Virus record (IMG/VR): IMGVR_UViG_3300030329_003295
Location: 5,286 to 39,294 of that record
DNA length: 34,009 nt
DNA from: a virus
Reading direction: 5' to 3' (one strand)
This document shows, in pieces, positions 1-34,009 of the stretch; position 1 is the first letter of the stretch; every line of letters begins with the position of its first letter. The translations under genes and the position numbers were made by a program. A model generated the notes under the pieces. That model was not told the origin of the DNA, searched no databases, and saw only the letters and a list, made by a program, of their open reading frames with translations.

Positions 1-1268
1 TCTCGATCTTGCGCTTGTTGAAGATGACGACAGAACTCCTCTAGAAAATCGTAGAATTGACCGGAAATACTGGCGTCTTCGGCTACTTCCATAATGGCAC
101 TTTCGTTTTCGCGCATCTCCATCATTAAAACACCAATCCGACTTTCCCAAGATGCTTTTGCAACGGACCGTGGCATGATATTGAGTTGTTCCATACAACT
201 CTTTTGAAACGCGGGTTGTGACATAAGACCTTCGGTATCTAGCTCTAGCGGCTCGCCGTTCACGTCCAGAAACCAGACGGGCGGAGTAGAGTTGTATTTG
301 CGGAGGTTTGCTATCGGTACACCCGCAACCGCTGCACCTACCCCAAATTTCATTGTCCGGCAGAGGTCTTTGTTGCAGTGTGCATTTATCGGCGCGTCAT
401 TGCACTTATAGGCATAGTCCTTACGCTGAACCTGTTTAGCTACGATATTGACTTCATTTAGAGGTAGCGGTGGTTCAAAATATTCCATGTTATATTTTAA
501 TATTTCGTTTTCCCAACTGTCTGGAAACGCTTTGCGTAGATAAACACCTACGTTGAATAAACCATTATTTCGTCCACCTTCAGATATTTTCATCTTTGCC
601 AAGATCTTGAGACACGGCGGTCCGCCCTTAAAGTCTGATATATTAGCGGTGCTTTCGACTTGTATCTTTATAATCTGCTCTAAAGTCTGCTTGTGCGCCT
701 CGTACAGTTCGATAAACTCTTCTAGGGTTGCAGAGGTCCCATCATCCAGAAAGGCATACCGTAACCCGTCCTCTGCGTTGTAGTATGGTAAGTTAAGAAA
801 GTTTCCGACGTCTCCTCGATCCAGATGCAGCTTTACTTGCTTTGGGAAGATTTCACTGTCCCCATAGCCAAGTGCCGCAGAAATACTTTGTAGCGACTTC
901 TGCATATCTCTTGCCTCGACCCATTCGGATGAAAAAAGAAAGCAGTGTGCCCCACCTGATTTTGATCGACACACGATCAAAGGTAATTTTAAACGCCTAA
1001 TCTTCTCAATAAGGAGCTTGTGATCGAGCGGGTACTGGTCAATGTCTATGCATCCCCAGACGCATTTGTTTTCAGAATTAATAGGGATAATGCCGACTGA
1101 ACTGCCTTTACCAGAAAGATGGCCCTCCCAGAGTTTATTGGTCCGTGGTTCACGAACTATGGCCGCTTTGCCCGTATTTTTTCCATTCAGGGCTTTCCGC
1201 TCAACTGTATAGGTGCCATATGCTTCTTGTAGACCATCAAAGATAGTCATAAATTTGGTGACTGACAT
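1..1268 (-). CDS. Archaeo-eukaryotic-type primase/primase-polymerase (3' end outside window)
   Basis: The reading frame is open from an ATG at 1268 to the left edge, so about 422 N-terminal residues are visible and the C terminus is missing. A GGAG Shine-Dalgarno lies six bases before the ATG. The sequence has AEP-primase hallmarks: a DxD metal motif in CIDIDQYP (D75, D77), an SGGAH segment (about 104-108) matching motif II, and DVGNFLNLPYY at about 170-180, as seen in AEP enzymes of phages and TOTE-type systems. Downstream, a Cys-rich segment (YKCNDAPINAHCNKDLCRT) looks like a zinc-binding element of these primases. The likely role is priming, possibly gap-filling synthesis, of phage DNA in the cytoplasm. 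It is the third gene of the leftward operon after the unknown 193-aa and SSB-like genes. The family call comes from motifs; polymerase activity and any C-terminal helicase fusion cannot be judged here. Confidence 0.8.
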   Translation of the reverse strand, partial: MSVTKFMTIFDGLQEAYGTYTVERKALNGKNTGKAAIVREPRTNKLWEGHLSGKGSSVGIIPINSENKCVWGCIDIDQYPLDHKLLIEKIRRLKLPLIVCRSKSGGAHCFLFSSEWVEARDMQKSLQSISAALGYGDSEIFPKQVKLHLDRGDVGNFLNLPYYNAEDGLRYAFLDDGTSATLEEFIELYEAHKQTLEQIIKIQVESTANISDFKGGPPCLKILAKMKISEGGRNNGLFNVGVYLRKAFPDSWENEILKYNMEYFEPPLPLNEVNIVAKQVQRKDYAYKCNDAPINAHCNKDLCRTMKFGVGAAVAGVPIANLRKYNSTPPVWFLDVNGEPLELDTEGLMSQPAFQKSCMEQLNIMPRSVAKASWESRIGVLMMEMRENESAIMEVAEDASISGQFYDFLEEFCRHLQQAQDR

Positions 1269-1286
1269 GGGAAACTCCAACGGGAT

Positions 1287-1307
1287 GGGGCGGCTAATTA
1301 CCGCCCC
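1287..1307 (-). other. Intercistronic RNA hairpin before primase gene
   Basis: A perfect 7-bp GC-rich stem (GGGGCGG/CCGCCCC) with a 7-base loop lies between the stop of the SSB-like gene and the Shine-Dalgarno of the primase gene. No T-run follows on either strand, so a simple terminator is unlikely. It may tune mRNA stability or lower primase translation relative to the upstream gene (inference). Confidence 0.5.
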
Positions 1308-1316
1308 GATTAAAAA

Positions 1317-2093
1317 CTAGAACGGTACTTCGTCACTAGATTTTCTATCCTCGTCGTGTTCGTGTTTAACCACAACATCGCCCGATTTTATACTGTGGGC
1401 AAAAGCTTTTGCTCGACTATATAAGTCTGAAGATGTTACAGGCCCGCTGCGAGACATTTCCCAGCCGTGCCAACTGCCTTTTGAGTTTTCTTCACTTACC
1501 GTCTTTAATTTATATATCATGCCGTAGCGTGGCGGTGTAAAGGGTCCGTTTTTGCCCTGTATGATGGCACTTGACATCATTGAGTTCCACTTTCTACTTT
1601 TTTTCAACTGCGTAGATTTCATAGCAATTAACGCCTGATCACAAGAGCCATCTTTACCGATAATCATAACGTAGTGTTGGTGAGTCTCTTCGATGTATTC
1701 GCCTGACCCATCCTTTAGGTAATCCTTGTTATCATCACGATCTCTTTCGGTTTCTGGGCAATCGCTTCGATTTTTATAAATCGCGCTCGGAGCCCCTGAT
1801 CCACTGCCTCTAGGTGACCACTGGATGTATACCCGCTCATAATGACAAGGTAAAACGTCTATACCTTCCCTTCCTTTGTAGACCTCATCAGTAACAGTAT
1901 TTACGAGGTCACCACGTTTAGCGTTTTCAAGTTCGTCAAGTTTTGGATCTAACCCCGACAATACTTTAATAAACGGAAGGGCCAGATCCTCCTGCCCCAA
2001 ATTCGAAACTCCCGCCCCAGCGTCGATTTCCATAAAGGAAACGTCATTCGAAAGTTCTGTAGTCTTTTCTTTTTTTGCGACCGTACTAGCCAT
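1317..2093 (-). CDS. Single-stranded DNA-binding protein-like (acidic DEVPF tail)
   Basis: A 258-aa protein with a long central region rich in beta-prone and aromatic residues. Its very acidic C terminus ends DEVPF, closely resembling the acidic tip (such as DDDIPF) that bacterial and phage SSBs use to recruit partners. The segment LGQEDLALPFIKVLSG near the N terminus is a pattern I associate with marine-phage proteins encoded beside AEP primases. The likely role is coating single-stranded replication intermediates and loading partner enzymes. The ATG at 2093 overlaps the upstream stop as TAATG, and a good AGGAG Shine-Dalgarno sits inside the end of the previous gene, so translation is coupled. 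It lies directly upstream of the primase. The assignment rests on the tail motif and context; no recognisable canonical OB-fold motif is visible by eye. Confidence 0.6.
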   Translation of the reverse strand: MASTVAKKEKTTELSNDVSFMEIDAGAGVSNLGQEDLALPFIKVLSGLDPKLDELENAKRGDLVNTVTDEVYKGREGIDVLPCHYERVYIQWSPRGSGSGAPSAIYKNRSDCPETERDRDDNKDYLKDGSGEYIEETHQHYVMIIGKDGSCDQALIAMKSTQLKKSRKWNSMMSSAIIQGKNGPFTPPRYGMIYKLKTVSEENSKGSWHGWEMSRSGPVTSSDLYSRAKAFAHSIKSGDVVVKHEHDEDRKSSDEVPF

Positions 2094-2674
2094 TATTTAT
2101 CTCCTTTAATTACAGCACGTTGTCCAACATATACGTCAAAAATCTCGGAAGGGCCTGTTTCTTCGCCCTTTTCAATTCGCTCTTTGACCCAAGCTTTAAG
2201 TGTACTCGGATGTACACTTTCCTGTTGTGTTACAGGCACTTTATTTTTTATAGCCAAAGCTTTAAAATCGTAGGCTTGTCTGTCCTCTCCCATTCCAAAA
2301 CTACAGCTAATTACGTTTTTGACCAAATCGCCGTAGCCGTTTTCTCTCAGCCACGCGTGTGCGCTCGGTCTTTGTTCGACTAGAATTGAAACACCGTATA
2401 TATTTTTGATTTCAACTTTAGAACCGTTTTGTAAAGTAAAGGCCTTTAAATTTGCTTCACCCATCGCAGCGGGTAAATCTTCGTCTGTTAATTTCAAAAG
2501 GTTACGTTTTGCAGCTTTTAGATCACGTTCGAGATCAGCTATGTATTTCTGCTCATCTTCAATTTTTTCTGCAATCTGTGCAACATTTTTTAAGTCGTCT
2601 TGCACCACTTCTTGGACTTTTGGAGAAATCGTTTTTCCGAACTCCTTCTCCATTTCAAACAATAAATCGTTCAT
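2093..2674 (-). CDS. Unknown coiled-coil protein, first gene of replication operon
   Basis: A 193-aa protein I do not recognise. Residues about 25-65 are strongly helical, charged and heptad-like, suggesting a coiled coil. A compact mixed middle follows, including ENGYGDLVKNVISCSF. A C-terminal HPSTLKAWVKERIEKGE segment resembles a small helical DNA- or protein-binding element. It starts at ATG 2674 behind AAGGA and is the first gene after a strong leftward promoter. It overlaps the SSB-like gene by one base. A role in replication or recombination, for example as an SSB-interacting mediator or loader, is inferred from position only. Confidence 0.75.
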   Translation of the reverse strand: MNDLLFEMEKEFGKTISPKVQEVVQDDLKNVAQIAEKIEDEQKYIADLERDLKAAKRNLLKLTDEDLPAAMGEANLKAFTLQNGSKVEIKNIYGVSILVEQRPSAHAWLRENGYGDLVKNVISCSFGMGEDRQAYDFKALAIKNKVPVTQQESVHPSTLKAWVKERIEKGEETGPSEIFDVYVGQRAVIKGDK

Positions 2675-2714
2675 CGTTGTTCCTTTGTCGTTGTTAAAAG
2701 CTTTTTTTATAAGC

Positions 2715-2743
2715 TTGACTAGTCTTATATGTTCTTATATACC
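2715..2743 (+). promoter_or_regulatory. Sigma70-like promoter for the rightward helicase gene
   Basis: On the plus strand TTGACT (2715-2720) is followed after 17 bases by TATACC (2738-2743), a moderate promoter match that would start transcription about 20 bases before the helicase ATG. It interleaves with the opposite promoter, and an 8-bp palindrome GACTAGTC (2717-2724) lies in the shared segment. The two promoters probably compete or are jointly controlled (inference). Confidence 0.5.
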
Positions 2744-2752
2744 GTGTGTCAA
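2724..2752 (-). promoter_or_regulatory. Sigma70-like promoter for the leftward replication operon
   Basis: On the minus strand a perfect -35 TTGACA (2747-2752) and a -10 TATAAG (2724-2729) are separated by exactly 17 bases. Transcription would start near 2717, about 43 bases before the ATG of the 193-aa gene. A second CTTATAT copy ten bases away makes a tandem -10-like repeat. This is the best promoter match I saw in the window. Confidence 0.75.
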
Positions 2753-2771
2753 GCAAAAAGGAATTAAAAAA

Positions 2772-4214
2772 ATGTACGAGTTTAAGACCACCCCCTTTTC
2801 TCATCAGAAAAAAACTTTAGATAAGTCTTGGAAAGACACGTTTCATGCACTTTTTATGGAAATGGGAACGGGAAAAACTAAAGTAATTATAGATAATTTA
2901 GCAAAACTTTTTGAAACAAATGAAATTAATTCTGTACTGATTCTTGCCCCCAAAGGTGTTTATGACAATTGGGTGCGGGGCGAAATACCTCTCCATTTGC
3001 CAGATCGAATCAAACGAAAAATAGTAAGATGGCGTCCTACTCACTCTCAAGCCTTCGCAAAAGAACTAGAAGACTTAATCTTTGATAAATTTGAAGGATT
3101 AAAAATTTTAGTAATGAATATTGAAGCGTTGTCCACGGCCCGTGGTCCAAAGACCGCGGGCAGTTTTTTAATACATAATCCAGATAATATGATCGTTGTA
3201 GATGAAAGCACTACAATTAAAAATCGAAAAGCTACTCGAACTAAAAATCTTATGGTTTTAAAGAAATATTCTAGATACAGACGAGTTCTGACCGGGAGCC
3301 CTGTAACTAAAAGTCCCATGGATTTATTTAGTCAATGTATGTTTTTGTCGGAAGAGGCTTTAGGGTTTAGCAGCTATTATGCCTTTCAAAACAGGTATGC
3401 CGTTGTACAACAACGAGTTATGGGTGCGCGTTCTTTTCAAGAAATTGTAAATTATCGTCGTTTAGATGAGTTATCTGGACGTTTAGATCAATTTAGTACG
3501 CGTATTTTAAAAGAGGACTGCCTTGATTTACCAGACAAGTTATACATTAGACGAGAGGTTGAGCTTACAAGAGAGCAGAAGAAAACTTACGAACAGATGA
3601 GAACGCTTGCTTTAGCGGAATTAGAAAGTGGGGAATTAGCTACAACGGCTAGTGTTTTGACCCAGATTATGCGTTTGCAACAAATCTGTTGTGGTCATTT
3701 TACGCCCGACGTGGGTGAAATTAAACTTTTAGAGAATAACCGTCTGAATGAACTTATGGACATTTTGGACGAGGTACAGGGAAAAGCTATTATTTGGGCA
3801 TCATATACCCACGATATTCAACGAATAGCTTCTGCCCTGCGCGACCACTTTGGGCCCGAAGTGGTCGCACTTTATTACGGTGGAACCAAGCAAGAGGACC
3901 GGCAGGAAATAGTTAATACGTTTCAAGACAAAAATTCTGCTTTACGTTTTTTTGTGGCTCAACCAAAAACAGGAGGATACGGCATTACTTTAACGGCAGC
4001 TAATACAGTGATTTATTACAGTAATAGTTATGATCTGGAAACTCGTTTGCAGAGCGAAGATAGGGCCCATCGGATAGGTCAAAAAAACCCTGTAACATAT
4101 GTTGATTTAGTTTCTCCAAATACTATTGATGAGAAAGTTCTCGAAGCTTTAAAAGCTAAAGTTAACTTAGCTGACGCTGTATTGGGAGAAAATGCTAGGG
4201 AGTGGTTTAGATGA
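2772..4214 (+). CDS. SNF2-family DNA helicase/translocase
   Basis: A 480-aa superfamily 2 ATPase and the only plus-strand gene in the window. Visible motifs are a Walker A at about 30-37 (EMGTGKTK), a DEST motif II at about 144-147 replacing the usual DEAH, LTGSPVTKSP as motif III, and the SNF2 signature SEDRAHRIGQKNPVTYVDLV near the C terminus as motif VI. It is short for an SNF2 protein and has little beyond the two motor lobes, like helicases in other marine phages. The likely role is remodelling or unwinding DNA during replication or recombination. ATG 2772 was chosen because it follows AAGGA and the mapped promoter, whereas longer in-frame starts would run antisense through the 193-aa gene. 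Its last 48 bases overlap the convergent transglycosylase gene. Confidence 0.88.
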   Translation: MYEFKTTPFSHQKKTLDKSWKDTFHALFMEMGTGKTKVIIDNLAKLFETNEINSVLILAPKGVYDNWVRGEIPLHLPDRIKRKIVRWRPTHSQAFAKELEDLIFDKFEGLKILVMNIEALSTARGPKTAGSFLIHNPDNMIVVDESTTIKNRKATRTKNLMVLKKYSRYRRVLTGSPVTKSPMDLFSQCMFLSEEALGFSSYYAFQNRYAVVQQRVMGARSFQEIVNYRRLDELSGRLDQFSTRILKEDCLDLPDKLYIRREVELTREQKKTYEQMRTLALAELESGELATTASVLTQIMRLQQICCGHFTPDVGEIKLLENNRLNELMDILDEVQGKAIIWASYTHDIQRIASALRDHFGPEVVALYYGGTKQEDRQEIVNTFQDKNSALRFFVAQPKTGGYGITLTAANTVIYYSNSYDLETRLQSEDRAHRIGQKNPVTYVDLVSPNTIDEKVLEALKAKVNLADAVLGENAREWFR

Positions 4215-5132
4215 ATATTTTTCGTACAAACTAGTTCTTGTAGAAGGGGTAAGGAGAGGCTCCTGCGCTGATTTATCTTCATCTATAACCATTTCATTTA
4301 TAATTCGTTGTTGAGATGGCGCGGCTAAACTTAAATCTGATCGGTTTATGTTTTTAGGTTTTGTGTCTTCCATAACTGTTTTAGAACTAAAAAGCACGGG
4401 AGGGGCTTGGTCCGTTAAAATTTCTTCTTCAAGCACGGGAGGGGCTTGGTCTTCGTTTACTAACGGGGCTTGGCTAAAAACCATGGGTGACGATCTATTT
4501 TCTGTTGAAAAAACATCTAAATTTGCAAACTTAGCTAAGTAATCAGATAAATATGTTCCGCGTTGGGGATTTTTTTTATTATCACTAGGGTTGTATTCGC
4601 CTCCAGTAGTTAAAAATTTAAGGAGTCCCACATTTCCGCCTAAATGAGCCACGGCATACATACCGCTTAAAGTAACCGGAGTTCCGTTAATTTTGGTGCC
4701 AATAAATCTTTCTAAATTGTTTCTTTCAATAAATCTTTTAGTTTGATTTTTGTACCAATTTAAAAATTCCATTTGAACTCTAGGGCTCTTTTTATAATTT
4801 TCAAAAGAAACATCGGAACCCGTTGCTTTTTTAAACTCTTCATATGTTTCAGGCATAGCTTGAGGAAGACCTGCTGCGCCAGTGTCTTTGTTAACTGCGC
4901 CAGGTCTATTAGAACTTTCGCCAAAAATAAGGTTAGCGTCATAGTCAGATAAGCGAATCCCGCCTATTTCTACGGGCCCTCCCCCCGTAAACTGTTGATA
5001 AACGCCAATGCCCCGTGGTCCCTGAAACATATTTCGTGCAGTATTATGCAGGCTTCCGATACCTTGTTTAAGAACGGGACCCCCGTAGGCTTTACCGCCT
5101 AATTCTGGAAAGCCTGATTTATAGTCCGACAT
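4167..5132 (-). CDS. Virion-associated lytic transglycosylase (SLT-like)
   Basis: A 321-aa protein with a soluble lytic transglycosylase core at about residues 62-200. Glu72 in FGESSNRPGAVN followed by GAAGLPQAMPETYEEF matches the E-S and G-x-x-G-x-x-Q-x-x-P-x-T signature of this fold. The enzyme would cleave peptidoglycan locally so DNA can pass during infection. The N terminus carries two GGPV elements (AYGGPV, TGGGPV) also found in neighbouring virion proteins. The C-terminal 100 residues look disordered, with a repeated DQAPPVL element. It ends the long leftward virion gene run and overlaps the helicase gene tail to tail. There is no clear Shine-Dalgarno; the start lies two bases after the upstream stop, suggesting reinitiation. 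Confidence 0.8.
   Translation of the reverse strand: MSDYKSGFPELGGKAYGGPVLKQGIGSLHNTARNMFQGPRGIGVYQQFTGGGPVEIGGIRLSDYDANLIFGESSNRPGAVNKDTGAAGLPQAMPETYEEFKKATGSDVSFENYKKSPRVQMEFLNWYKNQTKRFIERNNLERFIGTKINGTPVTLSGMYAVAHLGGNVGLLKFLTTGGEYNPSDNKKNPQRGTYLSDYLAKFANLDVFSTENRSSPMVFSQAPLVNEDQAPPVLEEEILTDQAPPVLFSSKTVMEDTKPKNINRSDLSLAAPSQQRIINEMVIDEDKSAQEPLLTPSTRTSLYEKYSSKPLPSIFSQYSVS
4392..4451 (-). repeat. 21-bp direct repeat encoding DQAPPVL
   Basis: Two exact 21-bp copies (4392-4412 and 4431-4451) lie 39 bp apart in frame in the transglycosylase tail. A third, decayed copy is near 4463. They encode a proline-rich linker unit. Confidence 0.8.
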
Positions 5133-5134
5133 AA

Positions 5135-6178
5135 TTACACACGCAAATTCATATAATCCCCAATACCATTAGAACTAACGCCTAAAGGTCCCTGAGAAAT
5201 ATCTTGTGGTTGCAATTCTACACCGTCAGGCAAAGTTATTGGTTTGGGACGTTCGAAATCAAGGTAATCAAACGCATAATCCCCCAGCAAGCTTGTAGGC
5301 AATCCTGTAATACCCCCTGGAGGAACCTCACTGAAAGGTTGATTTTGATAGGGCAACCCTGTAAACGGGTTAATTCTGCGGTTAAGATTAGAATTTTTAT
5401 AATAAGTGTCGTAAAAGTTACCCCCTGTAGTTCCTAAACCATAATTAGTTCCTAAACCATAATTATACGAAGGTAAGATTGGAGGGGAATAAGGAATATA
5501 CGGTGTGTTTCCATAGGGGTCCGTAGGGTAATTAACAAAAGAACCAATCCCGCTAAAAAAGGGCATAGTGTCGCCGCCACCATAAGGCGTAGCGTATGTA
5601 GTAGGCGTTCTATAAACACTATCTGTGGCGGCGGTCCCTGTGGTAGTCCCTGTGGTAGTCCCTGTGGTAGTATCACCGCTAGTATCTGTAGTAGTTCCCG
5701 TGGTAGTATCACCGCTAGTATCTGTAGTAGTTCCCGTGGTAGTATCACCGCTAGTATCTGTGGTAGTAGTATCCGTAGGCGTGGCCCCCATTGCGTTAAT
5801 GTAAGAAGCAATTTGAGTAGCCCCACTTCGGTCATTATCAAAATTTGCAACTTCTTGTCCATTAACGTAAAGGCGAATTTCTCCATCTTTTCTTCCCACT
5901 TGAGCGGTAGTTCCTTCTAAAGAATCAACTCCTCCAAGATATTGAGCAGCCTGCATCATTTGATAGTCTTGCAAACCCTCCGCCGCGGTTGGAGTGCTTG
6001 CCCCGGCCAAACCACTTCCGCCACTTGATGGAGCACCTGCTCTCGCCATTCCCGTAAACATATTTGTTGCTTTTTGCGCTTGCTCTTCTGTACTACCTAA
6101 AGCCATGGCAAGGTTTTTACCCGCAACATCCATTTTCTCTTTAATGTTGTTTAATGCACTTTCAAGTTTGCTTGTCAT
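5135..6178 (-). CDS. Virion protein with Thr/Gly/Asp repeat linker
   Basis: A 347-aa protein without a recognised family. The N terminus (to about 55) is helical and then Gly/Ser/Ala-rich. A short folded segment near 95-125 (DGEIRLYVNGQEVANF) precedes a repeat linker with three near-copies of a 12-residue Thr/Asp/Gly unit plus TTTG repeats (about 135-180). The C-terminal half is rich in Tyr, Pro, Gly and Asn. It lies between the 1424-aa ejection-type protein and the transglycosylase, so a minor virion or ejection-related role is inferred. The start at 6178 follows GAGG. No transmembrane helix is evident. Confidence 0.75.
   Translation of the reverse strand: MTSKLESALNNIKEKMDVAGKNLAMALGSTEEQAQKATNMFTGMARAGAPSSGGSGLAGASTPTAAEGLQDYQMMQAAQYLGGVDSLEGTTAQVGRKDGEIRLYVNGQEVANFDNDRSGATQIASYINAMGATPTDTTTTDTSGDTTTGTTTDTSGDTTTGTTTDTSGDTTTGTTTGTTTGTAATDSVYRTPTTYATPYGGGDTMPFFSGIGSFVNYPTDPYGNTPYIPYSPPILPSYNYGLGTNYGLGTTGGNFYDTYYKNSNLNRRINPFTGLPYQNQPFSEVPPGGITGLPTSLLGDYAFDYLDFERPKPITLPDGVELQPQDISQGPLGVSSNGIGDYMNLRV
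5635..5765 (-). repeat. 12-bp and 36-bp in-frame tandem repeats
   Basis: Three exact 12-bp units (5635-5670) run into a 36-bp unit that starts at 5664, 5700 and 5736. The third copy diverges near its end. All units are multiples of three, so copy-number change would preserve the reading frame of the Thr-rich linker. Confidence 0.85.
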
Positions 6179-6191
6179 AACTTGCCTCTTT

Positions 6192-9100
6192 TTAACTCAA
6201 TAAAGATTCAATTCCGCCTTTAGTTGGACGTATCATAGCCGAAACGGAATCATTTGGAAATAGGGAAGCGTACCTAGCACGAGTTTCAGGTTGAGCAAAA
6301 TTGTTTGAAGCTGCACTAGGTACGTTGATTACCGCCGGACGGTTGGTGGGAGTTACCGCCGGGGGTATATTTATTCTAGGATCAATTGGAACGACAGGGA
6401 ATTCATTCCATGGCGCAATAGGGACAGTCCGTGTTTTATTTCTCTCGTCTTCTGCTCTTTTGCTGCTATAAAGATCGCTTAAACTTTCCGAAGTCATGTA
6501 ATCTGGAACATAAGGTAAAGCACCTTTTGAGTAAATAAATCCTCTGGAAATCATGTAATTAACAACATCTTTAGCAATACCGTCCATTTGTAGTTTTGAT
6601 TGGCCTGTTTCCAAAAGATCTATTGCAAGGTCCGGATTTTCTAAAACGTCTAAAAAGAAATCAGCTTTTAACGCTGCGGGCATTGAAGTCATTATTTCTC
6701 TTGCTTGATTAACGGCGGCTGTAGAACCCCGTGTGACAACAGCGAGGGAACCAGTGCCCCCTGCATCTCCGCCAACAGCCCGATATAGTTTAGATGCCGT
6801 GGCAGAACCAAGAGCAGAGGCCAATAATTCAATTGAAGTTCCTAATTTTTGAGCAAGGTCATCCGCGCTTAAAGATTTACCCGAGGCCGCTAACATATCA
6901 ATCTCTCCGATCCGTGTTAACAGCTTATTCATTCTGTCTACTTCTGATTTGGTCATTACGTCATTTTTAACAACCCACTCAGCAAGAGTAATTTTGTTGT
7001 CGCTTCGAGGCATTGGTTTAAAAAACAATTCATGTGCTTTTATAGCACTAAACTGACCATCAGATTTTAATCCGGCTTGGTTTAAAATTGAATTTACCAA
7101 GGAAGATTTGAAGCCTCTTTTTGCCCCATCTCGTGTAACAACTGTTCCATTTTCTAAGGTTTGCTCTACTGGAGCATTCTTTGCTACCCTCCAAAATTTT
7201 TCAAGAAGTGCGCCCGGTTTAGTTTGTGTATTAGAGAAAAGAGTTTCAAAAGGTAACGACATATCTTCCGGGGCAACAAACATATTACCTTCTTTTTTCA
7301 ACAGATAAAACCAATCCTGTTCATCTTTTGCATTTCTCATTCGAGCTTTATTATTTTCAATTACTTTTAAATGCTCACCGTTTGTTTGAATGATTAAATC
7401 AAGATCTTTTTTCATATCGGGAAAAGCTTGAATTAAACCCTTCGCCTCCGAAGTTTCCATCCATCGCTCTAATGATCTTTGGCTAAAGTTTCCCTCTGAG
7501 TCAAATCCAAAATCTCTAAACCGTCTAAGGGCTGTTTCCATGACCCCACGAGTTGTCGTAGATTTATTTAAAGAATCATATAAAGCCTCTTTAAGTTTTG
7601 GAGCATCGTTTAATAAAGCATCATTTGCTTTCAGAACTTCTTTTAACCTAGGTAAATCGATAAATCCGCTTGTCGTATCAAAGGCTTGCATCCGTATTTG
7701 ATTTAGTAACGCACCCGCTTGTTCTGATTCTAAGTTTTGTCCAATTCCTAAACCTGTAGCTTCTTGCAGTTTTAACAAGTTTTCTAAAACAACTCTTTCC
7801 TGTGGAGGTAAAGATTCATCAGCAAGACGGTTTTGAATAGTTCGTATTGCAACAGGAACTTCTACAGTATTTAGATCATCTGCAAATTGTGTGTAAAATC
7901 TTTGTAAATTTTCGTTCAAACGGCTGATGGAGCCAAGGAAATCATCTCTAGCCTGATTTGCCTCAATTGGCGAAAGATTTAAAAGAGTCGTTAATTCTTG
8001 AGCAATCTCAAATTGCCCAATCGCATCAATTGCTCTTGCCCTTTCAGAGGCAAATGAAGAACTAAATACGCTATCAATTACAGATTCTGGAGCAATGCGA
8101 AAAGCACCTGTTCTATCCTTTGCAGTGATTTTTCCTACAAAGGGTTTTGTAAAAGCGTTATTTAATGCCGCTGAATAAGCTCTTGCTAAATCATATTGAC
8201 CTGTATTATCGCCTAAATTTCCTGGAAAACTTTCAAGATCTTCTAAAAAAGCATTTGCCATTTGGTTCAAAAAGTTTGCTTTTTGATTATCTTGTTGCCC
8301 CGCAGCTACTCGCGCTTCATTTAACAATTTTGATCGTCGAAAAGTCAAAGTTTTGCTACTAATAGATCCCTCCGGAGAAACAAGGGGGGCGTCCCCAAAA
8401 ACAGATTTTGCTAATGCAAGAGGGTCTTCCGCAGCATCAAGGCCATCTTCCAGATCATAACCAAGCTCTTCAAGAGTATCCATAACGTATTCATTGATAT
8501 CTTTGTATTGAGGATCTTTTAAAAAACTTGTTCGATCTTTTGGGTCATCTGGCAACATAGAAAACCAAGTCGAGACAAAATTAGGGGCATTTACCACTTT
8601 TCCGTCTGGTAAGGTAATTGTATTAAGAGCACCTCGCCCGTTACGAAAATCCCCAATATTAATTTTATATTCTGGAACTTCTGCCCAAAGTCGTTTTTCA
8701 TTGTTCCGAGCAGATTTAAGACGTTTTAAAATCATATCTTGAAGGTCTTGTGATGCTTTTAATAGATCTGCTTCGTCACCAGACTGAAAAAGTTTTTTCC
8801 TTGCGTCTGTGTATTTTAAAACAGCCGCTGCAACATCTTCCTCCATGTCTTTTGCAAAAACTAGGGAAGCTAATTCTCCTGCAACCCCCATTAAGTCTTT
8901 ATCTTCAGAAGCAAATCCTGCAACAATCATATTTTGCATTATTTCTCTAAATTCTCGGTGGGCCTCTTCGGCTTTTGTTCCAAGTTGATTGATGCTTCTT
9001 TGCATTGAAGGGCTTGAGCTTTGCCCTGTGTTTGCCTGCTGTAAAAGCATAAACCCTAATGAATTTCCTGCTAAAGCTGTTGGCAGTTCAACCATTTCAC

Positions 9101-10466
9101 CTGTGCGGGGATCAATTGTCTCGGTAATTATGTCGCCAAATTCAGCAAATAAATCAGCTTCTGTTACAGGGGGAACGTAACCTTTGTCTCCTTTTTTTCC
9201 TTTTGCGGGAACCACGTTAACGTCAGGACTTTTCGGAATTTCTCTACCTGCTAATACAGCATTCCTAGAAGTGGTATACCACTTTAATCTACGATAAACT
9301 TCCTGTGGGTCTTCAACAGTAGAAATCATTTCGAGGGCATAAACGGCTAATTCAGCTTTTCGTTTATTTCCCAAAGCTTTTGAAGTCTTTGCAACAGCGT
9401 CTTTTCTAAATGCGGAATTAGAAAGTTTTTTTGCGCCTCTAAAAATATTAATTGATGTTGGAATGGCACGTTTTAAAGCAATGTCTGTTAAAACGCCTCC
9501 CGTCGTTGCACCTAAACTTTCTATAAAAAACTCAGCAAAAGCCCCTTCGGCATCACTGCCCAATTCAATAGCTCTAGCGCCTCCGTATGCCGCTCCAAGC
9601 TCCACTAAACCTGTTCTTATAGGCTGCGTTCTTGCTTCAGTTTGAACCCCGGCTAATGATCTTTCGATTGCCCCAGTAAGTCTGGGACCAATCCGTTTTT
9701 TTTCTGCAAAATTTGTAATAAGATTAGAACCAAGGTTTCCTTTAAAAAGATACGGAGCAGCGAACCAACTGCTATAATCCATTAAAGCTTGTCCACCTTT
9801 AAACTTGCCTGCTTGGTCCGGCAAATAAACATCTGCCTCGCCAAAAATAAAATCATTTGCAGATTGAGCAGGTTTTTCAGTCATAATAGTTGATACGAGT
9901 CCCCCTATAATGGGACCTGCAATTCTAAGCGCGGCTGTCCACGGCGTGACTGGGGGTATGCCACTTAATGCATAGTTTGTTGCAGTAGCGCCTGCATAAA
10001 AACGTGGAAAAGAAGTTAGACCAGGAATGATTCTACTTTTCATCCCCTCTCCGAATTTCCCCGCTGTTATTTTTTCTCCAGTAGGACCTCTGGCAAAGTA
10101 TTCAAAAATATCCCCTTCGTTTTTGAAAATATTTGCTTTTGCTTCTGGGGTCAGTTGAGAGCCTGATACAATCTCCCCCGTTCTTGTATTTTTAAAATTA
10201 AAGGTATTTAAGATTGGAGCCGTTCCATCTCTTAATGTAGCAACTGATAAATCATCTGGATTGAGATTATTTTTGCGTATAACATCTCGAACTACTCTGT
10301 TTTCAAGAGCTTGAGCCAATGTCGCATCCGCAAGGTCCCCAAATTGAATATTAAAATTATCCATTTTTTCTTGCGTGTATATTGGATTAGAAAAGTTTGA
10401 AGGGAAGCGTTCAAAATCTTCTTGTTTTGTTAAAGTGGGAACAGTGTTTAAATTTTCTTCCGCCAT
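6192..10466 (-). CDS. Giant internal virion/DNA-ejection type protein
   Basis: At 1424 aa this is the largest gene in the window. It is mostly predicted alpha-helical, with long charged stretches and no enzyme motif that I can see. Residues about 175-195 (PWTAALRIAGPIIGGLVSTIM) are hydrophobic and glycine-rich and could insert into a membrane. Size, composition and position downstream of the tail hub resemble T7 gp16, except that the transglycosylase activity is on a separate downstream gene here. Its ATG overlaps the preceding stop as TAATG. A role as internal core or ejection protein crossing the cell envelope is inferred; direct homology to gp16 is not shown. Confidence 0.72.
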   Translation of the reverse strand: MAEENLNTVPTLTKQEDFERFPSNFSNPIYTQEKMDNFNIQFGDLADATLAQALENRVVRDVIRKNNLNPDDLSVATLRDGTAPILNTFNFKNTRTGEIVSGSQLTPEAKANIFKNEGDIFEYFARGPTGEKITAGKFGEGMKSRIIPGLTSFPRFYAGATATNYALSGIPPVTPWTAALRIAGPIIGGLVSTIMTEKPAQSANDFIFGEADVYLPDQAGKFKGGQALMDYSSWFAAPYLFKGNLGSNLITNFAEKKRIGPRLTGAIERSLAGVQTEARTQPIRTGLVELGAAYGGARAIELGSDAEGAFAEFFIESLGATTGGVLTDIALKRAIPTSINIFRGAKKLSNSAFRKDAVAKTSKALGNKRKAELAVYALEMISTVEDPQEVYRRLKWYTTSRNAVLAGREIPKSPDVNVVPAKGKKGDKGYVPPVTEADLFAEFGDIITETIDPRTGEMVELPTALAGNSLGFMLLQQANTGQSSSPSMQRSINQLGTKAEEAHREFREIMQNMIVAGFASEDKDLMGVAGELASLVFAKDMEEDVAAAVLKYTDARKKLFQSGDEADLLKASQDLQDMILKRLKSARNNEKRLWAEVPEYKINIGDFRNGRGALNTITLPDGKVVNAPNFVSTWFSMLPDDPKDRTSFLKDPQYKDINEYVMDTLEELGYDLEDGLDAAEDPLALAKSVFGDAPLVSPEGSISSKTLTFRRSKLLNEARVAAGQQDNQKANFLNQMANAFLEDLESFPGNLGDNTGQYDLARAYSAALNNAFTKPFVGKITAKDRTGAFRIAPESVIDSVFSSSFASERARAIDAIGQFEIAQELTTLLNLSPIEANQARDDFLGSISRLNENLQRFYTQFADDLNTVEVPVAIRTIQNRLADESLPPQERVVLENLLKLQEATGLGIGQNLESEQAGALLNQIRMQAFDTTSGFIDLPRLKEVLKANDALLNDAPKLKEALYDSLNKSTTTRGVMETALRRFRDFGFDSEGNFSQRSLERWMETSEAKGLIQAFPDMKKDLDLIIQTNGEHLKVIENNKARMRNAKDEQDWFYLLKKEGNMFVAPEDMSLPFETLFSNTQTKPGALLEKFWRVAKNAPVEQTLENGTVVTRDGAKRGFKSSLVNSILNQAGLKSDGQFSAIKAHELFFKPMPRSDNKITLAEWVVKNDVMTKSEVDRMNKLLTRIGEIDMLAASGKSLSADDLAQKLGTSIELLASALGSATASKLYRAVGGDAGGTGSLAVVTRGSTAAVNQAREIMTSMPAALKADFFLDVLENPDLAIDLLETGQSKLQMDGIAKDVVNYMISRGFIYSKGALPYVPDYMTSESLSDLYSSKRAEDERNKTRTVPIAPWNEFPVVPIDPRINIPPAVTPTNRPAVINVPSAASNNFAQPETRARYASLFPNDSVSAMIRPTKGGIESLLS

Positions 10467-13180
10467 TATTCGTATTCACTCTCGGTTTGTGCTAGAGCCT
10501 CTGCCATACTTTTTGAAGAAGCTGAGTCAGTGATTCTAACCATTGCTAGAACACCGTCTAACTCTCGTATTTTTGCCATTGTTGAACCAATATTTTCTAA
10601 AGCCGCCGGATCTTCATCGGCAAGTGATTGTAACAATCTTTGCCTTTGTTGCTGCATCATGTTTACAAGTTTTTTAAATTTTTCCGCTTCGGTTTTAGGG
10701 TTTGTGAACACGTTGGTTGCTTTCGGTAAAATCCTCTCAACTCGTTGAATGTCATAAACAGCTAATCTTGGATTAACTGTAAGGGCCGAAACAGCAATTA
10801 AATTAAATCTTTCAAGCGCCAAACGAGCTTCTTCAGTATCTTTAAAAGTTTCTGAGAAAAATTCTGGAGCAATCGTACCACCAATATTGTTTGCAAGAGC
10901 AAACAGATTTGAAAAGAAACCCGTGCCTTTTCTAGCATCTTCTTCCGTAATATCTCCATAAAGGTTTTGAATAGTTTCTTTTTCTAGTTTTCGTAAAGCT
11001 TTCTGATCTTCATCGGGTAATGGAACTACTTCAGGGTTACCATCTGCGCCCACAACTGTATGAACATAAACCTTTGTATCAAGATAACTTGTGGCTTCTC
11101 CTAAACGCTCTTTTCCGTAATTTATAATTTTTTGTTTCTTGATCGTTGAGTAAACGTCTGAGTTACCAAGAGATTTGGCCTCCACGTCTTTCAATAACTT
11201 CATTACAGGATTACCTTGTGCATCAGTCTCAACGAATGTGTTATTATCATAACTTGTAATAATTTTACCTTGATTAGTAATATATGCTTGTGGATTTACA
11301 CTTTCAGTGCCAACCTTCTTCGCTTCAGCAGATCCTTCTTCTCTTAAATTTGCTTCGTTAACTTGTTCCTGTAGTGCTTGACCTTCAGGAGATCCAATTG
11401 CAGCTATTGTTTGCGTAATTTTACCATCTGGACCTTTGATGGTAAATTTCATCAATCCGCTAGTGGAAGCTTTAAGTTCGCTTTCTTGTTTTTCCAAAGC
11501 TAATTTTTTATTTTTATAATCTTGATCGAAATATATTTTAAGTTTGTCGAGAGTAAGTCTTTCGTCGCCTTGAAGTAGCCTATGTTCTTCAAACGCCTTT
11601 GTAATCATCATATCAGCGTGTTTTAAAGCACGATCTTTTTCCGCCTCACTTAAATCAAGGTTTTTAATCTTTTCGTCAAACTCTCTTCGTAAAAGAGCTT
11701 CTTCTGATCTAAAATCTCTATCTTTTTGGTTTTCAAATTGAGTGGCAATTCTTGAAAGTGAGTTTTGAGCCGCTTGAAAGTTTCTTTCGCTTTGTGCTGC
11801 AACTCTATCAATCGCTGCCTTTTTATTTATAACTGCAAATTCAAAATCTTGTGCGTTTTCAATTTTTGCTAATTCATACTTGTTTTTAGCACCTAATACT
11901 TCTAATTCATTACTTAAATCTAATTGTGCGTTTAATGTAGCCAACTCTTTTTGAGCCGACGCTAATCGATTAGCAGCAAGGACTTGTGCCTGCCTGTCTT
12001 TACTATTTTCAGCCGCTGTTGCTGTAATTTTTAAATTCGCAAGTTTTTCTTCAATATTTAATTTTTCATTTTGTAGTTCTCTTCTTAACTGAGCCTCTGA
12101 CGTTGCAGCTCCCTGCCTTGCTTTTATTTCTATATTAGTCAAATTAATACGATTTAAGTTTTCTTGTGCTAATTTATTCATCTCAAAAGCTCTGCCTTGG
12201 GCACCCGCCAATTGTCTTTCGGCGCTTTCAAGAGCACTTAAATCCATTTGTTGTTCTTGTTGTTTTTGCACATCTTTCATCTGTTGAAACCGTGCGGCCC
12301 GTTCACCAATTCTAGGGGCAAGTTGGGATTCAGCTAATGAATTTGCTAATCTTTCAGCTACAGAGCGTCCGTCAGTAGATCCTGCAAATTGTAAGCCTGC
12401 CTGCGCTATGTCAAACAACATCTGAGCTTGAGTCAACCGCTTCTGTTCTTCAAGTTGCGCTGCTCGTTCTTGAGGTGCTCCCAAGATACCGCGTCGGATT
12501 CCTTGGGCCTCTTCATAATAAGGCATTAAGGACGTGCCCAAATCCAGAGCTACAGGCTCTTGAGCCTTTGGTCCACCGGGAGGAGTACCCGTCTGAAACT
12601 TTCGGACCATCACAGGTCCACCTTGGTTAAAATTTACGGGTGGAGTGTTGCCCGCCCCCATTGTCATAAGTTCACCAATACCTTGTGACATCGGAGCGTC
12701 TTCCGACATATCCGTATCACCAACAAGACCCATCATCAATTCGCCTATGCCGCTATCTAAAGCACCTTGTTCAGTCATCATTATGGTAGGTTGAACCATA
12801 GTCAAAACACTTTCAGGAGTTCGCATAGCGTCTTCCTCACCAACAAAACTGGCAAGCTCTTGATATCGTGCCTCTAATGGAGCTTCGTTGCCCCTAAAAG
12901 CATCAATTAAACCTTTTGGATCTTGGGCCGCGTCTATACCTTCGTCAACCTGCGCCATGTACTCTTCGCCCAGTTGTGCCCCGTCCATTGCTACGTCTTG
13001 TAACATAGCTTCAGGAGCAACAACCTCGTTGCCCATAGGCATGGGCATGGGCATGGGCATGGGTGGCCCGTCGGGCATGGGCATGGGAGAAGGTGCCGCT
13101 TCCATCGAACCACCCATTTGTTTAAACAGAGGGCGTTGCATAACAGAACCTCCCCCCATATATTGTTTATACATACTCAT
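10466..13180 (-). CDS. Coiled-coil virion protein, ejection type
   Basis: A 904-aa protein. The N-terminal 200 residues are low in complexity, Met/Pro/Gly/Asp-rich, with GGGSV, GGSM and GGPV elements and a Pro-Met repeat. Residues about 230-560 are a very long helical, Ala/Gln/Glu/Lys-rich region consistent with a coiled coil. The C-terminal part is mixed and more compact. It resembles a gp15-like internal virion protein by place and length only. The start at 13180 has a strong AAGGAGG Shine-Dalgarno about ten bases upstream. It overlaps the 1424-aa gene by one base. A structural or tail-fibre-adhesin alternative cannot be excluded. Confidence 0.72.
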   Translation of the reverse strand: MSMYKQYMGGGSVMQRPLFKQMGGSMEAAPSPMPMPDGPPMPMPMPMPMGNEVVAPEAMLQDVAMDGAQLGEEYMAQVDEGIDAAQDPKGLIDAFRGNEAPLEARYQELASFVGEEDAMRTPESVLTMVQPTIMMTEQGALDSGIGELMMGLVGDTDMSEDAPMSQGIGELMTMGAGNTPPVNFNQGGPVMVRKFQTGTPPGGPKAQEPVALDLGTSLMPYYEEAQGIRRGILGAPQERAAQLEEQKRLTQAQMLFDIAQAGLQFAGSTDGRSVAERLANSLAESQLAPRIGERAARFQQMKDVQKQQEQQMDLSALESAERQLAGAQGRAFEMNKLAQENLNRINLTNIEIKARQGAATSEAQLRRELQNEKLNIEEKLANLKITATAAENSKDRQAQVLAANRLASAQKELATLNAQLDLSNELEVLGAKNKYELAKIENAQDFEFAVINKKAAIDRVAAQSERNFQAAQNSLSRIATQFENQKDRDFRSEEALLRREFDEKIKNLDLSEAEKDRALKHADMMITKAFEEHRLLQGDERLTLDKLKIYFDQDYKNKKLALEKQESELKASTSGLMKFTIKGPDGKITQTIAAIGSPEGQALQEQVNEANLREEGSAEAKKVGTESVNPQAYITNQGKIITSYDNNTFVETDAQGNPVMKLLKDVEAKSLGNSDVYSTIKKQKIINYGKERLGEATSYLDTKVYVHTVVGADGNPEVVPLPDEDQKALRKLEKETIQNLYGDITEEDARKGTGFFSNLFALANNIGGTIAPEFFSETFKDTEEARLALERFNLIAVSALTVNPRLAVYDIQRVERILPKATNVFTNPKTEAEKFKKLVNMMQQQRQRLLQSLADEDPAALENIGSTMAKIRELDGVLAMVRITDSASSKSMAEALAQTESEYE
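13037..13087 (-). repeat. GGGCAT hexanucleotide repeat encoding Met-Pro
   Basis: Three exact GGGCAT units and one near copy, a short interruption, then two more units give an alternating Pro-Met tract near the N terminus of the 904-aa protein. The six-base unit keeps frame on slippage. Confidence 0.8.
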
Positions 13181-13205
13181 AAAAATAAACCTCCTTGACC
13201 AAAAG

Positions 13206-14246
13206 CTATAATATGCCTGCTTGTCGGGCCCCTGAAAATGCGCTTAATGCACCTACGCCTAAACCTAGTGCTGATTGGAAAGGCGATACTTGTGGTGCTG
13301 AAGATGCCGTAAGTGTAGATTGGGTTGAGGGAATACCAGATAAAACATCAGAATAAAACCCAAGTTGTTGCATAGGATACGCCATGCGCTCCACATTGGA
13401 CAAACGTGCCGCATCCATCGCGGCCTGTTGTACACCACGCTGGATAGCCCCCGCCTGTAAAGCCTGACCGACCTGGGCACCGCGTAAGTTTTGTCCCAAC
13501 TCACCAATGCCCGCCTGTTGCACTCCTAGTTGTCCCAAGTTCAAACCTGTTTGACCATATTGAGAAGCTAACGATCCAAGACCTTGACCCAAAGCGGTCT
13601 GGGTTCCAGCCAACGATCCTAAAGTTTGAGCTTCCTGTAAACGTCTTGCACGAGACGCGTCAAATCCAGATTGACGTAATTGTCCCGAAGTACGGCCCAT
13701 CTGCTCTAAAGCGTTACGAAATAACTCTTGCTCGGCAACCGCCTGCCTAGATCCGCCAAAAGCGTTAGAACCAACTGCCTGCGCCCGTAAGCGTTGTTTT
13801 TCTAAACCAGACTGACGGGCAATGTCCTGCATAGCTTGTTGCACAACCTGCTCTTCATACGGATTAAACGCACCTACGCCCCGTGCGGCCAATGCCGCCA
13901 TATTAATAAGGTTTTGACCGCCGCCCGTAGTATAAAAAGCCTGATTTAAGGCAGGCATTGCAGCCCCCCTTAATATATTCTGACCCCCTTGAATAGCACG
14001 TTCACCTTGTTGCAAAAAAGGTTGAAACGCCCCTATTCCTGTTTGAGCCGCATAAACCCCCGCCGCTTCCGCAGGAGATAACGGTACTACCTTATAATCA
14101 AGTTCTTCGGGACGAGCGCCCTTTAAACGACTTTCATAAAGTTCTTTTGCATGATCTAACAATCCAAGGCGATATGCCTGAATTACAGGGTCCTCAATGT
14201 TCTGGACCATTTGCATAGTAGTGTTTTTTGGATTAACCGTTACCAT
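13206..14246 (-). CDS. Gln/Ala/Gly-rich helical virion protein, ejection type
   Basis: A 346-aa protein with almost no hydrophobic core motif but many Gln, Ala and Gly residues. It contains the pattern AVGSNAFGGSRQAVAEQEL around 155-175 and repeated LG/AQ helical segments afterwards. Such sequences recur in marine podovirus structural proteins. The composition fits T7 gp14-like or P22 ejection proteins, which form pores in the cell envelope. It is the first of the four-gene ejection-type run. Its start overlaps the preceding stop as TAATG. Function is inferred from composition and context. Confidence 0.68.
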   Translation of the reverse strand: MVTVNPKNTTMQMVQNIEDPVIQAYRLGLLDHAKELYESRLKGARPEELDYKVVPLSPAEAAGVYAAQTGIGAFQPFLQQGERAIQGGQNILRGAAMPALNQAFYTTGGGQNLINMAALAARGVGAFNPYEEQVVQQAMQDIARQSGLEKQRLRAQAVGSNAFGGSRQAVAEQELFRNALEQMGRTSGQLRQSGFDASRARRLQEAQTLGSLAGTQTALGQGLGSLASQYGQTGLNLGQLGVQQAGIGELGQNLRGAQVGQALQAGAIQRGVQQAAMDAARLSNVERMAYPMQQLGFYSDVLSGIPSTQSTLTASSAPQVSPFQSALGLGVGALSAFSGARQAGIL

Positions 14247-15406
14247 TATGCTACAACCCCTCCTTCAAAATTCCGCATGATATCATACATCTTTTTAAAA
14301 CCAGCTTGACGGTTTCCATTTCCAGCCCCACGAACAGCCCTAGAAGTCATTACAAATTCTCCGTCAGAAAGCATAGCGGGGATATCATCCGAAGTCTCTG
14401 TGCCCGGTCCCTCTATTTGACCCATGCGCCGCGGAAAATTTATCTCGCCCCCTTGTTTTGCAGTTTTAATAAGAGGTGGAAGGGCAGGTGGATAAGTACT
14501 AAAGCCGTATTTTTCAGGGTTTTCTTCATATAAATCTTGGCCTGTTTTAAAATCGGAAAATAAATTTTCCGATTTTATAGGTTTAAAAGCCCCCGCCAAA
14601 GCTGCCACGCCCGTTCCTGCTGCGGCAAGAGGTAAATAATCTGTAAATTTTAATTTACTATTTTCCAAAGCAATGTTTCGCAAAACTTCCTCACTTCGGC
14701 CAGGAAAATTAAGTTCTGCCTCTTGATAGGCTTGTTCAAAAGTAGGTCGTTCTGGGAGTAGAAAGTTTTTAATGTTTGCACCGTTTGCCCGCAAATAACC
14801 TGGAAGAGATTTTTTAATACTCGAATAATCGGGCAAATTTGGCTGCAAGGATTTTGTAAGACCCCCTATTAAACCCCCAAGAGCCGCATTTTTTAAAGCT
14901 TCCTTAGGTTTAGCCCCTGCTAATAAACTACCAATACCACCCGTTAAAATACCTTTTCCTATTGCGCCCATGCCAGGAAAAAGAACATTTGTAACCAAAG
15001 GAGCTATAAATTTAAATAATCCTTTTAAACTTTTAGTTAATTTTTTTAAAAAAAACTCCCGTTGCCCCGTCATAGGGTTAATAGAATTAGTTTCTGAACC
15101 AATAACATATGCCGTAGGGTCCGCGCCCTCACGCTCTATAGCGTCTCCTACCATAGCCATAATTTCAGGGTTTTTCTGAGCCACTTCCCGCGGAACAACA
15201 ACCTCGTTGGTTTGAGCATGAATTATTACATTATCACCATTTCTACCCTGATCCGCTAATTTACGGGCAAAAATTTGGCCCTCCTGCAAAGAATTTAAAC
15301 CTTTATTGGGACCAAAAAGTAAAACATTATCTTCTATCTCATCCATATTTGAACTAAGAAAAGAACCAAGGCCCCCATCAGGCATTCCATACTTTTGTAC
15401 TCTCAT
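14246..15406 (-). CDS. Tail/virion protein with C-terminal SDGEFVM motif
   Basis: A 386-aa protein. The N-terminal third contains GDNVIIHAQTNEVVVPREVA and looks folded. Residues about 125-175 are hydrophobic and Gly-rich (FKFIAPLVTNVLFPGMGAIG), possibly membrane-active. The C terminus has a conserved pattern, GPGTETSDDIPAMLSDGEFV followed by a GFKKMYDIM helix, that I know from many uncharacterised marine phage structural proteins. It overlaps its upstream neighbour by four bases (ATGA) and its downstream one by one. A tail-associated or injection role is likely; the exact function is unknown. Confidence 0.7.
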   Translation of the reverse strand: MRVQKYGMPDGGLGSFLSSNMDEIEDNVLLFGPNKGLNSLQEGQIFARKLADQGRNGDNVIIHAQTNEVVVPREVAQKNPEIMAMVGDAIEREGADPTAYVIGSETNSINPMTGQREFFLKKLTKSLKGLFKFIAPLVTNVLFPGMGAIGKGILTGGIGSLLAGAKPKEALKNAALGGLIGGLTKSLQPNLPDYSSIKKSLPGYLRANGANIKNFLLPERPTFEQAYQEAELNFPGRSEEVLRNIALENSKLKFTDYLPLAAAGTGVAALAGAFKPIKSENLFSDFKTGQDLYEENPEKYGFSTYPPALPPLIKTAKQGGEINFPRRMGQIEGPGTETSDDIPAMLSDGEFVMTSRAVRGAGNGNRQAGFKKMYDIMRNFEGGVVA

Positions 15407-15699
15407 GTAGTCACCACTGTTACTGTGCCCACCGATCCTGTTCCCGACAATCCACGAACATAGGGGGTGTTGATTAAAGTAATCCTAACAAATCCATCGC
15501 GTTGAAACAAGGCTCCAGTTTCTAAATTATAATCATCTGTCTGCAAATTCGTTAAAGTAAGCTGTGTAGCGCGTTCTTCACCAGGATTTTGTATCTGTTC
15601 AACATAAGTTGAAAAACTTCTAACCAGATTTGCAAAATAAGAACGGTCATAATCTCTAGGCGGAACCGCGAAAAAAGGGAGAATCAGGTTGCGAGACAT
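15403..15699 (-). CDS. Small tail/neck protein with SVGTVTV C terminus
   Basis: A 98-aa protein starting at ATG 15699, which overlaps the stop of the tail hub gene as TAATG. A longer in-frame start at 15750 would run inside the hub gene and is less likely. The N terminus reads MSRNLILPFFAVPPRDYDRS. Beta-rich segments follow. The C terminus GSVGTVTVVTT nearly matches that of the 120-aa protein at 26771-27133. I infer a virion component assembled next to the tail hub; no functional family is recognised. Confidence 0.75.
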   Translation of the reverse strand: MSRNLILPFFAVPPRDYDRSYFANLVRSFSTYVEQIQNPGEERATQLTLTNLQTDDYNLETGALFQRDGFVRITLINTPYVRGLSGTGSVGTVTVVTT

Positions 15700-17609
15700 T
15701 ACCTTCTCCCATCTGGGCGAATATCCACCCTTGGAGAACCAAGCCTCCATCCTACACCACTTGCGCTAGATTCTATACGAAAGGCAAAACTGCGCCCTCT
15801 TAATCTAACATGAACCTGGTCTGTAAACTGTTCTACAGGAGAAGACGCCGATTTTGTCACTGTGCTGTCTTCTGTCTGTAAATAATTACCACCAGGGAAG
15901 TTTCTAGTTTTTAATGTCATGACAGCACTGGGCGAACCAGCCGTTGAACCTCTAAAAGTAATATCTGGAAGCATTCTTTTAATAAAACAAAATTGTTCCC
16001 CGTCTCCAATATCCATCTGGCTAGATTCAACGTAAGCTGTAAGGGCAGAGCCGTCATCATCAAACCCCGTTTCTTGCGTATAAAGAAAATTATTAGGACC
16101 TGCTGCAATAGGATTGTCAAATATGCCTCGATCCATCCAGAAACTACGGACCAATGTGCCGTAATACCACGCTTGCTGTTGATAATTATACACGACATAG
16201 CGGTCATTAGTGCTACTACTGGAAGACGGATAAAACCACCATATTTCAGAAAAGGCTGTATTAGTAGCAGCAACCGCTTTCTCTCTCTGGTCTAAATTAA
16301 AATCATCAAAAACATAATCGCGTACCGTGCAAGGTAATCTTTGTACTGTACCCCCATAAACATAAAACTCTTTTAATCCCATCCAGAACACATTGTCTTC
16401 AATAGCAACCGCCGACAACGGACCCATCATAGTAGTGTTTTCTGAAACTAAGTTTATACCAAACGTAAAGGGTGGACCCAGAAACTGCATGGCATAAAGA
16501 GATTCGTCCGTAAAAACCAAAACCTGTTGCCGCGTTTCAACAGCCGCTATAATTTCAGACCCAGAACCAAGACGTAATTCTCCTGCGGTATTAGTAGCCG
16601 TAGTTTCCCAATCAGTAAGACTTTCCTGGTTAGAAAACCTAATTAATAACGGGTCCTGAACTCCACTATTAGACTCTGGATCACAACCAAAAGCTATAAT
16701 ATGCCTATCTCTATCAGAAACCAGAACCTGCTTGGCTATCGTAGGAGCTTTAGTTGATCCGGCTAAAGAACTAAGCTCTACAGCACGAGCCGAAACTCCA
16801 GAAGACTTGTCCCAGTAATAAATACCACCATTACGCACACTAATAAGAAGGTCTTCACCAAAGTTATCATGCGACCAGATTCTTAAAGTGCTAGTAACAA
16901 TAGATGTAGTTGCCGCCTGACCCCATCCATTTCTACTCCAGAAACCTACGCCCCAACCTGTCCCCGAAGTAGAGGTGTTTAGTCCTGTATTAATCTGATA
17001 CGTTCCCACCACCGAAGAACCGCCGTTGCCCGTGTCCGAAGAGTTAGCCTGAACCAGGCTAGGAGAAAGCGCACCATTTACTGTAATATCTTTTATACTT
17101 GTGCCTGCGTCACGGGCATGAATGGTATAACTATTATCGCCTATAACTTCTTTTATGTCATACTCCTGGTTAAGAACCGCTGCCGTAATGGTTCCTCCAA
17201 GTGTTGCCGCACCACTAAAAGTTACAAAATCACCAACCACCGCACCATGTGCTGTATCCGCAACAGTAATAATATGTGAGCCATTGGACGCAGAAAACGT
17301 AACGTCACCTGCTGCTGTAGTGCTACGAATAGGTGTAATATCACTAAAAGAACCGCCGTCCTGATTAATATAATACTTTAAACTTGTTCCTATTCCAATG
17401 TAACGACCATTATCCAAGGCCACCCAGGGATGCATTGCACGAGCAGTTCCAAGGTACGAGAACCCGGAAAACTTTTCCCATCCCCCTATTTTTTCGGGGA
17501 GCCCAAATCTAAAACGCACCTTATCAATATCAAACCAGCCGCCTTCATTTGTATACGAAGTCGTTTCTCTATTAACGCCCGGTTTAAATTGTAATTTTGT
17601 TAACGGCAT
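15699..17609 (-). CDS. Tail hub protein (P22 gp10 / T7 gp12-like)
   Basis: A 636-aa beta-rich protein that starts MPLTKLQFKPGVNRETTSYT and continues with GGWFDIDKVRFRFG, a conserved opening in marine podovirus tail proteins annotated as DNA stabilisation or tail tubular B proteins. An inserted Ig-like or carbohydrate-type beta segment lies at about 95-185 (TFSASNGSHIITVADTAHG). The remainder shows repeated W/Y-containing blades compatible with a beta-propeller. It would form the nozzle or hub of the short tail that closes the head and carries fibres. It follows the 41-aa gene after one base and overlaps the next gene by one base. Confidence 0.75.
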   Translation of the reverse strand: MPLTKLQFKPGVNRETTSYTNEGGWFDIDKVRFRFGLPEKIGGWEKFSGFSYLGTARAMHPWVALDNGRYIGIGTSLKYYINQDGGSFSDITPIRSTTAAGDVTFSASNGSHIITVADTAHGAVVGDFVTFSGAATLGGTITAAVLNQEYDIKEVIGDNSYTIHARDAGTSIKDITVNGALSPSLVQANSSDTGNGGSSVVGTYQINTGLNTSTSGTGWGVGFWSRNGWGQAATTSIVTSTLRIWSHDNFGEDLLISVRNGGIYYWDKSSGVSARAVELSSLAGSTKAPTIAKQVLVSDRDRHIIAFGCDPESNSGVQDPLLIRFSNQESLTDWETTATNTAGELRLGSGSEIIAAVETRQQVLVFTDESLYAMQFLGPPFTFGINLVSENTTMMGPLSAVAIEDNVFWMGLKEFYVYGGTVQRLPCTVRDYVFDDFNLDQREKAVAATNTAFSEIWWFYPSSSSSTNDRYVVYNYQQQAWYYGTLVRSFWMDRGIFDNPIAAGPNNFLYTQETGFDDDGSALTAYVESSQMDIGDGEQFCFIKRMLPDITFRGSTAGSPSAVMTLKTRNFPGGNYLQTEDSTVTKSASSPVEQFTDQVHVRLRGRSFAFRIESSASGVGWRLGSPRVDIRPDGRR

Positions 17610-17610
17610 A

Positions 17611-17736
17611 TTAAACTCTTTGTTTTAAGGCTTCTTTTTCTAGTCGTTTAAATCTTTGTTTCTCTAATATAAGTCTTAGTTTTTTCTTTTTTCTTTTTTG
17701 CATCTGTTTGTCCATCATCTTTAATAGACGCACCAT
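17611..17736 (-). CDS. 41-aa highly basic microprotein
   Basis: A short reading frame fills the gap between the assembly chaperone and tail hub genes. ATG 17736 overlaps the chaperone stop as TAATG, and its TAA at 17611 ends one base before the hub ATG. The product is extremely rich in Lys, Arg, Leu and Gln (MDKQMQKRKKKKLRLILEK in the middle) and should form one amphipathic helix. The perfect packing against both neighbours argues that it is real, or at least a translated coupling peptide. It could bind DNA or an acidic virion surface. Function is unknown. Confidence 0.65.
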   Translation of the reverse strand: MVRLLKMMDKQMQKRKKKKLRLILEKQRFKRLEKEALKQRV

Positions 17737-18245
17737 TAGGGTTTAGTAGGCCAATCGGAATCGGTTATGTGAGGCCAACTCTTCTGGGCAGGCATATCTC
17801 TTAGAAGTTGTCGATAAATTTTCATTTCATTAGTCAATGTATTATCTTCTAGCGCATAGAAGTCTGTTTCTGCAAGTTTCGCGTTTCGCGTAGCCCTGTG
17901 TTGAGCCGCTGTATTAGCATCGATCTGTGCTTTCCAGGCGTTTGTTTGTTCAGTAGCGGTTACTTTTTTCCCCTCGCTATCTGTATATTCAGAAAAAGTA
18001 GGCCCGATCTTCCACTTAGTGTGCCACTTCCCGCTTTTTTGTTCATACCCGTCCGGCTCAACTGTTTGATACGGAGAAGTTAAAGTTGGGACAGAGCCTT
18101 CAAAAACCGCATCTATCCCGTTGTCATTTAACCAGGCCTCAGACAAAGAACCTTTTCTAGGAACCTTCCTATTTGTTTTATTTTCTGTACGATAGGTTAT
18201 TTCTGTTAAAACCCGTCCAGATTCTCGTATTCTTAATAGTCCCAT
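17736..18245 (-). CDS. Tail (fibre) assembly chaperone-like protein
   Basis: A 169-aa protein whose C terminus, LTNEMKIYRQLLRDMPAQKS followed by WPHITDSDWPTKP, matches the YRqxLRD...P...WP..P ending of the phage tail assembly chaperone family (Phage_tail_APC). The middle, AWKAQIDANTAAQHRATRNA, is helical as in that family. Such proteins help fold or trimerise fibre proteins. It lies directly downstream of the 690-aa fibre gene, the usual location for a dedicated fibre chaperone. No enzyme motif is seen. Confidence 0.75.
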   Translation of the reverse strand: MGLLRIRESGRVLTEITYRTENKTNRKVPRKGSLSEAWLNDNGIDAVFEGSVPTLTSPYQTVEPDGYEQKSGKWHTKWKIGPTFSEYTDSEGKKVTATEQTNAWKAQIDANTAAQHRATRNAKLAETDFYALEDNTLTNEMKIYRQLLRDMPAQKSWPHITDSDWPTKP

Positions 18246-18256
18246 CGTCTTTGTCC

Positions 18257-20329
18257 TTATGCGATTGCGTAGAAGAAATAATCTCCATCAGTTATGTCGG
18301 TTGTAGTAGAAAACCCTGCATTTAACGGGTCTATGTAATCAGAGCCTGTCACATCCGCCGCCGTAGTATTAAAATACATTAAAGGGTCATTACCTGCTGC
18401 AATTCCCCGCGCCGAATCAAAAACAAACCAGTCTCCTGTCGAGTCTGTTCTTTTTAGCATAACAAAACGCGAACCTGACGTAAAACCACAATCCACATCT
18501 GTTGCCCCGGACTGGGTAAACGTACCAACTTTACTGACCCCCGCAAGAGTTGCAAACAAAAATGCGGTATAATGAGCAGATGCCGCCGCATTAACCGTAG
18601 CATTAGTTCCAAGAGAAAACACTGTTGAAGTAGGAGCCGTATCATTCCAACGGTTATGATGGTCGGTTCTAGCGGCGTTAGAGTTTAAAACCAGATAATC
18701 AGTTGCATCACCAAAATAAACCTGAAACCCTCCACCACCACCTGTGCCGACTAACCATGTAACCCACATCATCTCTGGTACTACGCCCAGGTTATGAGAT
18801 ACTGTCATGTTGCTACCTGTGCCAGTGTAGCACACACAATCAAAAAACCCTTTAGCACGTTTCCACGAGTAATTTATATATGTAGAAGTATTTTGATTTA
18901 CGTCACTATCATCTCCAATTTCAACACCTGTCATGTTGTCGAAGTTTCTAATTCGGGTAGTTCCTCCGTCATACTGCGCTCCACTTGCAAGATTAGTGTT
19001 AACGGTTCCCCAGTTATAACTACTACTTTCACGACCAATAAATCTAGAAGAAGTCAGCCAGTTTCCTGTAGCTCCTCTAGCTTTAAGTATACTGACATCT
19101 ACGGGAAACCCTGTGCCAGGTACAATTCTTCCGCTAGTACCGTTTCCTGTGTACGCAGTAGGAGTAAACACCGAAGTTGAAGCTGTCGGTTCATTCATCA
19201 TCTGATCACGGATAGCTACATAAATATAGTTTCCACTACTTGCATTTACTTCCGCGTTAGAACCATTAACACCAAACCCTGTAGGCAGGATTCGCACATG
19301 ACTGTACGCACTTTCAACAGCGGTAGAGTTAGGGTATAACTGTTGAGAAGCCGTTGTCTGTTCCGTGGTAGAAAAAGTCAAACCTCTTACAGTATCAAAG
19401 ATTAACCAGTTCTCTGTTGAATCAGTTCTTTTAATTAACAACCACTGAGGTTGCCAGCCAATCGCGGTAATATCCTGGTCAGAAGCTGACCCTGTATAGT
19501 TTCCGCAATAAATCATTCCATTGGAAGAAGTGTCGTGGCCAAATAAATAACCCACAAAGGTTTTGCCACTTGAATTAGTGTTACCGCTATTGCCAACAGA
19601 AAACTCTGTTGCAGTCGGAGCCGTATCGTTCCAGTAACTTGATTCATCTACACGAGCATTTGTACCGTTTAGTCTCATCCCGTAGTCTTCAGGGCTAGAG
19701 CCATCTACGCCTCTGTGATATACCACCCAGTTTTCACCGCCATCGGTAGCATTCTTTACTATCATCATCCCGGGAACTGACCCCAGGTTATGGCTAACAG
19801 TTCTCCCTGAGACACCATTTCCGGTCCAGGTTAAGGCTTCAAAAAAATTACCCTGGTTTTTAAAACTCCACGCAACATACCTTTCGCTAGAACCATTTAC
19901 TTCATCCGCAGTACCAAGACTAAAACCGTCACTATCAAAAGAAGTAACCATCTGGGCGTTAGCTTGACTAGATGCGTTATCCTGACTTTGGAGATAATAC
20001 CCCGCCCCTCTCGCCGTATCGGATAAAACAAACGTCTTAGTGTTGTCCCTGCTTCTGATCCAGACCATCCCGCCGCCAGATAAAGAAACCTCATTGTCTA
20101 TGCTTCTAGCGGAAGCATTTCCGTCATACACAAAAGTGTTAAAAGTGGTAGCTACATTAGGGGTGTTACCAAGAGTAGGCCATGTGCCCGCAGTCACATA
20201 AGTATCAACCTCATCCATAGACCAGACACCCGGTGCAGGAGTGTCTTGAAAATTATTCGTAGGCGGAGAGGGACTCTTCGTAATCATGTTCCCGACAAAA
20301 GGAGAAATTTTGGTTAGCCTATCGACCAT
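18257..20329 (-). CDS. Tail fibre/receptor-binding protein with repeated DUF7483-like modules
   Basis: A 690-aa beta-rich protein with repeated modules. Each module has a VSHNLGSVPGMM- or VSHNLGVVPEMM-type strand, a WNDTAPT(A/S)T..FS(V/L)G turn, a stretch ending in YLF or FLF, and a KRTDST(E/G)(N)W..FD(T/S)(V/A)RG element. Complete or partial modules occur at about 160-260, 280-370, 390-490, 500-600 and 610-690. This arrangement is common in marine phage fibres (I recall it as DUF7483). The N terminus (about 1-60) probably anchors to the tail. The likely role is adsorption to the host surface. The gene is followed by its assembly chaperone. Confidence 0.78.
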   Translation of the reverse strand: MVDRLTKISPFVGNMITKSPSPPTNNFQDTPAPGVWSMDEVDTYVTAGTWPTLGNTPNVATTFNTFVYDGNASARSIDNEVSLSGGGMVWIRSRDNTKTFVLSDTARGAGYYLQSQDNASSQANAQMVTSFDSDGFSLGTADEVNGSSERYVAWSFKNQGNFFEALTWTGNGVSGRTVSHNLGSVPGMMIVKNATDGGENWVVYHRGVDGSSPEDYGMRLNGTNARVDESSYWNDTAPTATEFSVGNSGNTNSSGKTFVGYLFGHDTSSNGMIYCGNYTGSASDQDITAIGWQPQWLLIKRTDSTENWLIFDTVRGLTFSTTEQTTASQQLYPNSTAVESAYSHVRILPTGFGVNGSNAEVNASSGNYIYVAIRDQMMNEPTASTSVFTPTAYTGNGTSGRIVPGTGFPVDVSILKARGATGNWLTSSRFIGRESSSYNWGTVNTNLASGAQYDGGTTRIRNFDNMTGVEIGDDSDVNQNTSTYINYSWKRAKGFFDCVCYTGTGSNMTVSHNLGVVPEMMWVTWLVGTGGGGGFQVYFGDATDYLVLNSNAARTDHHNRWNDTAPTSTVFSLGTNATVNAAASAHYTAFLFATLAGVSKVGTFTQSGATDVDCGFTSGSRFVMLKRTDSTGDWFVFDSARGIAAGNDPLMYFNTTAADVTGSDYIDPLNAGFSTTTDITDGDYFFYAIA

Positions 20330-20341
20330 TACTTAACCCCT

Positions 20342-20716
20342 TTATGAGATTTCCTCATAGCTTACCAAAACCTCAAGGTCGCTTGCCGTTCCCGCTGTAG
20401 CAGTAATAGATGTGTTTTCCTCAAGATACAGAGCAGTATTCTTATCTAACACAACTAAAGCAGCATCCGCAGGTACGGATATTGTTGAAGCAAGAGAATA
20501 AGCTGTACCACCACCAGACGCTGCGCTATGAACATCAACTGTTACATCACAGGCGTTAGTGCCATCTACATTAGCAACTTGAATCATATTAACTTTAAAT
20601 ACTTTATTACTTGAAGCCGCGTTACTTACCAAGTCTGTCTGACTTGTACTTCCAAGGGCAACTTTAGCCGTCTTACCTGTAATCGTGGCTACATTGACAA
20701 TGTTTGGTGCTGACAT
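20342..20716 (-). CDS. Small beta-sandwich virion protein
   Basis: A 124-aa protein made of short alternating strands (TGKTAKVALGSTSQTDLVSN, VFKVNMIQVANVDG, LYLEENTSITATAG), typical of small marine phage decoration or fibre accessory proteins. There is no signal peptide and no catalytic motif. It sits between two fibre-type genes, with 12-base gaps on both sides. It resembles in style the beta-rich proteins at 28211-28489 and 28501-28962. A role in decorating the tail or capsid is inferred. Confidence 0.7.
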   Translation of the reverse strand: MSAPNIVNVATITGKTAKVALGSTSQTDLVSNAASSNKVFKVNMIQVANVDGTNACDVTVDVHSAASGGGTAYSLASTISVPADAALVVLDKNTALYLEENTSITATAGTASDLEVLVSYEEIS

Positions 20717-20728
20717 ATTTAAACTCCT

Positions 20729-21409
20729 TTATCCAAACACAATAGCCATAGCGATGGCTTTACCAGTTCCAATTCCAGCAGAACCAAAAGATATTGTCCC
20801 ACTACCGTTAGTAATCATTGCTTGCCCGTTTGAACCGTCACTGGTTGGAAGATTTAAAGCAGACAAAAATGAAGTTAAGTTTGCATCGTAGGCTTGCACA
20901 TTTGATCCGATGGCAACACCTAAGTTAGTTCGAGAGGTAGACGCTGAAGCTACATCCGATAAGTTATTAGCAGCAAGCAACGCCCCCGCCGCAGGTAACG
21001 TAGCTCCCAGATCCACAACAGCCGCTGTACCTCCCCCGCCGTCACAATAGATAATTCCAGTATTGCCGTTAGATACACTAACATTTGCACCGGAGCCTTG
21101 AGAAAAAGTTGCGGTTTGTCCAGAGTTATTCTTTACAAAGTAAAGACGTTTAACATCGTTTGGACTAACTGTAATGGTGTTGGTTCCTGAAGGCGATCCC
21201 CCTAAAACAAGCACATGATATTGCCCGTCTGAAGCCGAACCGTCTGAAGTAGTTAATGTATGCGTTGTACCTGAAAGTGTAATACTTCCTACACCCACCG
21301 ATAAACGATCTATTATATCAAAGTTCGTGTTTGTAGATGTACCCCACGTTCCTGATTCATCACCTGTGGCTATCTTTTTAATGCCACCATTTGTTGTATA
21401 TGTAGCCAT
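20729..21409 (-). CDS. Tail fibre-like protein
   Basis: A 226-aa Gly/Ser/Thr-rich protein. The first 40 residues (GGIKKIATGDESGTWGTSTN) resemble anchor segments of marine phage fibres. A beta-helical or beta-sandwich middle follows. The region NNLSDVASASTSRTNLGV at about 148-165 matches the NLSD...TAR.NLGL repeat common in fibre stalks. The C-terminal LPTSDGSNGQAMITNGSG is shared with the 1074-aa fibre. It starts at 21409 behind GAGG. A short fibre or a connector for the larger adhesin is likely. Confidence 0.72.
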   Translation of the reverse strand: MATYTTNGGIKKIATGDESGTWGTSTNTNFDIIDRLSVGVGSITLSGTTHTLTTSDGSASDGQYHVLVLGGSPSGTNTITVSPNDVKRLYFVKNNSGQTATFSQGSGANVSVSNGNTGIIYCDGGGGTAAVVDLGATLPAAGALLAANNLSDVASASTSRTNLGVAIGSNVQAYDANLTSFLSALNLPTSDGSNGQAMITNGSGTISFGSAGIGTGKAIAMAIVFG

Positions 21410-21417
21410 CTAGACCT

Positions 21418-22005
21418 CTACGCTGCTATTTCGCCCCAGATTGTACCAGGACTTGGAGTAACCCCAGACCAACTTGTACCAGGACTTGGAGTAACATTGC
21501 TCCAACTTGTCCCGGGGTTAGGTATAATTCCATCATAAACTAACACAAAACCCACCCCTGTACTAGCCGAAACGCCTGTAACGTCAACAAGTGTGGTTCC
21601 CCCCGTTGTTGCAGACCCTACCTGACCCTGGGCTTCCATGTCAATTGAGTTTACAGGAACTCTTTGGTAGGTAATTACACTTGTCCCGTTAACCGTTCCC
21701 GTTCCTGCAACACCAGTTACTGCAATATTGGAAGCATCACCTGTAACCGTTGGCCCTGTAATCGCCCCTGTCCCTGCAATACCGGTGACAGATACATCCA
21801 CCCCTACTCCTTCGGTAACGGAAACAGTTCCAACCTGCCCTGTCCCTGCAACACCAGTGACAGAAACGGAAATATCTAGTTTGGCACTAGCTGTTCCAAC
21901 CTGCCCTGTCCCTGCAACACCAGTGACAGAAACGGAAATATCACCAGACGTTACAGTTTCCGTATCACCTAAAACAGCACTTGCAACAGCACCAAAACCT
22001 AGCAT
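21418..22005 (-). CDS. Repeat-rich tail/fibre protein
   Basis: A 195-aa protein built largely from a VSVTGVAGTGQVGT-type beta repeat (four to five copies, residues about 25-105). A C-terminal 11-residue repeat, PSPGTSWSGVT, is present in about three copies (165-192). Similar repeats occur in uncultured marine phage structural proteins. The DNA contains an exact 50-bp duplication and a 22-bp duplication, so the repeats are recent. Its start overlaps the zinc-ribbon gene by seven bases. Function is probably structural, in fibre or baseplate; no enzyme motif is seen. Confidence 0.7.
   Translation of the reverse strand: MLGFGAVASAVLGDTETVTSGDISVSVTGVAGTGQVGTASAKLDISVSVTGVAGTGQVGTVSVTEGVGVDVSVTGIAGTGAITGPTVTGDASNIAVTGVAGTGTVNGTSVITYQRVPVNSIDMEAQGQVGSATTGGTTLVDVTGVSASTGVGFVLVYDGIIPNPGTSWSNVTPSPGTSWSGVTPSPGTIWGEIAA
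21441..21495 (-). repeat. 22-bp direct repeat, 33-bp period
   Basis: Exact copies at 21441-21462 and 21474-21495 encode the Pro-Gly-Thr-Ser-Trp repeat at the C terminus of the 195-aa protein. A diverged third copy follows near 21508-21525. Confidence 0.85.
21827..21942 (-). repeat. Exact 50-bp direct repeat
   Basis: Copies at 21827-21876 and 21893-21942 are identical over 50 bases, with a 66-bp (22-codon) period. They encode the DISVSVTGVAGTGQVGT unit. More diverged units lie to the left. Confidence 0.88.
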
Positions 22006-22142
22006 TTGTCAGGACTTTCAGGTTGTGCCACCTCACCCTGACAACAATCTTCTATAACGCATTTGCAATCAGCGCACTGATAGTGACCGTGAACTACATC
22101 CAGAGGTCTTTTACATCCACATTTTGGGCAGGGTATTTTCAT
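21999..22142 (-). CDS. 47-aa zinc-ribbon microprotein
   Basis: A 47-aa protein starting MKIPCPKCGCKRPLDV at ATG 22142, with AAGGAT seven bases upstream. CPKC and CADC knuckles are followed by a CC pair, giving a small treble-clef or zinc-ribbon fold that should bind one zinc ion. A longer in-frame start at 22265 would run inside the adhesin gene and lacks support. It begins four bases after the adhesin stop and overlaps the next gene by seven bases. Similar small Cys-rich proteins are familiar in marine phage tail modules. Their role is unknown; options are regulation, chaperoning or a virion metal site. Confidence 0.72.
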   Translation of the reverse strand: MKIPCPKCGCKRPLDVVHGHYQCADCKCVIEDCCQGEVAQPESPDKC

Positions 22143-22146
22143 TTTA

Positions 22147-25100
22147 CTATCCTTGCAATAAAGCGGATGGAGTAGAATTTGAATGCACATAACCTTTTGA
22201 CATCCGAATATCTTGCATATACCCAAAAAAATGTTGCGTAGGCGAACCGCTGTCGTGCAACGCACCTATCAACGTAGGAATAGTAGTATTTTGAAGAGTA
22301 TGCATTGAGCCGCTAAGAGTCTCGTAGGTCCCCCCGTTAAAAGATAATTTTAGATCTGAGCCACTTCGTATTAACGTGAACCATACCCAGGCATTTAGAC
22401 TGAACGTGCCCGTTGAATTTACATTTAAAGTGTTGCTCGAACCATCGCTGGAAGATAACCAGTTTAATTTCTGATCCGAACCATCGGTGATGTGTCGCAA
22501 AATAAAACCCTTGTCATTATTTTGATTATCCCATCTGGAGACAAGACAATTTCCATAACCGTTCTGACCCGCCGTTGCGTAGTACCAACCTTGAATGGTA
22601 AAATTGTCCGACCCAAAATTTTGACTATCCTCATTTGTGTTATTAAGGGAAATATAATCTCCCGTCCCGTCCAGCGATATTGTATTCACGCTAAACTTGG
22701 TCTGGTTACTACTTACTTTAGCATCAGCATAAAGTTGTAAATTTGCGGTTTGGGACAAATCTTTTATATTGGCTCCGGTAAACTTAAGATGGAAAGTAGA
22801 ACTACCAGATGCAAGAGGTGTAGTGGGGGGCGTAAAAGCAGAGGTATAAATTTTAGACTTATTGACACGAAGGTCCGAAATCCAGCCTGTCCAGGCGTAA
22901 CTTCCCGAAGTAGCCTGATTTTCCCCAACCCAGCAGATTAAAGTAGAGCTATAATCTACACTATCCGAAACAGATACAACCTGTACTCCGTTAAGGTAGA
23001 CTTTACACGTATTGGCACTCGAATCTCTAACCGCTGCTAAATGATACCACTCATTAAATACATAAGCATTATTACCAGACATACTCCAGCTTGAACCGTT
23101 ATAATATCCTATTGTGTTGTTGCTGCCTGTACCTAAAATAAAACCTGTAGAGCCGTTTGCTGCATTCCGAAAATCGACGATAGTTCCGGTATTCCCGCTA
23201 GGAAGGCTTACAGCCTTGAACCAGCACTCAACTGTAAAATCTCCCGTCCCGAAGCCAAACTCTGTGGAGGTAGATCCGGAATTTGCTAAAACATAATCCG
23301 TGCTATTATTTCCATTATTAACGTAAAGTGAACCGCCATTATCCGTAGCACTATATGTAGCATAGTCGTACGGACCTACGTCATTGACTGTAGGTGCGCC
23401 CTGCAAAGTCACGGCGTGGTTATCCCCTGATTTATCAAAAAAACTAGGGGCATTTAGCAATAATAATTTTGTATTAGTGGTGTCTGAAAGTTTAGAGGTT
23501 GGGACGGTAAGAGAAGAGCTATCCGGATTATATTCGTTAGTGGCACTAAATCTAAGATCTGTCATAAGACAATCGGCATCATAGTTATTATTTGCATGAT
23601 AACCCGCTATTGTTACATTGGAAAAATCCACAGTGCTGGAATTAGTGAGGTTAGCTAACCTTGAGCCGTTTGAGAAAAGAGACATGGAGTTGCTGCTATT
23701 TCTTGTTACGCATATATGCGTCCAGGTATTTAAAACTAATGAAGAAGCCGCCTGGTTTGGAAAAATAGAAGCATCCAAATAAAAATAAAGTTCTCTAGAT
23801 CCACGAACCACCCCGATCTGTGTTTCCACGCCACCAGAATTGGTTGACAAAAACATATCCTGATTATCCGTCCCACCATTAGTGAAAAGCTTTATCCAGA
23901 ACTCAACTGTAAAAGCCCCTGTGAAAATATGATCGGAAGAATCTGCAACAGTAATTGTATCGTCACTACCATCAAATCTTACTGAATAACCCCCGGATCG
24001 ATAAGGAGATCGAGTTCCCTGAATTACCGTCCCTGCGGTAGTCTGGGTCAAAGGTGAACCACTACTATCTGTAAAAGTTCCATTAACCCCACTGTTAGAA
24101 CCTGACGCCTGAGTTAACGAAGTTGTGTATTTTGAGTTTGTAACTAAAAAGGCCAGACTAAACGATGTCGTTGTATCTACTGCTGCATTCACTCCATCAG
24201 TGACCGAAAACGTAACCGAAAAAGATCCCGCGTTTGAAGCGTTTGGAGTCATTGTAAATACATTAGTGCTTTGGGAAATTGTACATACCGTATCTCCGCC
24301 TACCTGAATATTAGACCCAGATAAAGAGCCGCCTCCTCCAACCGTAAAACTCCACGTTAGACTTAAACCTTCAGGGTCCGTTGCAGAACCTGTAACCGTT
24401 GTTGCAGTTTCGTCAGTAGCCAGGACATAAGTAGAAGAATCTCCTGAACCGCCCCCACTAAACGCCAGACTTACTGACGTTGGAGCCGCATTAGTAACAG
24501 TTGCAATTTTATACCACGCTCCGGAACCTCCGGAACCATGCCTGATAAATAAAGTTTTTGTACCTGTTACATATGCCTGATCACCCTCCGAAGGCGAGGA
24601 TATAGCCTCCAACGCTGCTATATTAGCCACAACTGTTACGCCGCCGCCGCCAACAGTAGAAAAAGAAAGTACACCACTAGCATTTGTTGTAAGGGCCTGA
24701 CCACTGCTACCATCACTTGTCGGCAAAGTAAAAGTTTTAGCAAAAGCCTGAACATTGTTAGCCGAACCCCCCATTCCCGAATGGCTGGAACAATAATAAT
24801 AAAGTTGCGCGGTGTCCTGTTCAGTCCGTATTTCAGTATAAGAACCTGCGGAACCCGGAGTTCCAACAGAAGTTACATTAGTTGTATATTCTGACCCAGA
24901 ATTGTGTGTCCCGTCACTTGTCGTGCTAAACTTCAAAGGGTGACCACTATTGGTAGAATCACTTTGGTCAAAACGATATGTCACGTTAGGAGTTAAAGAT
25001 GCCCCTTGTTGAACCTGACCATCAAGATAAAATTTATTGCCGCTACCCGGATTAGCAACAGTGACCACGACTTCCGCTATCGGGTCAATATCTACAGAAG

Positions 25101-25371
25101 CAGGAGTTATAAAAAGAGATGCATTTCCACCAAGATTAAGTAGAGATCCCGTAGAAGAACTAAGTAAAACCCTGGTAAGAGTAGTTCCACTGTGCGTGTA
25201 AACTCCTTCACCTAGTTCCCATGCAGCCCCTTCAACTATACCGTATCGAACCTTCTTGCTGTTCAACGAAGAAGGAAACGCTTGAAACCCGCTCTGGGCG
25301 GTCCCCACATTTACGGTTCCTGTCCCTGTCGTACTGACAGTAACTTTCACCCTATCTGCAAAGTTAATCAT
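22147..25371 (-). CDS. Large tail fibre/adhesin with cupredoxin-like, Ig-like and three LamG-like domains
   Basis: A 1074-aa multidomain protein. The N terminus (1-95), MINFADRVKVTVSTTGTGTV, is a tail-attachment type segment of marine phages. Residues about 97-206 resemble a cupredoxin, with a possible copper set of His144, Cys194, His197 and Met200 in YYYCSSHSGMGG. A stalk-type motif follows (LPTSDGSSGQALTTN). Residues about 295-410 look like a cadherin/Ig-type domain (GSATDPEGLSLTWSF). Three LamG/concanavalin-like domains follow at about 460-640, 675-890 and 900-1074, each with a YSVRFDG- or IQGWYY-type strand and a W.H..V.R strand. Such domains bind glycans, so host recognition is likely. 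Copper binding is a prediction from residue pattern only. Confidence 0.78.
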   Translation of the reverse strand: MINFADRVKVTVSTTGTGTVNVGTAQSGFQAFPSSLNSKKVRYGIVEGAAWELGEGVYTHSGTTLTRVLLSSSTGSLLNLGGNASLFITPASVDIDPIAEVVVTVANPGSGNKFYLDGQVQQGASLTPNVTYRFDQSDSTNSGHPLKFSTTSDGTHNSGSEYTTNVTSVGTPGSAGSYTEIRTEQDTAQLYYYCSSHSGMGGSANNVQAFAKTFTLPTSDGSSGQALTTNASGVLSFSTVGGGGVTVVANIAALEAISSPSEGDQAYVTGTKTLFIRHGSGGSGAWYKIATVTNAAPTSVSLAFSGGGSGDSSTYVLATDETATTVTGSATDPEGLSLTWSFTVGGGGSLSGSNIQVGGDTVCTISQSTNVFTMTPNASNAGSFSVTFSVTDGVNAAVDTTTSFSLAFLVTNSKYTTSLTQASGSNSGVNGTFTDSSGSPLTQTTAGTVIQGTRSPYRSGGYSVRFDGSDDTITVADSSDHIFTGAFTVEFWIKLFTNGGTDNQDMFLSTNSGGVETQIGVVRGSRELYFYLDASIFPNQAASSLVLNTWTHICVTRNSSNSMSLFSNGSRLANLTNSSTVDFSNVTIAGYHANNNYDADCLMTDLRFSATNEYNPDSSSLTVPTSKLSDTTNTKLLLLNAPSFFDKSGDNHAVTLQGAPTVNDVGPYDYATYSATDNGGSLYVNNGNNSTDYVLANSGSTSTEFGFGTGDFTVECWFKAVSLPSGNTGTIVDFRNAANGSTGFILGTGSNNTIGYYNGSSWSMSGNNAYVFNEWYHLAAVRDSSANTCKVYLNGVQVVSVSDSVDYSSTLICWVGENQATSGSYAWTGWISDLRVNKSKIYTSAFTPPTTPLASGSSTFHLKFTGANIKDLSQTANLQLYADAKVSSNQTKFSVNTISLDGTGDYISLNNTNEDSQNFGSDNFTIQGWYYATAGQNGYGNCLVSRWDNQNNDKGFILRHITDGSDQKLNWLSSSDGSSNTLNVNSTGTFSLNAWVWFTLIRSGSDLKLSFNGGTYETLSGSMHTLQNTTIPTLIGALHDSGSPTQHFFGYMQDIRMSKGYVHSNSTPSALLQG

Positions 25372-25381
25372 AGCAGCCTCT

Positions 25382-25828
25382 TTATGCTATGCGGATAATA
25401 GCGTTTGTTGAATCATTCGTTGGAAATACAATTTGAAAGTCACCCGCAGTGGACGCTTTATCACCGCCAAAATCGAGAACAACAACAGCATCGGTTGTTC
25501 CTGAACCACCCGCTGTTTGCGTGTTATATATCAACGCACCTCTTGCCGTAATAGTTGCTGATGTAAAAGTTAAATCAGAAAAATCTGTAAACGCTGTTGT
25601 TCCAGAAGATGTCGGTGTAACATTAGTTAAAGCACCCCCACCCGCAGCATACGACCCTGAGTTTCCTACTTCGTTACCAGAGGTGTAATCTGTAGTCGCT
25701 GCTGTAAAAGAAGCACTATTAGTATACAAAGCTAATTTGTAAACATCTTGCCCGTTAGTAAAGTCGTGTTTTCCCTGAAGGAGTTCCACCTTAAAAGAAG
25801 TACACATATAGTTTCCAGAAAAGGCCAT
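25382..25828 (-). CDS. Beta-rich virion protein
   Basis: A 148-aa protein, MAFSGNYMCTSFKVELLQGK onward, with a pattern seen in many marine phage tail genes. An early segment, VYKLALYTNSASFTAATT, is followed by Gly/Ser/Thr-rich strands and a C-terminal DFQIVFPTNDSTNAIIRIA. ATG 25828 is preferred because AAGGAG lies just upstream and it overlaps the previous stop as TGATG; a GTG one codon earlier is possible. It probably forms a small tail or fibre-base subunit. No catalytic feature is visible. Confidence 0.72.
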   Translation of the reverse strand: MAFSGNYMCTSFKVELLQGKHDFTNGQDVYKLALYTNSASFTAATTDYTSGNEVGNSGSYAAGGGALTNVTPTSSGTTAFTDFSDLTFTSATITARGALIYNTQTAGGSGTTDAVVVLDFGGDKASTAGDFQIVFPTNDSTNAIIRIA

Positions 25829-26124
25829 CACAATCTCCTTATTAGTTCAGCCAGGTTAGGATGACCCGCATCCTTAATAGCATTATATACACTGGTTCTA
25901 TCGCTACTAATAGCTTGTTTCATATAAAGTGTTACAATTTTTTCAATATGACTAGCAAAAGCTTTTGCTTGGTCTTGAATAGCAGGGTGTGTTTGATCTG
26001 ATACAGAAATTATCTTCTGAGTACATTGTTCTGCTAATTCTTCTGGAGTAAACCCTCGTTTCTCCGTAGTTCTTACACCCACTAAAGGTTTATCTCTAGG
26101 AACATCTACACTTACTTCAAACAT
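25828..26124 (-). CDS. Conserved marine phage protein, unknown function
   Basis: A 98-aa protein containing RGFTPEELAEQCTQKI and a highly regular helical C terminus ending AGHPNLAELIRRL, a pattern I recognise from many marine phage tail regions but cannot assign. It is mostly helical, soluble and charged. Both ends overlap neighbours by one base, so it is coupled to the adaptor gene upstream and the beta-rich gene downstream. A small neck or assembly factor is possible. Confidence 0.72.
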   Translation of the reverse strand: MFEVSVDVPRDKPLVGVRTTEKRGFTPEELAEQCTQKIISVSDQTHPAIQDQAKAFASHIEKIVTLYMKQAISSDRTSVYNAIKDAGHPNLAELIRRL

Positions 26125-26774
26125 TATTGTTTAGCCCTTATTACTTGACCGGTACGATATTGATCGGTTGTTTCTTTAGCTTCGCCCAACAGCTTTATTC
26201 CCACCAAAGATTCTTGAAATCTGCTGTTATACATCGCCATGACATCTTGTTCCCCCTTCATGTAAATGTAGGCTTCCACTAAAGCTCCATACAACAAAGT
26301 GAGTTCTGCGTTTTCACTTAACCACGTAGTTCCCCCATCGGCACCTGCGGTTAAACTTGCAGGGCGGTATAAATAATGAAGTTCTGTTGTAAAAGCCGCG
26401 TTAGGGGTGGGAGCTAAAATAAAATTACTTACATCAAAGGTAGCATAGTATTTCGGCGAACCTGTTGTACTAGAATCTGGCGTATACGTTTGAATAAAGC
26501 TCACATCTTTAAACTCAATAAAAAACTTATCATTATCTGTACCCATTAAACTTAACGAATATGGAGCCAAAAAATCTAACGGCATAGCAAGGTATTTGTT
26601 GTTTTGCGTTGTTGTTGCCGTCACGTTTTTTCTAAACAAACTAAGTTGGACACTTTTTAGGATACGTTCCTCGGCTAAACGTATAAATACAGGAAGATTA
26701 GTTACAAAAGATGTTTCCGTATTCTCTGTATAATCCTGTATAGCAGTTTTTAATTGTGCATATGTAAAACTCAT
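26124..26774 (-). CDS. Head-tail adaptor protein (SU10-adaptor-like)
   Basis: A 216-aa protein opening MSFTYAQLKTAIQDYTENTE, then FVTNLPVFIRLAEERILKSV, which matches podovirus neck or adaptor proteins (the SU10 adaptor type, analogous to T7 gp11 or P22 gp4). The C-terminal half contains a helical AYIYMKGEQDVMAMYNSRFQ segment typical of the family. It would form the ring below the portal. It overlaps both flanking genes (four and one bases). Family placement is from remembered sequence patterns. Confidence 0.75.
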   Translation of the reverse strand: MSFTYAQLKTAIQDYTENTETSFVTNLPVFIRLAEERILKSVQLSLFRKNVTATTTQNNKYLAMPLDFLAPYSLSLMGTDNDKFFIEFKDVSFIQTYTPDSSTTGSPKYYATFDVSNFILAPTPNAAFTTELHYLYRPASLTAGADGGTTWLSENAELTLLYGALVEAYIYMKGEQDVMAMYNSRFQESLVGIKLLGEAKETTDQYRTGQVIRAKQ

Positions 26775-27133
26775 GTTGTAGTCACCGTAACTGTTCCAAC
26801 AGACCCTTCTAACGCCGTTGTGTTGTCTATTTCGGTTGGCAATTCTGCATTAGAAGAAGCAGTTGACCAATTTCCATTTCCTAAATAAGTAATTCCATTA
26901 GTCGTTTTTACTAAAAAAGCTTGTGCCGTATCGGGCGATTGAGGTCTAGGATCTTTTAAAGCTTGAGGGTCAATAACTTTTGGAAACGGACCTAATTGGG
27001 GTTGTTTAGGCTCATACTCATCTGGGCCCACCAAAAGCCCCGTCCACTCTCGACGCATTTCGGTGTATTTATAACGAAACCCCGATCTATCCGAAATAGC
27101 ATATGCATTTTTTCCAGAAGCATATTTACTCAT
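26771..27133 (-). CDS. Small neck/tail protein with SVGTVTV C terminus
   Basis: A 120-aa protein starting MSKYASGKNAYAISDRSGFR, then a MRREWTGLLVGPDEYEPKQP segment, a combination widespread in marine phage neck modules. The last residues, GSVGTVTVTTT, almost copy the end of the 98-aa protein at 15403-15699. It sits between the two adaptor-type genes, with overlaps of one and four bases. A structural neck component is likely, but no biochemical function is known to me. Confidence 0.75.
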   Translation of the reverse strand: MSKYASGKNAYAISDRSGFRYKYTEMRREWTGLLVGPDEYEPKQPQLGPFPKVIDPQALKDPRPQSPDTAQAFLVKTTNGITYLGNGNWSTASSNAELPTEIDNTTALEGSVGTVTVTTT

Positions 27134-27801
27134 TAATTTGTCCTAAAATATTGCATTTGCGGAACCACGCTAAAAGAAGCTCTATCCCGATCTTCCACCA
27201 TAGCACGTTCAAACTCCTCTTCGTATACGGCTTTTAATAATTGAATACGGTCGGGCGCACGTTTCATAGCTAAATAATAAGCTAAACCCGCAGCTAAACA
27301 GGGGTAAAATCGAAAAGGCATCTCTAAAGTATTAACTTGAGTATCAGCATCGTCCATGCGCGTTAAAGCATCATAATAAATAACATCGGTGCTATTTTCT
27401 GGAGTAGGCCAGTACTTTAATCGGGGAGTTATCTGACGGTCTAAAAAATATTGAGTGGGTCTTCCTTGCGTAGATTTAGTAGGTATAGATAAATACGCAT
27501 CCCTGCTAATTCTTTGTAACGCGTAATCTGTGTTACTTCTTTGAATAACTACAGATAAAACGTCAATTACGTCCGCACCTAAATCTGTATACGACGTTCC
27601 CTGCGTTAAGGTAAAATTACGTTGAGCAATCGTCCATTGATTTAATCCACGGTTAGCCCATTCTGCAAGCATAAGATTTAAAGAACGCTTTGCAGTCTTT
27701 AGATCATAACCTGTACGAACTTCTAAACCGCAACGCTCAAACGCTTCCTCAATATATTCCGCTACATCAAGTTCAAAGTTAGTTGAGCCAGAAATTGCCA
27801 T
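27133..27801 (-). CDS. Second neck/tail adaptor-type protein
   Basis: A 222-aa protein. It opens with FELDVAEYIEEAFERCGLEV, continues with LKTAKRSLNLMLAEWANRGL and has a late helical part PFRFYPCLAAGLAYYLAMKR. This helix-rich frame with a central beta region is the pattern of podovirus head-tail connector or tail accessory proteins (P22 gp4-like, T7 gp11-like). It probably stacks with the 216-aa adaptor. The start at 27801 lies three bases beyond the upstream stop, with only a weak Shine-Dalgarno. Confidence 0.72.
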   Translation of the reverse strand: MAISGSTNFELDVAEYIEEAFERCGLEVRTGYDLKTAKRSLNLMLAEWANRGLNQWTIAQRNFTLTQGTSYTDLGADVIDVLSVVIQRSNTDYALQRISRDAYLSIPTKSTQGRPTQYFLDRQITPRLKYWPTPENSTDVIYYDALTRMDDADTQVNTLEMPFRFYPCLAAGLAYYLAMKRAPDRIQLLKAVYEEEFERAMVEDRDRASFSVVPQMQYFRTN

Positions 27802-27804
27802 GCT

Positions 27805-27996
27805 TTATTTCTTTCTTCGTTTTTTCTTTTTTGCTGAAACGGACGGGCCATTTTTCTTTTTTGCTGAAACGGACGGGCCATGTTCTTTTCTTAAAATAAC
27901 TTCGTCTTCTTTATTCAACGGTTGAACACTAGGGTTTTCTTTAGTGCCTAACAAAAATTGTACAAAATTCTTTATTTTATTCCAAATAAACCACAT
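27805..27996 (-). CDS. Small protein with lysine-rich repeat tail
   Basis: A 63-aa protein starting MWFIWNKIKNFVQFLLG at ATG 27996, six bases after GGAG. A longer in-frame start at 28026 would overlap the upstream gene more. The N terminus is an aromatic, amphipathic or membrane-seeking helix. The C terminus repeats GPSVSAKKK twice and ends in KKRRKK. Such a helix plus polybasic tail could sit at the inner membrane face or bind DNA. The function is unknown. Confidence 0.68.
   Translation of the reverse strand: MWFIWNKIKNFVQFLLGTKENPSVQPLNKEDEVILRKEHGPSVSAKKKNGPSVSAKKKKRRKK
27821..27880 (-). repeat. Perfect 30-bp tandem repeat
   Basis: Two identical, directly adjacent 30-bp copies (27821-27850, 27851-27880) encode the ten-residue GPSVSAKKKN unit. 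The exact match suggests a recent duplication. Confidence 0.92.
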
Positions 27997-27997
27997 C

Positions 27998-28195
27998 TTA
28001 ATCTCCAAACTGTGAAAAGGTAGCATTAGTAGCTAAAAACTTTTCCCACATAGGCTTTATCATGTTATGGTTTTCGTCAACTTTATAACCAATAATTGCA
28101 ACCTCCGTTTTTAAATTAAAAACAGTAATGCCAACATAACCTCCTATTGTTAGGGTAGACGCTAACAAAACTTCTGTTAAACCAACCTTTTTCAT
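27998..28195 (-). CDS. Small single-span membrane protein
   Basis: A 65-aa protein with a short basic start (MKKVGLTE), one hydrophobic helix at about 8-27 (VLLASTLTIGGYVGITVF) and a hydrophilic C-terminal tail. No lipobox or cleavage site is convincing. It could be a membrane-anchored accessory such as an antiholin or signal-anchor protein, but it lies far from the lysis cassette. Its Shine-Dalgarno is weak. Its stop is just upstream of the lysine-rich gene. Function is unknown. Confidence 0.6.
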   Translation of the reverse strand: MKKVGLTEVLLASTLTIGGYVGITVFNLKTEVAIIGYKVDENHNMIKPMWEKFLATNATFSQFGD

Positions 28196-28210
28196 AAAAC
28201 ACCGTTTCTT

Positions 28211-28489
28211 TTAACTTACAAAAACAGTAATCGCCGTCACGTTAGTAGCGGTGGCTACATACACATCTGAAGTGAACAAAATTCCTTCATCCGGTATGTT
28301 AACCGAGTGCGTTTCATCTTGTTTAAAGTCTAAATCTAAAACGGTTGAGCCACCATTGCCATCCGTTAAAGTTACCCTACCTGCACCACTGTTATTTGTT
28401 AACACTTGTAGCTGACGCAATCTAGCGCGACCTACAGATGCCGCGCCAGTTCCCGTCAGACGTTTTGAAGTTACGTCCGAATTAGCCAT
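28211..28489 (-). CDS. Small beta-rich virion protein
   Basis: A 92-aa protein of alternating strands (ARLRQLQVLTNNSGAGRVTL, GGSTVLDLDFKQ, GILFTSDVYVATATNVTAIT) with no motif for catalysis or membrane insertion. The pattern is common in marine phage structural modules, and a head- or tail-decoration role is inferred. It follows the 153-aa beta-rich gene after 11 bases. Confidence 0.7.
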   Translation of the reverse strand: MANSDVTSKRLTGTGAASVGRARLRQLQVLTNNSGAGRVTLTDGNGGSTVLDLDFKQDETHSVNIPDEGILFTSDVYVATATNVTAITVFVS

Positions 28490-28500
28490 TTAAGCCCCCT

Positions 28501-28962
28501 TTAGCCGAGGTTGTTGTTTTGAGCGTACAGAATAGTAACTCGAACTTCACCCGCTGATGTTGCAGCAGAGTTGGTAACCGTTAAACGAATGTCCGCCGTT
28601 CCTGTGTCTTCCCACGCTAATGCGCCACCAGATTGAGTGGTTGGATATTTACGACCCGCAGTCGTTCCAATAGCAAAGGTATTTACAAGAGTTGCTGCAC
28701 CACCAACGGTGTCTCCAACACTAATGTTTGTGGCTCCACTTGCTGCCGTGATAACGTCAAGCACACAATCGATAATCTGAGAGTTTGCAGGAATAACAAC
28801 GTTTGTTACAGACGCAGCTAATGCACCACCAGATAGATCTGCGGCAAATGTCTGAGACATTACTACTTGACCAGTGTTTTTGATATTTGAACCAAGGGTT
28901 GTACCCGTGGTTTCTTTGATGGTTCCTGCTTTAATAGGACCAGAAAAAGTTGTAGTACCCAT
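28501..28962 (-). CDS. Beta-rich virion/decoration-like protein
   Basis: A 153-aa protein beginning MGTTTFSGPIKAGTIKETTG, a signature seen in marine phage decoration-type proteins. It continues as Ala/Thr/Val-rich strands to ADIRLTVTNSAATSAGEVRV. It is the first gene after the capsid terminator, with an AGGAG Shine-Dalgarno, so it may head its own transcript. It may decorate the head or tail; this is inferred. Confidence 0.7.
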   Translation of the reverse strand: MGTTTFSGPIKAGTIKETTGTTLGSNIKNTGQVVMSQTFAADLSGGALAASVTNVVIPANSQIIDCVLDVITAASGATNISVGDTVGGAATLVNTFAIGTTAGRKYPTTQSGGALAWEDTGTADIRLTVTNSAATSAGEVRVTILYAQNNNLG

Positions 28963-28987
28963 GTTGATCTCCTGTCTTGGGTTAAGT

Positions 28988-29006
28988 CAGTTGCCCCATG
29001 CAACTG
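28988..29006 (-). other. Leader hairpin upstream of 153-aa gene
   Basis: A 7-bp perfect stem (CAGTTGC/GCAACTG) with loop CCCAT lies in the leader between the putative promoter and the gene start at 28962. No T-tract follows on the minus strand, so it is not a simple terminator. Confidence 0.45.
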
Positions 29007-29026
29007 TCAGGATGCCTTTAACCTAC

Positions 29027-29035
29027 ACTATACCA
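29027..29035 (-). promoter_or_regulatory. Possible extended -10 promoter after capsid terminator
   Basis: The minus strand reads TGG then TATAGT, an extended -10-like element with five of six -10 matches. It is located just after the capsid terminator and about 65 bases before the 153-aa gene. No -35 box is clear. It could restart transcription of the neck and tail genes. Confidence 0.35.
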
Positions 29036-29070
29036 AAAGAAAAAGAAAGGGCCGACTTACGTCGGCCCTT
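29036..29070 (-). terminator. Rho-independent terminator after major capsid gene
   Basis: A perfect 10-bp stem, AAGGGCCGAC paired with GTCGGCCCTT (29047-29056 with 29061-29070, 4-base loop), is followed on the minus strand by a T-rich tract (TCTTTTTCTTTT). It lies 70 bases beyond the capsid stop, so it should end or attenuate the head transcript. On the plus strand no T-run follows. Confidence 0.85.
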
Positions 29071-29139
29071 CAAAGTTAAAGGGGAGAAGAGAGAAAGAAA
29101 GGAATAAGAAAAATCTCTCCAACACTCCTATAACATATT
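29071..29139. other. Purine-rich spacer between terminator and capsid gene
   Basis: This spacer contains a long purine-only run on the plus strand (roughly 29077-29099), so the capsid mRNA 3' end is pyrimidine-rich. I see no reading frame, promoter or strong hairpin in it. It may help transcript release or RNA stability. Confidence 0.5.
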
Positions 29140-30048
29140 CTATGCGCCGGGTGTACCTAAAACACAACGCCAATCAGAAACACCGAAAGAATAACGCTCA
29201 CGAGCCTTAAACCTCATGTTTCCTGTGTCAAAATCTCCTTCCATTGCCGTTTTAATAGGCGAACGGTTGAAGTATTTAAACCCATTAGGTGCGTCTGTTT
29301 TTATAAAAAACGCATCTGTGTCCGTAAGAAAATGATTGACCGCAGCACCTTCTGGTAGCATTCCCATGCTTCGCACTGCGTTAGTATCATTATCCGCTGT
29401 ACCCGGACGTAGGTTAGAGTTAAGAATACGTTCTGCTATAAACTGCAATTCTTTAGGTATAATAAGTTTCATACCTCTAACCGCAATTTTTAAACCACGC
29501 TCATCAGTGAAACCTGCAATGTCAATAAGCATTTGCTCCAAAGAAGTTTCGTTTAAATCTGAGGCAGTTCCCAAAACATTGGTCTGGTTACCTGACAAAG
29601 ATGGATGAGTACTAGCGCATAGAGCAACACCATCCCCAATAGCACTTGCACCCGCGGTGAAAGCGTTATTGAGAATAGCCGCAGCTTTTATTTGCTTAGT
29701 CTGTGCCATAGAACGTGCCAAGGCTTTTGTATAACGAGAAGCTAGACGATCATAGAGATTGTCTTCAATAGCTTCTTCGGTAATAGAAAATGCCAAAGCA
29801 ATAGTTTCGTGTGTATAACGCGCTGTATAGGTTTCCTGTGCGTCATCAAAACTAATGGCTCCGCCTTCAGCTTTAACAGGTGCAGTAGAAAAACCACCCA
29901 ACATCACTTCTTCTTCAAAGGCACGATCCGAAGATTCTTCTTCAAAAATATCCGCGTGTTCGTTTTCATAACGATCATACTCCAGCCCAAACAAGGCATT
30001 AAGGCCGGGTTCAAGCTCTTTCGCAAGTTGTGCGCGAGAAATAGCCAT
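29140..30048 (-). CDS. Major capsid protein (Mu gpT-like)
   Basis: A 302-aa protein typical of Mu gpT-type HK97-fold capsids. It has YTARYTHETIALAFSITEEA followed by IEDNLYDRLASRYTKALARS and TKQIKAAAILNNAF (residues about 75-135). A central domain includes GLKIAVRGMKLIIPKELQFI. The end reads RYSFGVSDWRCVLGTPGA. The start at 30048 has the strong AAGGAGGG Shine-Dalgarno (30057-30064), as expected for the most abundant virion protein. A terminator directly follows the gene. It builds the icosahedral shell with the scaffold encoded upstream. The fold name comes from remembered family patterns. Confidence 0.87.
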   Translation of the reverse strand: MAISRAQLAKELEPGLNALFGLEYDRYENEHADIFEEESSDRAFEEEVMLGGFSTAPVKAEGGAISFDDAQETYTARYTHETIALAFSITEEAIEDNLYDRLASRYTKALARSMAQTKQIKAAAILNNAFTAGASAIGDGVALCASTHPSLSGNQTNVLGTASDLNETSLEQMLIDIAGFTDERGLKIAVRGMKLIIPKELQFIAERILNSNLRPGTADNDTNAVRSMGMLPEGAAVNHFLTDTDAFFIKTDAPNGFKYFNRSPIKTAMEGDFDTGNMRFKARERYSFGVSDWRCVLGTPGA

Positions 30049-30056
30049 AGTCTAAT

Positions 30057-30064
30057 CCCTCCTT
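30057..30064 (-). promoter_or_regulatory. Strong Shine-Dalgarno for major capsid gene
   Basis: The minus strand reads AAGGAGGG eight bases before the capsid ATG, overlapping the stop of the preceding gene. It is among the best ribosome-binding matches in the window and supports the 30048 start. Confidence 0.8.
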
Positions 30065-30713
30065 ATATACCCGTCGATGTCGCAGTAGTCTGCGAATCAA
30101 AACGGCTGGTTGGTGAATTAAAATGTGCGTTTATACGAACCATTAACGGAATACCCGCTGCGGCAAAATCTGAATTTGCCTCATCGTCCATAATACCCAC
30201 AATTCTTAACGGAAGTGTTGCGGTTGTGTTTATAGAGGAAACACTAAGTGCAGAATTTGAATTACCTGTACTTGTAGACCCCGTTCTTGCCGAAGTGCCT
30301 AAAGATGCATTAGCAAAAACCGCAGTAAGAGCCGTGGCTCTGTCGGTTAAAGTTGCATCACTAGCTACTTGAAACAGTTGATTAGGGTTATCTGCAACAA
30401 AAGCTTTTATTGGATGATTCGTATCAACACTAACATTGTTAGAACCAGGCCAATAATTCTTCCAGACAGGCTTCTTTGAAGCACTGTCAACATATTGTAC
30501 GCCCATCAGAACGCCTAACGCTTGGGTAGTACCCCCACTTGTGGCACCAGCATGATCTATCACACCCGCCGCAGTGGGTACGCATAGAGAGTACTGGTAA
30601 ATAGCGTTAGTATTGTTGGAAGCGATTTCATACTTGGTTATACCAGTAGTATTTGCCGCAGCACCAACAAGCCCGATAGGACGAAGACCGTAGGCAGTAG
30701 TTTGATTTGCCAT
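30063..30713 (-). CDS. Capsid decoration/minor head-like protein
   Basis: A 216-aa protein opening MANQTTAYGLRPIGLVGAAA, a pattern typical of marine phage proteins encoded beside the capsid. A Ser/Thr-rich low-complexity middle lies at about 145-165, and a DDEANSDFAAAGIPLMVRIN region is near the end. No enzyme motif is visible. It sits immediately upstream of the major capsid gene, so head decoration or a head fibre is the best guess. The Shine-Dalgarno is AGGAGA. Confidence 0.72.
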   Translation of the reverse strand: MANQTTAYGLRPIGLVGAAANTTGITKYEIASNNTNAIYQYSLCVPTAAGVIDHAGATSGGTTQALGVLMGVQYVDSASKKPVWKNYWPGSNNVSVDTNHPIKAFVADNPNQLFQVASDATLTDRATALTAVFANASLGTSARTGSTSTGNSNSALSVSSINTTATLPLRIVGIMDDEANSDFAAAGIPLMVRINAHFNSPTSRFDSQTTATSTGI

Positions 30714-30739
30714 GATAGTTTTCTCCTAATAGAGCGACC

Positions 30740-31222
30740 CTACTGTTTTCGAGGGCCACCAAAGGTTACACGAGATTGACGATCAGGTTTAGCAATCGTC
30801 ATGGTTGAATGTGCATTCTCACGCATCATATCGTAATCTACAGCTTGCATCTGATCGTGACTTTTTCCAGCAAAGTACTGACGACGCTCTTCTACTGTTT
30901 CTAACGGTATTCTTGCAAGAAGCAATCCGCCTGTTCCAATTACACCTTCATATTTACCTGATTCAACTACCGGGGCCTCAAAGTCTGGGTACTCATCCTT
31001 TCGAACAAGCTCATAACCTTCGCGCAGTCTTGCGCTAATGTTTTTAGTATCATCAAATCCACGCGTTTCAGCACGAATATAACGATGCTTATAACCATCC
31101 GGTGCAGGTGGTGCATCCAACATAGACGGGGGAGCCCACGGCTTACGCTGCGCCGTTTTTTCCCTAGTTTGGTTTGCGCGAGAAGTTCGCTTAATGGGTT
31201 GATCTATATTTTCTATACTCAT
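30740..31222 (-). CDS. Conserved head-module protein, unknown function
   Basis: A 160-aa protein with a basic, Pro-rich N terminus (KRTSRANQTREKTAQRKPWA) and a middle beginning YIRAETRGFDDTKNISARLR. Its late helical part reads TVEERRQYFAGKSHDQMQAV. This layout recurs in marine phage head modules between scaffold and capsid. A role in shell assembly is inferred by position. AAGGAG precedes the ATG within the end of the scaffold gene. Confidence 0.7.
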   Translation of the reverse strand: MSIENIDQPIKRTSRANQTREKTAQRKPWAPPSMLDAPPAPDGYKHRYIRAETRGFDDTKNISARLREGYELVRKDEYPDFEAPVVESGKYEGVIGTGGLLLARIPLETVEERRQYFAGKSHDQMQAVDYDMMRENAHSTMTIAKPDRQSRVTFGGPRKQ

Positions 31223-31227
31223 TCTAC

Positions 31228-32082
31228 TTACTCCTTCACGTATTTCGCGTATTCACTTAGCGGCACACCCAATTTTTTCGCTATTGTAACTTGGCTAGGG
31301 GTGAGTCTAACCTTTTTCCCACTGCTGCGCCCAGAAGTTTGACGTGATACCCCTGCAACCGTCTGAGCGGATCGCTTACTGGGTTTCGCCTCTCCGTTAA
31401 AAGCAGTAGAGAGTCGTGTATCTAATTCAATATAATACTCATCGCTAGTCGGGTCAAACCCTTCGTCTTCAACAAGCTTTTTATGTATTCCAAAAGCCGC
31501 AAAGGTTCGCGCCTCGTCATTACCAAACCATTTGTTTCTTTCCGCCCACTCTTCAGCTTTTACATCAGGCCGACGTATTTGTGGTTGAGGTGCAGGTTGA
31601 GGTGCAGGCTCTTGATTTAAAACACTTTTTTGTTGTTCCTGTTGATGTCTAGCCTGATTAGCGCGGTCATTTTGTGCAGAAAGAGCTATTAATTTCTTAT
31701 TGGCTTCTACTTGCGCGGCGGTATCGCCAATTTCCATAGCATGAGAATATTCTTTTTCAGCTTGCGCCATTTCAGAAGTTACTCTGTTACTAAATTCCGC
31801 TACATAACTGTTATCTAAAGCATTAAAACGCTGCTTTAACTGTTGTGATTCGGCGTGAACTTGTTTTGCATAATTTACCGCTTCGGCTTCACGCCTCTCG
31901 GCTTCACGCATCTTTTTTGTAAGCCGATCAATGCGCTTTTGCGTAGCACTTTCCGCTTTCTGAAACTGATCCTTCTCAACAACCTCAATTTCCGACTCTT
32001 TAGAATCAATGGGAGGGGCCGAAACCTCTACCTCTGTTTCATTCTCAGCAATATCTAACTCTAATTGCGCTTCTTCCGCCAT
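31228..32082 (-). CDS. Capsid scaffolding protein
   Basis: A 284-aa highly charged protein. The acidic N terminus (1-50) is followed by a long coiled coil from about 45 to 160, containing RIDRLTKKMREAERREAEAV. A Pro/Gln linker (QEPAPQPAPQPQ) comes next. A conserved WAERNKWFGNDEARTFAAFG segment is followed by EGFDPTSDEYYIELDTRLST. The basic C terminus ends LGVPLSEYAKYVKE, which could bind capsid protein. Length, charge and position just before the head genes fit a scaffold that is absent from mature virions. Confidence 0.82.
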   Translation of the reverse strand: MAEEAQLELDIAENETEVEVSAPPIDSKESEIEVVEKDQFQKAESATQKRIDRLTKKMREAERREAEAVNYAKQVHAESQQLKQRFNALDNSYVAEFSNRVTSEMAQAEKEYSHAMEIGDTAAQVEANKKLIALSAQNDRANQARHQQEQQKSVLNQEPAPQPAPQPQIRRPDVKAEEWAERNKWFGNDEARTFAAFGIHKKLVEDEGFDPTSDEYYIELDTRLSTAFNGEAKPSKRSAQTVAGVSRQTSGRSSGKKVRLTPSQVTIAKKLGVPLSEYAKYVKE

Positions 32083-32091
32083 CTTTAACTC

Positions 32092-32538
32092 CTAGTAATG
32101 TAAAATGTCTTCGGGATCATTAATCTTGGCTAAAATCTCGTCATCATTCAAAATTCTAACCTCACCACCGTCTATATTAAAGCGAGAACCCGCATAACGG
32201 GCAAACATTACCCAATCTTTCTCCGCGCACCACGGGCCAGACGGAAATTTTTCAGAATCTTTATATGCTAAAGAACCCACTTTTAATACATAACCCACTT
32301 GAGTAGACACTTGTTGCTGTTCAACAACTTGATCTGGCAAATAAACGCCCGATTCAGTCTTCCCTTTGCCCCTATACGGCAAAATTAACAATCTCCAACC
32401 AGTGGGGGAAGGCATTCTTTCTAGAAGAGAACCACCAATAGCCTCTGGATTTAACACTTTGGGCTGTTGATAAGCTTCGGAAAGGCTGGCTACAGCCTCT
32501 TTTACTCCGGTCAAATCGACCTTTGCACTTTCAGTCAT
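32092..32538 (-). CDS. GroES-like co-chaperonin
   Basis: A 148-aa protein whose residues about 45-140 follow the GroES/Cpn10 layout. GWRLLILPYRGKGKTESGVY is the conserved first strand and mobile-loop region. It is followed by QVGYVLKVGSLAYKD, then DWVMFARYAGSRFNIDGGEV, and ends with ILNDDEILAKI. The 40-residue N-terminal extension and the inserts are not present in bacterial GroES. It would cap host GroEL to fold phage proteins, probably the capsid, as T4 gp31 does. It lies just before the scaffold gene, separated by nine bases. It overlaps the upstream 65-aa gene by eight bases. Confidence 0.82.
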   Translation of the reverse strand: MTESAKVDLTGVKEAVASLSEAYQQPKVLNPEAIGGSLLERMPSPTGWRLLILPYRGKGKTESGVYLPDQVVEQQQVSTQVGYVLKVGSLAYKDSEKFPSGPWCAEKDWVMFARYAGSRFNIDGGEVRILNDDEILAKINDPEDILHY

Positions 32539-32728
32539 CGTTTTGCTCCTGTTTATTTAGCAGGCTCTTGAGTTCCTGTTCCACATGAGAAAGAGATTCT
32601 AAAGAACCCATTAACTCACGATATTGTTCCATAGACTTTACGTTGCCATACTGTAAAAAATCAACAATATTTTGTCTTTTTTCCCGTATAATTCTATAAA
32701 CAGCTTCGGCAACATATATTTCACTCAT
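32531..32728 (-). CDS. Small helical protein, unknown
   Basis: A 65-aa protein, entirely helical by appearance (VYRIIREKRQNIVDFLQYGN; LSHVEQELKSLLNKQEQNDD), with no membrane segment. Comparable small helical proteins occur at this place in marine phage head modules. The gene has a weak Shine-Dalgarno and overlaps the GroES-like gene by eight bases. Function is unknown. Confidence 0.65.
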   Translation of the reverse strand: MSEIYVAEAVYRIIREKRQNIVDFLQYGNVKSMEQYRELMGSLESLSHVEQELKSLLNKQEQNDD

Positions 32729-32770
32729 ACCACTGTGTAAGACTTTCTCAGAGAATATGCAAGCAACTTA

Positions 32771-33220
32771 TTACATTAATTCAAAATGAGGGCCATCTAT
32801 AAAGGGCCGACGATTTTGTGAACGACGAAGGTCAACATACGCATTCATAGCAGCCTCTGCGCTGCCTTCCCAGGACCGAAAGTCGTTTATGTGCCAAGCC
32901 GCTCCCCACCGAATTTTTGCTCCAACAGCAATAGCAGCCTCTTTCATGGCGTCGGCAATTTCATCATACAATTTCAACTCCCACCGGATTCCATTTACAT
33001 AAGCAGCTAAATCAACAGCATTGCCTTCAATATGTTTACTTTTCATCGTTTTAGATGCGCCTTTTTCAACCAGTTTTCGTTGTTCCTCAATTGTTCGCAA
33101 CCCACAAATACACGAAAAATCCTGTGAAGTGACGGTAATAGCATACTTCACGACTGAGACTAAGCGTTCATCAACCCCTTCTAATTTTTTCAAACTGCCA
33201 TTACCTAATTTATATCCCAT
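32771..33220 (-). CDS. Endolysin, M15 family L-alanyl-D-glutamate-type peptidase
   Basis: A 149-aa VanY/M15-type zinc peptidase. GLRTIEEQRKLVEKGAS is followed by SKHIEGNAVDL, giving the zinc ligands His63 and Asp70. The late DGPHFEL supplies Asp142 and His145. Lys and Met residues before SKH fit the usual KSxH arrangement. T5 endolysin is a relative of this type. It would cut peptide cross-bridges or stems at lysis. There is no signal peptide, so it needs the holins encoded just upstream. GGGAG precedes the ATG. Confidence 0.87.
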   Translation of the reverse strand: MGYKLGNGSLKKLEGVDERLVSVVKYAITVTSQDFSCICGLRTIEEQRKLVEKGASKTMKSKHIEGNAVDLAAYVNGIRWELKLYDEIADAMKEAAIAVGAKIRWGAAWHINDFRSWEGSAEAAMNAYVDLRRSQNRRPFIDGPHFELM

Positions 33221-33231
33221 GTACTTTCTCC

Positions 33232-33687
33232 CTATTTAATCCTCATATACTTTGAAACCGCTCGATTTCCAAACCAAAACGCCATTATAGCCGCAAATAA
33301 TCCAGCCGTGGCATCATCCCAGAGAATGGTTAAAGATCCTCCTAAATCATGCCCTGTGTCCATTAGAGCAACAAGTGCTGTCACTTTAATGGCAACGAAA
33401 AGCCCAAAAAAACAATAAGTAATGACAGGGCGGACAGAACCTCGAAGTGCGTTAATAAAACCTCCTGCATCAATGCTATCATGTTTATATAACCCTTCCT
33501 GTTCTTTAATTTCTGCTTGTTTGTCTAAAATGTCAATTTTCAACTCGGCACGTTTGGACATCATTTCCATTTCAAGTTGCATACGTTCCAGGCTGTGTTT
33601 GTGTTCTTGCCCTGCCCTAAAATAATTTAATACTTCAGGTAAAAAAGAAGTACCAAATCCTAATAAACTTCCAAGTAGTGTAATCAT
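33232..33687 (-). CDS. 3TM-type holin
   Basis: A 151-aa membrane protein with an N-terminal hydrophobic helix (ITLLGSLLGFGTSFLPEVL), a coiled-coil segment at about 28-68, and two further membrane helices. The second contains SVRPVITYCFFGLFVAIKV. The third contains ATAGLFAAIMAFWFGNRAV. The SVRPVITY plus WFGNR pattern is that of the GTA/3TM phage holin family. It would open the inner membrane for the adjacent endolysin. Its start overlaps the preceding stop by four bases (ATGA). Confidence 0.8.
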   Translation of the reverse strand: MITLLGSLLGFGTSFLPEVLNYFRAGQEHKHSLERMQLEMEMMSKRAELKIDILDKQAEIKEQEGLYKHDSIDAGGFINALRGSVRPVITYCFFGLFVAIKVTALVALMDTGHDLGGSLTILWDDATAGLFAAIMAFWFGNRAVSKYMRIK

Positions 33688-33887
33688 TTATTCGTAACTT
33701 CCTTCCCCATCCAGATAGCAAACGCACCAGTCATCGCACCAGTTACGACACTAATTAAGCCTGCCTGTTGCGTAGATAGATCAGGTTGAGATAGTGCCCA
33801 TTCAATACATCTAATATAAACCCCTGTCATCACAAGCATCATTAGTCTAGGTAATATTTTCCAATCGTCTAACCAAATTTGTGCCAT
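33684..33887 (-). CDS. Two-helix membrane protein, second holin candidate
   Basis: A 67-aa protein with membrane helices at about 12-30 (LPRLMMLVMTGVYIRCIEW) and 42-61 (GLISVVTGAMTGAFAIWMG), separated by SQPDLSTQQ. Similar proteins occur beside the 3TM holin in marine phages. It could be a second holin, antiholin or pinholin. ATG 33887 directly follows the stop of the upstream gene with no gap, and GGAGG lies upstream in that gene's last codons. Confidence 0.7.
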   Translation of the reverse strand: MAQIWLDDWKILPRLMMLVMTGVYIRCIEWALSQPDLSTQQAGLISVVTGAMTGAFAIWMGKEVTNK

Positions 33888-34009
33888 TTAAACCTCCACA
33901 TCTACAAGTTGACCTTGTTCCGCATATTTTTTAATTTGCAACCTATCATAAGAAAACTTATCTGCCAACTGCTGCTGCTCAAATAACGCTTCAGCCCTAT
34001 GAGCCTTGT
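33888..34009 (-). CDS. C-terminal end of an unidentified protein (partial)
   Basis: The frame runs from the right edge to a TAA at 33888-33890, giving about 39 residues, including RAEALFEQQQLADKFSYDRL and ending EQGQLVDVEV. The fragment is helical and charged, without a recognisable domain. The remainder is outside the window. It touches the membrane-protein start, so it belongs to the same operon. Confidence 0.65.
   Translation of the reverse strand, partial: KAHRAEALFEQQQLADKFSYDRLQIKKYAEQGQLVDVEV

Follow-up and report, generated by a model that had tools for sequence, protein, structure and literature searches.

Face-to-face promoter-like sites with two outer −35 boxes, conserved between a helicase gene and divergent leftward genes in groups of related phages

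Overlapping and bidirectional promoters are already known. In the prokaryotic bidirectional promoters described by Warman and Grainger, a distance of 7-25 bp separates the divergent starts, which centre on one −10 element common to both (PMC10268837), 18 bp between starts being given as the commonest arrangement (PMC10268837, PMC12825309). For the divergent promoters Pc and Pr of pLS20, which are of unequal strength, the authors favour coinciding boxes, with a −10 lying on a −35, and the weak Pr needs the regulator RcoLS20 (PMC4207663). Our literature search found no report in phages of the promoter arrangement described below, and the word 'promoter' is absent from the main text of a paper on uncultured HTVC023P-type phages (PMC9599517). 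Here we analysed a phage intergenic gap in which two promoter-like sites face each other on the same DNA; what is new is a −35-anchored geometry conserved across phage groups, together with a predicted hairpin with compensatory base changes in the leader of the leftward RNA.

The window, that is, the whole 34,009-bp stretch analysed here, is taken from a virus record of 39,294 bp (IMGVR_UViG_3300030329_003295), in which it covers bases 5286-39294. Its long ORFs and all its genes identified by family searches read leftward, except a gene for an SNF2-type helicase (2772-4214, + strand). The divergent partner of the latter, the first leftward gene (2093-2674, − strand), encodes a Pam3 gp33-like DUF7307 protein of the gam or host-nuclease-inhibitor type, and is followed by the genes for a Pam3 gp34-like protein (1317-2093, − strand) and a primase (3-1280, − strand) that extends past the left edge of the window; beyond the primase, family searches identified a UvrD-like helicase, DUF6378 and a family A DNA polymerase. 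A preliminary description of this DNA had placed an SSB in the leftward operon; no SSB family was matched among the leftward genes, which are instead the gam-like, gp34-like and primase genes just named. The segment which that description had singled out, 2675-2771, is precisely the 97-bp intergenic gap between the gam-like and helicase genes, and it carries a ribosome-binding-site-like AAAGGAA for each of them (2680-2686 on the − strand and 2757-2763 on the + strand, respectively). When the first 12 kb of the window were searched against phage records for near-identical DNA, nothing matched.

Several further features of the surroundings were recorded. The gene divergent from the helicase varies by phage group (gam-like, FELY or VQE; L091, L095 and related loci) with the helicase constant, and HTVC027P and 023Pt_psg01 have an extra gene between helicase and gam. 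At its other end the helicase gene overlaps a converging leftward gene (4167-5132) tail to tail by 48 bp (4167-4214); the corresponding overlaps in relatives are 4 bp in L004, 4 bp in HTVC027P and 38 bp in HTVC023P. The leftward ORFs of 1424 and 904 aa at 6192-13180, both very large, matched nothing in PHROGs or Pfam at an E threshold of 0.001. In the record bases left of the window (L043:880-1035), two leftward CTTGAC promoter-like sites share CTTGAC-N-TCTCCCATACA, and between them lies a strong hairpin resembling an intrinsic terminator (GAGGGAAGG...CCTTCCCTC, then eight T); the intervening stretch folds well (70 nt, z −2.9, 3/200 shuffles), and it may represent either a small RNA of the phage or the point at which the leftward operon ends.

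The gap holds two opposed −35/−10 pairs of sigma70 type. The rightward site combines TTGACT (2715-2720, + strand; CTTGAC at 2714-2719) with TATACC (2738-2743, + strand), and the leftward site TTGACA (2747-2752, − strand; CTTGAC at 2753-2748) with TATAAG (2724-2729, − strand). Each has a 17-bp spacer, and the two lie face to face within 38 bp (2715-2743 rightward, 2752-2724 leftward) in exact mirror symmetry about 2733.5 (2715+2752 = 2720+2747 = 2738+2729 = 2743+2724 = 5467). The two −35 elements form the inverted repeat GCTTGAC (2713-2719)/GTCAAGC (2748-2754), with 8 bp between the two −10 boxes. Transcription is predicted to start at ~2750 rightward and at about 2717-2716 leftward, the starts being 33 bp apart and each −35 overlapping or abutting the opposite promoter's predicted start (~2717, ~2750). 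By consensus match the leftward site scores 11/12 and the rightward, with its poor −10, 9/12. The preliminary description thus had the boxes, spacers and 38-bp overlap correct in every letter, and its ranking of leftward as the stronger promoter and rightward as the weaker agrees with these scores. A rule-based promoter scan listed neither site, because it requires a final T in the −10 box, which both lack. Compared by eye with the published sigma70 consensus of the alphaproteobacterium S. meliloti, CTTGAC-N17-CTATAT (PMC2873474), CTTGAC is perfect on both strands and the second box after N17 reads ATATAC or ATATAA, 4/6 each.

The pattern CTTGAC-N16-18-TATA, expected 0.08 times in the 34-kb window, occurs there twice, both times in this gap. 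When the gap was dinucleotide-shuffled 300 times, no shuffle equalled its best leftward site, 19 equalled the best rightward site alone, and none equalled both jointly. An interleaved pair as good as that of the window was likewise found in 0 of 1000 gap shuffles, and again in 0 of 1000 with 15-base flanks on each side, so that the observed pair is more than chance.

Conservation was assessed in two sets of relatives. An IMG/VR scan with the helicase gave 41 loci, of which 39 gaps, plus the window and four named phages, made up a first round of 44 gaps (L040, with no leftward ORF found, and L041 were omitted, and the gap of L033 was cut at a fixed length). Clustering at 90% identity sorted these into 18 clusters, of which IMG/VR supplied 14 (window included), and the interleaved pair was present in 14/14 of the latter, each equalled by 0-12 of 1000 shuffles; the combined Fisher value of 5.6e-22 is overstated, as the clusters share ancestry. 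A profile scan then supplied a wider set, the best 80 of 599 further relatives, which yielded 65 gaps in 55 new clusters, a few of these being contigs already in the first round; the other 15 loci gave no gap (seven had no ATG, eight no nearby leftward ORF). The total was 69 clusters, 62 of them testable, the remaining seven being six gaps longer than 260 bp and L077, in which the start-codon choice cut the gap to 25 bp and no pair was seen. The pair reached a shuffle frequency of ≤0.01 in 40 of the 62 testable clusters from the best 80 of 599 relatives and the first round, at helicase identities down to 53%, and 33 of all 69 clusters had both −35 boxes at ≥5/6 and both −10 boxes at ≥4/6. L021, at 12/1000 within the first-round 14, scored 5/400 in the wider set, just over the 0.01 line, and L062, whose gap the start-codon rule has probably made too short, was scored as a miss.

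Alignment of the gap in related phages had been set beforehand as a refutation test, with 'no conservation of the boxes' as the adverse result, and the boxes proved to be conserved. Across 15 aligned gaps the −35 arms are the best-kept letters: the right arm GTCAA is invariant (15/15 representatives), the left arm reads TTGAC or TGGAC in all but L029 (14/15), and most other columns drift. Weak boxes occur in the L015 and L021 groups (TGGACG-17-TATCCT, TTGACA-18-GAGACT). Among the named phages, 023Pt_psg01 carries the pair (0/1000 shuffles; 4/1000 with 15-base flanks), and HTVC027P has TTGACT-17-TATATA facing TTTACT-18-TATAAT with overlapping −10 boxes (12/1000 with 15-base flanks, 306/1000 with a tightly cut gap). 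HTVC023P and DSL-LC04 showed no significant pair despite their divergent genes (430 and 274 of 1000; with flanks 732 and 328). When clusters were sorted by divergent partner, typed by length and motif, the pair was found in 30/36 tested with a gam-size partner, 8/13 of the FELY type, 1/10 of the VQE type and 1/3 others, indicating that it outlives exchange of the partner gene and that the VQE-partner group does without it. A promoter-like CTTGAC match in L004 at 1533 (+ strand) was set aside as lying inside a leftward gene; similar + strand matches occur in L002, L003, L006, L007, L032 and L038.

Gaps in the 40 pair-bearing clusters measure 54-105 bp. The outer −35 span is 37-42 bp in 38 of them (41 bp in 19), with L130 at 33 and L029 at 53, and the predicted starts are 28-35 bp apart in 37, with L099 at 37, L130 at 38 and L029 at 18. 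Borderline pairs were also seen in three longer gaps in which the start-codon choice is uncertain (L094, 211 bp; L113, 181 bp; L129, 202 bp), at 11, 1 and 1 of 400 shuffles, and at 9, 5 and 5 of 400 on repeat scoring. Since span and spacers change and both promoters stay, selection would appear to act on the promoters and not on one fixed dyad operator.

These values place the locus beside the Warman-Grainger promoters (PMC10268837), with which it shares pseudo-symmetric DNA and, by prediction, a polymerase that binds in two orientations, divergent RNAs and steric exclusion. It differs from them in that the window's −10 boxes are 8 bp apart, neither shared nor overlapping, in that its symmetry resides in two full −35 boxes, and in that predicted starts 33 bp apart (28-38 bp in 39 of the 40 pair-bearing clusters) lie outside the published 7-25 bp. 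The L029 cluster (18 bp; 0/1000 shuffles) and HTVC027P (21 bp), both with overlapping −10 boxes, fall within the published range. With Pc/Pr of pLS20 (PMC4207663) the window has in common divergent promoters of unequal strength on one stretch of DNA; unlike that system, it has both −35 boxes near consensus and no known regulator flanking.

At the 5′ end of the leftward RNA, folding predicts a hairpin, AAGCTT-ATAAAAA-AAGCTT (2698-2716, − strand), whose stem starts at 2716, next to the predicted start at 2717, and which overlaps the first two bases of the rightward −35. The conserved leader segment UUUUAACAACGA (2688-2699, − strand) shares its first two bases with the end of the 3′ stem arm. A conserved CUUUAAYNACGA lies downstream of the hairpin; over partly redundant loci totalling 828 kb, TTTAAYNACGA has 31 matches, and a loose rule places 26 of these in leader-like surroundings. 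A hairpin of 4-7 pairs is possible in 24/24 distinct leftward leaders examined, and for each of 13 representatives between 9 and 146 of 2000 shuffles equalled it (Fisher 1e-11, kinship ignored). The fourth stem pair varies (CG, GC, AT, TA or GU), and when arms were swapped among 10 distinct stems the observed pairing was reached in 1/5000, the arms having been hand-fitted to the structure and leaning towards it. Covariation was tested in the ungapped length class (17 leaders, 16 distinct), in which 100% of cells pair, 8 cells have changed on both sides (2.0 in shuffles), the covariation is 0.317 versus 0.130 (0/500 shuffles), and sliding the partner drops pairing to 40-70%. Three of the five stem pairs are invariant in this class, and its counts of pairs with a double change (2; 91/500 shuffles) and of further pair types (4; 122/500) are not rare. 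Single-sequence folding energies are modestly low (mean z −1.16, 13 leaders). RNAalifold returned no structure on a separate, unadjusted MAFFT alignment of 17 leaders, in our opinion owing to misalignment of hairpins differing in register and loop length, which is why structures were compared by arms and within the ungapped class; an Rfam scan of 2500-3000 gave two matches, both far under the family gathering scores.

Across the 40 pair-bearing clusters, the hairpin was found at a shuffle frequency of ≤0.05 in 25 leftward leaders, with the stem starting 1-6 bases past the predicted start, and in none of the rightward (helicase) leaders, 26 of which were long enough to test. All 25 clusters belong to the gam-size group; the hairpin of L029 (18/2000 shuffles with its first-round leader) is absent from this count, the leader start having been misplaced in that scan. 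Stem-loops at the 5′ terminus, of the type found in ompA and papA, stabilise mRNA and shield it from 5′-end-dependent decay, and the leader hairpin is probably, and most simply, a putative 5′-end mRNA stabiliser. Like the ompA and papA elements, it is a short stem-loop a few bases from the predicted 5′ end and ahead of the ribosome-binding site; it differs in overlapping the −35 of an opposite promoter, and stabilisation is putative here.

The same leader could be read otherwise, the hairpin and the conserved UUUAAYNACGA forming an antitermination signal of the rrn or lambda boxB-boxA type for reading the long leftward operon. In some relatives (L051, L064) the hairpin is followed by UCUUUAACAA, which we take to resemble the E. 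coli rrn boxA, a partial match present in some clusters, and 26 of the 31 motif matches in those partly redundant 828 kb lie in a leader; however, the stem and loop differ widely in sequence among leaders, the 3′ stem arm and the boxA-like match share bases, and L034, L042 and the L024 group deviate from the motif, which leaves this reading very unlikely. A regulated switch, in which a phage repressor or activator would pick the direction by binding either the −35 inverted repeat or a palindrome within the segment common to both promoters, seems to us improbable, if less so. Overlapping divergent promoters do act as switches elsewhere (pLS20 Pc/Pr), the GCTTGAC/GTCAAGC repeat is well conserved with its 41-bp span in 19/40 pair-bearing clusters, and a 62-aa ORF after the DNA polymerase gene (L043:1036-1224, − strand), ~6.7 kb off in the leftward direction, is a possible regulator: it is ribbon-helix-helix-like at 21.2 bits, under the Pfam cut-off of 26, has no PHROGs match, and is the single, weak candidate for a DNA-binding protein among the ORFs scanned in the left part of the record. 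Against a switch, the arms are already accounted for as −35 boxes, and their distance varies (37-42 bp, extremes 33 and 53), which is ill-suited to a rigid dyad operator. The two elements stressed in the preliminary description, an 8-bp palindrome GACTAGTC (2717-2724) and a CTTATAT repeat at a helical turn (2724-2730 and 2734-2740, 10 bp apart), are each present in 1/44 gaps, that of the window alone, and are therefore unlikely to be control elements. We rejected the palindrome as an operator, one match being ordinary by chance (0.23 expected; found in 23/100 shuffles), and likewise the repeat, which in essence is the two −10 regions. A lambda-type switch has an adjacent repressor gene and conserved operators; here the neighbours are gam-like and helicase genes, neither of them a known regulator. 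For HTVC027P the authors report that all early expressed genes are of unknown function (PMC12753301), which would leave the annotated helicase and primase genes of that phage outside the early set. Regulated strand choice and a dedicated early control switch, both raised in the preliminary description, find no support.

That the boxes arose by chance in AT-rich intergenic DNA and lack promoter function is more improbable still: weak matches do arise easily in such gaps (430/1000 in HTVC023P) and the rightward box set by itself is not rare (19/300), but the joint shuffle tests and the conservation across relatives speak against it. We favour, with a probability of about 0.68, a constitutive two-way promoter for a host sigma70-type RNA polymerase with mutually exclusive footprints, serving the helicase to the right and the replication genes to the left, with the leader hairpin probably protecting the leftward RNA. 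The outer inverted repeat would supply one −35 box per orientation with both −10 boxes between them, so that polymerase would occupy one orientation at a time and never both; the geometry makes double occupancy implausible, as had been proposed. The single site would feed the helicase rightward and gam, gp34, primase and perhaps the UvrD-like helicase and DNA polymerase leftward, the output ratio being set by relative promoter strength, predicted from consensus match to favour leftward in the window phage, and the short hairpin would probably guard the 5′ end of the leftward RNA. The putative host sigma70 assignment draws on the boxes, the alphaproteobacterial consensus and the Pelagibacter-infecting named relatives. 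As this accounts for the data with no dedicated repressor or switch, none is needed. A serious contender, at somewhat under even odds, is that two independently useful promoters were packed together by genome economy, their overlap being incidental and functionally uncoupled. Gaps of 54-105 bp in the pair-bearing clusters leave scarcely space for two separate promoters and leaders, and interleaving need not itself be selected because short gaps could force overlap. At all five bidirectional promoters tested in E. coli, basal transcription was too low for competition, so exclusion may not matter in practice; there, activating transcription one way could repress it the other way (PMC12825309). 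Against economy as the whole cause, borderline pairs also occur in the longer, start-uncertain gaps of L094, L113 and L129, and in L029 the geometry differs and the overlap is still present. A more ambitious extension of the two-way promoter, which we hold only tentatively and think unlikely in full, is a conserved module in which the −35-anchored, exclusive promoter would fix the helicase to replication-operon transcript ratio, and a co-evolved hairpin, lying partly in the opposite −35 region, would unbalance output through one RNA by stability or antitermination, the geometry persisting despite partner exchange.

In bacteria a shared −10 is what usually marks a bidirectional promoter, and such promoters can seem incidental. 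The 40 diverged gap clusters that keep two full −35 boxes, with the L029 cluster and HTVC027P as relatives of the overlapping −10 form, make up a natural series for testing whether competition between polymerases at overlapping promoters has a function or only follows from genome compactness. They also provide promoters that can be recognised in groups of marine phages most of which are uncultured.

What the first reader, a model, noticed from the sequence alone, without database searches (positions are those of the whole stretch)
24754..25083. Predicted cupredoxin domain with a full type-1 copper ligand set in a phage adhesin
Residues 97-206 of the 1074-aa fibre hold GHPLKFS and a later YYYCSSHSGMGG. 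His144, Cys194, His197 and Met200 match the His...Cys-x2-His-x2-Met order and spacing of small blue copper proteins such as amicyanin. A copper or redox site on a virion tail would be striking; alternatively the fold is a structural relic.
Basis: partly seen in the sequence, partly recalled or inferred. Interest (0 to 1): 0.6.

Follow-up and report, generated by a model that had tools for sequence, protein, structure and literature searches.

The report
Copper-protein module on marine phage tails
A tail fibre of a marine phage contains a domain built like small blue-copper proteins, with all four metal-holding residues intact; the same module recurs on tails and baseplates of many marine phages, kept or lost as a set, so it probably really binds a metal (most likely copper), although nobody has measured this.

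Summary
In detail: residues 97-206 of the 1074-aa fibre (24754-25083, minus strand) hold His144, Cys194, His197 and Met200. AlphaFold gives a confident beta-sandwich (pLDDT 91.5) whose leading fold matches are cupredoxins. In a diverse 58-sequence alignment (36-61% identity to the window) the only five gap-free invariant columns are the four ligands and one Tyr. Among 419 unique domain copies, 347 keep His-Cys-His-Met. Four change only the axial Met, to Leu or Gln, as natural type-1 sites do. Nearly all the rest have lost Cys and both His together. In one pair (L322/L300, 95% identical) three of six differences are exactly His, Cys and His. This is the pattern of a functioning metal site, not a relic. 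The module is not specific to this fibre: 338 GenBank phage records (mostly cyanophages) carry it in fibres and baseplate proteins. In close relatives of this phage it sits on other structural genes, and SAR86 and euryarchaeal lipoproteins have it too. I read it as a mobile cupredoxin module of virion surface proteins, metal-stapled, probably by copper. Redox function is possible but unsupported. No paper describing it was found in the library searched. Metal identity is untested.

The parts
22147..25371 (-). 1074-aa phage tail fibre/adhesin gene that carries the domain
   Evidence: ORF; three Laminin_G_3 matches; PHROG tail/baseplate families
25087..25371 (-). N-terminal segment, residues 1-95, probable virion-attachment part
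   Evidence: position; a similar N-terminus precedes the same domain in L100; inference for function
24754..25083 (-). cupredoxin domain, residues 97-206
   Evidence: AlphaFold models pLDDT 86.3 and 91.5; Foldseek/VIA matches to cupredoxins; hhalign
24976..24978 (-). Tyr132 codon, the only non-ligand invariant column without gaps in A2
24940..24942 (-). His144 codon, predicted equatorial ligand 1
   Evidence: aligned with the plastocyanin-type His by hhalign
24790..24792 (-). Cys194 codon, predicted equatorial ligand 2 (only Cys in the domain)
24781..24783 (-). His197 codon, predicted equatorial ligand 3
24772..24774 (-). Met200 codon, predicted axial ligand (Leu or Gln in a few relatives)
23548..23973 (-). 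first LamG/ConA-like lectin domain, residues 467-608
   Evidence: PF13385 best stretch
22807..23340 (-). second LamG-like region, residues 678-855
   Evidence: phrog_3545/13163 match, PF13385 3 stretches
22198..22728 (-). third LamG-like region, about residues 882-1058
   Evidence: PF13385 3 stretches; tblastn to Rhizobium phage ConA-like protein over 882-1058
26771..27133 (-). 120-aa structural gene without the domain here; its orthologues in near relatives carry the cupredoxin at their C-terminus
27133..27801 (-). 222-aa structural gene without the domain here; its orthologue in L238 has the cupredoxin fused to its N-terminus

Best explanation
Residues 97-206 are a genuine cupredoxin domain with an intact type-1-like metal site (His144, Cys194, His197, axial Met200). 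It is one copy of a mobile module that marine tailed phages splice into outer virion proteins (fibres, baseplate-wedge and neck/tail proteins), sometimes in tandem. Most likely the module folds as a rigid beta-sandwich between the virion-attachment end and the Ig/LamG receptor-binding end. The metal, most likely copper picked up with high affinity outside the cell, staples the Cys-x2-His-x2-Met loop to the opposite strand; such a staple can take the place of a disulfide, which is not expected to form in the cytoplasm where phage proteins assemble. Shown: ligand identity, fold prediction, conservation, loss of the three core ligands as a set, module mobility. Inferred: metal binding, copper as the metal, stabilising/adhesive role. 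Not supported by any evidence here: electron transfer.
For: Ligands verified. AF2 models pLDDT 86.3 and 91.5 with nine strands; His144 sits directly before a strand, Cys194 ends a strand, and His197/Met200 lie in the loop before the last strand, the cupredoxin order. Foldseek top PDB hits rusticyanin (E 3.5e-4 and 7.3e-4); VIA Z 9.3 over 103 residues to three-domain Cu nitrite reductase, 8.1-8.3 to rusticyanin; nearly all top 50 VIA rows are cupredoxins/multicopper oxidases. Hhalign to a cupredoxin profile 94%, E 1e-7, with all four ligands aligned, and 97%, E 3e-11, to a cellular HPFYIKT family over the PF00127 cut-off; reversed-profile control 0.2-2.6%. Only five gap-free invariant columns in A2, four of them the ligands. 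57 of 58 domains have a single Cys, so no intradomain disulfide. 347 of 419 unique copies His-Cys-His-Met; axial changes only to Leu or Gln; core ligands otherwise lost together. L322 to L300: six differences in 111 residues include exactly His, Cys, His; random placement would give this with P about 9e-5. Mobility: five architectures among phages of one capsid group; 338 phage records.
Against: No metal, spectrum or solved structure. Foldseek TM-scores to single cupredoxins are moderate (0.45-0.61), and VIA Z 7-9 is near the level reached by common arrangements. The window domain itself has no Pfam match and relatives reach PF00127 only weakly (best E 0.0014, below the cut-off). A few copies have Ser for Cys with a His still aligned near position 144, in a paralogue clade that has already lost the site; this could be a secondary His. 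Intracellular free copper is very low, so loading would have to occur after lysis.
Confidence: 0.66

Rival explanations
1. The site is real but holds zinc (or another divalent metal) as a purely structural ion, because phage proteins fold in the cytoplasm where zinc is available and copper is not.
For: Same ligand conservation and as-a-set loss fit any metal; general knowledge that azurin made in a bacterial cytoplasm can be isolated with zinc; no export signal on the fibre.
Against: Axial position varies only to Leu or Gln, the natural repertoire of type-1 copper sites; cellular relatives are exported lipoproteins of SAR86 and marine euryarchaeota, the compartment of copper proteins.
Confidence: 0.2
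2. The site is redox-active: virion copper accepts or donates electrons at the host surface, for example to trigger or tune adsorption or baseplate rearrangement.
For: Full type-1 ligand set with Met/Leu/Gln axial variation, which tunes potential in known proteins; present in cyanophage gp7-like and connector baseplate proteins.
Against: No partner, no conserved docking patch examined, many paralogues work without the site, many sibling phages lack the domain altogether.
Confidence: 0.08
3. Structural relic: the cupredoxin fold serves only as a spacer and the ligands are leftovers.
For: Clear relics exist: second copy in gp7-like proteins, T4-GC345 proteins, S-CREM2 ORF130, L300, L324.
Against: For this copy and most others the ligands are the most conserved columns of the domain; relics lose the three core ligands quickly and together, so retention implies selection.
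Confidence: 0.06

Closest known systems
Cupredoxins (plastocyanin/azurin/amicyanin/rusticyanin; Pfam PF00127 Copper-bind and SCOP cupredoxin superfamily)
   Same: Greek-key beta-sandwich prediction, His...Cys-x2-His-x2-Met ligand order, ligand register in profile alignment; axial Met/Leu/Gln variation
   Different: Embedded in a phage fibre with no signal peptide; 49 residues between His and Cys (38 in amicyanin, from general knowledge); H-P instead of the usual H-N after ligand 1; no Pfam match above cut-off; metal binding unmeasured
Cellular HPFYIKT plastocyanin-like domains (L160 Prochlorococcus, L163 Bacteroidetes) and SAR86/euryarchaeal lipoproteins with the same module
   Same: Profile match 97%, E 3e-11; lipoproteins carry the very same domain family
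   Different: Exported or membrane-anchored cellular proteins, some passing the PF00127 cut-off, not virion parts
Phage Ig-like/FN3 decoration domains
   Same: Small beta-sandwich modules that hop between structural proteins, occur in tandem and are dispensable among close relatives (the Ig comparison is from general knowledge)
   Different: Different superfamily; carries a conserved metal site
Cyanophage petE plastocyanin (auxiliary metabolic gene)
   Same: Cupredoxin encoded by a phage (S-SM1 petE; PMC2984593)
   Different: petE is a free-standing host-metabolism protein; here the domain is part of structural proteins

Membership tests
Cupredoxin superfamily | Greek-key beta-sandwich of about 8 strands | tested here: met
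   AF2 pLDDT 91.5, nine strands; best fold matches are cupredoxins; Z values moderate, coordinates not inspected
Cupredoxin superfamily | Type-1 ligands His, Cys, His (plus axial Met/Leu/Gln) in the right register | tested here: met
Cupredoxin superfamily | Ligands converge on one metal position in space | not testable with these tools
   model coordinates not exposed; strand/loop positions are compatible
Cupredoxin superfamily | Binds copper with type-1 spectrum | not testable with these tools
   needs expression and UV-vis/EPR
Pfam PF00127 Copper-bind | Score over curated cut-off (21.2 bits) | tested here: not met
   no match for the window domain; phage HPFYIKT-type copies reach 18.9-19.4 bits; cellular HPFYIKT proteins pass
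Amicyanin | Short Cys-x2-His-x2-Met loop | tested here: met
Amicyanin | Closest fold match among solved cupredoxins | tested here: inconclusive
   rusticyanin and three-domain nitrite reductase rank first; amicyanin not listed
Phage structural decoration module (works like) | Moves between structural genes of related phages | tested here: met
   fibre here; p120 C-terminus in 8 relatives; N-terminus of the 222-aa gene in L238; separate 217-aa gene in four

The most novel reading that the evidence does not exclude
Marine phage virions carry redox-active copper: cupredoxin modules on fibres and baseplates exchange electrons with, or sense the redox state of, the host surface and so control adsorption or tail triggering.
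Probability: 0.08. Interest if true: 0.92.

Novelty: new variant of a known kind. Interest (0 to 1): 0.63.

Why it matters
If the site binds copper, many marine tailed phages (338 GenBank records at E 1e-3, mostly cyanophages, plus pelagiphages and OM43 phages) are metalloprotein particles, with consequences for virion stability, adsorption and the marine copper budget. It would add a metal-bearing module to the known repertoire of phage decoration domains. It is testable directly, since cultured phages (S-TIM5, Syn9, P-HM1, HTVC028P) carry ligand-complete copies, and natural ligand-lost siblings such as L300/L322 give matched controls.

Tried and rejected
PDB sequence searches with the domain or its profiles gave only antibody-like chance hits and sub-threshold plastocyanin/pseudoazurin hits (E 0.3-0.9). 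NCBIfam gave only weak plastocyanin/halocyanin hits. Disulfide explanation rejected: one Cys per domain in 57 of 58. Immunoglobulin domain considered because Ig chains appear in fold and sequence lists; rejected because they rank below cupredoxins and do not share the ligand set. Literature: several searches for cupredoxin, plastocyanin-like, type 1 copper or blue copper with phage/cyanophage/tail found no description; most subscription papers and bioRxiv preprints are not covered. Virion mass spectrometry: in S-CREM2 (PMC10665884) the only domain found by the profile, in the regions fetched, lies in detected ORF130 and has lost its ligands; the S-SM1 proteome table is a supplement that could not be read (PMC3037559), so direct proteomic proof for a ligand-complete copy is still missing. 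The S-PM2 region fetched was not useful.

Full report
Observation. The protein carries three LamG/ConA-like domains and matches PHROG tail and baseplate families, so 'fibre/adhesin' is a fair name. The window is part of a 39.3-kb viral contig. Its capsid protein is 70-73% identical to those of Pelagibacter phages HTVC023P/HTVC027P and phage DSL-LC04; the host is unknown.

Fold. With 29 and then 58 homologues, AlphaFold2 gave models of mean pLDDT 86.3 and 91.5. Strand order places His144 immediately before a strand, Cys194 at the end of a strand, and His197 and Met200 in the following loop before the last strand. Foldseek's top PDB matches are rusticyanin (E 3.5e-4, 7.3e-4); VIA-align gives Z 9.3 over 103 residues to the first domain of three-domain copper nitrite reductase and 8.1-8.3 to rusticyanin, and nearly every one of the top 50 rows is a cupredoxin or multicopper oxidase. 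Z values of this size alone could be a common arrangement, so independent evidence matters. A profile of 168 domains aligned to cupredoxins collected with PF00127 at 94% probability, E 1e-7, and to a cellular HPFYIKT family that passes the PF00127 cut-off at 97%, E 3e-11, in both cases with His, Cys, His and Met in register; the reversed profile scored 0.2-2.6%. Caveat: the cupredoxin set was picked by its ligand motif. In the subfamily comparison with pseudoazurins the first His was not aligned.

Ligand conservation. In alignment A2 (58 sequences, 36-61% identical to the window, mean column identity 38%) the only invariant gap-free columns are Tyr132 and the four ligands. The patterns that fetched the cellular sequences do not include the ligands. 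Fifty-seven of 58 domains have exactly one Cys. Over all fetched loci, 419 unique domain copies gave 347 His-Cys-His-Met, three His-Cys-His-Leu and one His-Cys-His-Gln; a few are cut by contig ends; the rest have lost the core site. Leu and Gln are the axial residues of natural type-1 sites such as fungal laccases and stellacyanin (general knowledge). The ligand-lost copies fall mainly into three groups: a second copy in cyanophage gp7-like baseplate proteins, whose first copy in the same protein keeps all ligands; T4-GC345-type structural proteins; and L300/L324. Many of the ligand-lost copies were fetched by querying with such copies, so the 347:419 ratio is not a natural frequency. L300 and L322 differ at six of 111 residues, and these include exactly His to Asn, Cys to Ser and His to Gln; random placement of six changes would hit all three with P about 9e-5. 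Loss as a set is what one expects of residues that serve one function together. A few copies in the gp7-like second-copy clade show Ser for Cys with a His aligned near the first position; this is the only exception seen and may be alignment noise.

Distribution and mobility. tblastn finds the domain in 338 of 50,697 GenBank phage records at E 1e-3: Synechococcus and Prochlorococcus phages, pelagiphages, OM43 phages. The HPFYIKT sister type is in 274 records, including a subtilisin-like protease. Positions include fibres, gp7-like and connector baseplate proteins and a podovirus structural protein. Among 80 contigs whose capsid protein is about 90% identical to the window's, 15 have the module, but on other genes: C-terminus of the orthologue of the 120-aa protein at 26771-27133 (eight contigs), N-terminus of the orthologue of 27133-27801 (L238), a separate 217-aa gene (four), and others. 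Tandem copies occur. SAR86 and marine euryarchaeal lipoproteins, with N-terminal signal and lipobox-like Cys, also carry it, so exchange between cells and phages is likely; the direction was not tested.

Interpretation. The most economical reading is a mobile cupredoxin module of virion surface proteins that keeps a functional metal site. The metal probably acts as a staple in a protein that is not expected to form disulfides during cytoplasmic assembly; copper is favoured by the ligand set, zinc is the main rival because of where phages assemble. Electron transfer is not excluded but nothing here supports it. Steps shown: sequence, predicted fold, conservation, loss as a set, mobility. Steps inferred: metal binding, copper, stabilising role.

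Known or new. The fold class is known and phages are known to carry free plastocyanin genes (petE; PMC2984593). A cupredoxin as a recurrent, ligand-complete structural module of virions was not found in any paper in the library searched, and curated Pfam/PHROG/NCBIfam models do not name it for these proteins. I therefore rate it a new variant of a known kind.

Noticed in passing
window 26771-27133 and 27133-27801; L238, L243, L252, L264, L282, L299, L300: In near relatives the cupredoxin module is fused to orthologues of these two structural genes, which lack it here: module hopping within one phage group.
   Followed up: yes
L223 1849-5982, L228, L230, L231, L319 (cyanophage gp7-like baseplate proteins): Two cupredoxin-like copies in one protein, the first with all ligands, the second with all lost and a long insertion.
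   Followed up: partly
L131, L132, L135, L141, L142, L145, L153 (SAR86/SAR92) and L118 (Euryarchaeota): The same module in cellular proteins with a lipoprotein-type N-terminus, function unknown.
   Followed up: partly
L085 (cyanophage P-RSM6); L349, L351, L358: Axial Met replaced by Gln (P-RSM6) or Leu, as in stellacyanin- and laccase-type sites.
   Followed up: partly
window 32092-32538: Phage-encoded GroES-like co-chaperonin (PF00166, phrog_3188).
   Followed up: no
window 6192-10466 and 10466-13180: Two very large proteins (1424 and 904 aa) without any PHROG match.
   Followed up: no
window 18257-20329: 690-aa protein with DUF7483 (E 8e-90), a second structural/fibre-like protein.
   Followed up: no
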